From positions 99,643-163,642 of the forward strand of contig NZ_AQXU01000018.1 in assembly GCF_000376945.1 (NCBI RefSeq): 64,000 bases of DNA, in the 5' to 3' direction. The translations under genes were made by a program, and so were the position numbers. The DNA comes from Leeia oryzae DSM 17879. GTDB taxonomy: Bacteria; Pseudomonadota; Gammaproteobacteria; Burkholderiales; Leeiaceae. Of this stretch, positions 1-64,000 are shown piece after piece. Under the pieces are notes generated by a model that did not search any database, was not told the DNA's origin, and saw nothing but the letters and a program-made list of their open reading frames with translations. Position 1 is the stretch's first letter, and each line of letters begins with the position of its first letter.

Positions 1-942
1 GCTGACCTGCGTTTTCTGGTCGAAGTGGTGGCGCGCGCCTGCAAAGCCATCAGCCATGCAGTTTCCAAAGGGGCGCTGGGCGGGGTACTGGGCAATGCCG
101 GGACGGACAACGTACAGGGCGAGGCGCAGAAAAAGCTGGATGTGATCTCCAACGAAATCCTGCTGGAAGCCAACGAATGGGGCGGCCACCTGGCGGCCAT
201 GGCATCCGAAGAAATGGAAGAAGCCTACCAGATCCCGGGGCACTACCCGAAAGGCGCGTATCTGCTGCTGTTTGATCCGCTGGATGGGTCCAGCAACATT
301 GACGTCAACGTGTCAGTCGGTACCATTTTCTCGGTGTTGCGCTGCCCGGAAGGCACCACCACCCCGAACGAGCAATCATTCCTGCAGCCGGGTACCGAAC
401 AGGTAGCTGCCGGTTATGCCATCTATGGCCCGCAGACCATGCTGGTCCTGACCATGGGCAACGGCGTAAAAGGCTTTACCCTGGACCGCGAAATGGGCTC
501 TTTCGTATTGACCCACGACAACATGCAGGTGCCGGAGCAAACCAAAGAATTTGCCATCAACATGTCTAATCAGCGCCATTGGGAAATCCCGGTGGCCCGC
601 TATGTGTCTGAGCTGCTGGCTGGCACCACCGGCAGCCTGGGCAAAGATTACAACATGCGCTGGATCGCCTCCATGGTGGCCGATGTGCACCGCATCCTGA
701 CCCGTGGCGGCATTTTCATGTACCCGCGTGATGCGCGTGAACCGGAAAAAGCCGGCAAGCTGCGCCTGATGTATGAAGCCAACCCGATGAGTTTCATCAT
801 TGAACAGGCGGGTGGTGCGGCCACCAACGGCCGCCAGCGCATTCTGGATATCCAGCCGGAGAGCCTGCATCAGCGTGTAGCCGTGTTTCTGGGGTCCAAA
901 GAAGAAGTAGACCGCATCACCGGTTATCACCACAACGCCTGA
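1..942 (+). CDS. fbp: Fructose-1,6-bisphosphatase class I, 5' partial
   Basis: Hydrolyses fructose-1,6-bisphosphate to fructose-6-phosphate in gluconeogenesis (cytosol). The reading frame is open from base 1, so the gene runs off the left edge; about 20-25 N-terminal residues seem to be missing compared with the usual 330-335. The metal-binding signature [10 protein letters not shown] lies near nt 274-303, and [11 protein letters not shown], the [12 protein letters not shown] segment and the closing [12 protein letters not shown] all match the family. It ends in TGA just before a strong bidirectional terminator shared with the convergent adk. Nothing odd apart from the truncation by the window. 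Confidence 0.96.
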
Positions 943-965
943 TGCCTCTAGCGGCTTGTGCATAA

Positions 966-1004
966 ATAAAAAATGGCAGCGTGATGTACGCTGCCATTTT
1001 TTTA
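966..1004. terminator. Bidirectional rho-independent terminator between fbp and adk
   Basis: A perfect 12-bp stem (971-982 with 988-999) with a 5-nt loop is flanked by an A-run on the left and a T-run on the right. It can therefore stop transcription from both convergent genes. Confidence 0.9.
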
Positions 1005-1057
1005 TGTCAGGTCATCCGCCCACCGACGAATGCCCTGTCACGTACGCCTGCGGTCGA

Positions 1058-1819
<762 letters not shown>

Positions 1820-1822
1820 TTA

Positions 1823-2605
1823 TTATGCTGATGCAGGCGGGTTATCGGCCAGCCAGGCACGGACACGCTCAAGATCTTCTGGCGTATCCACACCGGCGGG
1901 CGGTGGCGTCTCTACCACTGCAACAGTAATACCATAGCCATGCCACATTGCCCGCAATTGCTCTAGCGCTTCGAACTGCTCGATGGCAGCCGGCGCGAGG
2001 CTCCGGTATGCACGCAAAAAACTGACACGGTATGCATATATGCCAATATGCCGGTAAGCAGGTAAGCCTTCCGGCAAAGTGTCCTTGCGATGTGCAAAGG
2101 CATCTCTGGCATACGGGATGGGCGCACGACTGAAGGTCATGGCCCGGCCATTGTGGTCAAAGATCACTTTCACCACATTTGGATTAAAAAATTCTTCAGC
2201 GTCATGAATCGGGTGGCACAAGGTTGCAATGGCGGCCGTTTCATGGCGGGCCAGGGTCTCTGCCACCTGGTCGATCAATGCCGGTGGCAGCAGCGGCTCA
2301 TCCCCCTGAACATTAACCACAATTGCGTCGTCCGGCAAGCCCAGCAAATCGGCCGCTTCGGCCAGACGGTCCGTCCCGCTCGGATGGCTGACATCCGTCA
2401 GCACCACCGGCACGCCAGCCTGGCGGGCAGCCGCCGCAATCTCGTCATGGTCTGCTGCAATCACCACCTGGGTGGCAGCGCTTTGCTGCGCACGTCTGGC
2501 GACCCGCACCACCATCGGCACGCCGGCCAGATCGGCCAGCATTTTGCCTGGCAAACGGGTAGACGCGTGCCGGGCCGGAATCACCACCGTGAAGGCAATT
2601 GCCAC
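1823..2605 (-). CDS. kdsB: 3-deoxy-manno-octulosonate cytidylyltransferase (CMP-KDO synthetase)
   Basis: Activates KDO with CTP to CMP-KDO for the inner core of lipopolysaccharide (cytosol). The 260-residue protein has the nucleotidyltransferase start [17 protein letters not shown] (residues 5-21), the [10 protein letters not shown] metal/sugar-binding segment and a C-terminal EALEQLRAM helix, at normal family length. It begins with GTG (2605), three bases after the stop of the YcaR-like gene, with GAGGAA as ribosome site, so the two are translationally close. Its neighbours lpxK and adk are the usual partners in Neisseriales-type genomes. Confidence 0.96.
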
Positions 2606-2608
2606 CGC

Positions 2609-2785
2609 TTATTCCTCTTCAGCGGCCAGGCTGCGGGCTTCGTCTTCCAGCATCACCGGAATACCGTCCCGAACCGGGAACGCCAGGCGGTCTGCCTTGC
2701 AAATCAGCTCTTGCGCAGCTTTATCAAAAACAAGTGGGCCTTTGCACACCGGGCACACCAGAATTTCCAGCAGTTTAGCATCCAT
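2609..2785 (-). CDS. Trm112/YcaR-like UPF0434 small zinc-ribbon-type protein
   Basis: A 58-residue protein ([18 protein letters not shown]...) with one CPVC motif (residues 11-14) and one further Cys (29, in [12 protein letters not shown]), followed by the family hallmark [11 protein letters not shown] near residues 36-45. This matches the UPF0434/YcaR family of Trm112-like folds, which in bacteria usually sits between lpxK and kdsB, exactly as here. Its start overlaps the end of lpxK by 11 bases. The molecular function in bacteria is not settled; a partner role for a methyltransferase or in envelope synthesis is only a guess. Confidence 0.93.
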
Positions 2786-3779
2786 TTTTCAAGCGTCTTT
2801 CTACAAAAGCGACCAGATCAGGCGATACTGTCGCCTCTACACGTAAGGCCCATAGTTTATCATTATTCAGCGAAGAACATTTCACTGCATCTTTTTCGGT
2901 CATTAAAACCGCATCTGCCGCCGGAAACACCAAGTCTTCTGCACGGTAGGCGTAATGGTCCGGAAAGGCTTGCACCGGTACGTGAACCCCGAGTGACGCC
3001 AGTGTGGCTTCAAAGCGGGCCGGATTGCCCATGCCCGCTACCGCCACCAGACGCTTGCCTTGCCAGTGACGGGCGTCCACCCCTTCGCCGTGCCCGGTCA
3101 CCGGATAAAAGCCCTGAGGCTGCAACTGCATCAGAAAAGCCGCCGGCGTGCGTGGCAAACCGGCCGATGGCATCGCGCCATTGCAGACAATGGCGTCGAC
3201 CTGTTGCAAGCGGCGCCAGCTTTCGCGCAGCGGCCCCAGGGGCAACATGCGGCGTACTTGCTGGCGCGTACCGTCCATGACGCACAGCTCGACCTGACGC
3301 GCCAGGCGGTAATGCTGCAATCCGTCGTCACAGAGAATCACATTGATGTCCGGCCGGGCAGCAAGCAAGGCCTGGCCAGCCGCCACACGATCCCGCCCCA
3401 CCCAGACAGGGATACCGGGCAGTCTTTTCGCCATCAGCAAAGGTTCATCGCCGCTAACCGCTGGCAAATCGTCTGGCGTGACCTGCCGCACGTCATCCGT
3501 CTGGCGACCATAGCCGCGACTGACGATGCCGACCTGCCAGCCGCGAGCTTGCAAGGCTTGCGCCAGATACAGGGTCAGCGGGGTTTTACCGGTACCGCCC
3601 ACATGAATATTACCGATGACCACCACCGGCACAGGCAGGCGCCGGGACTTGAGCACACCCAGCCGGTAAAGCCCGCGACGTACTGCGACCAGCGCGGCAT
3701 ACAGTAACGCCGGCACCCACAAGAAAAAACGCCGCCATGTGGGGCGGCGCCATTCGTTTTCCAGCCAGTGGGTCTGCAC
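2775..3779 (-). CDS. lpxK: Tetraacyldisaccharide 4'-kinase
   Basis: Adds the 4'-phosphate to tetraacyldisaccharide-1-phosphate, giving lipid IVA in lipid A synthesis on the inner face of the cytoplasmic membrane. The 334-residue protein has an N-terminal membrane-associated helix (about 18-35), a P-loop [12 protein letters not shown] (56-67), the SRGYGR motif and the DDGLQHYRL segment, all typical. It starts with GTG four bases after the exbD stop and overlaps the YcaR-like gene at its end, so exbB-exbD-lpxK-YcaR-kdsB probably form one transcript. Confidence 0.96.
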
Positions 3780-3783
3780 CGGT

Positions 3784-4206
3784 TTACTCTTTGGGTGTCT
3801 GGGTTGCGAACGTCACCTGGCCATAGCCGGCTTCACTGGCGGCTTCCATGATGTCGATCACCTGCTGGTGCTTGGCGTTGGCGTCGGCATTGATGACGAT
3901 GATCGGGTCTTTGTTATCGCCAGCGGCCTTTTTCAGCTCGGTCGCCAGTTCGTCCGGCGAGCCAAAGGTCAGCGGGTGGTTATCCAGCATGAAACGACCC
4001 TGGGCATCCACGGCCACATTGATGGTTTTTTCCTGCTGGGCAGGTTGCGTCGCATCCTTGGCCGTTGGCAGGGTAATCTGCAGTTCGGCAAAGCGGGAAT
4101 AGGTCGTGGTCACCATCAGGAAAATCAGGATGACCAGCAACAGGTCGATCAGCGGGATAAAGTTGATCTCGGGCTCTTCGCGATGCCGTCCGCGGTGAAA
4201 GTTCAT
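3784..4206 (-). CDS. exbD: ExbD/TolR-family biopolymer transport protein
   Basis: Stator component that, with ExbB, couples the proton-motive force to an energy-transducing envelope protein. The 140-residue protein has a short cytoplasmic N-terminus, one transmembrane helix (about residues 15-37) containing the conserved Asp in FIPLIDLLLVILIFLM, and a periplasmic domain (about 45-138) with the VAVDAQGRFMLDN pattern. It follows exbB by 12 bases. No tonB or tolA gene is nearby, so the energised partner is unknown. TolR is the alternative name, but no tol-pal genes are present. Confidence 0.92.
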   Translation of the reverse strand: MNFHRGRHREEPEINFIPLIDLLLVILIFLMVTTTYSRFAELQITLPTAKDATQPAQQEKTINVAVDAQGRFMLDNHPLTFGSPDELATELKKAAGDNKDPIIVINADANAKHQQVIDIMEAASEAGYGQVTFATQTPKE

Positions 4207-4218
4207 GTCCGTTCCCTG

Positions 4219-4836
4219 TTAATTTCGACGGTCGCCGTGCACGATTTCTACCAGCTTGATGGCTTGCTGTTCCATCTCGACCAGCAGCTGGTCGACACGG
4301 GCACGGAAGTGGCGATAGAAACCCATGCTCGGTACCGCCACGATAATCCCGAAAGCAGTGTTGTACAGTGCCACCGAAATACCGTGCGCCAGCTGGGCCG
4401 GGTTGTTGCCGGTAGCCGGGCTTTGCGCACCGAAGATTTCGATCATGCCGACCACGGTGCCGAACAGGCCCAGCAGCGGGGACAAGGCAGCAATGGTGCC
4501 CAGCAGGGTCAGGAAGCGTTCCAGCTCCAGAGAAGCAGCACGGCCGGCTTCTTCGATGGATTCTTTCATCACTTCGCGCGAGCTGCCCACGTTTTTCAGG
4601 CCGGATGCCAGCACACGCGCCATCAGGGGCGCTCGCGGGTCCAGCAGTTTTTTCAGCAAGGCTTCATTGACGCCGGCCTGGCGGTAATCCTGCACCACCT
4701 CTTTGAGCAAGCCGTGCGGTACGACCACGCTGGCCCGCAATGACCAGAAACGCTCGAAGATGATGGAAAGCGCGATGATGGACGCGATGATCAACAACCA
4801 GATTGGCCAGCCTGCAGCATCAATAATCGGTAACAC
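4219..4836 (-). CDS. exbB: ExbB/TolQ/MotA-family proton channel protein
   Basis: Membrane proton-channel subunit working with ExbD. The 205-residue protein has three predicted transmembrane stretches (about 8-28, 108-132 and 150-172), and the family core GTVVGMIEIF with HGISVALYNTAFGIIVAVP is intact. It starts with GTG behind AAGGA. It is the first gene of the minus-strand exbBD-lpxK-kdsB-adk series; its promoter must lie in the AT-rich gap upstream of it, shared with the divergent xseA. Confidence 0.93.
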   Translation of the reverse strand: MLPIIDAAGWPIWLLIIASIIALSIIFERFWSLRASVVVPHGLLKEVVQDYRQAGVNEALLKKLLDPRAPLMARVLASGLKNVGSSREVMKESIEEAGRAASLELERFLTLLGTIAALSPLLGLFGTVVGMIEIFGAQSPATGNNPAQLAHGISVALYNTAFGIIVAVPSMGFYRHFRARVDQLLVEMEQQAIKLVEIVHGDRRN

Positions 4837-5179
4837 AAATAAGTCCTTTTCGAAACGACACCCAAGCCTGACGGGCTTTCCAGACCATCAGCAAGGGCAT
4901 GCGCAAATGCGCAGATCCGTCACATGACATTGACCTGCGAGCATACCATAGCGGGGAGATTTTCTCTCGCCCCGGTATTATCGCACAATGACTGTTTTTT
5001 GGTGGGGTCTGTGCATGAAGCTGACCTGTAGTTCAGTGACCCGGTTTCCCGGGCTGGACATAGCAGATAAAAAAATATTCGCAACGATGGTTTTCATGCT
5101 AGATTTTAAAGGTTGAGACTTTAAGAAAAGCCGATAAGCCTATCATCTACATAGGGTTTTGCGGTTTACTCACAGAAGC

Positions 5180-5200
5180 TGTGGATAACTTTGTGAATAA
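5180..5200 (+). other. DnaA-box-like 9-mers
   Basis: TGTGGATAA at 5180-5188 is a perfect match to the reverse complement of the consensus DnaA box TTATCCACA. TGTGAATAA at 5192-5200 differs by one base in the same orientation, 12 bp on. A third near-match, TGTGGATGA, lies at 5358-5366. Whether DnaA binds here is not known. Confidence 0.4.
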
Positions 5201-5240
5201 ACCGTGAAAAACAGCGCTAACCCCCAGCTGCATAAGGGGA

Positions 5241-5277
5241 TTTTATAAACTGCCAGCAAAATGACCAGTTTATAAAA
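5241..5277. repeat. Perfect 12-bp inverted repeat
   Basis: TTTTATAAACTG at 5241-5252 is mirrored by CAGTTTATAAAA at 5266-5277 with a 13-nt spacer. The arms are AT-rich and look more like a protein-binding palindrome than a terminator. Confidence 0.7.
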
Positions 5278-5301
5278 ACATTTACAATCAAACACTTAGG
5301 T

Positions 5302-5355
5302 TTGTCAAGCCTCTCCAGAACATCTGCAAACTTCGTGAAATTCGAGGCTTGACAA
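5302..5355. repeat. Perfect 12-bp inverted repeat just upstream of xseA
   Basis: TTGTCAAGCCTC at 5302-5313 is mirrored by GAGGCTTGACAA at 5344-5355 with a 30-nt spacer. The right arm ends 26 bp before the xseA start and includes a TTGACA-like hexamer (CTTGACAA), so it may overlap the xseA promoter. Confidence 0.7.
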
Positions 5356-5381
5356 GATGTGGATGACCTGATCAAAAACAC

Positions 5382-6734
5382 ATGCAAAATGAATATATCA
5401 GCAAGGTGATCCCGGTTTCCTTGCTCAATCAACAGGTTGGCGACCTGCTCAACCAGACCTTCCCGCCACTATGGGTCAGCGGCGAGATATCCAACCTGAC
5501 ACGCGCAGCGTCTGGCCACTGGTATTTTGTGCTGAAAGATGCGGCCGCCCAGGTCCGCTGCGTGATGTTCCGCCACAAGGCGCAGTATGTAGACTGGCAG
5601 GTAGCCAACGGCGAACAGGTCGAGTTGTTTGCGAGCGTCGGTTTTTATGTGCCGCGCGGCGAGTTCCAGCTGACCATCGAGACCATGCGCCGGGCAGGAC
5701 GCGGCAGCCTGTTTGAGGCGTTTGAGCAGTTGAAAGCCAAACTGGCAGCAGAAGGCCTGTTTGCGAGCACGCGCAAGCGCCCGTTACCCACCCATCCGGC
5801 CGCCATTGGGGTGATCTCCTCGCCGCAGGCCGCGGCACTGCGCGACATCCTGATCGCCCTGCGTCGGCGTGCCCCGCATATTCCCGTCATCATCTACCCG
5901 GCGCCGGTGCAAGGCGACGGCGCAGCGGCCAAACTGACACAAGCGGTACGGACGGCCAATGCACGCGCTGAAGTGGATGTCCTGATTGTGGCACGGGGAG
6001 GCGGGTCGATTGAGGACCTGTGGTCTTTCAATGATGAGGCGCTGGCCCGTGCCATTGCCGGGTCAGATATTCCGGTGGTGAGCGGCGTTGGCCATGAAAC
6101 CGACTTTACCATAGCGGACTTTGCCGCCGATGTACGGGCGGCCACGCCCACTGCGGCGGCTGAACTGGTATCGCCCGACGGCGCGGTATTACGGCACCGC
6201 TTGCTGCAGGCCCGCGAGCGTTTGCAGCGCGGCCAGCAGCGGATGATGGAACAACGCATGCAGCAACTGGACTGGCTGGCGCGCCGGCTGATCCACCCCG
6301 GTGAACGGCTGGCACGCCAGTCAGAACAGCTGAGCCAGCTGGAACGCCGGTTGCAGCAGGCGCTGGAACGCCGCGTGAACCTGGCCAGCCACCGGGTACA
6401 GCAAGCCCGGCTGCGCCTGAAAGGAACTCGTCCGGACCTGCAGCCGCTGCAATGGCGTCTGGCCCAGACCGAAGCCCGTTTGAAGCAAGGCCTGCAGACC
6501 CGCATGCAAACCCGGCAGCACCAGCTGGACCGGCTGGCCAACCGCTTGCAAGGGCTGGACCCGACAGCGGTACTGGCGCGCGGTTACAGCCTGGTGACCA
6601 ACCTGCAAGGCGAGATCATTCGCAGCCCGGCACAGGTAGCACCAGGTGAAGCGCTGGCCGTGCAATTGCAGGGCGGCAAGCTGGAGGTGAATGCCAAACG
6701 TGCAGCCCCCGTTCAGACCGAGCTGCCGTTATAA
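5382..6734 (+). CDS. xseA: Exodeoxyribonuclease VII large subunit
   Basis: With XseB, degrades single-stranded DNA to oligonucleotides in repair. The 450-residue protein has the N-terminal OB-fold (about 1-110; [22 protein letters not shown]), the catalytic core (about 120-320; [58 protein letters not shown]) and a long helical, probably coiled-coil region rich in Arg/Gln/Leu (about 260-400). The C-terminus carries LARGYSLV. Length and motifs are normal. It is followed by 279 bp without a gene; xseB is not in the window. Confidence 0.96.
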
Positions 6735-7013
6735 TCTGGCCTATCATCCGATGAAATTGACTGCACCGGCCTGCCAGATCGAATTTATGTCAGGCATGGT
6801 CGCTTGAAGGCGGTTGCTTTGGCCCCATTTAGTCAGGATACAGATCATCACTGCCATGCACAGACATGACCCCGCCGGGCCGGTCGCCAGACGCACCCGC
6901 CCGCCGGGCAGCGTCATTGCAGGGCAGTACATGCCATCATCCATCAATACCGAATGCCTGCCGGCAGATCACTCCACGTACTGCGGCAAGCACCCTGAAT
7001 GTTAGAGGACACC
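6735..7013. other. Intergenic region before the CobW-type gene
   Basis: 279 bp without a supported gene. No clear Zur box, riboswitch or terminator could be recognised; the region presumably contains the promoter of the metallochaperone gene. Confidence 0.4.
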
Positions 7014-8132
7014 ATGCAAAAAGCGGCACCTATTCCAGTTACCATCGTCACCGGCTTTCTTGGTGCAGGCAAAACCACCCTGCTGAACCGGGTTCTGAAA
7101 GAAAATCATGGCCAGAAAATTGCCGTGATCGAAAACGAGTTTGGCGAAGTCGGGATTGATAACGAACTGCTGGTGCAAGACAGCGAACAGATCGTAGAAA
7201 TGAATAACGGCTGTATCTGCTGTACCGTACGCGGGGACTTGCAACGCAACCTGCTGGAACTGGCAGGCAAGCGGGCCATGGGCCAGCTGAACTTTGACCG
7301 GGTGCTGATCGAGACCACCGGTCTGGCCGACCCGGGGCCGGTAGCTCAGACCTTCTTCTTCGACGAAGAAGTACAGCGTCTGTATACCCTGGATGCCGTG
7401 CTGACCGTCGTGGATGCCAAGCATGGCGATGTGCAGCTAGACCGTGAAGAAACCGCCCAGAAACAGGTGGCATTTGCCGACCGCATCTTGCTGTCCAAGA
7501 CCGATCTGGTAGATGCGGCAACCCGCGAGGCACTGGAAACCCGCCTGCTGCGCATGAACCCGCGCGCGCGCATCCAGGCCGTACATTTTGGCGAAACCCC
7601 GCTGGACCAGATTCTGGACATTCAAGGCTTTGACCTGAAAGCCAAGCTGGAAATCAACCCGAAGTTTCTGGAAATCGAAGCGCATGACCATGCGCACGAT
7701 CACGACCACGAATGCGATGACCATTGTGACCATGATCACCACCATCATGATCATGACCACGACCATGCCTGTGACGAACATTGCGACCATGACCATGATC
7801 ACGGTCATGCGCACGGCCATCTGGACGCAGTGCAGTCGTTTGTGTTCCGCAGCGAGCGCGCCTTTGAAATGGGCAAGCTGGAAGCGTGTCTGGGCAAGCT
7901 GCTGGATATCTATGGCAATGACCTGTATCGCTACAAGGGCTTGCTGTACATTGCCAAGGAGCCGCGCCAGGTGATTTTCCAGGGCGTACACATGATGATG
8001 AGCAGCGATTTTGGCCGGCGCTGGAACGATGGCGAAAAGAAAACCAACACCATGGTGTTTATCGGCCGTGACCTGCCGAAGGACATCTTCGAGCAGGAGC
8101 TGACCCGCTGCTTGCTGGCGCCCAAGTCGTAA
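7014..8132 (+). CDS. COG0523/CobW-family GTPase with His-rich metal-binding region
   Basis: Predicted GTP-dependent metallochaperone (Zn or another divalent metal), cytosolic. The 372-residue protein has Walker A GFLGAGKTT (14-22), the diagnostic CICC metal motif in NNGCICCTVRGD (Cys 67, 69, 70), ETTGLADP, and SKTDLVD as the guanine-specificity motif. Between the GTPase and C-terminal domains (about residues 223-270) lies a stretch of His/Asp with a few Cys, with repeats of the DHDH and DEHCDHDHDH type. The ATG at 7014 is chosen because TAGAGGA lies just before it; an upstream in-frame ATG at 6999 has no such site. The AraC gene follows after only 6 bp. Confidence 0.94.
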   Translation: MQKAAPIPVTIVTGFLGAGKTTLLNRVLKENHGQKIAVIENEFGEVGIDNELLVQDSEQIVEMNNGCICCTVRGDLQRNLLELAGKRAMGQLNFDRVLIETTGLADPGPVAQTFFFDEEVQRLYTLDAVLTVVDAKHGDVQLDREETAQKQVAFADRILLSKTDLVDAATREALETRLLRMNPRARIQAVHFGETPLDQILDIQGFDLKAKLEINPKFLEIEAHDHAHDHDHECDDHCDHDHHHHDHDHDHACDEHCDHDHDHGHAHGHLDAVQSFVFRSERAFEMGKLEACLGKLLDIYGNDLYRYKGLLYIAKEPRQVIFQGVHMMMSSDFGRRWNDGEKKTNTMVFIGRDLPKDIFEQELTRCLLAPKS

Positions 8133-8138
8133 ACACGG

Positions 8139-8948
8139 ATGGATGTCGCCCGGCTGTTCCGCCACCCGCTGCTCCCGGAAACCGAGCTGCTATCGGCGCA
8201 TTACGAGGAACACACCTTCAGCCCGCACTGGCATGACTGTTATGTCGTGCCGGTGATTCAGGCCGGGGCACAGGTGTACCAGTATGCCCGAGAGCAGCAC
8301 TTGGCCATTTCGGGCTGTATTGGGGTGATTAACCCCGGTGAAATCCATACCGGGATGCGGGCAGGAGATGAAGGCTGGACCTACCGGGCGTTTTATCCGC
8401 CAGTCAGCTATCTGCAAAAAATTGCCTGTGACCTGGCGGGCAAAGACGTTTCCCCGCCCTGGTTTCCGCTTCGGGTGATTCAGGATATTCCGCTGGCCAG
8501 ACAATTATTGGCCGCGCACCAGCTGCTGGAGCAGCAATTTCCTGACTGGCTGGAAATCGAAACCCGACTGTATCAGGCCATGAGCACCCTGATTACCCGT
8601 TATGCCGGTATTGCACCAGAAAATGATGCAGGCCAACTGCCACGACAAGTAACCCTGATGAAAGAAGTATTGTCTTGCCGGTTGGAAGACAGCCTGACGC
8701 TGGAACAATTGGCGGCTGAGACCGGGTTGTCGGCCTTTCATGCGGCCCGTACATTCTCGCGCACGGTCGGCATGCCGCCGCATGCGTGGCGTAACCAGCT
8801 GCGGCTGAACCGGTCACTTGATTTGCTGCGACAGGGTAAATCGGTCACGGAAACCGCCGTGGCACTGGGCTTTACCGACCAGAGCCACTTTACCCGCCAT
8901 TTCAAGCGCGCCTTCGGCGTGCCGCCCGGCAGCTGGAAAGCCGCCTGA
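8139..8948 (+). CDS. AraC-family transcriptional regulator with cupin sensor domain
   Basis: 269 residues. The N-terminal half (about 1-150; HTFSPHWHDCYVVPVIQAG, INPGEIHTG) is an AraC-type ligand-binding cupin. The C-terminal part (about 170-266) holds two helix-turn-helix units ending with the family signature FTDQSHFTRHFKRAFGVPPGSW. Proteins of this layout often control amino-acid exporters or metabolic genes; the azlCD exporter lies 640 bp downstream and is a plausible target, but this is inference. It lies 6 bp after the CobW-type gene and 1 bp before the small membrane protein. Confidence 0.92.
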   Translation: MDVARLFRHPLLPETELLSAHYEEHTFSPHWHDCYVVPVIQAGAQVYQYAREQHLAISGCIGVINPGEIHTGMRAGDEGWTYRAFYPPVSYLQKIACDLAGKDVSPPWFPLRVIQDIPLARQLLAAHQLLEQQFPDWLEIETRLYQAMSTLITRYAGIAPENDAGQLPRQVTLMKEVLSCRLEDSLTLEQLAAETGLSAFHAARTFSRTVGMPPHAWRNQLRLNRSLDLLRQGKSVTETAVALGFTDQSHFTRHFKRAFGVPPGSWKAA

Positions 8949-8949
8949 C

Positions 8950-9474
8950 ATGCCTGTGTACAGACTGTTTCCATCCCATAGCTGGACCATCCAGAGCCCG
9001 TTAACCGTCGAGCAATTGACGGATGGCCTGCATCGGGAAATCGACACCCGCCTGTTTGACGATGCGCTGCCAAGGCACTGGCATGGCCGCATTGATAAAA
9101 CCGGATTTGAATGCCAACCCGTGCGGCCCGGCAACCCGGCCTTTCTGCCGCAGTTGAGCGGTACCTTTGACCAGAGCCAGCCACCCGGTACGCGGGTAGC
9201 GCTACACATCAGCCAACCGCTCTTGAGCGGTGCGCTGGTCATCCTGTGGTGCATTTTCCTGCTGCTGCTCGGCAGCGTGCATGTGTACGGACAACTGCAG
9301 CAGCACCTGCCGCTGACGTTGAAAGCGGGGGTGCCTTTTCTGCTAGCCGTGATCAGCTATGGCTGGCTGAACCACCATTTCTGGCAGTCTGCCTTGCCGG
9401 AGATACAGCGTTTCAACCGGTGGCATGATGCCATGGCCGGCCAACCTGGCCATTCGCCTGCGCAAGACGCCTGA
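8950..9474 (+). CDS. Hypothetical two-helix membrane protein
   Basis: 174 residues, family not recognised. The first ~85 residues are soluble (VEQLTDGLHREIDTRLFDD, RIDKTGFECQPVRPGNPAFLPQLSG). Two transmembrane helices follow (about 94-115 and 122-142), then a short His/Trp-rich C-terminal tail. The shape recalls small inner-membrane proteins with a cytosolic lipid- or ligand-binding head, but no function can be given. The start at 8950 is one base after the araC stop, so it is translationally coupled to it. Confidence 0.75.
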   Translation: MPVYRLFPSHSWTIQSPLTVEQLTDGLHREIDTRLFDDALPRHWHGRIDKTGFECQPVRPGNPAFLPQLSGTFDQSQPPGTRVALHISQPLLSGALVILWCIFLLLLGSVHVYGQLQQHLPLTLKAGVPFLLAVISYGWLNHHFWQSALPEIQRFNRWHDAMAGQPGHSPAQDA

Positions 9475-9588
9475 CCCGCCGTCGGCGTGCCGCACAAGGC
9501 CCGCCCCGGTGTCCACCGCAAGAATGTACAAGCCCGTTCGGTCTTTTCGCGGTAAGGTAAAACCTTCCTTCGCTGACCGGACCTTCGC

Positions 9589-10299
9589 ATGACCGACGCC
9601 CATACCCCCAAAACCCTGTTCTGGCTAGGTGCCAGAGACATCCTGCCCATGCTGGTAGGTGCCGCGCCGTTCGGGATCATTTTTGGCGCCCTGGCCGCCA
9701 CCAGCGGCATGTCGCTCTGGCATGGTCCGTTGATGTCGTCGATTGTCTTTGCAGGCTCCAGCCAGTTTATCGCCGTCGGGCTGGTAACCGGCCACGCCAG
9801 CATGGTACTGATCTGGCTGACCACCTTTATCGTCAACCTGCGCCATGGCCTGTACGGCGCCACCCTGCTGCCGCATGTCAGCCATCTGCCGTTGCGCTGG
9901 CGCCTGGGACTGAGCGCCATTCTGACCGACGAAGCCTTTGCCGTGATGGTGGGCCACTACCGGACCCACCCGGACAACCCGCATTCGCACTGGTATTTTC
10001 TGGGGTGCAGTCTGGCCATGTACGTCAACTGGCAGTGCTGTACCCTGATCGGGGTGTTGTTCGGGCAGGCCTTTCCCGGGCTGGAACACATGGGGCTGGA
10101 CTTTGCCATGGCCGTCACATTCATCAGTATTGTGGTGCCGCAACTGGTAACCCGCCCCAAACTGATTGCCGCGCTGATCTCTGCCGTGGTGGCGGTGGCT
10201 ACACTGGGCTGGCCTTACAAGCTGGGCCTGATGACCGCCATCCTGGCCGGTGTGGCTGCCGGCATGCTGCTGCACAAACACAAGGAAGCTGCCAAATGA
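9589..10299 (+). CDS. azlC: AzlC-family branched-chain amino-acid exporter, large subunit
   Basis: 236-residue polytopic membrane protein of the AzlC/YgaZ family, which with AzlD/YgaH exports branched-chain amino acids or related compounds (azaleucine resistance). Recognised by the N-terminal PMLVGAAPFGIIFGALAA, the FAGSSQF motif and NLRHGLYGATLLPH. The stop overlaps the azlD start as ATGA, the standard coupling for this pair. The nearby LivM-type permease gene and regulators suggest a local theme of amino-acid homeostasis. Confidence 0.94.
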   Translation: MTDAHTPKTLFWLGARDILPMLVGAAPFGIIFGALAATSGMSLWHGPLMSSIVFAGSSQFIAVGLVTGHASMVLIWLTTFIVNLRHGLYGATLLPHVSHLPLRWRLGLSAILTDEAFAVMVGHYRTHPDNPHSHWYFLGCSLAMYVNWQCCTLIGVLFGQAFPGLEHMGLDFAMAVTFISIVVPQLVTRPKLIAALISAVVAVATLGWPYKLGLMTAILAGVAAGMLLHKHKEAAK

Positions 10300-10613
10300 A
10301 CTACACCCTGATGATTGTCGGCATGATGGTCGCCACCTTTGCCACCCGGGCGATTTTCTTTGTGCTCGGGGACCGCATCCGTTTTTCAGAGACCCTGAAA
10401 ACTGCACTCGGGTTTGTGCCGGTGACGGTACTGACAGCCATTACTGTACCCATGCTGCTGGTGCCCAACGGCTCGCTGGATCTCAGTTACCGTAACCCCT
10501 GGCTGGTGGGCGGCGTGGTCACCGTCTTCACTGCCCTGTTGCAGAAGAACCCGCTGGTGACCATCGTGATCGGACTGGCGGCTTTTTTCGCCTACAAGCA
10601 CTGGCTGCTCTGA
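10296..10613 (+). CDS. azlD: AzlD-family branched-chain amino-acid exporter, small subunit
   Basis: 105-residue membrane protein with four hydrophobic segments. It begins MNYTLMIVGMMVATFATRAIF, and the TRAIFF pattern followed by LGFVPVTVLTAITVPMLL is typical of AzlD. It overlaps azlC by four bases (ATGA) and forms the exporter with it. The end faces the convergent livM-type gene only 21 bp away. Confidence 0.93.
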   Translation: MNYTLMIVGMMVATFATRAIFFVLGDRIRFSETLKTALGFVPVTVLTAITVPMLLVPNGSLDLSYRNPWLVGGVVTVFTALLQKNPLVTIVIGLAAFFAYKHWLL

Positions 10614-10634
10614 ACCAGGCGGCGTGAACATTCC

Positions 10635-12224
10635 TTATGCTCCCTGCCCTACCGGGCGCACATACACGGCGCAGGGCGCGCCGCGGCGGTCTGGCAGGTC
10701 CTGGTGATGCTCGAACCCCATCTGCTGATACAATCTGACCGCGGTTTTGAAGATCGGACTGGTATGCAACCCCAGCGTCGAGACGCCGTCCCGCTGCGCC
10801 CGCTGGATGCACGCCTCTACCAGCTGACGGCCAACCCCGAGTCCCCGGGCATCCGGATGAACGGACAGCATGCGGATCACGCCCCAATCCGGCTGAAATA
10901 CTGGCTCGCGCAGCCGACCGGGGGCCACATAGCCGACCGACCCGATCACGACGCCATTTTTCTCGGCGACCAGCAGTTCTGCATCGTCGGCCAGCTTGGC
11001 CGTTGAGGCGAGGACATCGACAAAACCCTGCCAGTGATCCAGGTCTTTCCGGAACTGATAGAACGCATCCAGGGCAACTTGGTTCACCGCGGCATAATCG
11101 GTCGCCTGATAGCGACGGATGGTGATCTGCTCACGGGGAACGTGCCGGTGCCGACGCCGCCACAACCCTTCTGGCCGGTAACGCATCATCAGGATCAGGG
11201 CCAGCCCGAAGATCAGCATGCGCAGCGTCCCGGCATCCAGCAGGTGCGTCCAGACAGCAGGGTTCACCAGCGACACATGCTTGACCAGCAGGGGGTGCAC
11301 CCATTCAATGACATCGCGCAGCACTTCCGGCAGCACCGTCAGCAGCACGGCCCCAATGATCACCCCGGGAATGGACCCCATGCCCCCCAGCACCACCATC
11401 ACCAGCAGCATGGTGGATTCGCCCAGAGTAAAGGATTCCGGGCTGACAAACTGCTGGAAACTGGCAAACAGCGCCCCGGAAATGCCGCCAAACGCCGCCC
11501 CCATCGAAAAAGCCAGCAGCTTGATGTTGCGCTTGTTAAGGCCGGTGGCTTCTGCGGCCACTTCGTCTTCGCGCAAGGCCATCCAGGCACGGCCGATGCG
11601 GGAGTTTTCCAAGCGATGCGACACCTGCACCAGCAGCAGTATCAGTGCGAGGAACACAAAGTAGTAGTTGATGACCGGGGTTAGCGTAACCGGCCCGATG
11701 GACCAGGTGGTGAGGACCGACAGCTCGCCGGCATGCAGGGGCTGTATGCCCATGATGCCTTGCGAACCGCTGGTGATGTCGAACGGGCGGTCCAGATTCA
11801 CCACAAAGATGCGGATGATTTCACCAAAGCCGAGCGTCACGATGGCCAGATAATCGCCGCGCAGCTTGAGGGTGGGTGCGCCCAGAAGCGCCCCCGCAAC
11901 CCCCGCCAGCACGGCGGCCAGCATCAGGATCAGCCAGACCGGCCAGTCGGTGGGTGTCGTCGCCAGCCCGGCGCTGAACAGGTGCGGTGACGCCAGCAAG
12001 GCGTACAGATAAGCGCCCAGCGCATAAAAGCCGATGTAACCCAGATCCAGCAAGCCGGCATAGCCCACCACGATGTTAAGCCCGAGCGCCAGCATGGCAT
12101 ACAGCATGGAAAAGCAGGCCACCCGTACCCAGGCATCTCCCAGAAACGGGGCACCGTGCAATACAAACGGCAACACCACCAGCAACAAGGCCAGGGCAAT
12201 GGTTTTTTTAGGATGGAAACGCAT
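10635..12224 (-). CDS. LivM-type branched-chain amino-acid ABC permease fused to a GNAT acetyltransferase
   Basis: 529 residues in one unbroken frame. Residues 1 to about 360 are a LivM permease: LGLNIVVGYAGLLDLGYIGFYALGAY, the GAPTLKLRGDYLAIVTLGFGEIIRI segment, the EAA-like loop NSRIGRAWMALREDEVAAEA and the final RYRPEGLW. From about 367 (ITIRRYQATDYAAVNQV) to the end is a GNAT domain with the acetyl-CoA motif SVHPDARGLGVGRQL. The ATG at 12224 follows AGAGGGG; in-frame upstream codons are ignored. No LivH, LivG, LivF or LivJ gene is adjacent, so the permease is an orphan here. Possibly the GNAT domain senses or modifies a substrate; nothing in the sequence proves this. Confidence 0.9.
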   Translation of the reverse strand: MRFHPKKTIALALLLVVLPFVLHGAPFLGDAWVRVACFSMLYAMLALGLNIVVGYAGLLDLGYIGFYALGAYLYALLASPHLFSAGLATTPTDWPVWLILMLAAVLAGVAGALLGAPTLKLRGDYLAIVTLGFGEIIRIFVVNLDRPFDITSGSQGIMGIQPLHAGELSVLTTWSIGPVTLTPVINYYFVFLALILLLVQVSHRLENSRIGRAWMALREDEVAAEATGLNKRNIKLLAFSMGAAFGGISGALFASFQQFVSPESFTLGESTMLLVMVVLGGMGSIPGVIIGAVLLTVLPEVLRDVIEWVHPLLVKHVSLVNPAVWTHLLDAGTLRMLIFGLALILMMRYRPEGLWRRRHRHVPREQITIRRYQATDYAAVNQVALDAFYQFRKDLDHWQGFVDVLASTAKLADDAELLVAEKNGVVIGSVGYVAPGRLREPVFQPDWGVIRMLSVHPDARGLGVGRQLVEACIQRAQRDGVSTLGLHTSPIFKTAVRLYQQMGFEHHQDLPDRRGAPCAVYVRPVGQGA

Positions 12225-12414
12225 GAATGCTGTCCCCTCTGTTGGTGGTTTGTACAAGACCGGCCCACACGTGATGCGAACCTGATTCATGAAAAAACAA
12301 GCGACCTGTCTGATGCAGACTTGATTAAGCTCATGTTCTGCCTGATTATTATTAACTTGACACCGTATGACAAACGGAAAATACTTGCTGTACCCATGAA
12401 TCAGATTCATACAG

Positions 12415-13350
12415 ATGACCACCAAAAGCCCGCTGGAAATCCGGCACCTCTACACGCTACTGACACTGGCCCGCACTGGCAGCTTTACCGAAACCGGACG
12501 CCTGCTGCACCTGACCCAGTCCGCCATCTCCTATCAGATCAAGGCACTCGAAGAACACTACCGGGTGAAGATTTTCGAACGGAAAACGCTGCCGCCGCGC
12601 TTTACCATGGCCGGGCAAAGCCTGCTGGAACTGGCAAGGGTGGTGCAGGATCAGGTCAGTTCTACCGAGCACGATCTGGAGCGGATTGCGCGGGCCGAAG
12701 CCGGACAGCTGCGGATCACCGTCAGTTGTCACTCCTCGTTTGACTGGCTGCTGCCGGCCAATGAACGCTTTCATGAACGCTACCCGGGGGTGCTGCTGGA
12801 TTTTGTGATGGGCTGGCCGACCGACCCGGTGACGATGCTGAAACAGGGCATTGCCGACGTCATCATTGCCGAGGAAGTCGATGAACCGGCCGTGGTGCAG
12901 CAACCGATGTTTTCATTTGAGGTGATGGCGGTACTGCCCAAAGGACACGCCTTGCTGGCCAAACCGTTTCTGACGGCTGCCGACTTTGCGAACGACACCC
13001 TGATTACCTACCCGCTGCCCGATAACCGCCTGGATGTGGTGCACAAGGTGTTGCAGCCGGCGGGCATTACCCCGCCACGCCGGACCAACGAGTTTACCGC
13101 CGCGATTGTGCAACTGGTGGCACTGGGACACGGGCTGGCCACCCTGCCGGCATTCGGGGTGGCTGATTATGCAAAGCGCGGTTACGTGGAAGTCCGGCCA
13201 ATTACCGAACACGGTTTGTATTGCGACCTGTTTGCCATCATCCGGCCGGAATCTGCCCGCATTGGCTATGTGGCAGCGTATCTGGATGAAATCCGCACGG
13301 CGGGCACCCGGCATGTCGCCCAGATCTGGCAACCGGCAGGGGCCGCCTGA
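12415..13350 (+). CDS. LysR-family regulator similar to MetR
   Basis: 311 residues: N-terminal winged helix (about 8-68; FTETGRLLHLTQSAISYQIKALEEHY) and a LysR effector domain. Several stretches line up with MetR, the homocysteine-responsive regulator of methionine synthesis: VSCHSSFDWLLPA near 105 (MetR ECHSCIQWL) and DNRLDVVHKVLQPAGITPP near 200 (MetR SRLDVWRHFLQPAGVSP). It is divergent from the livM-GNAT gene with 190 bp between them, so it may control that gene, and a homocysteine methyltransferase lies 5 kb away. The exact target is not known. Confidence 0.9.
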   Translation: MTTKSPLEIRHLYTLLTLARTGSFTETGRLLHLTQSAISYQIKALEEHYRVKIFERKTLPPRFTMAGQSLLELARVVQDQVSSTEHDLERIARAEAGQLRITVSCHSSFDWLLPANERFHERYPGVLLDFVMGWPTDPVTMLKQGIADVIIAEEVDEPAVVQQPMFSFEVMAVLPKGHALLAKPFLTAADFANDTLITYPLPDNRLDVVHKVLQPAGITPPRRTNEFTAAIVQLVALGHGLATLPAFGVADYAKRGYVEVRPITEHGLYCDLFAIIRPESARIGYVAAYLDEIRTAGTRHVAQIWQPAGAA

Positions 13351-13362
13351 ATCCGGCATGCG

Positions 13363-14838
13363 TTACGCGTCGCACACGTCCCGCATCAGACGCACGCTGT
13401 CGGTGATGTCTTCTGTTGCCACCGCACCATAACCCAGCACCAGCCCGTTGCCGTCCTGCGCCTGCTGCCGGTAGTACGACAACAAGCGCAGTGACAGCCC
13501 CTGTGCTGCCGCTCGCACCGCCCAGCCATCGGCATCCAGTGGATGTTGCCATTGCAGGGTGAGGTGCAGGCCGGCATGGCCGCCAGACAACACAAACTCG
13601 GGGCCAAAGTGCTGCTGGAGCGCTTGCCGGAGCACCTGCTGGCGTTCGGCATAAATGCCGCGCATGCGGCGGATGTGGGTAGCAAAGTAGCCGGCATCGA
13701 TAAAATCGGCCAGCGCCGCCTGCAACACCAGCTGACCCGGCCGATACAGCTGGGTCAGCGCCACCCGGAAGGCCGGTGCCAGCGATGACGGCACCACCAG
13801 ATAACTCAGCCGCAGCCCCGGATACATCACCTTGCTGAACGTCCCCAGATAAATGACCCGCTCATGGTCATCCAGCCCCTGTAATGCGGGCAGCGGCTTG
13901 CTGTCGTAACGGAATTCGCTGTCGTAATCGTCCTCGACGATCCAGACACCTTGCGCGCGCGCGTATGCCAGCAGCTGATGGCGCCTGGGCAGACTCATCG
14001 GAATACCCAGCGGGTACTGATGCGCAGGGGTGGTCAGCACCAGCTTGGGTGCGGGGTGGCCGGACACGGCCATCTGATCACAGCAGATGCCTTCCTGATC
14101 CACCGGCACGCCATCCACCACGAGCCCCGCGGCCTGCCAGACCAGACGGGAGCTGGTATTGCAGGGCTCCTCCACCAGTGCACGGTCCCCTGCATCAGCC
14201 AGCATGCGCGCGCACAGGTCCAGCGACTGGCGCGTGCCCGTGGTAATCAGGATCTGGTCCGGATGGCAGCGCACCGCCCGGGAAACCTGCAGATAATCGG
14301 CCAGCACCCGCCTGAGCGGCGCGTACCCCCCGCTGGTGTCGTAACCGGAGAGCAAGGCAGCGTCCTGCTTGCCGCGGCGGTTTTGCAGCCGCTGCCAGAT
14401 GGCAAACGGGAAATGACGGGTATCGGCCACCCCGGGCACAAAAGCACCCGCCGGGGCCAGCATGGTTTTGGGCCGTGCCAGCAATTGCCCTGCGCGTTGC
14501 GACAGCATCGTCTGGGGCGGGACACTGGCCGTGGCTGGCGGCGGCACCTGCCGGGAGGACGGCAAGCTATGGCCGACAAAGGTGCCGCTGCCGTGGCGCG
14601 CCTGCAGGTAGCCTTCGGCCTGCAACTGGTCAAAGGCCAGCGTGACGGTGATTCTGGACAATTGCAGTTCACTGGCCAGCGCCCGCGTGGAAGGCAAACG
14701 CTGGCCGGCCACCAGCACGCCATCCAGGATGGCCTGTCGGATGGCGGCATAGAGCTGGCGCTGCAAGGGTTGCGCCGCATCGCGCGACAATCGGGCCAGC
14801 AGCAAATCGGCCAACGGGGTGGACACCAAAGTGGACAT
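13363..14838 (-). CDS. MocR-type regulator (GntR winged helix + aminotransferase-like domain)
   Basis: 491 residues. The N-terminal GntR helix-turn-helix (about 20-90; LYAAIRQAILDGVLVAGQRLPSTRALASELQLSRITV) is followed by a linker and a fold-type I aminotransferase domain (about 130-480) with IVEDDYDSEFRYD and the PLP-lysine motif GTFSKVMYPGLRLSYLV. MocR proteins use PLP-amino acid adducts as signal. It is divergent from a kinase plus class-III PLP-enzyme operon with an 82-bp shared promoter, so it most likely controls that operon. It differs from a real aminotransferase by its DNA-binding head. Confidence 0.93.
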   Translation of the reverse strand: MSTLVSTPLADLLLARLSRDAAQPLQRQLYAAIRQAILDGVLVAGQRLPSTRALASELQLSRITVTLAFDQLQAEGYLQARHGSGTFVGHSLPSSRQVPPPATASVPPQTMLSQRAGQLLARPKTMLAPAGAFVPGVADTRHFPFAIWQRLQNRRGKQDAALLSGYDTSGGYAPLRRVLADYLQVSRAVRCHPDQILITTGTRQSLDLCARMLADAGDRALVEEPCNTSSRLVWQAAGLVVDGVPVDQEGICCDQMAVSGHPAPKLVLTTPAHQYPLGIPMSLPRRHQLLAYARAQGVWIVEDDYDSEFRYDSKPLPALQGLDDHERVIYLGTFSKVMYPGLRLSYLVVPSSLAPAFRVALTQLYRPGQLVLQAALADFIDAGYFATHIRRMRGIYAERQQVLRQALQQHFGPEFVLSGGHAGLHLTLQWQHPLDADGWAVRAAAQGLSLRLLSYYRQQAQDGNGLVLGYGAVATEDITDSVRLMRDVCDA

Positions 14839-14920
14839 ATCAGATCAACAAAACTGGCTATAGGGAATAAAGCCATTCTGGCCTATGATGAACTGCAATC
14901 GCAAGTGACTTTTACCGTAC
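14839..14920. promoter_or_regulatory. Divergent promoter with a near-direct repeat, candidate MocR operator
   Basis: In the 82 bp between the MocR gene and the kinase operon, CTGGCTAT (14854-14861) recurs as CTGGCCTAT (14878-14886), 24 bp apart in the same orientation. MocR regulators often bind spaced direct repeats, so this is a reasonable operator guess. Confidence 0.35.
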
Positions 14921-15985
14921 ATGGATGCGCCGATGACCACACCCGCCAGTAACCAGCTCTTTTCCACCATGGCTGCCCGCACCTCCCTGGAAGATGCCGC
15001 CGCCTGTCTGTGGCAACACTACGGTCTGCGTGGGGTGGCCAGTCCGCTCAACAGCGAACGGGACGAGAACTTTCACATCCGGGCCGACAATGGTCAGGAG
15101 TACGTGCTGAAATTCACGCACCCAGCCGAAGACCCGGGGGTGACCGACTTCCAGACCCGGGCCTTGATGCATGCCGCCCAGCGAGATCCTGAGTTACCCA
15201 TCGCCCGGATCATGCCGCGGCTGGATGGCGAGCCGTACGGACGGGTGCAGATTGATCATGGACCCGCACGCATCTTGCGCCTGTACAGTTACCTTCAAGG
15301 AACACCCCTGCACCAGATCAGCCGCACCCCGGCCCAGCGCCGGCATCTGGGCATGACCCTGGCCCGGCTGAACATCGCCTTGCAGGACTTTAGCCATCCG
15401 TCGGCAGGCCACGAACTGCTCTGGGACATTCAGCACTCCGAACGCCTGAAACCGCTGATGGACGGCATGCCCGTCGGCCCGCGCCGTGACCTGTCCGAAC
15501 GCTTCATGCACAACTTCGAGACCGTGGTGCAGCCGCGTCTGGCCAGCCTGCGCAAGCAGGTCATCCACAACGACCTGAACCCGTATAACGTGCTGGTAGA
15601 CCCGCACGACCATACCACCACCGCCGGCCTGATCGACTTTGGCGACATGGTGCACGCCCCGCTGGCCAACGAGCTGGGCGTTGCCTGCTCCTACCAGCTA
15701 TCGCAAAACGAGAACCCGCTGGATACGGCGGCGGAACTGATTGCCGGCTATCACGCGGTGAATCCGCTGCGGCCTGATGAAATCGACCTGCTGTACGACC
15801 TGATTGCCGCCCGCCTGCTGATGACCGTGACCATTACCGGCTGGCGCGCCCGCCAGTACCCCGAAAACGAAACCTACATCCTGCGCAACAACCGCTTGTC
15901 GTGGGACGGACTGGAGCGCATTGCCGCGGTCCGGCGTGAAGACGCGCAACGCTACCTGCGCCACATCTGTGAGATGGAGAACTGA
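14921..15985 (+). CDS. APH-fold kinase of the hydroxylysine/homoserine kinase type
   Basis: 354 residues of the aminoglycoside-phosphotransferase/choline-kinase fold. The catalytic loop VIHNDLNPYNVLV (about 207-219) and the metal-binding LIDFGDMVHAPLANELG (about 232-248) are intact, as are the N-lobe strands ENFHIRADNGQEYVLKF. Together with the class-III PLP enzyme two bases downstream it resembles the animal pair hydroxylysine kinase (AGPHD1/HYKK) and 5-phosphohydroxylysine phospho-lyase. The substrate is inferred only: a hydroxylated amino acid or amino-alcohol. Met1 (14921) or Met5 (14933) may be the true start; neither has a strong ribosome site. Confidence 0.85.
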   Translation: MDAPMTTPASNQLFSTMAARTSLEDAAACLWQHYGLRGVASPLNSERDENFHIRADNGQEYVLKFTHPAEDPGVTDFQTRALMHAAQRDPELPIARIMPRLDGEPYGRVQIDHGPARILRLYSYLQGTPLHQISRTPAQRRHLGMTLARLNIALQDFSHPSAGHELLWDIQHSERLKPLMDGMPVGPRRDLSERFMHNFETVVQPRLASLRKQVIHNDLNPYNVLVDPHDHTTTAGLIDFGDMVHAPLANELGVACSYQLSQNENPLDTAAELIAGYHAVNPLRPDEIDLLYDLIAARLLMTVTITGWRARQYPENETYILRNNRLSWDGLERIAAVRREDAQRYLRHICEMEN

Positions 15986-15986
15986 C

Positions 15987-17318
15987 ATGAGCCAGAAAGA
16001 CCCCCGCATGGCCAACGCCTTTGACCCCGGCAAGCTGGGTGACCTGCCCGCCCGGGAGCAGGCACTCATTGCCCGCCGCCAGCGCACGCTGGGCCAGGCT
16101 TACCGGCTGTTTTACGAACACCCGGTGCACGTGGTGCGTGGCGAAGGGGTCTGGCTGTACGACCCGGACGGCACCCCGTATCTGGATGTATACAACAACG
16201 TGGCGTCGGTCGGGCACTGTCACCCGCGGGTAGCGGATGCCATTTACCGGCAAGCCACCACGCTCAACACCCACACCCGCTATCTCAATGAAGTGATTCT
16301 GGATTACGCCGAGCGCCTGCTGGCGACCTTGCCGGCGGCCACCAGCCAGACCATGTTTACCTGCACCGGCAGCGAAGCCAACGACCTGGCGCTACGGCTG
16401 ACGCGTGCTTTTACCGGCGGGACCGGCATCATTGTCACCGCACACGCCTACCATGGCGTCACCAGCAGCATTGCCGAACTGTCCCCGTCCTTTGGCCCGA
16501 ACGTACCGTTAGGGGCGCATGTGCGCACCGTGACGCCGCCCGACCCTTACCGCTATCCGGACGAAGCCGTAGGAGAACGCTTCACCCGCGAGGTACAAGC
16601 CGCCATTGATGACCTGCTGGCCAACGGCATCCAGCCAGCAGCGCTGCTGGTGGACACCCTGTTTACCAGCGATGGCGTGTTTGCCGACCCGCCCGGATTT
16701 CTGGCCGGGGCCGTCGAGGCCATCCACCGTGCCGGCGGGCTGTTCATCGCAGATGAGGTACAAGCTGGCTTTGCCCGCTCCGGCAGTCATTTCTGGGGCT
16801 TCCAGCGCCACGGCATCACACCGGACATCGTCACCATGGGCAAGCCGATGGGCAACGGCCACCCGATTGCCGGTCTGGCCGCCCGCCCGGAAATCATCGA
16901 TACCTTTGGCAGCAAGGTGCGCTACTTCAATACCTTTGGCGGCAACCCGGTTTCGTGCGCGGCCGGCATGGCAGTGCTGGACGTGATCCGGGACGAACAG
17001 CTGCAGGACAATGCCCGCATGACGGGCGCCTACCTGAAAGCCGGGTTTGAACAACTGGCAGAAAAACATGACCTGATCGGCGATGTGCGCGGCGCCGGAT
17101 TCTTTCTGGGGGTAGAAATGGTGACCGACCGGCAGGCACGGACACCCGCCCGCGAAGAAACCGCCAGAATCGTCAATGCCCTGCGGGAAAAGCACATCCT
17201 GATCAGCGCCACCGGTCCACACGGCAACACACTGAAGGTAAGGCCGCAACTGCCCTTCTCGGTCGACAATGCCGACTTGCTGCTCGGGACGCTGGATGAC
17301 GTGCTCACCTCGCTGTAA
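15987..17318 (+). CDS. Class-III PLP enzyme, aminotransferase or O-phospho-amine phospho-lyase
   Basis: 443 residues of the ornithine aminotransferase-like class III family: [46 protein letters not shown], the [12 protein letters not shown]sp, and the PLP lysine in [15 protein letters not shown]. The [10 protein letters not shown] and [13 protein letters not shown] forms resemble the ethanolamine-phosphate and 5-phosphohydroxylysine phospho-lyases (AGXT2L1/L2) more than alanine-glyoxylate enzymes. With the preceding kinase it could phosphorylate and then eliminate phosphate from a hydroxy-amine. The ATG at 15987 follows GGAGA and lies two bases after the kinase stop. The substrate is not established. 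Confidence 0.87.
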
Positions 17319-17462
17319 CCGTCGCGGCTGACGCCAGCGGCCCAGGTACTGACAATGAAAGCACCGTGCAGAGACCGCTGAATGGTGCCATAATGAATCG
17401 TCCATGCCGGATAGATGCCTGCCCGGTTTGGACATTCAAGTGTCTGGACCTGGAGCAGTCGC

Positions 17463-18230
17463 ATGTCACGCATCACATCGGTCTTTGTTGCCGTGCTTGT
17501 CAGCTGTCTGGCGTGGTTTCCGCCGGTCCAGGCCCGCACGCTGACCATGTGCTATGACAATTGGAAGCCGTATGCGTTTATCGACGCCCATGACCACATC
17601 ACCGGCATTACCATCGAGATACTCCAGACAGCCGCCAAGACGCTAGGGCACGACCTGCGCCCGGTTTACAGTTCTTATGACGCCTGCCGGCGCCTGGTCA
17701 GAAGCGGTAACGTGGACATCAAGCTGTTCTCGTCGGGTGATGAAGACCAGGATTTGCCCCATCTGGCACGCAGCACCGAATACTGGCTCATCGCCGCGGT
17801 GGTTCCCGCAGAGAGTCCGCAGACCAGCTTCAGCGACATGCGCATGTTTGCCGGCAAGACCGCCGGGCTGGTACAGGGGTATGTGTATCCGGACAGCATG
17901 ACCCAGTTCAAGGACTGGAAAAGCATCCATACCTCGCTGGAATCCGAAACCAACATGAACCTGCTGCAGTTGGGAAGAATCGACGTGACGTTTGATGATT
18001 ACTACTGGCTAAAAGACGAAATCAGCCAGCGCAAAGCCCCCTTGAAAGTGCTGTTGCCCATTATCAGTGCGATTCCGCAGTACACGATTTTTGCGAAGAA
18101 AGACCAAGCACTGGCCAGACAGTTTGATGCAGAGATCAGCAAACTGTTCCAGAGCGGCAAGGTAGACGCCATCTATAAACACTACACCGGCTCGACGCTA
18201 GCGCATTACATCAAGCCGGAACATCCATAA
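17463..18230 (+). CDS. Periplasmic solute-binding protein, family 3 type
   Basis: 255 residues with a Sec signal peptide (MSRITSVFVAVLVSCLAWFP, cut near VQA) and a single bacterial extracellular solute-binding (family 3) domain: LTMCYDNWKPYAFIDAHDHITGITIEIL, then a hinge and KLFQSGKVDAIYKHYTG at the end. It has no permease or ATPase next to it, so it is an orphan binding protein for an unknown amino acid or a related compound. The ATG at 17463 has GGAG upstream. It ends against the convergent mmuM with a GC-rich hairpin between them. Confidence 0.85.
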   Translation: MSRITSVFVAVLVSCLAWFPPVQARTLTMCYDNWKPYAFIDAHDHITGITIEILQTAAKTLGHDLRPVYSSYDACRRLVRSGNVDIKLFSSGDEDQDLPHLARSTEYWLIAAVVPAESPQTSFSDMRMFAGKTAGLVQGYVYPDSMTQFKDWKSIHTSLESETNMNLLQLGRIDVTFDDYYWLKDEISQRKAPLKVLLPIISAIPQYTIFAKKDQALARQFDAEISKLFQSGKVDAIYKHYTGSTLAHYIKPEHP

Positions 18231-18261
18231 ACCACCGGCACCCGGGGCGGATACCGGTGGT
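18231..18261. terminator. Hairpin between convergent genes
   Basis: ACCACCGG at 18231-18238 pairs with CCGGTGGT at 18254-18261 over a 15-nt loop, directly after the stop of the binding-protein gene. On the minus strand (mmuM side) the stem is followed by TTTATGG, a weak U-run; on the plus strand no U-run follows. Confidence 0.5.
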
Positions 18262-18276
18262 GCTGGCACACCTGCC

Positions 18277-19176
18277 TTAGCGGGTAAATGCCTTGGCCAG
18301 CTCGGCAATATGGTCCGGGGAAATGCCGCAGCAACCGCCAACGATGGTTGCACCCTGGTCCACCCAGCGTTGCGCCCACTGCAGGTAGTTTTTAGGTCCC
18401 AGATCTTCACGCAGTTCATCCAGCCCTGAGTTGGCTTCTGCATCTTTCGGTTGTGGTGGGAAGGCATTGGCGTACACGCCAACTTCAACCTGTGCCCCGG
18501 CCGCGTCGATTACCTGCCGCGCCGCCTTGACCGCAGACTCCATCACTTCTGGCTGGCTGCAGTTAAACAGGACAGCTTTGACGTTCAGGGCCAATGCCGC
18601 ACGCACTGCATCAGCCACGGCTTCGCCTGAGCGCAGGCGAACATCCGCACCGGCAAATTCGTCATCCAGCGTAAACGATACCCAGAACGGCTTGCTGTTA
18701 CCGGCCAGCGCGGTATGCGCCGCGCGGATTTCTGCAATCGAGCTTTGGGTTTCTGCCAGCCATACGTCGACATGCGCATCCAGGCCCTTGATCAGGGTCT
18801 GGTGGATACGGATGGATTCGGCCTCGTCAAACAGGTCTGGCCGATAGGAGCCCAGCGCAGGCGAGAGTGACCCCGCCACGGTCACCGGATGCGCTGCCTT
18901 GCGGGCAGACTCGCGCGCCAGCTCGCCAGACAACCTGGCCAGTGCTTCGCCCTGTGCGTTAAAACGCTCGTCACCAATGTGAAAAGGCACCACGGCATAG
19001 CTGTTGGTGCTGATGATCTGCGCGCCGCTCTGGATGAAGGCATCGTGCGCCTGCACCACAAATTGTGGCCCCTCCATCAGCGCCAGTGCCGACCATTCCG
19101 GCTGGCGGAAAGGCGCACCGATACGGTTGAGTTCGCGGCCCATGCCGCCGTCCAGAATCTTTACTTGTGTTGCCAC
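18277..19176 (-). CDS. mmuM: Homocysteine S-methyltransferase
   Basis: Transfers a methyl group, typically from S-methylmethionine or SAM, to homocysteine, making methionine. The 299-residue protein starts ATQVKILDGGMGRELNRIG. Zinc ligands are visible as the Cys of FNCSQPE (near 205) and the pair in VGGCCGISP (near 285). GTG at 19176 with GGAGA upstream gives the family N-terminus; an ATG 66 bp further up is possible but would add unrelated residues. It is the last gene of the minus-strand amino-acid locus and lies 172 bp below the PLP lyase. A methyl-acceptor route from homocysteine would fit the sulfur side of that locus. Confidence 0.92.
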   Translation of the reverse strand: MATQVKILDGGMGRELNRIGAPFRQPEWSALALMEGPQFVVQAHDAFIQSGAQIISTNSYAVVPFHIGDERFNAQGEALARLSGELARESARKAAHPVTVAGSLSPALGSYRPDLFDEAESIRIHQTLIKGLDAHVDVWLAETQSSIAEIRAAHTALAGNSKPFWVSFTLDDEFAGADVRLRSGEAVADAVRAALALNVKAVLFNCSQPEVMESAVKAARQVIDAAGAQVEVGVYANAFPPQPKDAEANSGLDELREDLGPKNYLQWAQRWVDQGATIVGGCCGISPDHIAELAKAFTR

Positions 19177-19348
19177 GTGGTTTCTCCAGTCTGGCAAGGC
19201 GCCCCTCCGGCCGGTAGGGTATGTGCGCCCTGCTTTGTTCATGCAAAAAGCGTTTTCTTGTTTCCGTTGTATCAGGGTAAACGCAACGGGCTGCCGATAT
19301 CAACCGTCAACAGACAGCCGGATACCGGACGTTTGAGTGATTGCCAGA

Positions 19349-20518
19349 TTACAGCTGGTCCAGCGCCTGCAGGATATCGGCATTGATATCGTCACTGTGT
19401 TCGATACCGATGGCGTAGCGCACCAGGTTCACCGGGATACCCGCGGTTTTCATCTGCTCCGGCGTCAGGGTGCCTGCCCACATGGCTGCGGCATGGATCA
19501 CCAGCGAATCCACCCCGCCCAGGCTAGGCGCGTTGACGGGCAGCTTCAGCAGCGACACAAAGCGGCTGGCGGTGTCGTAGTCACCGTCGATCATGAACGA
19601 GACAATGCCACCAAAGCCTTTCATCTGGCGTTTGGCCAGTTCGTGCTGCGGATGACTTGCCAGCCCCGGGTACAGCACGCGCTGTACCTTCGGGTGCGCT
19701 TCCAGCGTCTGCGCCAGCGACAGGCCGTTCTGGTTGACGCGGTTCATCCGCATCGGGAAGGTTCTGAGGCCGCGCAGCAGCAGCCAGCTGTCCATCGGTG
19801 ACAAGACCGAGCCCAGCGTGATGTGGGTTTTCCAGATACGGGCGGCCAGTTCTTTGCTGGTACACACCACACCCGCGGTCAGGTCATGGTGCCCACCCAG
19901 GTATTTGGTGGCGCTCTGCACCACGATATCCACCCCCAGATCGTGCGGGCGCTGGTTAAACGGGGTCGCCAGCGTATTGTCAGCCAGCGTCAGGATGCCC
20001 TTTTCGCGCGCCACCCGGGTTACGGCTTCGATGTCGGTAATCGCCAGCATCGGGTTGGACGGAGTTTCCAGCGTGATCAGGCGGGTGTTCGGACGAATGG
20101 CATCGATAAAGGCCTGGGCATCGGCCTGGTCCACCAGGGTGATTTCCACGCCAAAGCTGCGCAGCATTTCGTCCAGAATCCGGCTGGTACTCATGTAGTG
20201 GCGTGTCTGCCCGATGACATGGTCACCCGCTTTGACGAACGACAGGATGGAAGAAGAGATTGCGCCCATGCCGGAACCCATGACCAGCGCGGTTTCCGTG
20301 CCTTCGAACTCGGCCAGGATGGCTTTGATGCGCTCATGCCCCGGATTGCCGTAGCGGGTGTAATTGCGCGGGTGCTGCGGCACCTCGGACATCTCGATGA
20401 ACTCTTCCGGGCTGTCGGCGCGGAACACGGCCGAGTAGTTGATCGACGGGGCGACGGTTTTATCGTCAGTCACGCCGTAATCGGCATGAATCGCCAGGGT
20501 ATCGAGGTGATAGGTCAT
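19349..20518 (-). CDS. Cys/Met-metabolism PLP enzyme, gamma-lyase/gamma-synthase type (candidate canavanine or methionine gamma-lyase)
   Basis: 389 residues, fold-type I PLP family. Visible are the active-site pair in NYTRYGNPG (Tyr53, Tyr56), GSGMGAISS (81-89), Tyr108 in QTRHYMST, LETPSNPML (150-158) and the PLP lysine Lys205 in QSATKYLGGHHD. This places it with cystathionine gamma-synthase/lyase and methionine gamma-lyase. The neighbours decide more: a basic-amino-acid ABC importer, homoserine dehydrogenase, an aldehyde dehydrogenase and an Lrp regulator are the set described around canavanine gamma-lyase, which splits canavanine to homoserine and hydroxyguanidine. A sulfur-specific lyase remains the alternative. 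ATG at 20518 follows AGGAGA. Confidence 0.88.
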   Translation of the reverse strand: MTYHLDTLAIHADYGVTDDKTVAPSINYSAVFRADSPEEFIEMSEVPQHPRNYTRYGNPGHERIKAILAEFEGTETALVMGSGMGAISSSILSFVKAGDHVIGQTRHYMSTSRILDEMLRSFGVEITLVDQADAQAFIDAIRPNTRLITLETPSNPMLAITDIEAVTRVAREKGILTLADNTLATPFNQRPHDLGVDIVVQSATKYLGGHHDLTAGVVCTSKELAARIWKTHITLGSVLSPMDSWLLLRGLRTFPMRMNRVNQNGLSLAQTLEAHPKVQRVLYPGLASHPQHELAKRQMKGFGGIVSFMIDGDYDTASRFVSLLKLPVNAPSLGGVDSLVIHAAAMWAGTLTPEQMKTAGIPVNLVRYAIGIEHSDDINADILQALDQL

Positions 20519-20606
20519 GTCTGCATCTCCTGCCTGCCGCAGTAAAACAATGGGGGATCGGGGTCGGGCAAACCCCGGGGATGGATGTTTGCCCGCGTGG
20601 GTCTTG

Positions 20607-21308
20607 TTAGCGACGGATGTGCCGGGTATTGCGGTGTTCGGCAAACCGGACCACCAGCGAGATGGTCAGCGTCGTCAGGGCATAGATCACCCCGGCAATG
20701 ATCAGCGCATCGGTGGTGTACGACCGGGCCGACAGCCGGCGAACGATGCCGGTCATGTCCAGCACGGTAATGGTACTGACCAGCGCCGTGGCCTTGAGCT
20801 GGGCAATCACTTCGTTGCCCAGTACCGGGGTCACGATGCTCAGTGCCCGCGGGATGATGATGTAGCGGTAGCACTGGAACTTGCTCAGACCATACGCCGT
20901 GGCGGCTTCTTTCTCGCCGTGCGGGACGGCCATGATCCCGGCGCGCACGTCTTCAGCCATGTAGGCGGTCAGGTTGAGCGCCAGCACGGTAATGCCGCAA
21001 TAGAAAGAATCACCCAGCAGTGGCCAGATCACCGAGTTGCGCACGGCTTCGAACTGGCTCAGCCCGTAATAAAAGATAAAGATCTGTACCAGCAGTGGTG
21101 TACCGCGGAAAATCGACGAATAGGTACGGGCAAACTGTCTTAGCCAGGCGTTTTCTGACACGCGGGCAATCGCCAGGGGCACGGCCAGCAGGAAGGCAAA
21201 GAAACAGGAACCGGCCAGCAGCTTTAGCGAGACAATGAAACCGTCCAGAATTTCCGGACCGCTCTCGATCAGCAGAGTGTAGTAATCATCAAACAGAGAC
21301 ATGCTCAT
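20607..21308 (-). CDS. Polar amino-acid ABC transporter permease (HisM type)
   Basis: 233-residue inner-membrane permease with about five transmembrane helices. The EAA loop is seen as GEKEAATAYGLSKFQCYRYIIIPRAL, and FRGTPLLVQIFIFYYGLSQ is typical of the His/Glu/Arg/Lys/Opine class. Its start overlaps the stop of the HisQ-type gene by four bases (ATGA), so the two make a heterodimer with the ATPase and binding protein upstream. The PLP lyase follows 88 bp downstream on the same strand. Confidence 0.93.
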   Translation of the reverse strand: MSMSLFDDYYTLLIESGPEILDGFIVSLKLLAGSCFFAFLLAVPLAIARVSENAWLRQFARTYSSIFRGTPLLVQIFIFYYGLSQFEAVRNSVIWPLLGDSFYCGITVLALNLTAYMAEDVRAGIMAVPHGEKEAATAYGLSKFQCYRYIIIPRALSIVTPVLGNEVIAQLKATALVSTITVLDMTGIVRRLSARSYTTDALIIAGVIYALTTLTISLVVRFAEHRNTRHIRR

Positions 21309-21982
21309 GACCTCGCTGTAAAGCCACGGTTTGCCATTTTTTCCAGATAGGCAAATACCGGGTTAGAAATCGCCAGAAACAGAAAGTAAATGCCCGCCAC
21401 TGCCACAAAAAACACAAACGGCTGCTTGGTGTACTGGGCGGCCATGTCGGCCTTTTTCAGCAGGTCTTCCAGACCCACCACCGATACCAGCGAGGTATCT
21501 TTCAGCAGCGATTGCCACATATTGTTCAGACTGGGCAAAGAAATCCGCCACGCCTGTGGTAACTGGACATAAAAGAACATCTGGGTACGCGACAGGCCAT
21601 AGGCCTTGGCCGCTTCAATCTGCCCGACCGGTACGGCATTGAACGCACCGCGGAACACTTCGGACGCGTAGGCCGAAAACACGATGGCCAGCGCAAACAC
21701 GCCACCGACAAACGGGCTGATCTCGAAGACCCCGTCAAACTGGTTGTTGATCAGGTTGGACAAGCCGAAGTAACAGATCAGGATGATCAGAAACTCGGGC
21801 ACGCCACGCAAAAAGTTGGTGAAGAAATTCACCGTGCGGCGCAAGTACGTATAGCTGGATAACTTGCAGGCAGCAAAAACCAGGCCCAGTACCAGACCAA
21901 ACAATAGTGCGGTAAACGCCAGCTGCAGGGTGACAGACGCCCCCAGCAACAACTGTTCACCGTAACTGAGCAGGATATCCAT
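21305..21982 (-). CDS. Polar amino-acid ABC transporter permease (HisQ type)
   Basis: 225 residues beginning MDILLSYGEQLLLGASVTLQL behind GAGGAG. FLRGVPEFLIILICYFGLSNL and the EAA loop GQIEAAKAYGLSRTQMFFYVQLPQAWRISLP identify the HisQ/ArtQ type. A GC-rich hairpin separates it from the binding-protein gene upstream. Overlaps the HisM-type gene by four bases. Confidence 0.93.
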   Translation of the reverse strand: MDILLSYGEQLLLGASVTLQLAFTALLFGLVLGLVFAACKLSSYTYLRRTVNFFTNFLRGVPEFLIILICYFGLSNLINNQFDGVFEISPFVGGVFALAIVFSAYASEVFRGAFNAVPVGQIEAAKAYGLSRTQMFFYVQLPQAWRISLPSLNNMWQSLLKDTSLVSVVGLEDLLKKADMAAQYTKQPFVFFVAVAGIYFLFLAISNPVFAYLEKMANRGFTARS

Positions 21983-22006
21983 TCGTACTCCTCTAAACTT
22001 TGCAAA

Positions 22007-22028
22007 GGTGCCGGCCAGGGCCGGCACC
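22007..22028 (-). terminator. Intra-operon GC hairpin between binding protein and permease genes
   Basis: A 10-bp perfect stem (22007-22016 with 22019-22028; in practice about 9 bp with a 4-nt loop) lies in the 65-bp gap between the binding-protein and HisQ genes, followed on the minus strand by only TTTG. Such hairpins often act as partial terminators or mRNA stabilisers that give more binding protein than permease. Confidence 0.5.
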
Positions 22029-22047
22029 CGTCACTACGCTGCCGGGC

Positions 22048-22833
22048 TTACTTGCTGGCAGGTGCAATACTGAAAGGGAAAACCTTTTTGTTGGCTTTGG
22101 CAAACGTGCCATCGCTCAGGATTTGCTTGATGGCCGCGTTGTATTTGTCTTTCAGCGCATCGCCCTTGCGAACGGCAATCCCGGTACCTTCACCGAACAT
22201 CGCGACATCGTTGATGGCCTTGCCGGCATAGTTAAAGCCGTCTTTCTTGCCGGTCTTGTTGATCCAGTCGTAAGACACGGTGGTATCGGCCAGCACGGCG
22301 TTCACACGGCCGGCTTCCAGATCCAGCCAGGCCTGATCCAGCGACTGGTAAATCTTCAGTTCGATACCGGACTTGTCTTTTGGCAGACGGGTTTTCAGGT
22401 AGCTTTCGTGGTTGGTACCGCTTTGTACGCCTACGATCTTGCCTTTGAGCGTGGCTGGGTTCTCAGTAATGCCAGAACCTTTTTTCGCTACGTATTGCAC
22501 CGGTGCCAGGGTAAACAGGTTGGTGAAATCGACGACTTTCTTGCGTTCGTCGGTAATGGACATCTGTGCCAGTACCGCATCGATCTTCTTGGCTTTCAGG
22601 GCAGGAATCAGGGCATCAAAGTCCATGGTCACGTATTCGCACTTGACCTTCATCTGCTTGCACATCACGTCGTTCAGTTCGATTTCCATGCCTTGCAGCT
22701 TGCCGGTGGCATCCTTGAATTCGAATGGCGCGTAGTCGGACAGGGTACCTACCTTGACCACCTGTTCAGCATGAGCCGCCAGGCCCAGCATCAAACTACC
22801 GGCAACAACAGCGCTTAGGGTTTTCAATTTCAT
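22048..22833 (-). CDS. Periplasmic amino-acid-binding protein, HisJ/ArgT-like
   Basis: 261 residues with a signal peptide (MKLKTLSAVVAGSLMLGLAA, cut after AHA). The mature part matches HisJ/LAO-binding proteins in order: GTLSDYAPFEFKDATGKLQGMEIEL, DFDALIPALKAKKIDAVLAQMSIT, KGKIVGVQSGTNHESYL, and LEAGRVNAVLADT. Together these point to a basic or guanidino amino acid (Arg, Lys, ornithine, His or an analogue such as canavanine) rather than glutamate; the ligand is inferred. It is the second gene of the ABC operon, 32 bp after the ATPase gene. Confidence 0.92.
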   Translation of the reverse strand: MKLKTLSAVVAGSLMLGLAAHAEQVVKVGTLSDYAPFEFKDATGKLQGMEIELNDVMCKQMKVKCEYVTMDFDALIPALKAKKIDAVLAQMSITDERKKVVDFTNLFTLAPVQYVAKKGSGITENPATLKGKIVGVQSGTNHESYLKTRLPKDKSGIELKIYQSLDQAWLDLEAGRVNAVLADTTVSYDWINKTGKKDGFNYAGKAINDVAMFGEGTGIAVRKGDALKDKYNAAIKQILSDGTFAKANKKVFPFSIAPASK

Positions 22834-22865
22834 CTTTGCTCTCCTGATTGAACAATCGTCAACAA

Positions 22866-23663
22866 CTACTTGGTGGCCATACTTGAAAGAAACTTCTGGA
22901 AACGTGGCGATTTCTGGCTGGCAAACAGTTCTGCCGGCGGACCGTCTTCTTCGACCTTGCCCTGATGGAAAAACACCACCCGGCTGGCCACTTCACGGGC
23001 AAAGCCCATTTCGTGGGTCACCACCAGCATGGTGCGGCCATCTTCGGCCAGCGAACGCATGACCTTGAGCACTTCACCCACCAGCTCCGGGTCCAGCGCC
23101 GAGGTCGGCTCGTCAAACAGCATGACGTCCGGCTCCATGGCCAGTGCACGCGCAATGGCCACCCGCTGCTGCTGCCCGCCGGACAACTGGTTAGGGTAAT
23201 GGTGGCGTTTTTCGGCCAGACCTACCTTCTCCAGATAGGCAATGGCGGCCAGCTCTGCGTCCCGCTTGTCGATGCCCAGCACCTTGACCGGTGCGAACAT
23301 CACGTTTTGCAGCACGGTCATGTGTGCCCACAGGTTGAACTGCTGGAACACCATTGCCAGCTTGCGACGAATGCGTACCATCTGCTGCGCGTCTGCCGGG
23401 TAGGGCAGGCCATCGCGGCCGGTGGCCATCTTGATCAGTTCACCATTCACGTACACACGGCCGGCATTGGGCATTTCCAGCAGGTTGATACAGCGCAGGA
23501 AGGTACTTTTGCCCGAGCCGCTGCTGCCCAGAATGGTAATCACATCATGCTTTTTGGCCGTCAGGCTGATCCCCTTCAGGACTTCAGTCTGGCCAAACGA
23601 CTTGTGCAAGTCTTCAACTACCAGCACGTCTCTGGCATGACTATTAGTTTCTGTACTACTCAC
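22866..23663 (-). CDS. Polar amino-acid ABC transporter ATPase (HisP type)
   Basis: 265-residue ATPase energising the HisQM-type permease. It shows Walker [10 protein letters not shown], the Q-loop [18 protein letters not shown], signature [15 protein letters not shown], Walker [16 protein letters not shown] and the switch His in VVTHEMGFA. The long insert [22 protein letters not shown] matches the HisP class. Translation is placed at GTG 23663 because a full AGGAGG lies 8 bp upstream; the frame is open further up but has no ribosome site there. First gene of the transporter unit, 295 bp from the aldehyde dehydrogenase. Confidence 0.94.
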
Positions 23664-23958
23664 TTGAGTGTCCTCCTGACTAAATGGACGGAATATGACC
23701 TGGATGACGACCGGAACACCGGATGAAGCCAGGTTCTGAAAGTAAACAGAACCTGACTCACAGACAATGCCTGTTACGCATTCATGTAAGTTAGGCACAC
23801 ATTTTTATAATATATAACCTAAACTTATCGCCAAGCGTTGCAACATATATGAAACCACCTGTGTTGAGAAGCATTAAGTAAAAGATTTCACCTAAAGGGC
23901 GGGATTCCCCCTGATTATATGAATTTTGTTCATAAACCAGCAGCACCCCGCTTTTGCC
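23664..23958 (-). promoter_or_regulatory. AT-rich gap upstream of the ABC transporter genes
   Basis: No gene is supported. On the minus strand the region holds AT-rich stretches such as the TATAATATATAAC complement near 23805-23820, suitable as a -10 region for the transporter operon. No clear terminator of the preceding aldehyde dehydrogenase gene was recognised. Confidence 0.4.
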
Positions 23959-25374
23959 TCACCCGCGATTGATACACACCACTTTGGGTTGCGACATCTC
24001 GGCGACCGAGAAACGCACGCCTTCCCGCCCGAGTGACCCGTGCTTGAAACCGCCAAACGGCATGCCGTCGAACCGGTAGTCAGACGAATCATTGATCATG
24101 ATGCCGCCTGCCTCGATGCGCTCGGCCGCTTGGAGCGCGGTCTCCAGATTGCGGGTAAAAATGCCGGCATGCAAGCTGCTTTCGCTGCGGTTGGCTTCAA
24201 GGATGGCGTCTTCAAAATCCTCGAACGGCGCAATGCTCACGACCGGGGCAAACACTTCCTCGGACCAGACCAGACTCTCCGGTGAGACATCCGTCAGGAC
24301 CGTGGGCTGGTAGACGCTGCCCTGGCGACGGTGACCACAGACCACGCGGGCGCCCTGCCGTACGGCATCATCTACCCACTGCTCGATCCGCCGTGCCTGG
24401 AACTCGGTAATCATCGGCCCCATGTCGGTCGTTTCCTGTAGCGGGTCACCGGTTACCATCTGCCGGGTTTGCTCGGCAAACTGCGCCACAAACGCCTCAT
24501 ACACCGAGGCCTGCACCAGAATCCGCTGAGTGCCGATACAGTTCTGCCCGGCGGCCCAGAAAGACCCGGACACGCACGACGCTACGGCCGCGGCCAGATC
24601 ACAATCTGCCATCACGATAACCGGCGCGTTACCACCCAGATCCATGGCCATTTTCTTCAGACCCGCCGCACGGGTAATGGCCTCGGCCGTTTTGGTACCG
24701 CCGGTAAAACTGATCATGCGGATGTCGCGTTCGCGGACCAGCGCTTCGGCCAGGTGTTTTTCGCCATGCACCACCTGCAACTGACTGGTCGACAGCCCTG
24801 CAGCCCACAACACCTCGGCCAGCTTCTGGGCCGACAGCGGCGCCAGTTCGGACGGCTTCAGGATCACCGCATTACCGGCAGCAATGGCCGGCCCCAGCTT
24901 GTGTGCCGCCAGATTCAGCGGATCGTTAAACGGGGTGATGGCCAGAATGATGCCCAGCGGCTCCTGGGTAAAATACCCCTGACGCTGCTCTGAGCCCTGG
25001 TAGGCGCTGAACGGAATCACTTCGCCACCCAGGCGCTTGGCTTCTTCTGCCGACAGGCGCAAGGTATTGATACAGCGCGCCACTTCTTTGCGCGCCTGGC
25101 GGATCGGCTTGCCGGACTCGGCCGAGATGGTGCTGGCAAAGGTTTCCACCTGGCTGGCAATGGCATCTGCCGCCCCGTTCAAGATCTGAGCCCGGTCGTG
25201 ACGGGACATGCGGCGACCGATGTCAGCCCCGGCCCGGGCCCGTTGCATCACCATCGGCACGTCGTCCACCTCGGTGAACGGCACGTAGCCGACAATGCGT
25301 CCGTCAAAAGCAGCATACACCGTCAGGTTTTCAATGGCTGGGGTCATGGCGACCGCTTCACGCAAGATGTTCAT
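23959..25374 (-). CDS. NAD(P)-dependent aldehyde dehydrogenase (semialdehyde-type)
   Basis: 471 residues. The catalytic Cys is in AAGQNCIGTQRIL and the cofactor-binding core in ILAITPFNDPLNLAAHKLGPAIAAGNAVILKPSELAPL; SFTGGTKTAEAI and the C-terminal DSSDYRFDGMPFGGFKHGSLGREG complete the family pattern. The place of the usual general-base Glu reads MDLGGNAP, with Asp instead of Glu, which is uncommon. PFNDPLNLAAHK is typical of lactaldehyde/semialdehyde-type enzymes. It lies 7 bp after homoserine dehydrogenase, so oxidation of aspartate semialdehyde to aspartate is the natural suggestion; that substrate is inferred. Confidence 0.9.
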   Translation of the reverse strand: MNILREAVAMTPAIENLTVYAAFDGRIVGYVPFTEVDDVPMVMQRARAGADIGRRMSRHDRAQILNGAADAIASQVETFASTISAESGKPIRQARKEVARCINTLRLSAEEAKRLGGEVIPFSAYQGSEQRQGYFTQEPLGIILAITPFNDPLNLAAHKLGPAIAAGNAVILKPSELAPLSAQKLAEVLWAAGLSTSQLQVVHGEKHLAEALVRERDIRMISFTGGTKTAEAITRAAGLKKMAMDLGGNAPVIVMADCDLAAAVASCVSGSFWAAGQNCIGTQRILVQASVYEAFVAQFAEQTRQMVTGDPLQETTDMGPMITEFQARRIEQWVDDAVRQGARVVCGHRRQGSVYQPTVLTDVSPESLVWSEEVFAPVVSIAPFEDFEDAILEANRSESSLHAGIFTRNLETALQAAERIEAGGIMINDSSDYRFDGMPFGGFKHGSLGREGVRFSVAEMSQPKVVCINRG

Positions 25375-25381
25375 CGGGTCC

Positions 25382-26440
25382 TCACTTCTTGATACGGTCG
25401 TTCAAATCAATCAGGTCTGACAGCATGGCAAACGCCGTTTCATGGCGGCCAGCGCCAGGTCCGGAGACGGTCATCGCCCCCAGCAGGTCAGTGGTAAACG
25501 TCACGGCATTGTTGGCGCCATGTGCGGCCAGCAGCGGGTCGGTCAGCGGCAGTTTCTGCGGCCCGACCGTCCCGTTGATGCTGCCGTCGGCCTGCTGGCG
25601 GCCTTCGCCGATCAGGCGCCAGGCGTATCCTTCTGCGCGGGCCTCACGTACCTGCTGTTCTGACAAACCGGTAATGCCTTCCCGGGCGATCTCGGCCGGT
25701 TTCATGCCGTTACCCCACAAGGCGTTGGCCAAAATCGCCACTTTCAGTTGCACATCCCAGCCTTCGACGTCAGCGGTCGGGTCGGCTTCGGCATAACCCA
25801 GTTGCTGGGCTTCGCGGATGGCGTCAGCAAAACTGGCGCCGGCCTCCACCTGGCTCAGCACAAAGTTGCAGGTGCCATTGAGGATGCCGCGGAAACCGCT
25901 GATGTCACAGCCGCGCAAGGTCACGTCCAGCTGGCGCAGTACCGGGGTACCGCTCATCACCGTGCCTTCGAACAGGAACTGCACGCCCATTTCGCTGGCC
26001 AGCGACTGCAGCGCATGCCCGGCCAGCGCCAACGGCCCTTTGTTGGTGGTAATCAGGTGCTTGCCGGCGCTTAAGGCGGTGCGGCAATGGCTGAGCGCCG
26101 GTTCGCCGGTTTGCGGGTTGGTAAAGGTGGCTTCCAGCACCACATCCACGCAGTTCAGCTGAATCATGGACAGAGTCTCTGCCAGCGAAGCACCACCACG
26201 CTGGGTACCGGCCTTGGCCAGCACGTCATCTACCGCGTACCCCTTGGCCGGCAGGGCGATCAGCGCATCCAGATCCAGACCGTCTTCATGCCAGATGGTC
26301 CCGAACCGCATGTCGGATACCGCCGTGATGTTCAGGGTCATGCCATAGCGGTCTGCCAGCATGGCCTGCTTCTGGCGGATGACCTCGGCCAGTCCATGGT
26401 TGACACCGCCAAAACCGATAAGGGCCAGATTGAATTTCAT
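25382..26440 (-). CDS. Homoserine dehydrogenase-like oxidoreductase without ACT domain
   Basis: 352 residues. The N-terminal Rossmann fold (NLALIGFGGVNHGLAEVI, 4-21) and the catalytic domain with GKHLITTNKGPLA, FEGTVMSGTPVL, GILNGTCNFVLSQ and the LGYAEADPTADVEGWDVQLK signature are those of homoserine dehydrogenase. The usual C-terminal ACT regulatory domain is missing; the protein ends shortly after GAGRHETAFAMLSDL. Lack of feedback control and the catabolic neighbours suggest that it runs toward aspartate semialdehyde. The ATG at 26440 follows GGAGA. First gene of the transcription unit downstream of the AATGACCA repeats. Confidence 0.92.
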   Translation of the reverse strand: MKFNLALIGFGGVNHGLAEVIRQKQAMLADRYGMTLNITAVSDMRFGTIWHEDGLDLDALIALPAKGYAVDDVLAKAGTQRGGASLAETLSMIQLNCVDVVLEATFTNPQTGEPALSHCRTALSAGKHLITTNKGPLALAGHALQSLASEMGVQFLFEGTVMSGTPVLRQLDVTLRGCDISGFRGILNGTCNFVLSQVEAGASFADAIREAQQLGYAEADPTADVEGWDVQLKVAILANALWGNGMKPAEIAREGITGLSEQQVREARAEGYAWRLIGEGRQQADGSINGTVGPQKLPLTDPLLAAHGANNAVTFTTDLLGAMTVSGPGAGRHETAFAMLSDLIDLNDRIKK

Positions 26441-26487
26441 GTACGTCTCCAGAACGTGTCAGCAATGGAGTGCAGTGTAGGGAGAAG

Positions 26488-26541
26488 AATGACCACCGTA
26501 ACCGGACAAAATGACCATATTGCAGCCAATTTGTGGTCATT
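26488..26541. promoter_or_regulatory. Repeated AATGACCA boxes, candidate Lrp-type operator
   Basis: AATGACCA occurs at 26488-26495 and 26510-26517 and as its reverse complement TGGTCATT at 26534-26541, with a partial fourth copy (TGTGGTCG) at once after. Spacing is 22 and 24 bp, about two helical turns. The cluster is 48-101 bp upstream of the homoserine dehydrogenase start, with the Lrp-family gene on the other side. Confidence 0.6.
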
Positions 26542-26695
26542 GTGGTCGGTGGCTTTTGCGCATTTTAATGCACATGACATGCTGCATTGCAGTCAAGAAA
26601 CCGCCATGTGCGTATAGTCGCTGCACTGGCGCTATTTGCACTGCAGCAAAACCCGGTAAAACGGGCCCATGGAAGACGTACAGGATAAAAACGAA

Positions 26696-27151
26696 TCAGC
26701 GGGTGCGGCGGTCAGTCGGCGTGGATAACTGAAAGGCGGTACGGGTATCTTCTACCCCGGGCAGTTGCGCAATGAAAGACCAGATTTCGCTGATCCGTTC
26801 TTGCGATTCGGCCTCGATATGCACCATCAGGTCGAATTCGCCACTGAGAATGGCGCAGTAGGTGACTTCCGGAATCTTGCCGATGGCGGTGGTGACATCG
26901 GCCCCGCGCATGCGATCTTTGCGGTACACCATCATGATGGCGCGCACCAGCGACTTGGCCGGGGATTTTTCCTTCAGCCGGATGGTGTAGCCGGCGATGA
27001 TTTTCTGCGCTTCCAGCCGGTCGATCCGATGCGTGACCGCATGGCGGGACAACCCCACTTTCATCGCCAGCGTGGTCATGGGAATCCTTGCATCTGCCTG
27101 CAATTCTTCGAGAATCTTCTGGTCAATGGTATCGAGTTCTGGGGTACGCAT
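26696..27151 (-). CDS. Lrp/AsnC-family transcriptional regulator
   Basis: 151 residues: winged helix (about 1-60; LDTIDQKILEELQADARIPMTTLAMKVGLSRHAVTHRIDRLE) and a RAM ligand-binding domain (about 70-145; IPEVTYCAILSGEFDLMVHIEAES). Such regulators respond to amino acids and usually control the adjacent catabolic genes. Here the homoserine dehydrogenase operon starts 255 bp downstream on the same strand, behind repeated AATGACCA boxes. The start is ATG 27151; a TTG 27 bp upstream is in frame but less likely. Confidence 0.93.
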   Translation of the reverse strand: MRTPELDTIDQKILEELQADARIPMTTLAMKVGLSRHAVTHRIDRLEAQKIIAGYTIRLKEKSPAKSLVRAIMMVYRKDRMRGADVTTAIGKIPEVTYCAILSGEFDLMVHIEAESQERISEIWSFIAQLPGVEDTRTAFQLSTPTDRRTR

Positions 27152-27406
27152 GCCGCAATTATCTCTGACTCCCGGCAATTAGGAAAGCGTGCCCGCCGCG
27201 CAGGGCTTGGTGACGCAGCGCCACCCAGGCACGGCACGGGTAAAATCGCCTTGCATCCGCTCTGGCACCATCCCGGTGCAAAAATCCAAAGACATGCACA
27301 ATGATTGTGCAACACACCCTACCCCACATGCACTATTTTGCGGCCAGCATGCACCAATATTGTATACAATAAAAATATATACATATAAATCATATAGATA
27401 CACAGA

Positions 27407-27422
27407 CTGGCATCTTGCTTGC
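27407..27422 (+). promoter_or_regulatory. Sigma54 (-24/-12) type promoter upstream of amt
   Basis: CTGGCATCTTGCTTGC has the GG (27409-27410) and GC (27421-27422) doublets exactly 10 bases apart, as in the TGGCA-N6-TTGC sigma54 consensus, 43 bp before the amt start. Nitrogen-controlled expression of an ammonium transporter is expected from this. A well-formed NtrC dyad was not found, although TGCACCA half-site-like words occur near 27349. Confidence 0.75.
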
Positions 27423-27424
27423 TT

Positions 27425-27453
27425 ATGGTGCAACCATCCTTGAATTGCACCAT
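27425..27453 (+). repeat. 9-bp inverted repeat in the amt leader
   Basis: ATGGTGCAA (27425-27433) is mirrored by TTGCACCAT (27445-27453) with an 11-nt loop, just before the amt start codon. In RNA the hairpin would sit over the likely ribosome-binding region. Confidence 0.55.
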
Positions 27454-27464
27454 GGCGATCTCAC

Positions 27465-28670
27465 ATGAATACTCCATCACCTGCTGACGTCCTGTTTATC
27501 CTGCTGGGCGCAATCATGATTCTGGCCATGCACGCCGGCTTTGCGTTTCTGGAGCTGGGAACGGTACGCAAAAAGAATCAGGTCAATGCCCTGGTCAAAA
27601 TCCTGACCGACTTTGCCGTGTCCGGCATTGCCTATTTCTTTATTGGCTACCCGCTGGCCTACGGCGTGGACTTCTGGTCTGGCGCACAGACCCTGGCGGC
27701 CCACAATGGTTATGAACTGGTGCGGTTCTTCTTTCTGCTGACCTTTGCCGCCGCCATCCCCGCCATTGTGTCCGGCGGCATTGCCGAACGCGCCAAGTTT
27801 CACCCGCAGTCCGTGGCGACCTTCTTTCTGGTCGGGCTGGTATACCCGTTTTTTGAAGGCATCATGTGGAACAACCATCTGGGCGTGCAGGCCTGGCTGA
27901 CGCACCAGTTTGGGGCAGCGTTCCACGACTTTGCCGGTTCGGTGGTGGTGCATGCCGTGGGCGGCTGGATCGGCCTGGCCGCCGTGCTGCATCTGGGTGC
28001 CCGTCGCGGCCGCTACAACCGCAACGGCCAGATAGCAGCCCACCCGCCCTCTTCCATCCCGTTTCTGGCACTGGGCGCCTGGATTCTGATTGTCGGCTGG
28101 TTTGGCTTTAACGTGATGAGCGCCCAGCGCGCCGGCGGCATCTCTGGCCTGGTGGCCATCAATTCACTGATGGCCATGGTCGGCGGTACGCTGATCGCCA
28201 TGGTCGTAGGCAAAGATGACCCCGGCTTTATCCATAACGGCCCGCTGGCCGGGCTGGTGGCCGTCTGTGCCGGCTCTGACGTGATGCACCCGCTGGGCGC
28301 CCTGATGGTCGGCCTGGTGGCGGGCGCCCTGTTTGTATGGCTGTTTACCCTGACCCAGAACAAACTGAAAATCGACGACGTGCTGGGCGTGTGGCCGCTG
28401 CACGGTGTGTGCGGCGTCTGGGGTGGCGTGGCCGCCGGCGTGTTCGGCCAGCACGCACTGGGCGGCATGGGCGGCGTCAGCTTCATGTCCCAGCTGATCG
28501 GCACACTGATGGGGGTAGTGATCTCGTTTGCCGGGGGTTATGCGGTGTACGGGTTACTCAAGAAAGCCGTGGGCCTAAGACTGGATGAAGAAGAAGAATA
28601 TAACGGGGCAGACCTTAGTATTCATAAGATAACGGCCACACCGGAACGGGAAGCGGCGAACGGGTTTTGA
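27465..28670 (+). CDS. amt: Ammonium transporter Amt
   Basis: 401-residue inner-membrane channel for NH4+/NH3 with about 11 transmembrane helices. Family marks are GFAFLELGTVRKKN, FFLLTFAAAIPAIVSGGIAER, FAGSVVVHAVGGWIGLAAVLHLG, GWFGFNVMSA and the DVLGVWPLHGVCGVWGGVAAGVFG stretch with the twin-His pore residues. There is no N-terminal signal extension. Unusually, no glnK/glnB gene lies directly next to it, at least on the left or right within the window. A sigma54-type promoter and a leader hairpin precede it. Confidence 0.95.
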   Translation: MNTPSPADVLFILLGAIMILAMHAGFAFLELGTVRKKNQVNALVKILTDFAVSGIAYFFIGYPLAYGVDFWSGAQTLAAHNGYELVRFFFLLTFAAAIPAIVSGGIAERAKFHPQSVATFFLVGLVYPFFEGIMWNNHLGVQAWLTHQFGAAFHDFAGSVVVHAVGGWIGLAAVLHLGARRGRYNRNGQIAAHPPSSIPFLALGAWILIVGWFGFNVMSAQRAGGISGLVAINSLMAMVGGTLIAMVVGKDDPGFIHNGPLAGLVAVCAGSDVMHPLGALMVGLVAGALFVWLFTLTQNKLKIDDVLGVWPLHGVCGVWGGVAAGVFGQHALGGMGGVSFMSQLIGTLMGVVISFAGGYAVYGLLKKAVGLRLDEEEEYNGADLSIHKITATPEREAANGF

Positions 28671-28739
28671 TTCGGTTTTTAACCACATTAAGTCTGTTTG
28701 AGTGAATTGCCTAGGTTTTGCAACGGCTTGACTGACCAC

Positions 28740-29516
28740 TTAGGCAATTTTCCATCCTCCTTTGCTTCTGCTTAAGGCACGCATTGTGAATCCTTGAAGA
28801 TCTTCATACTCGTCGATCCAAAAATCAAGCGTACCATAGGCGTCCTTGAAAGCCTTCCAATCCAGAGGTTTGTTCGCTAAATCTTCTTCACCTCTGCTGT
28901 AGGGGAAGATAGCATTGATCAAGCACTGCAATTCGCCGACTCGGAAAATATAGGCTACTAGATTAGCTCGGCTGGGGGCAATATATCCTGCTACAGCAAA
29001 GTTCATGGCCAATTCACTCAGTCTTGCCTGATTAATTTGCAATTTCATCAAAATGTGAGACAAACGCTCCGCGATCGGCGAATCAGAAAGAGATATGCAC
29101 TTCTCAAAGATCTTCGCATAGTCACTTGGAAGTTGTAGTGAATGGATAGGAGGTTGTGAGCCTGCTGGCCATTGATGATGTTGAGCAAACGTGTAAGCTT
29201 GCCTGAGGAGTGTGGAGCAATTATTTAAGTAGTCCGTTAGCTCACTCAGCGCATGTGGCAAAAATGAACGTGCGGCAATAAACTCGCATTTGCGCTGTTG
29301 ATCTGTGCGGTACTTAGAAATGTTAAAGGCGATTACGCTTGCGGAAAATGCCAAAACGCCGACGTTGAGGGATTGCCACGCTAACCAGACTGCATGAGTG
29401 TTTTTCCATCCACCATTAAGGAACGGGTAGATTAGCATGCTGTAAAGATATACTACGGCAACAATGCCACAAACGCAGTTGCCAAACTTGAGAAAGTTAT
29501 CAACGTGTCTAGTCAT
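28740..29516 (-). CDS. Hypothetical membrane protein, accessory
   Basis: 258 residues, family not recognised. Two transmembrane helices near the N-terminus (about 13-35 and 46-68) are followed by a soluble, largely helical domain with several Cys and aromatic residues (ELTDYLNNCSTLLRQAYTFAQHH, WIDEYEDLQGF). The DNA is clearly AT-richer than the neighbouring amt and the codon choice differs, which suggests acquisition by transfer. No mobility gene is adjacent. Its position between amt and an ArsR pair gives no clue to function. Confidence 0.6.
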   Translation of the reverse strand: MTRHVDNFLKFGNCVCGIVAVVYLYSMLIYPFLNGGWKNTHAVWLAWQSLNVGVLAFSASVIAFNISKYRTDQQRKCEFIAARSFLPHALSELTDYLNNCSTLLRQAYTFAQHHQWPAGSQPPIHSLQLPSDYAKIFEKCISLSDSPIAERLSHILMKLQINQARLSELAMNFAVAGYIAPSRANLVAYIFRVGELQCLINAIFPYSRGEEDLANKPLDWKAFKDAYGTLDFWIDEYEDLQGFTMRALSRSKGGWKIA

Positions 29517-30032
29517 TGTATTCTTCCACCTTTTTATGACGTTTAAGCTATGGCGCAGTCAATGCCAATATGCTGAGGATAACATCCTCGCTTTGATGTT
29601 GTCTTAGAGCGGATCACTTGGTTTCATTCGGGCAATAATTCTACCAGAGCAACCATTGATCTTGTTTCATGACGAATGACTGGCTTGGACTTTGAAGTCC
29701 GCCAGTTTTTGCTTGGGCTCTGAGCAGCGACAAAGGCCAATTCATTTTTTTCAATTAGAAGAAGGCGTCCAACTATGGTGGCCTTCTTCTGATTTAGATA
29801 TCCAGATTTGATTACATTTCGAGCATCTGAACCGGCCAATGCCATCTGGGCGTAAAATGAATTTTGCTGCGACAGCAGCAGATATGAGCCCCCTGAAGTT
29901 CAGGCTTCGCACCGTGCTCGCAAGGTATGAGCACACTCCAAATGACAATGACCTCCATCCAAGACGATTGACTTCTAAGAAAATCGGTCTATTATTTAAC
30001 TTAGCAGTTAATTATCTAAGAGGTTTATTAAG
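29517..30032. other. Accessory gap with doubtful short ORFs
   Basis: About 515 bp of lower-GC DNA without a recognised gene. A 73-codon minus frame (29624-29845, starting MALAGSDARNVIKSGYLN) and a 65-codon minus frame (29751-29948, with a C-x2-C in FRCSKCNQIW) are open but overlap each other, match no family known to me and may be remnants of degraded genes. The right end (about 29985-30032) has an AT-rich TTATTTAACTTAGCAGTTAA stretch that probably carries the arsR promoter/operator. Confidence 0.4.
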
Positions 30033-30377
30033 ATGCAAGACAACCTCAGCCGTACCTTTGCGGCGCTTGCCGACCCGACGCGCCGCGCGATCCTTGCACA
30101 GCTTTCCAGGGGCGAAGCGACGGTCTCTGACCTGGCGCAGCCATTTTTGAAGAACATGAGCCTGCCTGCCGTCACCAAGCATTTGAAGGTGCTGGAAAAA
30201 GCCGGGCTGGTGAGCAAGGGGCGACATGCCCAGTGGCGGCCCTGCACACTCAATACCGAGCCTTTACGCGATGCGGTGGGCTGGATGGAGCAGTACCGCA
30301 TTGCATGGGAAGAACAGCTAGACCGGCTCGATGCGTATCTACAGACGAAGACAAAAGGAACTCACCATGACCTCTGA
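30033..30377 (+). CDS. ArsR-family winged-helix regulator
   Basis: 114 residues with the ArsR/SmtB winged helix: LSRTFAALADPTRRAILAQLSRGEATVSDL and LPAVTKHLKVLEKAGLVSKGR. It lacks the Cys-rich metal site of ArsR proper and belongs to the kind that is co-encoded with AHSA1/SRPBCC proteins. It overlaps the downstream double-AHSA1 gene by 11 bases, so the pair is translationally coupled. Probably an autorepressor controlling both genes; the inducer is unknown. Confidence 0.93.
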   Translation: MQDNLSRTFAALADPTRRAILAQLSRGEATVSDLAQPFLKNMSLPAVTKHLKVLEKAGLVSKGRHAQWRPCTLNTEPLRDAVGWMEQYRIAWEEQLDRLDAYLQTKTKGTHHDL

Positions 30378-31311
30378 AACCAGATCGAACGTTATTTCCA
30401 TCACCCGGATTTACGATGCGCCGCTGGCCGCCGTCTGGGATGCGTGGTCAATCCCCGAAGAGATTGCGCAGTGGTGGGGGCCGCGCGGCTTTACGCTGAC
30501 CACGCATAGCCGTGATCTGCGCACGGGTGGCCATTGGCACTACACCATGCATGGGCCTGACGGCACGGATTACGAAAACACGACGCAATACCTGGAAGTG
30601 CTGCCGATGCAGCGCATGGTGTATGACCATGGCGGGCACCAGGACCGTCCGCCACTGTTCCGGATGACGGTGCTGTTTACTGAGCGCGACGGCCGCACGC
30701 AGCTGGATCTAGACATGGCGTTTGCGACCCCCGAAGTGGCGGTCGACATGCGCGAGTTCATCCGCAAAGCTGGTGGCAACGCAACATGGGACCGTCTGGC
30801 GGAGTACTTGCAGCAACAGCATCAGGGCAAGGAGCTGTTCTTTATCTCTCGGTCCTTTGCGGCACCGATAGACCGTGTGTACGACATGTGGACCAACCCG
30901 GAACACCTGGCGCAGTGGCTGCCGCCAACAGGGGCCACCATGCGGATGCTCAGGTCTGCGCTGCAGCCTGGCGGAACCTCGTTTTATGAGATGTCCTTTA
31001 CAGACGGTGAACCGATGTATGGCTTGATCACGTATCTCGAATTGCGCCAGCCTGCCCGCATTGTCTATACGCAGCAATTCTGCGATGCCAACGAGCGCAT
31101 CATCCGCCCGTCTTTCTTCGACCACTGGCCATTACGCATGCACACCACGGTGGAACTTACCGCGGAAGACGAGCACACCACGCGCGTTACCGTGCGTTGG
31201 GAGCCGCAAGAAGCTGCACCAGAGGACATCGCAGAATTTATCCAGCAGCGCACCGGCATGACCGGTGGGTGGACGGGCAGTTTCGACAAACTGGAACAGC
31301 TGCTCGAGTAA
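30367..31311 (+). CDS. Tandem AHSA1/SRPBCC-domain protein
   Basis: 314 residues made of two START-like AHSA1 domains. Domain 1 is about 8-150 (ITRIYDAPLAAVWDAWSIPEEIAQWWGPRGF...) and domain 2 about 160-312 (ISRSFAAPIDRVYDMWTNPEHLAQWLPPTGA...); both show the family WxxPEx(L/I)AQW pattern. Most relatives have one domain of about 150 residues, so this is a duplication or fusion. The fold binds hydrophobic ligands; the job in bacteria is mostly unknown. ATG at 30367 follows AAGGA inside the end of the arsR gene. Confidence 0.9.
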   Translation: MTSETRSNVISITRIYDAPLAAVWDAWSIPEEIAQWWGPRGFTLTTHSRDLRTGGHWHYTMHGPDGTDYENTTQYLEVLPMQRMVYDHGGHQDRPPLFRMTVLFTERDGRTQLDLDMAFATPEVAVDMREFIRKAGGNATWDRLAEYLQQQHQGKELFFISRSFAAPIDRVYDMWTNPEHLAQWLPPTGATMRMLRSALQPGGTSFYEMSFTDGEPMYGLITYLELRQPARIVYTQQFCDANERIIRPSFFDHWPLRMHTTVELTAEDEHTTRVTVRWEPQEAAPEDIAEFIQQRTGMTGGWTGSFDKLEQLLE

Positions 31312-31342
31312 ACATGCGGGCAAGGTGGGCCATTGGGTACTG

Positions 31343-31380
31343 CTTGGCAGACGGATAGATCTAGTGATCCATCTGCCAAG
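31343..31380. terminator. Long inverted repeat between convergent genes
   Basis: A 14-bp stem with one G-T mismatch (31343-31356 with 31367-31380) and a 10-nt loop sits between the AHSA1 gene and the convergent lipoprotein gene. There is no clear U-run on either side, so its action as a terminator is likely but not certain. Confidence 0.5.
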
Positions 31381-31392
31381 GCAGTCACGCGG

Positions 31393-32145
31393 TCAGTCCG
31401 GCAGGGCCGGATGCCGAGCGCGGATTTTTTGCTCGCCTTCTTGCAGGGGGACGGGAGCCAAGTCTTCCCCCGTTTTCCAGGACCAGTCCGCTTTCTTGAC
31501 GGCCCGGATGTATAGACGCTCGCCACCCACACACTTGGCGGTTATCTTCAGGTCATAGGCGGATATCTCGATGTTGCCCTGGGGGTTCGTCAGAAACTGA
31601 TAGCTATTGCTATCCACCATGCCTACGGGTTTTCCGTTGATTGAGTACTGCACAGCACCGGCCACCAGAGGCCACGCCAGCTTTTCGAGGTACAGGTAGA
31701 CAGCACACTCATGATCTTTTGGCGGTAGCGGATGAATCGGCCCTTTGACGGGGTCTGCATAAATGGCACCGTTAAAGCAAATGCCGTTGGAGGTACATTG
31801 CTTGAAGTCTCTGGTCTCGGCAAACACCACTTTCCCCGCCAGATCGAACTCCACCAGCAGCCAGTCATTGTCCGAGAACACCGCGCTACCAGTGCCCGCC
31901 AGCACGCCAACCATGGCCCGCTGGTTGGTATAGAACCAGTACCGCTGGTTGTCTCGGGTATAGGCAGGGTCCCCAAACTTTTGCCGTACCAGACTCCGGT
32001 TTGCATCCAGCCCCAGCAACGGGGCCAGCTTGTCCTTGGCATACGGGTTGTCGGTAAACATGCCGACCGGCACCACCAGACAACCCGCCAGAGGCAGTGC
32101 CATCACGGCGACAAGCATTGTTCGTAGTATCGCTGGTACCCGCAT
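31393..32145 (-). CDS. Hypothetical lipoprotein with BamE/OmlA-like segment
   Basis: 250 residues. The N-terminus is a lipoprotein signal (ILRTMLVAVMALPLAGC, lipobox LAGC with Cys22), so the protein is expected to be membrane-anchored on the periplasmic side. After it comes a short segment like the SmpA/OmlA (BamE) fold, GLDANRSLVRQKFGDPAYTRDNQRYWFYTNQR. The rest (about 130-245), with YLEKLAWPLVAGAVQYSINGK and late Cys, resembles periplasmic proteins of the DUF2846 type, a weak match. Function unknown. Confidence 0.75.
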   Translation of the reverse strand: MRVPAILRTMLVAVMALPLAGCLVVPVGMFTDNPYAKDKLAPLLGLDANRSLVRQKFGDPAYTRDNQRYWFYTNQRAMVGVLAGTGSAVFSDNDWLLVEFDLAGKVVFAETRDFKQCTSNGICFNGAIYADPVKGPIHPLPPKDHECAVYLYLEKLAWPLVAGAVQYSINGKPVGMVDSNSYQFLTNPQGNIEISAYDLKITAKCVGGERLYIRAVKKADWSWKTGEDLAPVPLQEGEQKIRARHPALPD

Positions 32146-32441
32146 GATGATTGGCCCCCTGGTGACTGAATTCTAGCCGCAAATTGGCACTTGGCATGGC
32201 AACATGCGGGAAACGTTGATCTGTCTATCTCGTTCGTCCAGAAAGAATATACCTACCGTCCTGATCAGCGTGATCACGATGGGTCTGTTACGGCAGTTCT
32301 TCTAAGGTCTATTCATAACGTTGTACATATTGCCTGATACAGAAATGCATTTCCGGCAGGGGAATAGATTTGATTATGACAAATGGCTATGTTATAAAAT
32401 GAATTTTGCATAATTTTAGTTATAACAATATCGGGAACCGC

Positions 32442-33317
32442 ATGAAATATTTGGTTATTGCTACAGCAGTTAGTGCTGTGTTTCTCGCTTCTGTACAAGC
32501 CGCAGAGTATTCTCCTTATCCCAAGGCCGGGGTTTACAACGGTACGGATCAGAAATTCGAGAGAGAACTGACTGTATCTCCAGACGGTCGATTTACCCTT
32601 GAGGTCATGCAAAAAGGGGCAGGGGGTAATCTGCGCAGCGGCTCCGGCAGTGGCAAACTAGCGGATGCCCCAGGAGGGTGGGATTTTAGTGAAGGCCGTT
32701 GCACCATGACACTGAAGCGGGCCGCTGGCGGTATGAAGATGCACGTGGAAGGATGTAGCAGTGCCTGGGGCGATGTAGTGTTTGATGGGCTCTACAAACC
32801 CGCTGGCGAGGCTGCGACTGCCTCAGCCAGTAAGAATACCCCGGCGCAAGTTGTCACCGCCGCTGTCGCACCCGGCACGCCATCACGCAAAGACCTGCTG
32901 AATAACTGGACAGATTTGCAGGTATTTAATGTGGGTGGAAAAAGCATCACCGCGATGGCACGGCCAATGGCAACCGATCCGAAACTCTCCCCGATCGAGC
33001 GCTATTCACAAGCTGCATTTATTCTGGATGCCAATAGTAACTATGCCGCCATGTCGGCAACTGAGCAGGCCAAACCACCCGTTGGATGGGTAAATATTCC
33101 CTTACCCGAATTAGCGGCCAATGAAGGCCTCCTGTTTCAGGCGGGTTGCCAGTCAGGCAAAAGCAGTAATGTGATTGCCATTAATGTAACCCGGTTGCAA
33201 GGAAAGACCATGCATAGCCGGCGTCATAGCGCATGGATGCTGGACGCCAGCCTGCAAGCACATGAAGTAAAGCCTGCGACAAAAGTGAAGTGCCCTAACA
33301 TATCCTCAGAATACTGA
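32442..33317 (+). CDS. Secreted hypothetical protein
   Basis: 291 residues with a clear Sec signal peptide (MKYLVIATAVSAVFLASVQA, cut before AEYSPYP). The mature N-terminal part (about 22-130) is small and beta-rich (GVYNGTDQKFERELTVSPDGRFTLEV, GRCTMTLKRAAGG). An Ala/Ser/Thr/Pro-rich linker (about 130-160) leads to a second domain (about 160-288) with three Cys. No family is recognised. The start at ATG 32442 is preferred over one 36 bp upstream because it begins the signal peptide and follows GGGAA. The upstream 296 bp are AT-rich. Confidence 0.7.
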   Translation: MKYLVIATAVSAVFLASVQAAEYSPYPKAGVYNGTDQKFERELTVSPDGRFTLEVMQKGAGGNLRSGSGSGKLADAPGGWDFSEGRCTMTLKRAAGGMKMHVEGCSSAWGDVVFDGLYKPAGEAATASASKNTPAQVVTAAVAPGTPSRKDLLNNWTDLQVFNVGGKSITAMARPMATDPKLSPIERYSQAAFILDANSNYAAMSATEQAKPPVGWVNIPLPELAANEGLLFQAGCQSGKSSNVIAINVTRLQGKTMHSRRHSAWMLDASLQAHEVKPATKVKCPNISSEY

Positions 33318-33641
33318 GCGAGTCGACAAGCTGGATTGGCGATGACCGAAAGGCATGGCCAATTCCGGTCATTCAACGCAACAGTCTTGATAGAAGAGCT
33401 GCTGGTCTTGCCGTTTGCCGAATGGTCAGCGGTTTTGACACGTGTATTCGATGTCGTACCAACTTGGGCGCTGATGCGGCCGGAATTATATGACTGACAT
33501 GCAAATACCAGACGAACTCCATGCCTTGCCTATTGTCGCCTGATGGCGATCCGTTGATGCTGACCTTCCCCCAATAGGTATACCACTAATTAGTTAGCTA
33601 TCAGGGCCGTTTGGGGTAGGTGGTGCGTTATACGATTGTGC
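33318..33641. other. Gap without recognised gene
   Basis: 324 bp between the secreted protein gene and the convergent SDR gene. No complete frame, tRNA or repeat was found. The composition is mixed and it may be a remnant; nothing firm can be said. Confidence 0.4.
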
Positions 33642-34436
33642 TCAAAGGTCAAGCAATCGCGGTGCTGGCTGGCTGGTTTGCATCGCGGCGAAAAGCTCAG
33701 CGCGTGCAGCGTCGTATCGCTCCCAGAGACCGGTATCTGCCATGGATGGCAAAGTGACCGATTCCCCCTGGTCGAAACCGGCCAAGGCGGCATCGACCAG
33801 ATGCTCGGCAGACATCACCGTTTCTTGCGGTAGCGCGGCCAGTGGCACGCCAGAGATATCCCAAAGATCGGTGGCGGTGGCCGCAGGCAGTACCACTTGA
33901 ACCCTGATGCCGGTATTTGCAAGCTCCTGCTGCAGACCGCGACTGAAATTGAGAACAAAACCTTTCGTGCCGCTGTAGACAGCACTCACTGGTAGCGCAT
34001 GAAGCGCCAATGCAGAGGCAATATTGATGATGACACCATCATTGCGTGCCTTGAAAGCGGGCAGCACGGCATGCGTCAAGCGCGTCAACGCGGTGATGTT
34101 CAACGCGATCTGCGACAGAGAGTCTTTCAGTGGTGTGTCGGCAACCTGGCTCAGCCTGGCAATGCCGGCGTTATTCACTAACAGCCGGATGTCGGGATTA
34201 TCTGCAAGCACGGTTTCCAGCCGTGTGAGATCAGCTTCTTTCTCAAGATCAGCAACCAGCGTGTCGGCCTTGATGTTGTACGTCTGCTCAAGCCTTGCAG
34301 CGAGATGCTGCAAACGGTCGCCGCGCCGGGCGACGAGCAGCAGGTCATAGCCGCGCCGGGCAAGGCGATCTGCGTAAATGGCGCCAATACCGGATGAAGC
34401 GCCGGTGACAACCGCGATTTTTTTAGATGAGGTCAT
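33642..34436 (-). CDS. Short-chain dehydrogenase/reductase
   Basis: 264 residues, classical SDR: cofactor motif TGASSGIG (11-18) with an Arg (ARRGDR) after the second strand suggesting NADP(H), NNAG (about 88-91), catalytic Ser (IASALA) and YSGTK (Tyr-x3-Lys, near 155). The oxidised substrate is not known. It is the last of three minus-strand enzyme genes (alpha/beta hydrolase, quinone-oxidoreductase-type enzyme, SDR) divergent from an HxlR regulator, which suggests a small response module to an electrophile or quinone. Confidence 0.92.
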   Translation of the reverse strand: MTSSKKIAVVTGASSGIGAIYADRLARRGYDLLLVARRGDRLQHLAARLEQTYNIKADTLVADLEKEADLTRLETVLADNPDIRLLVNNAGIARLSQVADTPLKDSLSQIALNITALTRLTHAVLPAFKARNDGVIINIASALALHALPVSAVYSGTKGFVLNFSRGLQQELANTGIRVQVVLPAATATDLWDISGVPLAALPQETVMSAEHLVDAALAGFDQGESVTLPSMADTGLWERYDAARAELFAAMQTSQPAPRLLDL

Positions 34437-34491
34437 GGTGTTCTTCTGTCAGTTAGTTGGTTAAAAAATTGGGTATTCAATTGGCTACGGT

Positions 34492-35493
34492 TTACAGCAT
34501 TTTGACGACTACTTTTCCCTTGGCATGCCCTTGCGCTAGGTAGGCCAGGGCCTCATTGGCTTGCTCGAATGGAAACACCTTGTCGACAACAGGCCGAATG
34601 TGTTCTGCCTCAAGGAGTTTGCCGACGTGGGTGAGTTGTGAACCATCCGGGCGGGCAAAGAGAAACGAGTAGGTAAGGCCTCGTTTCTTTGTAAGGCGCA
34701 TGATCTTGCGGCTCATTAATCCGAACACGAACGTCAGGACGAAGTTCAGTCGTCGAGCGCGTGCGAATGCGGCGTCTAGTGGCCCGATGAGAGAGATGAT
34801 CGTGCCCCCTGACTTGAGGATGCCGATGGACTTTTCGATTGCATCGCCCCTGACAGTACCAAGTACCGCGTCATAGTCATGCAACACGTTCTCGAATGCC
34901 TGCTGCTTGTAGTCGACTACCTCATCCGCCCCCAGACGGCGTACCAGTTCGACGTTGCCCGTGCTGGTGGTCGTTCCTACCTTTGCCCCTAGGTGCTTTG
35001 CCAGCTGGATCGCAAATGTGCCAACACCGCCGGCCCCCGCAGGAATGAACACCTTTTGGCCCGCCCGAAGATTGGCGCGTTCCTTCAGGGCTTGCCACGA
35101 GGTGAGCCCGACCATCGGGATAGACGCAGCCTGCACAAAGTCCAGATTGGCCGGCTTCAGCGCGGCCAGGCTTTCTGGTACAACGGCGAACTCCGCGAGC
35201 GCACCTGTACCGAGGTCGAAGATATTGGCAAAAATGGCATCGCCAGGCTTGAAACGGGTCACACGACTGCCGACCTCCGTCACCACGCCGGCCAGATCGC
35301 TGCCCAGGGTGGCCGGAAGCTGGAACTTCAGAACGGCTTTGAAGAGCCCGGTCGGGATCATGTTATCGATCGGGTTCACGCTGGCCGCGTGGACCTGCAC
35401 CAGCAGTTCGTCGTCCTTCAGTGTGGGACGGGGAACGTCGGCAAACCCGATGTCGGGTGTCTTGCCATAGCGTTTGAAGGTAAGGGCTTTCAT
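34492..35493 (-). CDS. Zinc-free MDR-family NADP-dependent oxidoreductase (quinone-reductase type)
   Basis: 333 residues, medium-chain dehydrogenase fold: GroES-like N-terminal part (MKALTFKRYGKTPDIGFADVPRPTL, AASVNPIDNMIPTG) and Rossmann domain with AGAGGVGTFAIQLAKHLGAKV. The structural-zinc Cys cluster of alcohol dehydrogenases is absent, as in quinone oxidoreductases and enoyl reductases. ATG 35493 with AAAGG upstream is chosen; the frame is open 126 bp further but without a ribosome site. Lies 55 bp before the SDR gene and 67 bp after the hydrolase gene, same strand. Confidence 0.92.
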   Translation of the reverse strand: MKALTFKRYGKTPDIGFADVPRPTLKDDELLVQVHAASVNPIDNMIPTGLFKAVLKFQLPATLGSDLAGVVTEVGSRVTRFKPGDAIFANIFDLGTGALAEFAVVPESLAALKPANLDFVQAASIPMVGLTSWQALKERANLRAGQKVFIPAGAGGVGTFAIQLAKHLGAKVGTTTSTGNVELVRRLGADEVVDYKQQAFENVLHDYDAVLGTVRGDAIEKSIGILKSGGTIISLIGPLDAAFARARRLNFVLTFVFGLMSRKIMRLTKKRGLTYSFLFARPDGSQLTHVGKLLEAEHIRPVVDKVFPFEQANEALAYLAQGHAKGKVVVKML

Positions 35494-35560
35494 GTGGTGG
35501 CCTTTTATTGATGAATGAGTGCTTGGAAATGCGATGGTTGTGGCGGTGCTGCTGGTCAGA

Positions 35561-36478
35561 TCAGTCCGCGAGGAAGCCCAGCACCGCGGGCACAAAAACC
35601 CGATGGTGCTGAAAGACACCCCCGTGCCCGGCGTTCGGGTAGATCGTCAGCTGGGCATTGGGCAGACGGCGAGCCATGTCTGCCGACAGACGGCTATCGA
35701 CCATCAGGTCACGGTCGCCGTTGGCGACGAAAACGGGCTGCGTAATCTGCGAGAGATCGTCAGGCGCACTCAGGCCAGCGTTTTTGATGGCCTTTAGCTG
35801 GGCACTGCGAGCCTGCAGGGAAATAGGTTTGTCTCGGTCCCTGGTTCGCTCCTTCAGCGCGGCGAAGTAGTCTCTCGCCGCGCGCTTGCCATCCGGAGTG
35901 CGAGGGAAAAACAGGAAATTTCTCGGGTCGCTCAGCGTGAGTGCCGCTTTGAGATAGGCGATGACCGCAATTCTGTTGATTTCGTCGATGCCACCGCCGC
36001 CTCTGGGGCCTGTTCCGGCAAGAATCATCCGCCGCACGAGATCGGGGGCCTGCAAGGCCACCATTTGTGCGACGCCGCCGCCCAACGAGAACCCGAGCAG
36101 ATCAACCTGCTTGAACCCTAATGCGCGGATGAAGGCGATGGCATCGCGCCCCATCTCCTCGATCGTGTGTGGTACCGAGCCTCCCGAAGCACCAACCCCG
36201 CGATTGTCGAAGGTGATTACCCGTCGCTGCGCGGCGATGCCGTCGATAATCCGCGGGTCCCAGTCGTCCAGCACGGCCATCAGGTGATGCAGGAAGACCA
36301 CCGGCACACCGGTATCGGGGCCGAGTTCCCGGTAGGCGAAAGCCACCCCGTCAACGTCTATCGTGCGGGTCGGTACATCTTTCCATGTCACGCGGCCCAT
36401 CTGCCAGGCTGCCGTGGCGTCGCCGATACCTGAAGGCATCCCGGGGGCGGTTGCGGGATATGTATGCTGCCTGTTCAT
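35561..36478 (-). CDS. Alpha/beta hydrolase
   Basis: 305 residues. The nucleophile elbow GFSLGGG (Ser near 131), the oxyanion segment VVFLHHLMAVLDDWDP, the acid-bearing strand VFVANGDRDLMVD and the late His in YPNAGHGGVFQHH make a complete Ser-Asp-His set. The DNRGVGASGG segment is typical of haloperoxidase/esterase-like enzymes. The start is ATG 36478 with GGAG upstream, a TTG just before being an artefact. It reads away from the HxlR gene across a shared region with palindromes. Confidence 0.9.
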   Translation of the reverse strand: MNRQHTYPATAPGMPSGIGDATAAWQMGRVTWKDVPTRTIDVDGVAFAYRELGPDTGVPVVFLHHLMAVLDDWDPRIIDGIAAQRRVITFDNRGVGASGGSVPHTIEEMGRDAIAFIRALGFKQVDLLGFSLGGGVAQMVALQAPDLVRRMILAGTGPRGGGGIDEINRIAVIAYLKAALTLSDPRNFLFFPRTPDGKRAARDYFAALKERTRDRDKPISLQARSAQLKAIKNAGLSAPDDLSQITQPVFVANGDRDLMVDSRLSADMARRLPNAQLTIYPNAGHGGVFQHHRVFVPAVLGFLAD

Positions 36479-36522
36479 CAATGAAATCTCCGTGCAGGGT
36501 GGATTACTCGTCGTCGAAGTGT

Positions 36523-36582
36523 TACTATCAAACTGATACTAACAATACTACCAATCTTTGAAAAAGTCACTATCAAAATAGT
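36523..36582. promoter_or_regulatory. Two palindromic ACTATC/GATAGT-type boxes, candidate HxlR operators
   Basis: TACTATCA (36523-36530) faces TGATACTA (36534-36541) with one mismatch, and ACTATCAAAATAGT (36569-36582) is a palindrome with a 4-nt centre that directly abuts the HxlR start codon. Both lie in the divergent promoter, consistent with autoregulation and control of the hydrolase genes. Confidence 0.6.
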
Positions 36583-37026
36583 ATGGACTACGAAAATAAT
36601 TGCGATAACCCATGCCCGATCGCGCGCAGCTTGGCTGTCGCAGGCGACGCCTGGAGCATATTGATTCTGCGGGATGCCCATGCCGGCCTCACGCGCTTTG
36701 ACCAATTCCGGAAAAGTCTGAACATCGCACCGACGATGCTGACTCGTCGGCTGGCGGCACTGACGGAAGAGGGATTACTGGAGAAGCGGCGTTACTCGGA
36801 GCATCCGCCGCGAGAAGAGTATCTGCTGACTGCTGCCGGTCGCGATTTTCTGCCGGTGCTGTTCATGATTGGCGCATGGGGCCGCCAATATCGGGGAGAG
36901 GGTAAATTGGTCCGTTTCGTTGATGCAGAAACAGGAACCGATATTAAAGCCGTTGCCGTGGATGAAGTCACCGGGGCGAAGATTGGGACTCGCCCGATGC
37001 GCATCATCACGCCAGACGAAAGCTGA
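36583..37026 (+). CDS. HxlR-family transcriptional regulator
   Basis: 147 residues: the winged helix NPCPIARSLAVAGDAWSILILRDAHAGLTRFDQFRKSLNIAPTMLTRRLAALTEEGLLEKRRY is the HxlR/MarR-like fold, with Cys7 and Cys11 (NNCDNPCP) near the N-terminus that could sense oxidants or quinones. The start codon follows a palindrome directly and no Shine-Dalgarno is seen, so translation may be leaderless or weak. Divergent from the hydrolase/MDR/SDR genes that it probably controls. Confidence 0.92.
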   Translation: MDYENNCDNPCPIARSLAVAGDAWSILILRDAHAGLTRFDQFRKSLNIAPTMLTRRLAALTEEGLLEKRRYSEHPPREEYLLTAAGRDFLPVLFMIGAWGRQYRGEGKLVRFVDAETGTDIKAVAVDEVTGAKIGTRPMRIITPDES

Positions 37027-37258
37027 CAGGGGGAGCCTACCCGGATGGGCTTTGCGAATGCGTCGATAATGGCTGCGGCCCTTAACACTCACCACCTTAA
37101 CGGCGGCTGGCAAAGTGTTTCTTTGCTGACGGTACCATTGTGGTCACCCGCCCACCGGCAGCCAAGACCAAACTGTGACCAGCATACCAACCCATTCTTG
37201 ACGTACCAGAATGGGGCAAGGTCCATCTATTTTGCTCAAAATTTGAACATGACTCGAC

Positions 37259-38179
37259 TCACAGCGTCGACAGCGACGCTTGCAGCATGTCGATGAACAC
37301 ACGGGTTTTTACCGGCATCAGCTTGCGCTCCGGGAACACCGCCCATGCCGTATGGCTGGGCAAGCACCAAGCGGGCAAGATACGGCGCAAGGCCCCGCGG
37401 CGGACTTCGATATCCGCAAAGTAGTCAGGCACGGCAGCAATGCCGGCCCCGGCACACGCCAGCCGGATCAGCAGCTCTGGCGAGTTGGCGCTCGCCCGTC
37501 CGGGCGGGATGCCCTGCCAGCGCTGTTCGCCCTGTATCAGGGTCCAGGTGGCCGGTTCACCGTTGCCCTGCATCATCCGTACCGCCTGATGGCGGGCCAG
37601 ATCATCCGGGTGCAGCGGGTCGCCGTGTTCGGCCAGATAGGCGGGGGATGCATACAGCCCGGCCGAGAAATCCACCAGCTTGCGGGCCACCAGCAGCGAG
37701 TCATCCGGCAGCTTGCCCAGACGCACCACCACATCAAACCCTTCGCCCAGCAAATCTACCCGTCGTGGCGACAGGTCCAGATCCAGCTGGATGCCCGGAT
37801 ACAAGGCAATGAAGGCGGCCAGTGCATCCGCCAGCAGCAGGTTGGCAAAATCACTCGGCATCGATACCCGCAAACGCCCACTGGGCGTGCTCTGCCGGCG
37901 TTCGCTCAAGGCCGCCACCGCCTCGACTTCGGCCACCACCTGACGGGCATGCTCCAGCAGTTGCAGGCCCAGTTCGGTCAGCGACTGGCGGCGCGTGGTC
38001 CGCAGCAGCAGTTTTTCTCCCAGGCGTTCTTCCAGCACCTGTAGCCGGCGGGAGACCGTGGATTTGGGCAGGTGCAGCTTATCGGCCGCACGGCTAAAGC
38101 TGCCCAGCTCGGCCACTCGGGCAAAGATCAGCAGATCATTGGGGTCGATTGTCGAGATTTGCGTTAATTGTTCCATCAT
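37259..38179 (-). CDS. LysR-family transcriptional regulator
   Basis: About 306 residues; the helix-turn-helix (DLLIFARVAELGSFSRAADKLHLPKSTVSRRLQVLEERLG) is followed by a substrate domain with VSMPSDFANLLLADALAAFIALYPGIQLDL and GFDVVVRLG, the type of LysR next to DoxX/pirin or redox genes. The frame is open to 38239, with Met codons at 38239, 38197, 38179 and 38176; none has a strong ribosome site. 38179 gives a normal length and leaves room for the divergent doxX promoter. Likely regulates doxX and pirin. Confidence 0.9.
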   Translation of the reverse strand: MMEQLTQISTIDPNDLLIFARVAELGSFSRAADKLHLPKSTVSRRLQVLEERLGEKLLLRTTRRQSLTELGLQLLEHARQVVAEVEAVAALSERRQSTPSGRLRVSMPSDFANLLLADALAAFIALYPGIQLDLDLSPRRVDLLGEGFDVVVRLGKLPDDSLLVARKLVDFSAGLYASPAYLAEHGDPLHPDDLARHQAVRMMQGNGEPATWTLIQGEQRWQGIPPGRASANSPELLIRLACAGAGIAAVPDYFADIEVRRGALRRILPAWCLPSHTAWAVFPERKLMPVKTRVFIDMLQASLSTL

Positions 38180-38294
38180 ATGGACAATGATATCCATTTT
38201 GACGGATTGTTTAAAGGTTTGTTCAGGAATAAAGTTCATTCAACGCGATTCAACTGCTTCGCGGCCTGACCAAACCACTGAAAAGGAATCCATC

Positions 38295-38702
38295 ATGTCC
38301 AAGTCTATCGAAAACACCCTGAACCTAGCCGCCCGCCTGCTGTTTGCCTTGCTGTTTCTGCCTGCCGGTCTTGGCAAACTAACCGGCTTTGCCGGCACCG
38401 TTGGCTACATCGCTTCTGCCGGTCTGCCGCTGCCAACGCTGGGGGCAGCACTGGCCCTGACGGTAGAAATTGTCGGTAGCCTGGCCCTGATCTTCGGCTT
38501 CGGTACTAGGATTGCAGCACTGGTGCTGGCGGCGTTTACCCTGGTAGCCAGCTTCTTCTTCCACGCTTACTGGGCCGTGCCGGCTGACCAGGCGTTTGTG
38601 ACGCAATTGCTGTTCTTCAAGAACATTGCCGTCGCGGGTGGTTTGCTGGCCCTGGCTGCCAATGGTGCCGGTGGCTGGAGCCTGGATGCCCGTCGCAGCT
38701 AA
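38295..38702 (+). CDS. DoxX-family membrane protein
   Basis: 135 residues with four hydrophobic helices; the family pattern LARLLFALLFLPAGLGKLTGF, ...LTVEIVGSLALIFGFGTRIAAL and FFKNIAVAGGLLALA is clear. DoxX proteins are inner-membrane proteins of poorly known, redox-linked role. AAAAGG precedes the ATG. Together with the pirin gene 64 bp downstream and the divergent LysR gene it makes a widespread three-gene module in proteobacteria, thought to answer oxidative or electrophile stress. Confidence 0.92.
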   Translation: MSKSIENTLNLAARLLFALLFLPAGLGKLTGFAGTVGYIASAGLPLPTLGAALALTVEIVGSLALIFGFGTRIAALVLAAFTLVASFFFHAYWAVPADQAFVTQLLFFKNIAVAGGLLALAANGAGGWSLDARRS

Positions 38703-38766
38703 TCCCGAGTAACGCAGGCAGCGGCGCAAGTCGCTGCCTTGATCTTTTCTGACTGGAGCCAACACC

Positions 38767-39645
38767 ATGAACACCTTGACCGAGACAACCACCGTCCGCC
38801 GCAGCCGTCAGGTAGAACGGCTGATTGCCGGGCAACCCACCTCCGACGGCGCCGGGGTGAAACTGACCCGCGTGCTCACCCAGGATTTGCAATACCGGCT
38901 GGACCCGTTTCTGATGCTGGATGCCTTTGGCAGCAATAACCCGGATGATTACATTGCCGGTTTCCCTAACCACCCGCACCGCGGGTTTGAAACCATCTCT
39001 TACATGATTGCCGGGCGCATGCTGCACCGTGACAGCGCCGGGCATGAAGGCCTGCTGGAAAGCGGTGGTGTGCAATGGATGACTGCTGGCCGGGGGATTA
39101 TCCATTCGGAAATCCCGCAGCAGGAAGAAGGCAGGATGGAAGGCTTCCAGCTATGGCTGAACCTGCCGGGCCGCGACAAGATGCAAGCCCCCTGGTACCG
39201 TGACTTCGGGCCGCAAGACTTGCCAAAGCTGGTGACCGATGCCGGCGTGGCGGTCACGGTGATTGCCGGTGCCAGTCATGGCGTAACGGGTGCCGTCACC
39301 CGCGATGCCACCCAGCCTCTGTATCTGGACGTGCACTTGCCGGCTGGCAGCCACTTTGCGCAGAGTATTCCTTCGGGTCATAACGCCTTTGTGTACGTGT
39401 ACCGTGGCGAGGTCAGCATTGCCGACAAGCGGGTGCCGACCCAACGGATGGCGATCCTGAAAAACGAGGCCGACGCCGACGGCGTGGTGATGACCGCCAG
39501 CACAGATGCCAAAGTGCTGATGATTGCCGGACGGCCGCTCAAAGAGTCCATCGCCCAGTATGGCCCGTTTGTGATGAATACCAACGAAGAAATCTTCCAG
39601 GCGGTGAATGACTTCCGTAATGGCCGACTGGAAGCACCGGTATAA
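38767..39645 (+). CDS. Pirin-family bicupin protein
   Basis: 292 residues; the N-terminal cupin has the metal-site segments FPNHPHRGFETISYMIAG and the glutamate/His segment in ESGGVQWMTAGRGIIHSEIP, followed by the pirin C-terminal domain with HNAFVYVYRGEVSI. Pirins are iron proteins, some with quercetinase activity, others act in transcription. His residues at HPHRG and GIIHSE fit the metal ligands. The gene sits 64 bp after doxX. Confidence 0.93.
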   Translation: MNTLTETTTVRRSRQVERLIAGQPTSDGAGVKLTRVLTQDLQYRLDPFLMLDAFGSNNPDDYIAGFPNHPHRGFETISYMIAGRMLHRDSAGHEGLLESGGVQWMTAGRGIIHSEIPQQEEGRMEGFQLWLNLPGRDKMQAPWYRDFGPQDLPKLVTDAGVAVTVIAGASHGVTGAVTRDATQPLYLDVHLPAGSHFAQSIPSGHNAFVYVYRGEVSIADKRVPTQRMAILKNEADADGVVMTASTDAKVLMIAGRPLKESIAQYGPFVMNTNEEIFQAVNDFRNGRLEAPV

Positions 39646-39856
39646 GACGGGCTGATTCAACCTCTTGTCACTAAGACGTCGTAGCACCGTGTCGATCATG
39701 GCATGCGCGTGCTACGGCATCTCGTTTTCCTTGCATGCCACGCTCCCCATCATGCTAATCACGGATTGAGCTCCCCCAGACTCAGGCCAAGACTGTTGCG
39801 GTTAGCGACATACCTTGGATTTTGTGACTCACTGAGCTTCCTTTGACGGTAAATTC

Positions 39857-39884
39857 TTGTCAATCAACGGCCATAACCTATAGT
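39857..39884 (+). promoter_or_regulatory. Candidate sigma70 promoter of the ubiquitin gene
   Basis: TTGTCA (39857-39862) and TATAGT (39879-39884) are 16 bp apart, 31 bp before the start codon of the ubiquitin-barrel gene. No strong Shine-Dalgarno is seen before the ATG, whose upstream sequence is a T-run. Confidence 0.5.
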
Positions 39885-39915
39885 ATGGGCGCCTTCTAAT
39901 ATATGTTCTTTTTTC

Positions 39916-41091
39916 ATGAAAAATCATTCATTTGCATCAATCTGCTCGGCCAGACTGTTTGTTCTCATTCTCATGCTATTGCCAGTCTCAGCTTTTGCCA
40001 TGCAGATTTTTGTCAAAACCCTGACTGGCAAAACCATTGCCTTGGAAGTCGAGCCAAATGACACCATCGAAAATGTCAAAACCAAAATTCAGGAGAAGGA
40101 AGGGATTCCACCCGATCAGCAAAGATTGATTTTTGCAGGCAAGCAGCTGGAAGATGGAAGAACGCTCCAGGATTACAACATCCAGAAGGACAGCACGATA
40201 CATCTGTTACTTCGGGGTGCGTCCCCCAGTATGCAAAATGTCATGCGCTCTGCCTCAGGCATGATGATTCATGCCACCAATGCCTCTTGGCTCAATGGCG
40301 CTGAAGCCTTGTTGGGCCGGGATGAAACAGGCATCACCGTTTCTCGTTTATCTACGACCGGTATGGATGATCTGCCAGAACCCGTTATTGTAGCGGCGGG
40401 TGCAGACTGGGTATCTGGCGGAGACAGTGGCGAGCAATATGATAGCCAGATTCGTAACCTGGTAATTGGCAAGGTACTGGCCCGTCATGAAGACACTGAA
40501 TGGGGACTGCTTGGATTATATGGCAACGGCTCATTGAGCAGTGATATCGGTTTACAGCAACGGGTCGAGCAGCTGGGTGGTGCAGGCGTTGTACATCATC
40601 AATTATCTTCAAAAGCGCTGTTGACCGGCATACTGAGTCTGGTCAGGACGCGTTACAAAAACACCACCGCTACCGAATCCAACCGCGAACTTGGCTGGCG
40701 AAATGATGCGATTCTCCAGTTAAGGGTCCAGCCAGCAGACCAGTGGACCTGGCGCTCTGTTTTAGCGGGTTCGTATGAGCATATCGGGGACTCTGCCCTT
40801 TATGGCAGCAGCAGGACATTGAAACAGCTGGAGTGGCGCAATAGCCTGCGGTTTACTCCTGTGCTGTCGACGACAGCGATTCGGCCTTATGCCGAAGTAG
40901 GCTACACCATTTTTTCGCACCCGGAACTCCTCTCTCCAGGAGCAACCTGTCATTGGCTGGGTAACCTGACGCTGGGCCTGGAAAGCAGCATTGCCAAAAA
41001 CAAGCTACTGTTTGTCAAAGCCAGCTACAGCAAAGGGCTGTCCAACTATCATGCAGCCAGCCTGAGTGCCGGACTGACGATGCAATACTAA
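39916..41091 (+). CDS. Ubiquitin fused to an autotransporter-like beta-barrel, with signal peptide
   Basis: 391 residues in one frame. Residues 1-28 form a Sec signal peptide (hydrophobic core [12 protein letters not shown]) ending in AFA, so cleavage would free Met29 = ubiquitin Met1. Residues 29-100 are ubiquitin (nt 40000-40215) differing from human at only eight of 72 positions (A14, N20, T28, E32, Q57, D64, I67, L70). All seven lysines, Ile44 and His68 are kept. After Arg72 the sequence turns to GASPSMQ, so the diglycine tail is missing. Residues about 103-140 are a linker; 150-391 alternate polar/apolar strands ([26 protein letters not shown]) ending in LTMQY, like an autotransporter barrel. 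Base composition is lower in GC than in the neighbours, suggesting transfer. Expected place: outer-membrane surface. The barrel assignment is from pattern, not from a search. Confidence 0.9.
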
Positions 41092-41338
41092 GCGACGATT
41101 GCATCTACAGGCTGACCGCCTGAAGATGTACTCGTTGTGTCTGCCATCTGCCTCACGCTGGGAATGATAACTTAACCATCACTTCGGGTGCCGAAGCCAA
41201 AACATTGGCCATTACCTGGCATACCTTGGGTATATAGCGCTTTGCGCCGTCTACCCTGCAAGTGAATGACTTGTCACTTTGTGATCCCCATTTTGGCTAC
41301 AATAACGGCATTACCACCAGACAGGCGGAGCCGATTCC

Positions 41339-42298
41339 GTGAACCCTCTCGACAGCATTCTTTTTCCGTCCATTGAACCCAACCAGTCCGGCTATTTGCC
41401 GGTGTCTGACCTGCATACCATTTACTGGGAAACTTGCGGTAATCCGGCCGGGATTCCGGTGATTTTTCTGCATGGCGGGCCGGGGTCGGGCATTACACCC
41501 ACCAGCCGCCGTTTTTTTGACCCGGCGCTGTACCACATTGTGCTGATCGACCAGCGCGGCGCCGGCAAATCGACCCCGCCCGGCGAGATTCGCGACAACA
41601 CCACGCAGCATCTGATTGCGGATATCGAGGCCGTGCGCGAGATGCTGTCGATTGATCAGTGGCTGGTATTTGGCGGGTCGTGGGGGTCTACCTTGTCGCT
41701 GGCGTACAGTCAGGCGCATCCGGCGCGTTGTCTGGGGCTGATCTTGCGCGGTATCTGGATGGCATCGCCCGCGGAGGTTGACTGGTGGATGAACGGTACC
41801 CGCAACGTGTTTCCGGAAGCGTGGGAAACCTATGCCGGGTTTCTGCCAGAAGACGAACGGCACGATATCTTGGGTGCTTACGAACGGCGCCTGCTGTCGG
41901 ATGACCCGGCGGTGTACCTGCCGGCCGCGCGGGTGTGGGAGGCGTTCGAGAATCAGTGCGCGCAGCTGCTGCCACCGGTCGCCAACCCGGCGGTCAGCGG
42001 GGACCGGAATGCGGCTAATGTAGCCCGGCTGGAATGCCTGTATTTCCGTCACAATGCTTTCATGCAGCCTGGCGAGTTGCTGGCGGGTGTCGCCCGCATC
42101 CGCCACCTGCCGTGCGTCATCGTGCATGGCCGGTATGACATGATCTGCCCGGTGCGGTACGCCCACGTGCTGCATGCGGCGTGGCCGGGATCTGTGCTGC
42201 AGATTGTGCCGGACGCCGGTCACTCTGCGCTGGAACCCGGCATTGCGGCACGGCTGGTGGCGGCCACCGGGCAGTTTGCCCAGACAGGGCATTTTTAA
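41339..42298 (+). CDS. pip: Proline iminopeptidase
   Basis: Removes N-terminal proline from peptides (cytosol). 319 residues of the S33 family: the oxyanion segment VIFLHGGPGSGI, DQRGAGKSTP, the nucleophile in FGGSWGSTLSLAYSQ (Ser near 109), the Asp in VHGRYDMICPV and the His in VPDAGHSALEPG are all present. Starts at GTG 41339 with GGCGGAG upstream. It follows the ubiquitin gene by 247 bp with no obvious terminator between, but its composition is that of the core genome, so it is probably unrelated. Confidence 0.95.
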   Translation: MNPLDSILFPSIEPNQSGYLPVSDLHTIYWETCGNPAGIPVIFLHGGPGSGITPTSRRFFDPALYHIVLIDQRGAGKSTPPGEIRDNTTQHLIADIEAVREMLSIDQWLVFGGSWGSTLSLAYSQAHPARCLGLILRGIWMASPAEVDWWMNGTRNVFPEAWETYAGFLPEDERHDILGAYERRLLSDDPAVYLPAARVWEAFENQCAQLLPPVANPAVSGDRNAANVARLECLYFRHNAFMQPGELLAGVARIRHLPCVIVHGRYDMICPVRYAHVLHAAWPGSVLQIVPDAGHSALEPGIAARLVAATGQFAQTGHF

Positions 42299-42388
42299 AC
42301 CGCGAGCCGCGAGCCCCCAGCAGCAAGGCGCGTGACCGCAGGCGGGCACACGGATGGCTGCTGCCAGCCCGGCTACCCGACGCAGGTG

Positions 42389-43879
42389 TCACGCGGCGGT
42401 CTTCGCCTCCATACTGGCCATCATCGTCCGGTTGCGGCCGGCATGCTTGGCCTGGTACAGCGCATGGTCTGCCCGCTCCAGCCAGCTGTCGGGATGCTGG
42501 TCGGCGACATCCAGTACCGCCACCCCGAGGCTGATGGTCACGTGGATCACCCGGTCTTCATACCGCACCGGATGGGCATCCACCAGCTCCCGCAAACGCT
42601 CGGCAAATGCCAGTGCCCCTTCCGGATTGGCATGCGGCAGAATCACCACAAACTCCTCGCCGCCGTATCGGCCTGCCAGGTCAATGGTCCGGATCACGGA
42701 CTTGATGGTCGCTGACAGGCTGCGAATGACGGCATCACCCGCCGGATGACCAAAGTGGTCATTGATCTCCTTGAAATGATCGATGTCGAGCATCACCAGT
42801 GCGGCTTGGTCGTCTTGCCGCTGGGCCCGGCTCCACTCCTTGCGCATGCCTTCTTCGATGGTGCGGCGGTTAAGCAAACCGGACAGGCCATCGGTATTGG
42901 CCAGGGTTTCCAGGCTCACATTGGCGTACTGCAGTTTGGCCAGCAGCTGGTCGGTCGATTTCTGCCAGTGACTGAACAGCTGGTAACCGAACACGGCCGT
43001 AAACACAAACAGGGACGCCAGCACCCAGTAAAACACCCACATGGTTTGCTGCATGACGCTGACCGCATGGTTCAGCTCGCCAAGATGGCGAAAATCTACC
43101 TGCCGGACCTGATTCCCGGCCAGCTGGATCGTCAGAAAGCCGTAAATCAGGACGCCCAGACAGATCACCGCCAGCAGGCGCAACACCGAGCGGCGAGGCT
43201 CGGTCTTTGGCTGGCTCATCAGCGCAGGCCGGCTGGCTTGCCAGCGGGCCAGGCGCGGCCACAGCATGGCCATGAACGGGCCGACAATCAGCACACTTTG
43301 CAGAAAACCGCCCAGCCACCAGCCTTGCCAGATGGGCAGCATGCCGGTGCTGTCGATGCGGTTGATATAACACCAGACCAGCGCCCCGCTGGAACTGAAA
43401 ATACTGGCGACAAAACAGAGCTGCACATAAAACAGTAGCGACCCCGTATTGCGCAAATCACGGCGAGCAGCAATGGCCTGATAGCCGATGGACATCACGG
43501 CAAAGCCAAGCGGATTGGCACAAGCAAACAGTGCAGCCCAGGGCGGAGGCATGCCCGCATACAAGGCCAGCACCAGTGTCGAGCAATACGCCGGAATGGC
43601 CCCCCACCACCAGCCACAGGTCAATGTCCACAACAAGCAAAGCAGTAACGGGGGATAGATGGAAATGTACACATCAACTCCACCAAAGCTGACTGGCAGA
43701 CCGGACCACTGCCAGACAACGGCGGCCAGCCCCAACGCAACGCTGGCAGCTAGCAGCACCAGCCATAGGCCGATAATGCAAATTTGCTCGCGACGGCTGC
43801 CATGGCGCAAAACCAGCAATGGCGACAGGGTACGATAAGGCGCCGGCTGGCTGAAAGGGATGATAGGGGGTGTGTTCAT
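42389..43879 (-). CDS. Membrane diguanylate cyclase (MASE1-like sensor + GGDEF)
   Basis: 496 residues. The N-terminal part (about 25-330) has eight or so transmembrane helices in the manner of MASE1 sensors. Then a helical linker and a GGDEF domain (about 335-490) with active-site GGEEF (near 405-409), DIDHFKEINDHFGHPAGDAV and an inhibitory RxxD site (RTID) five residues before GGEEF. All catalytic marks are intact, so it should make c-di-GMP with product inhibition. ATG 43879 starts MNTPPIIPFS; the frame is open 141 bp further. Confidence 0.92.
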   Translation of the reverse strand: MNTPPIIPFSQPAPYRTLSPLLVLRHGSRREQICIIGLWLVLLAASVALGLAAVVWQWSGLPVSFGGVDVYISIYPPLLLCLLWTLTCGWWWGAIPAYCSTLVLALYAGMPPPWAALFACANPLGFAVMSIGYQAIAARRDLRNTGSLLFYVQLCFVASIFSSSGALVWCYINRIDSTGMLPIWQGWWLGGFLQSVLIVGPFMAMLWPRLARWQASRPALMSQPKTEPRRSVLRLLAVICLGVLIYGFLTIQLAGNQVRQVDFRHLGELNHAVSVMQQTMWVFYWVLASLFVFTAVFGYQLFSHWQKSTDQLLAKLQYANVSLETLANTDGLSGLLNRRTIEEGMRKEWSRAQRQDDQAALVMLDIDHFKEINDHFGHPAGDAVIRSLSATIKSVIRTIDLAGRYGGEEFVVILPHANPEGALAFAERLRELVDAHPVRYEDRVIHVTISLGVAVLDVADQHPDSWLERADHALYQAKHAGRNRTMMASMEAKTAA

Positions 43880-44083
43880 GGTATTCGTTATTGGTATAGT
43901 TTGGCACGACGACAGCTTGCTTGCGTCTTGCGGCGACCGGTCTGTCATGTCTGTTGTAGCATGCCCCGTGTAATTTGTTCTGGAAGCGAACCTTATCAGC
44001 CAGACACTAACATCCTGCACCGGTTTGATGCAATATCTTGCAACATCCGTGCCTGGCCAGTATGGACCAACACCCTGCCGAGA

Positions 44084-45217
44084 TCAAACCTGTGTCTGGG
44101 TCACAGCCCGGCGAAAGCGCACCAGTGCCAGCGAAAAGAATACCGCCCCGATCAGGGTCATCCACAGCAGATCCTGCCAGATGACCTCGAACCCCGCACC
44201 GCGATACAGAATGCCCTGTGCCAGCCGGACAAAAAAGGTGGTCGGGGCAGCCAGCATGATGTGCTGCACGACGGCCGGCATGCTTTCCCGCGGAGAAATT
44301 CCGCCAGAGAGCATCAGCAACGGCAGGATGCACAGGATGATAAGCAAGCCGAGCTGCGGCATCGATCGGGCCAGCGTGCCCAGAAAAATGCCGATGGAAG
44401 CGGCGGCAAACAGATAGCAGGCCGCACACGCCAGAAACAGTAACAAGGAGCCGGCAATCGGCACTTTCAGCACATGCTCCACCACCATCGTCAGCGCAAA
44501 CGTCACCCCCAGCAGTACCACCAGCCCGTTAGCCCAGATCTTGGCCATCATGATCTCGAACGGCGTCAGCGGCATGACCAGCAGATGCTCGATGGTGCCG
44601 TGTTCGCGCTCGCGGATAAAGGCGGCACCGACCAGAATGATGGTCAGCATGGTGACGTTGTTGATGACTTCCATTACCCCGCCAAACCACAGGCCATTCA
44701 GGTTAGGGTTAAAGCGCACCCGGGTCGTCAGGCGGATGGGCGTTATCCCGCCATCGCGCGTGCCAGTCAGGTATTCTGCCACTTCGCCCTGGGTGATGGC
44801 GTTGATGTAACCGGCGCCGATAAACGCCTGGCTCATGATGGTGGCGTCGATATTGAGCTGCAGGTCCGGCACTCGTCCGGCCTGTACGTCGTGCTGAAAA
44901 TGGGCGGGGATCACCAGCGTGAAGTTGTAGCGTCCGGCATCCATGCCGGCATCTACCTCATCCAGACGGATGCGCTGCGGCGGACGGAAATACGGCGGAT
45001 AAAATGCATCGACCACGCGCCGGGACAGCGGGGACTGGTCTTCATCAACAATGGCGATGGGTGCGTTGTGCAACTCTTGCGATACCCCGGTGGCGGCCGT
45101 GTAAATAGCACCGGAGAACGCCCAGCAGATCAGCACCAGCAGGGTCTTGTCGGCCCACAGGCTTTTCAGCTCTTTCAGGCCAAGGCGGAAAATATTGCTC
45201 AGGCTGGGCAGACGCAT
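44084..45217 (-). CDS. ABC-2 type permease (YhhJ-like)
   Basis: 377 residues with an N-terminal helix (about 25-46), a long periplasmic part (about 50-170) with IAIVDEDQSPLSRRVVDAFY, then five helices (about 175-372) including the FIREREHGTIEHLLVMPLTPFEIM signature of DrrB/YhhJ permeases. It is the last of three genes, HlyD-type adaptor, RbbA-type ATPase-permease and this permease, as in E. coli yhiI-rbbA-yhhJ. A drug- or lipid-exporting role is likely; the substrate is unknown. Confidence 0.92.
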   Translation of the reverse strand: MRLPSLSNIFRLGLKELKSLWADKTLLVLICWAFSGAIYTAATGVSQELHNAPIAIVDEDQSPLSRRVVDAFYPPYFRPPQRIRLDEVDAGMDAGRYNFTLVIPAHFQHDVQAGRVPDLQLNIDATIMSQAFIGAGYINAITQGEVAEYLTGTRDGGITPIRLTTRVRFNPNLNGLWFGGVMEVINNVTMLTIILVGAAFIREREHGTIEHLLVMPLTPFEIMMAKIWANGLVVLLGVTFALTMVVEHVLKVPIAGSLLLFLACAACYLFAAASIGIFLGTLARSMPQLGLLIILCILPLLMLSGGISPRESMPAVVQHIMLAAPTTFFVRLAQGILYRGAGFEVIWQDLLWMTLIGAVFFSLALVRFRRAVTQTQV

Positions 45218-45218
45218 G

Positions 45219-47954
45219 TCATTTATCCTGTTTTTTCAGCAACAGCACAGCGACGACGGTCAGCACCGGAATGAAACAGGCCAGCATGACCAGTTGCGGG
45301 ACCAGGTCGCCAAAGCTGAGCGCCTTGGTGAACGCCCCCCGGCTGATGATCAGGAAGTAGCTGGCCGGAAACAATTGTCCGATCCAGTAACTGGCGCCTT
45401 CCAGCGCACCTACCGGCGTCGACAGACCGGAAAAGCTGACCGTGGGCAGGATGGTCAGGATCGCCGTGCCAAAAAGGGCGGCAATCTGCGTCCGGGTAAA
45501 GGTGGAAATCAGCAGGCCGATGCCGGTGGTGGCAATGACATACAGCACCGCGCCGAGCCCCAGCGCCAGCAGGCTGCCTTTGATCGGGACATGGAACACC
45601 AGCTGGGACTGGATCACCAGCAGCACAAAGCTGATCAGCGCCACCATCACATAGGGCAACTGCTTGCCAAGCAGAAACTCCAGCCGGGTCACCGGCGTGA
45701 CGTAGAGGTTGATGATCGAGCCCAGTTCTTTTTCCCGGACCACGCCAAGCGCCATCAGGATGGCGGGAATGAACACCAGCAGGATGGGAATAACCGCCGG
45801 TACCATGGCGTAAATGCTTTTGACGTCCTGATTGTAGCGATAGCGCGAAACGATGTTGACCGGGAGGGGGCTGGTCTGCCCGGTAGACAGCTGGATGAGC
45901 TGCTGCACATACTGGCGGTGCATGCCCTCGGCAAACCCGCGTACCGTTTCGCCCCGGTACGGCATGGCACCATCCACCCACAAGCCGATCTCCGGCCAGT
46001 GGCCGCGTCGCAGGTCCCGTCCGAACCCGGCCGGGATATCCACCGCCAGGGCCAGCTCGCCGCTTTTCAGGCGGCTATCAAGCCCGGCATCATCCAGGAT
46101 CGGCGTTTGCTCGATAAAATAGCGCGACCCGGCAATGTTCTGGATGTACGCCCGGCTTTCCGGCGTGTTGTCCCGGTCGAGCGCGGCAAAGCGCAAGCCT
46201 TCGACATCCAGCGAGATGCCAAACCCCAGCACGAACATCAGCAAGATCGAGCCGATCAGTGCAAAGGACAGGCGGATCGGATCGCGCCGTAACTCCAGCG
46301 TCTCGCGGTAGGCGTACCCCAGCAGGCGCCGCACACTGAATGCCGGTATCGCAACCGGCGTCACCGGCGTGGCGGGCGCGGTTGGCGCTACTTCCTCGGG
46401 CGGCGCGGCGGGCGTTCCGGCAACCCCGGTCGCCTCTTCCAGGTAGCTGATGAACGCTGCCTCCAGTGTGGCCGCGCCGCGGGCGGCGCACAGGGCGGCA
46501 GGCGTATCGCTGGCCAGCACCTTGCCGGCGTGCATCAGGGAAATGCGGTCGCAGCGTTCGGCTTCGTTCATGAAATGGGTAGAAATAAAGATGGTCACCC
46601 CCTGCCCGCGCGACAGCTCGGCCAGCAGTGCCCAGAACTGGTCACGGGCAACCGGGTCCACCCCGGAGGTAGGTTCGTCCAGGATCAGCAGCCTGGGCTC
46701 ATGCACCACGGCCACCGCCAGTGACAGACGCTGACGAATGCCCAGCGGCAGACTGGCGGCGGCCTGATCGGCATAGTCTGCCAGTCCGAAACGCTGCATC
46801 AGCTCGGCAATGCGGCTGTGCCGCCGCTTGTCCGGCAGGTGGAACAGCCGGGCGTGCAGGTCCAGATTGGCCAGTACGGACAATTCGCCATACAGCGAAA
46901 ACGACTGCGACATGTAACCCACCTGCTTGCGTGTATCCAGATAACGCGCATCGACCGGCTTGCCGAACAGCCTGGCTTGCCCCTCCGTGGGGGGCAGCAG
47001 GCCGGTCAGCATCTTCATGGTGGTGGTCTTGCCGCAGCCGTTGGACCCCAGAAAACCGAAGATTTCGCCCCGTTCGATCTGGAAACTGACGCGGTCGACG
47101 GCGGTAAAATCGCCAAAGCGCTGTGACAGGGCATCGGCCTCGATGGCAAAGGTTGCCCCGTCTGCCACCCTGGGCGGCATGTGCAAGGTCTGGTGCTGGC
47201 CCCGTTTGTCTGCCGGCAGCAGGCCGATGAACGCGGCGTCCAGCGTGGTCTCCCCGGTTTGCGCCAGCAAGCCGGCGGGCGTCCCGCTACCGATCACCCG
47301 GCCGCTGTCCATGGCGACCAGCCAGTCAAATTGCTCGGCTTCCTCCATGTAGGCCGTGGCCACCAGCACGCTCATCCCCGGCCGGCGCGCACGGATGCGG
47401 TCGATCAAGGCCCAGAACTGCCGACGCGACAACGGGTCTACCCCGGTGGTGGGTTCATCCAGAATCAGCAGGTCCGGATCGTGGATCAGGGCGCAACACA
47501 ACCCGAGTTTCTGCTTCATGCCGCCTGAGAGCTTGGCGGCCGGGCGATCGCGGAACGGTGTCAGGCCGGTGCTGGCGAGCAGATTGGTGATGCGGGCTTG
47601 CCGCTCTTGCGGATTCTGGCCAAACAGCCGTCCGAAGAAATCGACATTTTCGAAGACCGACAGGGTCGGGTAGAGATTTTTGCCCAGCCCCTGCGGCATG
47701 TAGGCAATGCGCGGCTGTACGGTGGCGCGGAAATGGCGGTCGCCCATGTCCCCGCCCAGCACCATCACCTTACCGCGCTGGATCTTGCGGGCGCCGGCAA
47801 TCAGGGCCAGCAGGGTTGACTTGCCGACCCCGTCCGGGCCGATCAGCCCCACCATGCTACCGGCCGGCAGATGGATGTCTATGTCGGCCAGCGCAGCCAC
47901 CCGGCCGTAAACGTGACTGACACCGGCAAGCCGGGCGACCGGCAGACTGTCCAT
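45219..47954 (-). CDS. rbbA: RbbA-type double ABC ATPase fused to ABC-2 permease
   Basis: 911 residues. ATPase 1 is about 1-250 (Walker [21 protein letters not shown]; Walker [14 protein letters not shown]), ATPase 2 about 265-510 ([41 protein letters not shown]), then a Pro/Ala-rich linker ([16 protein letters not shown]) and a membrane domain about 545-905 with [31 protein letters not shown]. The layout equals E. coli RbbA/YhiH, known as a ribosome-associated ATPase, though the transporter context argues for export. The second signature motif is degenerate (LPLGIRQR). One base separates it from the permease downstream. Confidence 0.93.
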
Positions 47955-47960
47955 GATGGT

Positions 47961-48965
47961 TTATTTCCGGTCGGGGTTCAGATTGGCCGGCCAGGCCGTT
48001 CTGGCATCCAGCCGGACATAGGCGATGCCGGGCATGCCGCCTTTGGCCAGATCGCGGTGAGCGGCCAGCCAGGCGGGGTCTGCCCGGACCTTGATGCGGA
48101 ACATTAGTTTCTCGCGTTCGCTGAGGGTTTCGACTTCGCGCGGGGTGAACTGGGCTTTGGGCGCGACAAAACTCACCCGGGCAGGAATCGCTTGTCCGGG
48201 CAGGGCATCCAGCACGATGCGTGCCTCGCTGCCAAGTGACAGTTGTCCGGCCTGACGGGTCGGCAGGTAGATGGTCATGTACATGTCGGCCAGATCCACC
48301 AGCGTCAGCGCCTTGCCGCCTGCGGCCAGAATTTCACCTGGCTCTGCCAGCCGGTACAGCACCCGCCCGCTGACAGGGGCTTTCAGTGCGGTATCGTTGA
48401 GCGTGGCTTGCAGGCTGTCGACCCTGGCTTGTGCGGCCAGCACGCCGGCGGCGGCTTCGGCCACCCGGCTCTGGGCCTGCGCTACGCCCGCCTCGGCACC
48501 GGTCAGGCCCGCCTGGTCGGTATCGAGCTTGCTGCGGGCAATGAATCCTTTGGCCACCAGCTCCTGCGAACGCTGCAGGGTTTTGCCTGCCAGATGCAGG
48601 TCGGCGCCGGATTTGCGCAGGCCGGCCTGCGCCTCGTCCGCCACTTTACGGGCCTGCTGAACTTGCGCTTCAGCTGCCCGCAGCTGGGCACGCAGGTCCT
48701 CGACATCAAACCGGGCCACGACGGTACCGCGCGGAACCCAGTCACCCTCATGTACCGTGACATCGGCCAGGCGCCCGGCCAGTTTGGTGGCCACGTCCAC
48801 CTCGGTAGCCTCCAGGCGCCCGTTGCCAAAGGCCAGTCCCGCGGGCAGCCCCGGGGTACGGTGCTGGTAAACATATCCCCCCGCCGCCAGCACGAGTGCT
48901 GCGAGCAGGGTAACGATGAATGGCTTGCGAAAACGGGAACGATCCACGGCGACCTCATCAATCAT
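47961..48965 (-). CDS. HlyD-family periplasmic adaptor (YhiI-like)
   Basis: 334 residues with an N-terminal membrane anchor (about 14-31), a lipoyl-type half domain (TEVDVATKLAGRLADVTVHEGDWVPRGTVVARFD), a long helical hairpin (about 90-205, RAAEAQVQQARKVADEAQAGL...) and the return lipoyl/beta part (LKAPVSGRVLYRLAEPGEILAAGGKALTLVDL). Links the RbbA-type and YhhJ-like transporter proteins to the outer membrane. No TolC gene is nearby. First gene of the operon, 6 bp before the ATPase gene. Confidence 0.94.
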   Translation of the reverse strand: MIDEVAVDRSRFRKPFIVTLLAALVLAAGGYVYQHRTPGLPAGLAFGNGRLEATEVDVATKLAGRLADVTVHEGDWVPRGTVVARFDVEDLRAQLRAAEAQVQQARKVADEAQAGLRKSGADLHLAGKTLQRSQELVAKGFIARSKLDTDQAGLTGAEAGVAQAQSRVAEAAAGVLAAQARVDSLQATLNDTALKAPVSGRVLYRLAEPGEILAAGGKALTLVDLADMYMTIYLPTRQAGQLSLGSEARIVLDALPGQAIPARVSFVAPKAQFTPREVETLSEREKLMFRIKVRADPAWLAAHRDLAKGGMPGIAYVRLDARTAWPANLNPDRK

Positions 48966-49161
48966 CTGCTGGCCGGATTACAAATCACTTTATCCGTTCT
49001 TTATACCGCGCCTGCTGGCGGTGACGCTTGACCTGAGTCAAGCGGTCTATCAATCCATCATATCTGGCGTGCCCCGGCGCAGGACGGCCTCCTGCGGCAG
49101 CACTGGCACTTGCCAGCTGCAGGCGATACACTGGCTTGTATAACCGCTTCGGGAATGCCGC

Positions 49162-49731
49162 ATGCGCCAATCTCATGTCTGTGCCGCTTTGCTCATGGCC
49201 TTGTCGTGGCTGGCATGGTCCGCCTTTGCGGCCAGTCCGCTGCCACCCCACCAGCATGGCTATGCCGATCTGGAGGTGTTGATCGACGGGGCGCAGATCG
49301 ACGTAACGCTGGACACCCCTCTGTATAACCTGCTGGCGTTCGAGCACCCGCCGCGAACCGCGGCCGAGCAGGACAAAGCCCGGCAGATGGTCCAACTGCT
49401 GCGGCAGCCGGCGCGTCTGTTGGTGTTTTCGCCCGCAGCGGGCTGCCAGGTACGCGACTTGCAACTGTACAGCCCGGCGCTACCGGCCGCCCTGCTGCAG
49501 GACGGGCCCGCACCCGCCAAGGCGGAAACTGCCACTCCGTCCGTCCCCCCGCACAGCAACCTGACCGGACATTTCCACTTCCGTTGCCAGCACCCGGAAG
49601 CACTGGGCCAGTTGCGGGTCGAACTGTTCAATCCCTTCCTGTACCTGACCGTGGTCAAGGTGCAGATCCGCAGCGACAAAGGTGAGAAGGCGGCGCTACT
49701 GACCTCGGACAAGAACTCGATCCCTTTTTGA
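49162..49731 (+). CDS. DUF2796 (ZrgA-like) exported protein
   Basis: 189 residues with a signal peptide (cut near AFA|ASP) and the DUF2796 pattern HQHGYADLEVLIDGAQIDVTLDTPLYNLLAFEHPPRTAAEQ at the N-terminus and HFHFRCQHPEALGQLRVELFNPF near the C-terminus. His residues in both (HQHG, HSNLTGHFHF) suit metal binding. ZrgA of Vibrio is a zinc-uptake periplasmic protein; here no ZrgBCDE-type genes are adjacent, and the His-rich linker seen in many members is missing. Role in zinc handling is inferred. Confidence 0.85.
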   Translation: MRQSHVCAALLMALSWLAWSAFAASPLPPHQHGYADLEVLIDGAQIDVTLDTPLYNLLAFEHPPRTAAEQDKARQMVQLLRQPARLLVFSPAAGCQVRDLQLYSPALPAALLQDGPAPAKAETATPSVPPHSNLTGHFHFRCQHPEALGQLRVELFNPFLYLTVVKVQIRSDKGEKAALLTSDKNSIPF

Positions 49732-49746
49732 GCGTCGCCGCTGCCG

Positions 49747-50661
49747 TCAGCGGGCGGGGGCCGACTTCACCACCGCAATCAGGTCTTCCATGAAGACTTT
49801 CAGGATCAGCGCTTCGGCATTGCCGCGACGGGTAATGGCGGCAAACGGCCAGGCCGAGTGAAAGTGTGTCGGGGCAATCTGGAACAGGTCACCGGCATCC
49901 ACCCAGCGGCGGGCATAATGCAGTGGCAAAAAGCCGATGTAGGCGCCAGAGAGTATCAGCATGGCCTGCGCCTCGACGTTATCCACATTGGCGGCGGCTT
50001 CCTTGACTTTCAGCTGGCGCAGATCGCTTTGCTGCAGAAAGCCACGCGCCACAATATGGCTGGATTTCATCGCGGCATAAATGCCTTCCAGCGCGCTGGT
50101 GGTCTGGTACAGCGGGTTGAGTCTGCCGCAGAACAGGCCGTCCGGCTCCTGATACAGCGGGGTATAGTTCAGCCCCGGTACTTTCAGCGGAAAGTGGCCG
50201 ATGGCCACGTGCAGGCGGCCATCGAGCACACGCTCTTCCAGTTCGGCCGGCGTACCGACGTAAATGTCCAGATGCACATGGTGGCCCCGCGCCACAAAGC
50301 GCTGGGTGGCCCGCGTCAGCGGTGACGCCGGGTCGGTGATGGTATTGTCGATGATGCCCAGATACAGCCGCCCTGATACCTTCTGCTTGAGGGCATCGGT
50401 ATCCACGCAAAAGGTTTCAACCGCCAGCAGCAGCCGTTGTGCCGCCTCGTAGGTGGCCTGGCCGTGCTCGGTCAGCCGGAAACCGCTGCGACCGCGTTCG
50501 CACAGGCGCACCCCGAGCCGCGCTTCCAGGCTGATCATCTGCTCGCTGATGGCCGACTGGCTCATGTTCAGCATCGCCTGCGCGGCAGAAAACCCGCCAC
50601 ATTTCACAATGGTCATGAATACCCTGAGCAGTTTCAGGTCCACATCCTGCAACTGGTTCAT
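49747..50661 (-). CDS. LysR-family regulator of the divergent ureohydrolase operon
   Basis: 304 residues: HTH VDLKLLRVFMTIVKCGGFSAAQAMLNMSQSAISEQMISLEARLGVRL and a LysR substrate domain (about 92-295). The ATG at 50661 follows AGGAG; the frame is open 81 bp further. It faces away from the ureohydrolase, aldehyde dehydrogenase, NCS1 transporter and GMC oxidoreductase genes, which suggests control by a substrate or intermediate of that pathway. Confidence 0.92.
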   Translation of the reverse strand: MNQLQDVDLKLLRVFMTIVKCGGFSAAQAMLNMSQSAISEQMISLEARLGVRLCERGRSGFRLTEHGQATYEAAQRLLLAVETFCVDTDALKQKVSGRLYLGIIDNTITDPASPLTRATQRFVARGHHVHLDIYVGTPAELEERVLDGRLHVAIGHFPLKVPGLNYTPLYQEPDGLFCGRLNPLYQTTSALEGIYAAMKSSHIVARGFLQQSDLRQLKVKEAAANVDNVEAQAMLILSGAYIGFLPLHYARRWVDAGDLFQIAPTHFHSAWPFAAITRRGNAEALILKVFMEDLIAVVKSAPAR

Positions 50662-51056
50662 GCCGGTCTCCTGTCTTGCATCGCCCTTGGCGATATAAAT
50701 ACCCGATGATTCGTATTTTCCCTCTCTGTATTTATACACCATCCTGACATGTCATGGGGGTAGTCGTGCGGTATCGCATTCGCCGCTTGCGTTGCCGTGA
50801 CCAGCTGTCTGCCAAGGCGAGCGCCTTGCCGGATCAACCTGTTGGTCACGTTTGCAACCACATGTTTTTAAACATGAAAATCAATCCATCCCGCTGTGCA
50901 CCAGCTTCGTTTTCTCGCACATCAATACATCGTAAATAGCGATATGAATATCTGATAATACATATTTTTCATAAGTAATTTTTGCGCCATAGTAGGCACT
51001 CAGATGCACCACTTGCCGCTTTTTTGTGGCTGTAATGTTCATTCGGAGTCATCGCC
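50662..51056. promoter_or_regulatory. Divergent intergenic region, LysR gene / ureohydrolase operon
   Basis: 395 bp without a supported gene. The left part is GC-rich; the right part (about 50860-51000) is AT-rich with the palindrome CATGTTTTTAAACATG near 50862-50877 and a tract of ATATG/ATATC words around 50941-50976. LysR-type T-N11-A sites could be placed in it, but none is distinctive. No guanidine riboswitch signature was recognised. Confidence 0.45.
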
Positions 51057-52022
51057 ATGGCAGAAAATAATTATGATTCAGGCCGCCTGAATCTTCCCTT
51101 TGTAGGTCACTGTACATTTGCCAAGTCTCCCGTCTGTCTGGACTGGGACAACCTGAAAGCCGATGTGGCCATTCTGGGCGCCCCCAACGACATGGGCACC
51201 CAATGGCGCTCTGGGGCCCGCTTCGGTCCGCGCGGCATCCGCGAAGCGTCTACCCTGTTCTCGTTCGGCCATGCCGGCGCTTACGACTTTGAGGACGACG
51301 TAATGTACCTGGCCAGCGAACACGTGAGCATGGTGGACGTGGGCGATGCCGATATCGTGCACACCGACATGGCCAAGAGTAACGCCAACATCGAATTTGC
51401 CGTGCGCAAGATTCTGGCCGCGGGCGCCATGCCGGTGGTGCTGGGCGGCGACCACTCCATCCATGCCCCCGTGATCAAGGCTTTTGAGGGCCGCGGGCCG
51501 ATCCATATCATCCATTTCGATGCGCACCTGGACTTTGTCGACGAGCGCCATGGCGTGCGCTACGGCCACGGCAACCCGCTTCGGCGTGCCTCCGAGATGG
51601 ACCACATCACCGGCATGACCCAGATGGGCATCCGCAACGTGTCTTCTTCCAACCGGGCCGACTATGACGCTGCCCGCGCAGCCGGTTCCAGCATTTTGTC
51701 GGTCCGCGATGTGCGCAAACTGGGAACCGAAGGCGTACTGGCCCAGATTCCTAAAGGTGGCGCCTATTACATCACCATCGACATCGACGGGTTTGATCCC
51801 TCCATTGCACCCGGCACCGGCACGCCAAGCCACGGCGGCTTCCAGTACTACGAAGTGCTGGAAATCATCCAGGCACTGGCCAAACGCAGCAAGGGCCACA
51901 TTGTCGGCATGGACCTGGTAGAAGTGGCGCCCGCGTATGACCCGGCAGGTGTGACCTCGATTCTGGCCGCACAGTTGCTGATGAACAGCCTGGGCTTCAT
52001 CTTTTATGAACGTAACCGCTAA
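51057..52022 (+). CDS. Arginase/agmatinase-family ureohydrolase
   Basis: 321 residues. The two-manganese site is complete: GGDHS (about 139-143), DAHLDF (about 162-167) and DIDGFDPSIAPGTGTP (about 243-258); GQRSGARFGPRGIREAS-like WRSGARFGPRGIRE (51-64) is also typical. It hydrolyses a guanidino compound to an amine plus urea; agmatine, 4-guanidinobutyrate and 3-guanidinopropionate are family substrates. The partners here (aldehyde and alcohol dehydrogenases, NCS1 transporter) point to a guanidino acid made by oxidation. GGAG precedes the ATG at a good distance. First gene of the operon. Confidence 0.92.
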   Translation: MAENNYDSGRLNLPFVGHCTFAKSPVCLDWDNLKADVAILGAPNDMGTQWRSGARFGPRGIREASTLFSFGHAGAYDFEDDVMYLASEHVSMVDVGDADIVHTDMAKSNANIEFAVRKILAAGAMPVVLGGDHSIHAPVIKAFEGRGPIHIIHFDAHLDFVDERHGVRYGHGNPLRRASEMDHITGMTQMGIRNVSSSNRADYDAARAAGSSILSVRDVRKLGTEGVLAQIPKGGAYYITIDIDGFDPSIAPGTGTPSHGGFQYYEVLEIIQALAKRSKGHIVGMDLVEVAPAYDPAGVTSILAAQLLMNSLGFIFYERNR

Positions 52023-52081
52023 ACCGGCACCTGCAGTACACAACAGAGCCCGCCATACGGGCCCGTCACAGGAGACACACA

Positions 52082-53590
52082 ATGGATACAGTCGTTAGCA
52101 ATTATCTGCGGGATTACGGCATCTCGCCCGCCACGCAGGCGTTCCTGGCTAAGCCGCAAAAGATGTTTATCGGCGGCCAGTGGGTCGACAGCAGCGATGG
52201 CCAGACCTGCCCGGTCATCGAACCCTCCACCGAAGGTGTGCTGACCCACATCCCGCTCGGTACCGTGGCCGATCTGGACAGCGCCGTCAAAGCCGCCCGT
52301 GCACAATTTGACCACGGCGAATGGCGCACCCTCAAGCCGCTGGCCCGCGAGCGCCTGCTGCACAAACTGGCCGACCTGATCGAGGCCAACGCCACCGAGC
52401 TGGCAGAAATCGAATCCATCGACATGGGCAAATCGGCCAGCATCGCCCGCGATGTCGACATTCAGGGCACGGTCGATACCTTCCGTTACTTTGCCGGCTG
52501 GGTCTCCAAAATCCATGGGCGCACCGCAGAGCCATCGCTGCCCGGCAATTATCTGGCGTATACCCGTAAAGAACCGCTGGGCGTGGTCGGCGCCATCGTA
52601 CCGTGGAACTTCCCGCTGCAGACCATGGCCTGGAAAGTGGCCGCGGCACTGGCCGCCGGCTGTACCGTGGTGGTCAAACCGGCCGAACTCACTTCGCTGT
52701 CGACGCTACGCTTTGCCGAACTGGTGCAAGAAGCCGGCATTCCCGATGGCGTGGTCAACATCGTCACCGGTCGCGGCAGCGTGATCGGCGCCGCCATGAC
52801 CGACCATCCCGGCATCGACAAGGTCACCTTTACCGGCTCCACCCCGGTGGGCCAGCAGGTAGGTGCCGCCTCAGTCCGCAACCTGAAACGCGTCACGCTG
52901 GAACTGGGCGGCAAATCGCCCGTCATCGTGCTGCCGGATGCCGACATCGAGGCCGCGGCCAAGGCGGTGGCCAACGGCGTGTTCTTCAACGCCGGTCAGG
53001 TGTGCGACGCCGGTACCCGTGCCTATGTGCATCACACGGTTCACGACGAGTTCCACCAGGCGCTGATCCGCTATACCCAAACCCTGAAGATCGCCCCGGG
53101 GCTCGATCCGGACTGTTTCATCAACCCGCTGGTATCTGCCACACAAAAACAGCGTGTGATGGACTACATCGGCACCGGCAAACAGGAAGGCGCCGAGCTG
53201 GTACTGGGCGGACACGCACTGGACGGCAAGGGCTACTTTGTCGAACCGACCATTTTTGCCCATTGCCGCAACGACATGAAAATCGTGCAGGAAGAAATCT
53301 TTGGACCGGTACTGGTCACGTCGCCTTTCGACGACGATGCCGATATCGTGCAACTGGCCAATGACTCGCCTTTCGGACTGGCTGCGGCCATTTACTCCAA
53401 CGACCTCGGCCGGGTGCATACGCTGATTCCGCAGCTGAAAGCCGGCACCGTGTACGTGAACGCCCATAGTACGCTCGACCCTTGCATGCCGTTCGGTGGT
53501 TACAAGGCCTCGGGCTTTGGCAAGGACATGGGCGCCGAGCAGCTCGATTATCTGATGGAAACCAAAGCGGTCTGGATCACGCTGCCCTGA
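52082..53590 (+). CDS. NAD-dependent aldehyde dehydrogenase (betaine/aminobutyraldehyde type)
   Basis: 502 residues, complete ALDH: VGAIVPWNFPLQTMAWKVAAALAAGC, the general-base LELGGKSPVIV, the catalytic Cys in FNAGQVCDAGTRAYV, and PFGGYKASGFGKDMG. It resembles BetB, PuuC and gamma-guanidinobutyraldehyde-type enzymes. It follows the ureohydrolase by 59 bp with GGAG before the ATG. In the proposed route it would oxidise the aldehyde made by the GMC enzyme to the acid hydrolysed by the ureohydrolase. A betaine aldehyde role is the alternative. Confidence 0.92.
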   Translation: MDTVVSNYLRDYGISPATQAFLAKPQKMFIGGQWVDSSDGQTCPVIEPSTEGVLTHIPLGTVADLDSAVKAARAQFDHGEWRTLKPLARERLLHKLADLIEANATELAEIESIDMGKSASIARDVDIQGTVDTFRYFAGWVSKIHGRTAEPSLPGNYLAYTRKEPLGVVGAIVPWNFPLQTMAWKVAAALAAGCTVVVKPAELTSLSTLRFAELVQEAGIPDGVVNIVTGRGSVIGAAMTDHPGIDKVTFTGSTPVGQQVGAASVRNLKRVTLELGGKSPVIVLPDADIEAAAKAVANGVFFNAGQVCDAGTRAYVHHTVHDEFHQALIRYTQTLKIAPGLDPDCFINPLVSATQKQRVMDYIGTGKQEGAELVLGGHALDGKGYFVEPTIFAHCRNDMKIVQEEIFGPVLVTSPFDDDADIVQLANDSPFGLAAAIYSNDLGRVHTLIPQLKAGTVYVNAHSTLDPCMPFGGYKASGFGKDMGAEQLDYLMETKAVWITLP

Positions 53591-53758
53591 TCCGGGAAGA
53601 CGTCACACAGACGGGTCGACTGTCTGCTGCATCGTCATCCTGACAAGACAGGCAAGACCCGAAAGAAGTAGCCATCCAGCGGCCGTGCCGGGAATGTGAA
53701 TCCGGCCGGTCACCAGGTTCGTATTGTTGTAACCTCACCTTTGGAGAGAGGGGATACC

Positions 53759-55270
53759 ATGAAATCTGCTGCTCAAAAAGTCGCCGCCGCTACGCCTGCA
53801 CCTAGCGGGGCGCTGGACATCGAAGGTCATTCCATTGACTTTATTCCGGAACACGAACGCACTGACAAGCTGTCTGCCCAGGGGCCGTTCTGGTTTGTCG
53901 GCAACTTCACGTTCTTTACCATGACCATCGGCTTTGTCGGCCCCAGCGTCGGGCTGAATGCACTGTGGACCACCATCGCCGGGACGCTCGGCATCATGTT
54001 CGGTACGCTGTTCATGGCCTTTCACGGCTCACAAGGGCCGCACCTGGGCCTGCCGCAGATGATCCAGTCCCGCGCGCAGTTCGGCTACCGGGGCGTGTTG
54101 CTGGTGTTGCTGGCCACGCTGTTCGTGTTTGCCGGCTTTAACATCGTCAACCTGGTGCTGATGATGCAGGGCCTGAAAACCCTGTTCGACTGGGGACCCT
54201 TCGAGGTCGCCCTGGCCGTGACCGTACCGGCGACCATTCTGGCCGTGCTGGGTCACGACTGGATGCACAAGACCTTCAAGTGGTCGCTGTTCCTGTCGCT
54301 ACCGCTCTACGGGCTGGTCACTGCCGCCGTGTTGCTGGGCTGGATTCACGACACGCCCGCCGTTGCCGGTGCCGCACCTGCCGCCCCGCTAGGGTTTAAC
54401 TGGACCGGCTTCATCGCCCAGTTTGCCGCCGCGGCCAGCTACAACATCGCCTACGCCCCCTACGTCTCGGATTACTCGCGCTATCTGCCCAAGAATACCC
54501 ACAGCGGCAAGCTGATTGCAGCCGTGTTCCTGGGCGCATCGCTATCTGGCGCCTGGATGATTGCCGTGGGCGGCTGGCTGGCCGAACACCTGCACGCAAC
54601 CGACGTACTGGTGGCCTTGAATACCGTGGGTGCCCGCTTTGCCCCGCAACTGGGCACCGTGGTGGTCGCCGTCACTATCCTGGCCTTCCTGCCGGTGATT
54701 GCCATGAACATCTACAGCGCCAAGCTGACCGCCATTACCGGTGTGGATTCGTTCAAGAAAGTCAATCCGACTGCCAAGGCACGCATCTGGGCCATCCTGT
54801 TTGTGGTACTGCTGCAGCTGGGCACGGCCATGGGCATCTACACCTCCGGCTCCGGCCTGTCGGTACTCAACATCTACCTGATCGTGATGCTGTACTTCCT
54901 GGTGCCATGGACAGCGGTGAACCTGACCGACTACTTCTTTGTGCGCAAGGGCCGTTATGCCATCCCGCATTTCTTCCTGCCGCACGACAACATGTACGGC
55001 CATTGGGGTGCACGCGGCCTGATCTCTTACTTCATCGGTTTTGTGGCCATGATTCCGTTCTTCTGCATCTTTAACGGCCCGGACGAAGTCTACGTCGGCC
55101 CGCTGGCCAAAGCGCTGGGTAGCGTGGATCTGGCCTGGCTGGTCGGCCTGATCGTGTCAGGTGTCGCCTACTACATCCTGTGCCGGTCACTGGATCTGGA
55201 CAGCGAAGAACGCGTGATCCGCCACATCGAGAAAACCCAGCCGCATTTCACCACTGGTGACAAACGGTAA
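53759..55270 (+). CDS. NCS1-family nucleobase:cation symporter-type permease
   Basis: 503 residues with about 12 transmembrane helices; [53 protein letters not shown] and the [20 protein letters not shown] segment mark the cytosine/purine (CodB-like) branch. It starts with [17 protein letters not shown] behind GGAGAGAGG. The usual ligands are nucleobases, but in this operon an import role for a guanidino or amidine-like cation is plausible because these also have planar N-C-N groups. Specificity cannot be read from the sequence. Confidence 0.9.
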
Positions 55271-55308
55271 CGGCCCCTTATATCAGTCCATTGCAAGCGA
55301 GAACGATC

Positions 55309-56997
55309 ATGTCTGATACAACCTACGATTACATCATTGTCGGGGCAGGTTCTGCCGGGTGCGTCCTGGCCAACCGCCTGACCGAAGACCCATCCGTCAG
55401 CGTGCTGGTCCTGGAGTTTGGTGGCAGCGACAAAAGCGTCATCATCCAGATGCCCAGCGCCTTTTCCATGCCCATGAACACCAAGAAGTACAACTGGCAT
55501 TACGAAACCGCCGCCGAACCACACCTGAACGGCCGCAAGCTGCACTGCCCGCGCGGCAAGGTGCTGGGAGGCTCCTCGTCCATCAACGGGCTGGTCTACA
55601 TCCGTGGTCATGCCCATGACTTTGACGAGTGGGAATCACTAGGTGCCAAAAACTGGGGCTACAAACACTGCCTGCCCTACTTCAAGAAAGCCGAAAGCTT
55701 CAAGTTCGGTGGTGACGACTACCGCGGCAGCGACGGCCCGCTCAGCACCAATAACGGCAACAACATGAAGAACCCGCTGTACGGCGCCTGGGTAGAAGCC
55801 GGCGCGCAGGCAGGTTACATCAAGACCGATGACTGCAACGGTTACATGCAGGAAGGCTTTGGCGCCATGCACATGACGGTGAAGAACGGCGTGCGCTGGT
55901 CTACCGCCAACGCCTACCTGCGCCCCGCCATGCAACGGTCCAACCTGACCGTGGTGACCCACGCCATGACCCGCCAGCTGATCCTGGAAGGCAAACGGGT
56001 GGTAGGCGTGACCTACGACCGTGACGGACAGACGCATACGGTTCGTTGCCGCCGCGAAGTGCTGGTGTCCTCCGGCCCGATCGGCTCGCCGCACCTGTTG
56101 CAACGCTCCGGCATCGGCCCGGCCGAGGTCCTGAAAAAAGCCGGTATCGAGGTCAAGCACGACTTGCCAGGCGTCGGTGAAAACCTGCAGGATCATGCCG
56201 AAATCTACATCCAGTATGGCTGCAAGCAACCGGTGACGCTTAACAGCAAGATGGGCCTCTGGAGCAAGTTCCTCATCGGCCTGCGCTGGCTGCTGTTCAA
56301 GGACGGTCTGGGCGCCAGCAACCACTTCGAGGCTGGCGGTTTCATCCGCTCCGACAAGGGCTTGCGCTGGCCGGACATCCAGTTCCATTTTCTGCCGGCT
56401 GCCATGCGTTACGACGGCAACAAACCGTTCAAGGGCCATGGCTTCATGGTGCTGACCGGACCGAACAAACCCAAGAGCCGCGGTTACGTGCGGGTGAAAT
56501 CGGCTGATCCGTATGAACATCCGGAAATCCAGTTCAATTACCTGCAAAGCGAAGAAGACCGCGAAGGTTTCCGCCGCTGCGTGCGCCTGACCCGGGAAAT
56601 CATCGGCCAGCCCGCCATGGACCCGTACCGCGAAGTCGAGCTGGCCCCGGGGCCGGACGTGACCACCGATGCGCAGATCGACAAGTTTGTGCGCGACAAT
56701 CTGGAAAGCACCATGCACCCGTGCGGCTCTTGCAAGATGGGCGAAGACGAGATGGCGGTGGTGGACTCCGAACTGCGCGTGCACGGCCTGAGCGGGCTCA
56801 GGGTGATCGATTCTTCTGTGTTCCCGACGGAGCCCAACGGCAACCTGAACGCCCCCACCATCATGCTGGCCGAACGGGCAGCAGACCTGGTGCGCGGCAA
56901 AACCCCGCTGATGGCGTCTACGGCCCCGGTGGGACTGGTAGAAGGCTGGGAAGCCCAGCAGCGGCCTAACGCCCCGTTGCGTCAGGTTCGGGTGTAA
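55309..56997 (+). CDS. GMC-family FAD alcohol dehydrogenase (choline dehydrogenase-like)
   Basis: 562 residues. FAD-binding [19 protein letters not shown] (6-24), the GMC signature [38 protein letters not shown] and the C-terminal catalytic region [13 protein letters not shown]...[28 protein letters not shown] are all there, including the His in MHPCG. About 45-50% like BetA by eye; the true substrate may be another primary alcohol. It follows the NCS1 gene by 38 bp and ends the operon in front of a strong terminator. Confidence 0.92.
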
Positions 56998-57035
56998 ACG
57001 TCTGCCGGGGCTGTCTCACCCCGCCAGACCCATTG

Positions 57036-57071
57036 AAACCATGTCCGTCAGCCACTGCGGACATGGTTTTT
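57036..57071 (+). terminator. Rho-independent terminator of the ureohydrolase operon
   Basis: ACCATGTCCG (57038-57047) pairs with CGGACATGGT (57058-57067) over a 10-nt loop and is followed by a run of T. Confidence 0.92.
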
Positions 57072-57124
57072 TTGCGTTAGGCTGCATGGACATTTGCCGC
57101 ATCCGCACGTAAAATGCACGCACT

Positions 57125-57240
57125 CACTGGGGAGTAGCCTCTCTTCGCAAGAAGAGGCTTACGTCAACATACTTGGCCCGCAGGCCATGGCGTAAGCGGT
57201 TTCATGCTTGGCAAGACCTTTGACTACATCGCCTCCGACA
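57125..57240 (+). ncRNA. yybP-ykoY manganese riboswitch
   Basis: The stretch GGGGAGTAGCC (57129-57139), a short hairpin (CCTCTCTTCGCAAGAAGAGG), the conserved CGTCAACATACTTGGCC (57162-57178) and the later GCAAGACCTTTG (57211-57222) are the conserved parts of the Mn2+-sensing yybP-ykoY aptamer. It lies directly in front of a UPF0016 Mn exporter gene with AAGGAA as ribosome site (57282-57287). Boundaries are approximate; the remainder to 57292 is the expression platform. Confidence 0.92.
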
Positions 57241-57292
57241 TGGCCGGGGATGCGTTGTCGTCATTCGTCTTTGATCCGGCCAAGGAATACAT

Positions 57293-57871
57293 ATGGAAGC
57301 TCTCTTCGTCTCTACCGGGGTGGTGGCACTGGCCGAAATCGGTGACAAGACCCAACTGCTGGCCTTCATTCTGGCCGCCCGCTTCAAAAAACCCGTTCCC
57401 ATCATTCTGGGCATTCTGTGTGCAACCATCGTCAACCATGGCATGGCCGGTGCATTGGGCGCCTGGATCACCTCGGCCATCAGCCCGGATGTGCTGCGCT
57501 GGATTCTGGGTGCGTCGTTCATCGCCATGGCGATCTGGACCCTGATTCCGGACAAGATTGAAGAAGAGGAAACCAAGATTGCCAGCAAGCTGGGGGTCTT
57601 CGGCGCGACGCTGATCACCTTCTTCCTGGCCGAGATGGGCGACAAAACCCAGATTGCGACCGTCGCGCTGGCAGCACACTACGCCCACCCGCTATGGGTA
57701 GTGGCTGGCACCACGCTGGGCATGCTGATTGCCGACGTACCGGCGGTGTTTGTGGGTGACAAGCTGGCGTCCAAGATCCCGATGAAGCTGGTGCACAGCA
57801 TTGCGGCCGGCATTTTTGCCGTGCTGGGGGTCGCCACGCTACTGGGTGCCGGTAGCAGCTTCGGTTTCTGA
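57293..57871 (+). CDS. mneA: UPF0016 (GDT1-like) manganese exporter
   Basis: 192-residue inner-membrane protein with six helices in two repeats, each bearing the family motif E-x-G-D-K-T: EIGDKTQ (15-21) and EMGDKTQ (114-120). The TMEM165/Gdt1/MneA family exports Mn2+ (and moves Ca2+ in eukaryotes). The yybP-ykoY riboswitch immediately upstream independently supports the Mn2+ role. Stand-alone gene; an unrelated small membrane-protein gene follows. Confidence 0.94.
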   Translation: MEALFVSTGVVALAEIGDKTQLLAFILAARFKKPVPIILGILCATIVNHGMAGALGAWITSAISPDVLRWILGASFIAMAIWTLIPDKIEEEETKIASKLGVFGATLITFFLAEMGDKTQIATVALAAHYAHPLWVVAGTTLGMLIADVPAVFVGDKLASKIPMKLVHSIAAGIFAVLGVATLLGAGSSFGF

Positions 57872-57959
57872 ACCTTTGTCTGACGTCCCACCGACCTGCC
57901 GTGCCGGATGGCACGCAGGTCGGTTATCCTGATTTGCATCATTGCCGGAATACCCTATC

Positions 57960-58310
57960 GTGACCTGGATCATCATCAAATACTGTCTCACCTCCGCCAT
58001 GGTGGTGCTGATTTCCGAGCTGGCCAAACGCAGCGACAAGCTGGGTGGCCTGATTGCCGCGTTGCCACTGGTAACGTTTCTGACCCTGATCTGGCTGTAC
58101 CTGGAGAAACAGCCCGCCAGCAAAATTGCCAACCATGCCTGGTACACCTTCTGGTACGTCATCCCCACCCTGCCGATGTTTCTGGTATTCCCTGCCCTGC
58201 TGCCGCGGATTGGTTTCTGGCCCACACTGGGAAGCTGTGCGGTACTGACCATCGTGATCTTTTACCTGTTTGCGCTGCTGGTGAGGCCGTTCGGGGTGCA
58301 GTTGCTGTAA
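57960..58310 (+). CDS. DUF3147-like small membrane protein
   Basis: 116 residues, four predicted helices (VTWIIIKYCLTSAMVVLISELAK, LGGLIAALPLVTFLTLIWLYLE, WYVIPTLPMFLVFPALLP, VLTIVIFYLFALLV). Fits the DUF3147 family of unknown function. GTG 57960 is the likely start with GGAA upstream; a TTG 18 bp earlier is in frame. It sits 88 bp after the Mn exporter, on the same strand, and might share its transcript. Confidence 0.8.
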   Translation: MTWIIIKYCLTSAMVVLISELAKRSDKLGGLIAALPLVTFLTLIWLYLEKQPASKIANHAWYTFWYVIPTLPMFLVFPALLPRIGFWPTLGSCAVLTIVIFYLFALLVRPFGVQLL

Positions 58311-58387
58311 CTTTGACACCCTCCGCCATCCGGGCCTAGAATCGATCCCACCGATCATGCCTTACCTTGATGGAAGCGGAGCATGGG

Positions 58388-59170
58388 ATGCAGCACAGGA
58401 TCTCGCTGAATACTGCCGGAAAATTAGTGGATGCACTGGGCTCTGCCGATTTCGAACGGGTGCTGTGGGAGAGTTTGTCCGAAGCATTCCAGACCGAGCA
58501 TGTCAGCATGGGGCGCTTTGCCCTGATCGGCGAAACGGCGGCACCACCGGTCGAGTTCATCGGTGCCTACGGCTGCCAAGGCCGCGAAGTCATCCAGGCA
58601 GCCTGGACCCAGTACAGCAGCCATTACTGGCATGTAGACCCGTTACGCCAATACATGCGCCCGGACCTGAGCGACCTGGTCGTGCATCAGCAAGTGCTGA
58701 GAAACATCCCCAAAGATTTTTACCAGGCCTGCTACGGGCAGAACATCTCTGAAGAAGGGGTACTGCTCAGCCGCAACGGCAATAGCGTGTATACGCTGTC
58801 GATTTTCCGGTCGGTCAGCCAGCCGGCCTTCTCCTCTGGTGATCTGGTCTCGCTGCGCAGCCTCAGCTCCTTGCTCACCCCGTTACTGGCCAAGCACGTG
58901 ATGTTCCGCCCGCCGGCGGTACTGGCCTCGCCTGCCGACAAATGGCAGCAGCAGTTCGAGCGGGGACTGTTCAATACCGGTATTTCCCTGTCCCTGCGTG
59001 AAAAATACATCTGCCAGGGGTTGCTGGCCGGCCATACCCAGCCACAGCTGGCCAGCCAGCTGGACCTCAAGCTCTCGACCGTCAATACCTATGTCGACCG
59101 GAGTTTTTGCAAACTGGGCATCCGCACCCGGCGCGAACTGCTGGACTGGTGCATCCGCCACAGCAACTAA
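58388..59170 (+). CDS. LuxR-type helix-turn-helix regulator
   Basis: 260 residues. The N-terminal ~190 residues are an unrecognised sensor-like part (RFALIGETAAPPVEFIGAYGCQG); the C-terminal GerE-type HTH (about 200-256; LSLREKYICQGLLAGHTQPQLASQLDLKLSTVNTYVDRSFCKLGIRTRREL) is clear. The start at 58388 has GCGGAG in front; an ATG 18 bp upstream is possible. Lies convergent with the amidohydrolase. Might control the amidohydrolase and PotF-like genes; not shown. Confidence 0.88.
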   Translation: MQHRISLNTAGKLVDALGSADFERVLWESLSEAFQTEHVSMGRFALIGETAAPPVEFIGAYGCQGREVIQAAWTQYSSHYWHVDPLRQYMRPDLSDLVVHQQVLRNIPKDFYQACYGQNISEEGVLLSRNGNSVYTLSIFRSVSQPAFSSGDLVSLRSLSSLLTPLLAKHVMFRPPAVLASPADKWQQQFERGLFNTGISLSLREKYICQGLLAGHTQPQLASQLDLKLSTVNTYVDRSFCKLGIRTRRELLDWCIRHSN

Positions 59171-59198
59171 GCACCCGGATGCACCCCGGTGCCCGAAC

Positions 59199-60836
59199 CT
59201 AGCGGTTCCAGTGCGGGGCCGCGTATACCTGTTCTCCCTGGAAGAAAGTAGATACCACCTTGTGCCGGGCGATTTCGGACACCGGCAGGTCAAACAGGTC
59301 GCGTTCGAGGATGGCCAGATTGGCGTCCTTGCCCGCCGCCAGCGAGCCGGACTGCCGGTCAAACCGCAGCGCCCAGGCCGAGTTCCAGGTATAGGCTTCC
59401 AGCATGGTTTCCAGATCCGTCTTCTGCTCTGGCAACCACGGCGGCAGGTCCGGCATGTCCGGTGCAATGCGGGTGACCGCGGTCTGGATGGCCACCAGCG
59501 GGTCGATGGTCGACACGGACCAGTCCGACCCGCCTGAGAGCATGGCGCCGGCGTTGCGCAAACTGCCGATAACATAATTCCAGCCAAAGCGTTCTTCCCC
59601 CAGCAGGCTGCGGTACTGATCCAGCAGCAGCGGCTTGGCTGCCGCCCAGGTGCCCTGAATCGAGGCAATGGCCCCCAGCCGGTGGAATCTTGGCAGGTCC
59701 TCCGGATGGATGATCTGCAGGTGCGCCAGCTGCGGGCGACGGTCTTTCTTGCCGTTCACGCGCTGCACATGCTCCAGGGTATCCAGCGCCATACGCACCG
59801 CCCGGTCGCCCAGGGTATGGAAATGCAGGTCAAACCCGGCCTGGTCCGCCATGGCCCCCAGCTGGTTCAGCTGCGCCTGAGTCCAGTGCGGCTCGAAGTT
59901 ACCGCCGGTATCGGCGTACGGGTCCAGCAGCGATGCGGTATGCGCCTCGATCACTCCGTCGATGAAGATCTTGACCGTATGCAGGTGCAGGCTGCCCCCC
60001 TGCCATTGCTCGCGCCAGGTCCGGAACTGCAAGATCTGCCCGGCAAAATCCAGATGCGGCGTGGCCAGCATGCCAAGACTGGCATTCACCTTGAGCAGAC
60101 CCTGATCCCGGGCGGTGGCATAGGCAGACGCCAGCTTGCCTTTCACCATGGCATCAAACCAGCCGGTAATGCCATGGCTGTGCGCCAGCTGTACCGCCTT
60201 GCCAATGGCCGCCTGGACGGCCTCTGCCCCCAGTTGCGGAATGAACCGCAGCAGGTTGTACAGGCCGTTTTCCTGCACCACCCCGGTCAGCTCGCCGGTA
60301 GCCGGGTCGCGTTCGTAAATGCCGCCGGCCGGGTCTGGCGTATCGCGGGTCAGCCCCAGTCGGGCCAGCGCCACCGAATTCAGGCACGCACTGTGGACAT
60401 CGTGACTGATCATCAGCAGCGGACGATCCGGCACCAGCGGGTCCAGCAGCGCGCGGGTCGGGTAGGCACCGAAACTGGCCAGCTGCGCCCCGCCCACGAA
60501 CACCCATTCCCTCTCCGGGAATTGCTGCGCACACCGGCGGATGCCGTCCAGTATCGCCTCTGGCGTTTCGCTGTCAGACAGGTCTACGTCGCCGGTAAAC
60601 AGGTGGCCTTCTACCGGATGCACGTGCGAATCGGTAAACCCCGGGACGATCATCTTGCCTTGCAGGTCGATCACCCGGGTATCAGGCGGCAGGCCGGGTT
60701 GTATGTCGCGGGCAAACCCCACCGAACGGACCTTGCCGTGTTGTACTGCCAGCGTGTCATAGAAGCGATGTCCTTTTTCGGCGGTATAGATGCTGCCGTT
60801 CACGAAGAGTGTGGTTGTATCTGTCGGTTGTGCCAT
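59199..60836 (-). CDS. Amidohydrolase family protein (YtcJ-like)
   Basis: 545-residue metal-dependent hydrolase of the amidohydrolase-3 group. The first metal site HVHP (VPGFTDSHVHPVEGH), the carboxylate/Lys region KIFIDGVIEAHTASL, later His in DLHFHTLGDRAVR and AHLQIIHPEDL, and the Asp in SGGSDWSVSTIDPL are in the right order. Such enzymes include N-substituted formamide deformylase and related enzymes; the substrate is unknown. ATG 60836 follows a GGACAAAG. The PotF-like gene upstream is on the same strand, 92 bp away, so substrate import and hydrolysis may be linked. Confidence 0.88.
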   Translation of the reverse strand: MAQPTDTTTLFVNGSIYTAEKGHRFYDTLAVQHGKVRSVGFARDIQPGLPPDTRVIDLQGKMIVPGFTDSHVHPVEGHLFTGDVDLSDSETPEAILDGIRRCAQQFPEREWVFVGGAQLASFGAYPTRALLDPLVPDRPLLMISHDVHSACLNSVALARLGLTRDTPDPAGGIYERDPATGELTGVVQENGLYNLLRFIPQLGAEAVQAAIGKAVQLAHSHGITGWFDAMVKGKLASAYATARDQGLLKVNASLGMLATPHLDFAGQILQFRTWREQWQGGSLHLHTVKIFIDGVIEAHTASLLDPYADTGGNFEPHWTQAQLNQLGAMADQAGFDLHFHTLGDRAVRMALDTLEHVQRVNGKKDRRPQLAHLQIIHPEDLPRFHRLGAIASIQGTWAAAKPLLLDQYRSLLGEERFGWNYVIGSLRNAGAMLSGGSDWSVSTIDPLVAIQTAVTRIAPDMPDLPPWLPEQKTDLETMLEAYTWNSAWALRFDRQSGSLAAGKDANLAILERDLFDLPVSEIARHKVVSTFFQGEQVYAAPHWNR

Positions 60837-60928
60837 GATGCTTTGTCCAGAATATTGGAAAACACGCCCCCGCACCCGGGCTTGGCAGGCGGGTGTCAGC
60901 AGGGACAGAGGTAAGGAAAACCGGGAAA

Positions 60929-62020
60929 CTACTTGTTGAATTTCAGCTGGTTGAACGCCTGGTTCCACAGCCGCTGGGTTTTGGCGGACAAGGTTTTGAC
61001 CGGCACCAGCTTTTGCATCAGCTTGCTGTCCGGCAAGACGTTGGTGTCTTTCCAGATATCTCCCTTGAGCATGCTGCGGGAAGGTACATTGGCCACCGGA
61101 TAGCTGGCCCCGTTACTGGCCGCGGCGGCCACCTCGGGACGCAGCATGAAATCCAGCATGGCCAAGGCCCGCTCCGGATGTGGCGCATCCTTGGGAATGG
61201 CCAGCAGGTCGGCCCAGATGATGGCGCCCGATTTGGGAATGACGTAGCTGATGTCCTGCCCGGTTTTGGCTTCTCTGGCACGCAGCGCGGCCGTGGCAAT
61301 GTCGCCCGAATACCCGAAGACCACGCAGAAATCACCCGACGGCAGGCTTTCCAGATAACCCGCGGAGGCACTGAAGGTGCGAATGTACGGTCTCACGCTT
61401 TTCAGGACGGCAGCCGCCTGTTTCAGATTGGCCTCGTTTTCCGAGAACGGGTCTTTGCCCAGGTAGAACAGTGTGGTACCGATCACGTCCGGCGACGAAT
61501 CCAGCAGTGATACGCCACACTTGGAGAGTTTCTTCATGTAGTCGGGCTTGAAGATCAGGTCCCACAGGTTATCCGGCAGCGGTGTGCTGCCCAGTGCGGC
61601 TTTCACCTTGGCAAAGTTGATGCCGAGGCCATCCGTCCCATACACGTACGGGACCACATACCGGTGCTGCGGGTCTACTTCATTGAGCTTTTTCAGCATG
61701 TCCGGATCGATGTTCTTGAAGTTGGACAGCCGGCTGATATCAATTGCTTTGAAGGCGCCGGCCTTGATCTGCGGCCCGACCATGGACAACGTCGGGGTCA
61801 CCACGTCAAAGCCCGATTTGCCGGTCAGGATTTTGGACTGGAAGGTTTCTACCGAGTCCATCGACGACATCTGCACTTTGGATCCGGTCTCCCGGGTATA
61901 GCGGGCGGCCATGTCGTCAGGCAGGTAGCCCGGCCAGGTATAGACCACGGTATTGTCGGTAGCGGCTGCGGCGCCCGCCATTGCACTGCAGACCATCAAG
62001 GTGCCTAACGTCCGTTTCAT
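60929..62020 (-). CDS. PotF/PotD-like polyamine-type periplasmic binding protein
   Basis: 363 residues with a signal peptide (MKRTLGTLMVCSAMAGAAAA) and the PotD/PotF fold: VVYTWPGYLPDDMAARYTRETGSKVQ, GFDVVTPTLSMV, PYVYGTDGLGINFAKV, LYLGKDPFSENEANLKQA-like YLGKDPFSE, and FVVFGYSGDIA-like CVVFGYSGDIATAA. Probably binds a polyamine or related cation. No permease or ATPase adjoins it, so it is an orphan. GGGGAGAAG lies ahead of the ATG. Immediately upstream is a 20-bp G/C palindrome. Confidence 0.9.
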   Translation of the reverse strand: MKRTLGTLMVCSAMAGAAAATDNTVVYTWPGYLPDDMAARYTRETGSKVQMSSMDSVETFQSKILTGKSGFDVVTPTLSMVGPQIKAGAFKAIDISRLSNFKNIDPDMLKKLNEVDPQHRYVVPYVYGTDGLGINFAKVKAALGSTPLPDNLWDLIFKPDYMKKLSKCGVSLLDSSPDVIGTTLFYLGKDPFSENEANLKQAAAVLKSVRPYIRTFSASAGYLESLPSGDFCVVFGYSGDIATAALRAREAKTGQDISYVIPKSGAIIWADLLAIPKDAPHPERALAMLDFMLRPEVAAAASNGASYPVANVPSRSMLKGDIWKDTNVLPDSKLMQKLVPVKTLSAKTQRLWNQAFNQLKFNK

Positions 62021-62085
62021 GCGCTCTTCTCCCCGGTGAACTCTGATATGGTGGCCCATTATAGGAACAGCCATTTTGGCCCGTC

Positions 62086-62105
62086 TGTCCCCCCCGGGGG
62101 GGACA
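62086..62105. repeat. 20-bp perfect G/C palindrome upstream of the PotF-like gene
   Basis: Seven C followed by seven G with TGT and ACA at the ends make a perfect 20-bp palindrome without a loop, 66 bp before the start of the PotF-like gene. It could be an operator or an unusual hairpin. Confidence 0.6.
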
Positions 62106-62140
62106 TGGGTCTTTATGGGGGTGCCATGGACGCCATACGC

Positions 62141-62177
62141 AAAAAAACCACTGTACCCGCCAGGGCAACAGTGGTTT
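62141..62177 (-). terminator. Rho-independent terminator of the RpiR-family gene
   Basis: On the minus strand AAACCACTGT (62177-62168) pairs with ACAGTGGTTT (62154-62145) and is followed by a T-run from 62147 to 62141. Confidence 0.85.
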
Positions 62178-62204
62178 GTCAGCCGCACATGCATGCGGTG
62201 CGGG

Positions 62205-62999
62205 TCAGGCGGCAGCCGGCTCCTGCATGGATACCTGCAAGGCCTGGCACAGACAGAAGGCGCTCAGGAAAGAGCGGGATTTCTTGACCACGGTGGGCTC
62301 AATCAGCAGCACGCTGTCGGCCTCGGCACACAAGGGGGAATCCGGATCATCGGTCAGCACAATCAGCCGGGGCTTGATCATGGCGCCGGCCAGACAGTTG
62401 GGCTGGCGGTTGTTGAACGGCGCCAGGTCAAACACCAGCAACACGTCGTCCGCATGCCAGAATTGCGGCAGGTTAGAACGGCTTTGCTCGATGAAAAACA
62501 CTTTTTTGCCGGCGTCCGCCATGATCAGCGACAGATAGCTGGCGACCGGATAGGCGCTGGCATCCCCCAGCATGTACACGCTGGTAGCCTCACGGATGGT
62601 TCGTACGGCCCGGCTGAACTCGGCTTCATCATAAAAATGCTGCAGACGCGTCAGGGAATGGAGACTTTCCTTGATCACCTTGTCGATCTTGCTCGGTGCC
62701 TTGGACACGACCGGCGTCGGTGGCGTGTCATCCTGCCCGGACAAATGGATGAATTCTTTCTTGAACAGTTCCTTGAATTGGGCGAACCCGGTAAAGCCGA
62801 AGCGCTGGGTAAAACGGATCACGGCGGACGGATGCACGTCGCAGGCCTCGGCCAGCTCCTTGATCCGGATCAGCATGATGCTGTGCTTGTTGCGTTCGAT
62901 GTAATGACCTATCGCCTTTAACTGCGGGCTCAAGGTCGCGTATTCCTGATTAAATAACCGGAACAGTTTGTCTATGGTGGGGGGGGCGACGCTGTTCAC
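62205..62999 (-). CDS. RpiR/MurR-family regulator with SIS domain
   Basis: 264 residues: helix-turn-helix (about 25-85; KHSIMLIRIKELAEACDVHPSAVIRFTQRFGFTGFAQFKELFKKEF) and a SIS sugar-phosphate domain (about 115-250; VYMLGDASAYPVASYLSLIM, VLLVFDLAPFNNRQP, LIVLTDDPDSPLCAEADSVLLI). RpiR regulators next to iol genes respond to inositol catabolic intermediates, and iolB is the neighbouring gene upstream, so control of inositol use is likely. It ends in its own terminator. Confidence 0.92.
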   Translation of the reverse strand: MNSVAPPTIDKLFRLFNQEYATLSPQLKAIGHYIERNKHSIMLIRIKELAEACDVHPSAVIRFTQRFGFTGFAQFKELFKKEFIHLSGQDDTPPTPVVSKAPSKIDKVIKESLHSLTRLQHFYDEAEFSRAVRTIREATSVYMLGDASAYPVASYLSLIMADAGKKVFFIEQSRSNLPQFWHADDVLLVFDLAPFNNRQPNCLAGAMIKPRLIVLTDDPDSPLCAEADSVLLIEPTVVKKSRSFLSAFCLCQALQVSMQEPAAA

Positions 63000-63050
63000 T
63001 TTGTACTCCTGCGACTGCCTTTACAGGCATGAAACCTGAAACCTTCAGGC

Positions 63051-63078
63051 AAAAAGTGCCGGGACACGCCGTCCCGGC
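63051..63078 (-). terminator. Rho-independent terminator of iolB
   Basis: On the minus strand GCCGGGAC (63078-63071 side) pairs with GTCCCGGC (63065-63058) over a 5-nt loop, then ACTTTTT. It lies 57 bp after the iolB stop. Confidence 0.85.
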
Positions 63079-63134
63079 CCAAGCCCAAATATATCTCGGA
63101 GAGATATGCTGTTGACTGCCTGAAAATTGGACAC

Positions 63135-63977
63135 TTACTTGAAAAACACCGGTGTCGGTGCCGGTGCATTCGCCTGCCCCGGTCCGCGCGTCATCAGCCA
63201 TTCATGCGCCGGGTCGTTCTTGAAACACCACTGGCGCTTTGGCCCGGCCATCACGTTCAGGTAGTAGCTCTCGTAACCGTAGGGGGCGCACACCGGGTGA
63301 TAGCCTCGCGGCACCATCACCACGTCGCCGTCTTCTACCGCCATGCTTTCGTCCAGGCTGCGGTCGTCGGTATACACCCGCTGGAACACGAAGCCCTGCG
63401 GCGGGTTGATGCGGTGGTAGTAGGTTTCTTCCAGAAAGCTCTCGTCCGGAATCGCGTCCTGGTCGTGCTTGTGCGGCGGGTAGCTGGAGCTGTGGCTTTG
63501 CGGGGTACGCACTTCGACCACCAGCAGCGATTCGGCCGGCTCGCCTTGCGGCAGGATATCGGTGACGTAGCGGGTGTTGGTAGACACCCCGCGTACCGAG
63601 CGCTTGATCTGCGACGGTTCGATCAGCCGTGGCTGGTATTTGCCTTCCGCCGGGGCGGTACAGATGGCGATCTCGGCGTCGGTATGGGCGGTGACCTGCC
63701 ACTGCACCTGGGGCGGGATGTAACCGGCGTACGGGGCGCGTTCGTCGAACACGCTGGTGCGGGCACCGATCTCTTTCCAGGTGTGTTCACCGGCACGCAG
63801 GGTGACGATGCCGGACAGTACCACCACGCAGGTTTCGCGACCGGTTTCCTCTTGCGTCACCACGTCGCCGGGGGCGAGGCGTTTGACGCCAAAGCCAATG
63901 TGTTCCCAGCCGGCGCTTTGCGGGGTGATGGTGATTCTGTCTTGTCCCTGACGGGTATTCTTGACCAGCAGGCTCAT
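63135..63977 (-). CDS. iolB: 5-deoxy-glucuronate isomerase
   Basis: Isomerises 5-deoxy-glucuronate to 2-deoxy-5-keto-gluconate in myo-inositol catabolism (cytosol). 280 residues of the IolB cupin family: WEHIGFGVKRLAPGDV, SSYPPHKHD (metal His), EETYYHRINPPQGFVFQRVYT and VMVPRGYHPVCAPYGYESYYLNVMAG are diagnostic. The start ATG is 23 bp from the window end, with GAGGA before it. It is probably the last gene of an iol operon that continues beyond the window, with the RpiR regulator downstream. Confidence 0.96.
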   Translation of the reverse strand: MSLLVKNTRQGQDRITITPQSAGWEHIGFGVKRLAPGDVVTQEETGRETCVVVLSGIVTLRAGEHTWKEIGARTSVFDERAPYAGYIPPQVQWQVTAHTDAEIAICTAPAEGKYQPRLIEPSQIKRSVRGVSTNTRYVTDILPQGEPAESLLVVEVRTPQSHSSSYPPHKHDQDAIPDESFLEETYYHRINPPQGFVFQRVYTDDRSLDESMAVEDGDVVMVPRGYHPVCAPYGYESYYLNVMAGPKRQWCFKNDPAHEWLMTRGPGQANAPAPTPVFFK

Positions 63978-64000
63978 GAGGATTGTCCTTGAATGTGCGT

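Follow-up and report, generated by a model that had tools for sequence, protein, structure and literature searches.

Ubiquitin is usually treated as a eukaryotic intracellular modifier. A gene of Leeia oryzae DSM 17879 raises the question of what it does when it forms the entire passenger of an autotransporter-like protein, on which side of the outer membrane it resides and which partner it would meet there. The gene lies in a stretch of 64,000 nucleotides, called the window throughout, for which a preliminary description made from the sequence alone had proposed a ubiquitin carried by an outer-membrane barrel.

Organization of the gene

The gene (39916..41091, forward strand) is a single open frame of 391 amino acid residues in which a predicted signal peptide, a ubiquitin and a predicted helix and barrel follow one another. 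That a signal peptide, a ubiquitin and an autotransporter-type barrel are united in one frame, as initially described, agrees with this reading and with the same order of parts in other assemblies. A candidate sigma-70-like promoter (TTGTCA-16-TATAGT, 39857..39884, forward strand) is located 31 bases upstream of the start codon; it is suggestive only, with two overlapping promoter matches upstream of the gene against a mean of 1.6 in shuffled sequences.

The first 28 residues (39916..39999, forward strand) constitute a predicted Sec-type signal peptide, with a hydrophobic core and the residues AFA abutting Met1 of the ubiquitin, and pass a simple home-made heuristic for signal peptides. In the database the protein (P0083, 363 aa) is entered from ubiquitin Met1 onward (window position 40000), so its annotation missed the signal peptide. 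The ubiquitin domain (ubiquitin residues 1-72, protein residues 29-100; 40000..40215, forward strand) is followed in frame by 291 residues that were modelled as a helix and a barrel. After a linker of three residues, the AlphaFold2 model and the alignment with the autotransporter NalP place an alpha-helix of 29 residues (residues 104-132, mature 76-104; 40225..40311, forward strand), predicted to serve as an in-pore linker. The model then continues into a predicted 12-stranded C-terminal beta-barrel with strands between residues 157 and 389 (mature 129-361; 40384..41088, forward strand) and a C-terminal Tyr.

The ubiquitin domain

The reported identity with human ubiquitin at 64 of 72 positions (residues 29-100) was confirmed, and the Pfam profile PF00240 (E = 1.4e-30) affiliates the domain with the ubiquitin family. 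In the model, residues 1-72 can be superposed on solved ubiquitin structures with an rmsd of about 0.5 over 72 residues. Among the surface residues, L8, R42, I44, H68 and R72 are kept and V70 is replaced by Leu. Positions 73-76 read GASP, not LRGG, and the diglycine of a conjugatable modifier is absent. Because the diglycine is missing and the C-terminus is fused onward, the usual conjugation chemistry would be unavailable to this ubiquitin. A search for E2 conjugating enzymes (PF00179) had no matches in the L. oryzae genome, nor in any of 14 control genomes.

The predicted C-terminal barrel

The autotransporter profile PF03797 scored only 10.1 bits (E = 0.67) on the window protein, below its cut-off of 26, so that the barrel needed other evidence. 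Recognition by this profile is a detection aid for type Va autotransporters and not their defining trait. The AlphaFold2 model predicts the linker and barrel of this type, i.e. a helix followed by 12 strands, and matches NalP, AIDA-I and EspP in a structure comparison. The alignment with NalP extends over model residues 77-363 with 261 aligned residues, at least 22 of which originate from before model residue 125. The C-terminal region may thus be described as a predicted autotransporter-type helix with a 12-stranded barrel. The barrel in which residues 103-391 end according to the preliminary description is upheld by the model and the structural matches; the PF03797-like match that it had given as one expected outcome did not reach the cut-off. 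Full-length relatives fall on both sides of the cut-off, with P0122 (29.3 bits), P0123 (27.7) and L007 (30.0) above and L008 (25.1) and L009 (21.4) below. For the structure alignment, 24 rows were picked by eye, comprising the window protein, P0122, P0123 and 21 loci.

A family of ubiquitin-barrel proteins

A homology search with the whole protein was swamped by eukaryotic polyubiquitins; the barrel was therefore searched alone and then as a profile. At E ≤ 0.01 the barrel alone retrieved its own protein and two others, P0122 and P0123, both with an N-terminal ubiquitin that keeps L8, R42, I44, H68 and R72, as does that of the window. P0123 originates from Quatrionicoccus australiensis, is named "ubiquitin-like protein" in the database and has a barrel region 41% identical to that of the window. 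A scan of GTDB added full-length relatives on Hydrogenophilales contigs, L007 and L008 on one contig and L009 in another genome. The first of these contigs carries two diverged ubiquitin-barrel genes (L007:8013-9167 and L008:358-1506). The window protein and L007 to L009 have a barrel in common and are more simply explained by a single common fusion.

A profile of six barrels retrieved 16 proteins at E ≤ 0.001 from a database of 5.8 billion proteins (own protein and the partial P0137 included), all 16 of them with PF00240. The search was word-based and not exhaustive: the 8000 candidates sharing most words were scored, and both P0122 and the L007 protein were missed. Within the limits of this search, the barrel type of the window is known only together with ubiquitin. 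Ubiquitin-barrel fusions recur in other Betaproteobacteria and beyond, and the combination, for which the preliminary description could name no second example, is not unique to the window.

Conservation was compared among 16 full-barrel members (P0001 and P0122 to P0136; own protein included, partial P0137 left out). Mean pairwise identity amounts to 83% in the ubiquitin and 55% in the remainder of the protein. None of the 16 has a glycine at position 75 or 76, while K11, K27, K29, K33 and K63 are kept in all and K48 in 15. A signal-like pre-sequence abuts Met1 in 15 members; the entry for the remaining one, P0124, begins at Met1. On the ubiquitin surface, L8 is changed to Pro (5/16), R42 to Ile (6/16) and V70 to Ser or Thr (5/16), and R72 is kept in only four members and lost in 12; these counts include the near-identical P0124 and P0126. 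The changes at L8, R42, V70 and R72 argue against a shared eukaryotic reader; this surface is altered in most members other than the window protein. A special conservation of the I44 surface was considered and dropped, this surface being well kept in the wider set described below and partly lost in the barrel family.

Predicted secreted ubiquitins in other bacteria

The best 80 of 259 GTDB relatives and six IMG/VR loci gave 86 loci with 91 ubiquitin open reading frames. In 77 of the 91, Met1 is immediately preceded by the end of a signal-like sequence, a share that is biased upward since one of the two GTDB search patterns spans the end of the signal peptide. The other 14 fail the heuristic; seven have no start at least 17 residues upstream, and some resemble polyubiquitin or have the ubiquitin boundary displaced. 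With these 14 left out, the conservation table holds 76 distinct sequences, which are identical to human ubiquitin at a median of 66 of 72 positions, with H68 kept in 99% and L8 in 97%. Not every copy is devoid of the diglycine, LRGG being kept at positions 73-76 in 7 of the 91 frames.

The sequences that follow the ubiquitin differ. Among 92 proteins (window included), PF03797 was matched by 23 at E ≤ 0.001, S-layer domains by nine and IPTL-CTERM by two; in the same set NCBIfam models for IPTL-CTERM, midcut-by-XrtH and a T9SS tail were matched by three, three and one protein, respectively, at E ≤ 0.01. The curated PF03797 cut-off is not reached by every one of the 23: when ten were scanned singly, seven passed it. 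A ubiquitin with a tail of less than 20 residues is encoded by 11 of the 91 frames, including four in one locus of Pedobacter cryoconitis (L080:7986-9385), where four free signal-ubiquitin genes stand in tandem. Barrels above the PF03797 cut-off are present in the isolate genomes of Pseudomonas kuykendallii (L051, 70.5 bits), Rhodoferax lacus (L073, 101 bits) and Paradonghicola geojensis (L030, 39 bits), so that barrel carriers are not only an effect of binning. The signal-ubiquitin-barrel proteins of P. kuykendallii and R. lacus are more distant than the family found with the barrel profile.

A long N-terminal extension with a pattern like GI.FTSS precedes the signal core in L012, L015, L018, L054, L063 and L073 and, judged by eye, also in L016 and L067. 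The C-terminal ends behind it differ, being either a barrel or an exosortase-like tail. The common extension and the differing ends suggest that anchors may have been swapped behind one head.

The ubiquitin-coding portions of 22 barrel-type genes, one from the window and 21 from the other loci, were compared. Their agreement is 29.5% at fourfold-degenerate sites, where composition predicts 25.5%, and 86% at the protein level. With synonymous sites near saturation and the protein kept, the ubiquitin looks as if it were held by long-term selection, unless the agreement is due to independent acquisitions from several eukaryotes.

In other bacteria, ubiquitin thus recurs at the head of proteins that carry surface-sorting domains, nearly unchanged and, in most of the copies surveyed, without the conjugation tail. 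This wider pattern is a more surprising result than the single gene of the window. It might represent an unrecognised class of surface-anchored ubiquitins in many phyla, in which a constant head of signal peptide and non-modifier ubiquitin is joined to the anchor of the respective lineage (autotransporter barrel, S-layer, exosortase or T9SS), in some cases next to a SET-like protein predicted to be a lysine methyltransferase, and with phages among the carriers. In such a class ubiquitin would be a general extracellular recognition module between cells; on this proposal our judgement is evenly balanced.

Genomic context and mobility

A search with the ubiquitin-barrel gene gave a single match in its own genome. 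In 59 related genomes, of which two belong to the same genus, there was none. Its G+C content ranges from 0.45 to 0.54 against mostly 0.55 to 0.67 around it, with one stretch of 0.53 located 3 kb upstream. PF03797 matched no protein in the L. oryzae genome and proteins in two of 14 control genomes; the profile also misses the ubiquitin-barrel protein itself. The low G+C content, the absence from related genomes and the lack of another PF03797 protein fit a horizontal transfer. An empty site was not demonstrable in the two congeners, as the two flanking genes do not stand together there. The adjacent genes, read from their translations as a pirin-like gene and an alpha/beta hydrolase, have no obvious link to the ubiquitin-barrel gene.

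Repeated neighbours were searched in 21 barrel-type loci, with L007 and L008 on one contig, and the window. A group present in six loci including the window was read as a signalling gene of the diguanylate-cyclase type; LysR-type (four loci) and ABC-transporter (three loci) genes, among the neighbours common to at least three loci, were counted as generic. Another group of four runs antisense to ubiquitin genes, and the ubiquitin genes themselves were shared as well. One neighbour looks specific. A SET-like protein of about 330 aa is encoded next to the ubiquitin-barrel gene in six of the 21 loci (L012:426-1433, L015:200-1186, L018:3609-4595, L054:9252-10247, L063:6843-7832 and L073:9252-10247), the same six in which the GI.FTSS-like extension was first listed above. 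The one such protein scanned had no Pfam match, and no sequence match was found in the PDB. The model is weak (pLDDT 67.8); its two Foldseek matches at E ≤ 0.001 were plastid RNA polymerase chains with TM scores of 0.33-0.42, which we take to be the SET protein PAP7. The protein further contains an INHS-like motif of the kind known from SET domains. It is possibly a lysine methyltransferase acting on ubiquitin, as the model and motif hint. A search of the L. oryzae genome, run without a positive control, gave no match to this gene.

Two IMG/VR contigs concern phages. L001 carries a signal-ubiquitin gene with tail-protein families close by, and L003 a signal peptide, a ubiquitin and a part matching PF03797 just under the cut-off (24.4 bits), surrounded by a terminase small subunit and ParB/methyltransferase families. 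Ten open reading frames of these contigs were scanned and six had PHROG matches, which suggests that phages or prophages are among the carriers of signal-ubiquitin genes. A search of a phage collection gave no match. A plasmid search returned two distant ubiquitin matches, one on a plasmid of Ruminococcus albus 7, annotated as a ubiquitin family protein, and one in the record of a large Pseudoalteromonas shioyasakiensis plasmid, annotated as an Ig-like domain-containing protein.

Proposed export and role

On the basis of the model we consider it likely that the gene encodes an autotransporter-like protein whose entire passenger is a ubiquitin without diglycine, and that this passenger is tethered to the exterior of the cell, where it would serve another cell as a ligand. 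Following Sec export, cleavage of the signal peptide between AFA and M would leave the native Met1 of ubiquitin as the new N-terminus. As the match to NalP, AIDA-I and EspP suggests, the barrel would be inserted with the assistance of BAM and with the helix in its pore. The ubiquitin would pass out, fold outside and be held by the three-residue linker and the helix, and with no diglycine it would not be conjugated by the usual chemistry. The outer-surface location put forward in the preliminary description is thus the best reading of the model, and it stands as a prediction. Its further suggestion, an encounter with ubiquitin-binding or conjugating proteins of a host, is a possibility only.

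The binding of a partner is the weakest step of this explanation. By analogy with BfUbb, the secreted ubiquitin of Bacteroides fragilis, a competitor bacterium may be ranked first as a tentative guess; a eukaryotic grazer or host, a somewhat more doubtful partner, is ranked second, close behind, and adhesion or a structural role share the remaining odds. Against display as a whole stand the PF03797 scores below the cut-off for the window protein, L008 and L009, and the lack of any PF03797 protein in its own genome, where the profile misses the ubiquitin-barrel protein too. No target, partner gene or immunity gene emerged. Ubiquitin is moreover stable and folds fast, which could stall its translocation. 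A purely bacterial target is at odds with the covalent binding of BfUbb to human E1 and the inhibition of ubiquitination in vitro that are reported in PMC3352274. These data favour a eukaryote-directed role in that system; the C-terminus of the window ubiquitin is fused and not free, and the ranking of partners was therefore left unchanged.

The ubiquitin might instead stay in the periplasm as the N-terminal domain of an outer-membrane barrel and bind a partner in the envelope. Both termini of a barrel with 12 strands face the periplasm as long as the linker is not threaded through the pore, and stable folds are hard to translocate; however, the helix region superposes on NalP, with at least 22 of the 261 aligned residues lying before model residue 125, and S-layer domains accompany ubiquitin in nine of 92 proteins. 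A periplasmic location thus appears quite improbable. Somewhat less so, though still unlikely, is that the ubiquitin is freed from the barrel by cleavage and targets related strains as an antibacterial protein. EspP is cut at a pair of the Asn-Asn or Asn-Asp kind, and no such pair is present in the window helix. BfUbb, which is described as secreted, without terminal glycine and antagonistic to other B. fragilis strains (PMC5705921), would be the precedent for release, but has itself no anchor.

A variant of display, not exclusive of the others, holds that the ubiquitin is a ligand or decoy directed at eukaryotes. On uptake by a grazing protist or a host, it would be recognised by the ubiquitin-binding proteins, deubiquitinases or E1 present there. 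This variant would accord with the strong conservation of the 76 distinct sequences towards human ubiquitin, above all at H68 and L8, and with the retention of L8, R42, I44, H68 and R72, next to V70L, in the window. However, R42, V70 and R72 are often replaced in the barrel family, and the carriers include taxa that we take to be free-living. The covalent binding of human E1 by BfUbb, likewise without diglycine (PMC3352274), lends it support, yet the C-terminus of BfUbb is free and that of the window protein is fused; we regard this variant as possible but rather doubtful. That binning, assembly or a eukaryotic contaminant joined the ubiquitin to the barrel is hardly conceivable: a ubiquitin would normally point to a eukaryote, and metagenome bins make up many of the related records, but the gene lies on a contig of 163 kb among bacterial neighbours, and the same fusion is present in a named species and several metagenomes. 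These independent occurrences refute an assembly artefact, and the ubiquitin-barrel proteins are a family and not a chance fusion.

If the display of ubiquitin on the outer surface is true, it becomes testable which partner outside the cell keeps a non-modifier ubiquitin under constraint. This ubiquitin is also a natural and very small passenger for studying the translocation of a stable fold across the outer membrane.

Comparison with known systems

BfUbb is the only functionally tested bacterial secreted ubiquitin in the literature searched. It is reported to occur in some B. fragilis strains only (PMC3352274, PMC5705921), to have its signal cut exactly before ubiquitin Met1 and to lack a terminal glycine (PMC5705921), and its processed form is given as about 9 kDa (PMC3352274); a later paper on it appeared in Nat Microbiol (doi 10.1038/s41564-023-01541-5). 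The window ubiquitin resembles BfUbb in the signal peptide ending at Met1, the missing terminal glycine and the patchy occurrence, and is 66% identical over 73 aligned residues to a solved B. fragilis ubiquitin-like protein (8hm2). BfUbb is a free small protein, whereas the window ubiquitin continues into a predicted helix and a predicted barrel of 12 strands. The nematode Globodera rostochiensis possesses a secreted ubiquitin with a signal sequence and a 12-residue C-terminal extension, as described in PMC5705921. Its combination of signal and ubiquitin and its export, the latter predicted for the window protein, are shared; unlike the window protein it is eukaryotic, and that description mentions no barrel.

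Among the open-licence literature matches listed, none described a barrel- or surface-anchored bacterial ubiquitin in its title or the start of its abstract, although a description elsewhere is possible, and the word "ubiquitin" is absent from the main texts of an autotransporter survey (PMC3419190) and a review (PMC8151025). A free secreted ubiquitin is already known with BfUbb; the barrel-anchored combination is new as far as the literature searches show.

With the type Va autotransporters NalP, AIDA-I, EspP and EstA, the window protein shares an export signal, a passenger, a helical linker and a 12-stranded barrel, all as predicted here. It differs from them in that the whole passenger is one 72-residue ubiquitin without a beta-helix and in that the barrel is not recognised by PF03797. 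The protein P0123 from Q. australiensis has the same architecture and a homologous barrel and, unlike the window protein, passes the PF03797 cut-off. Each half of the window protein therefore resembles a known family, the ubiquitin by its sequence and the type Va autotransporters by predicted structure.
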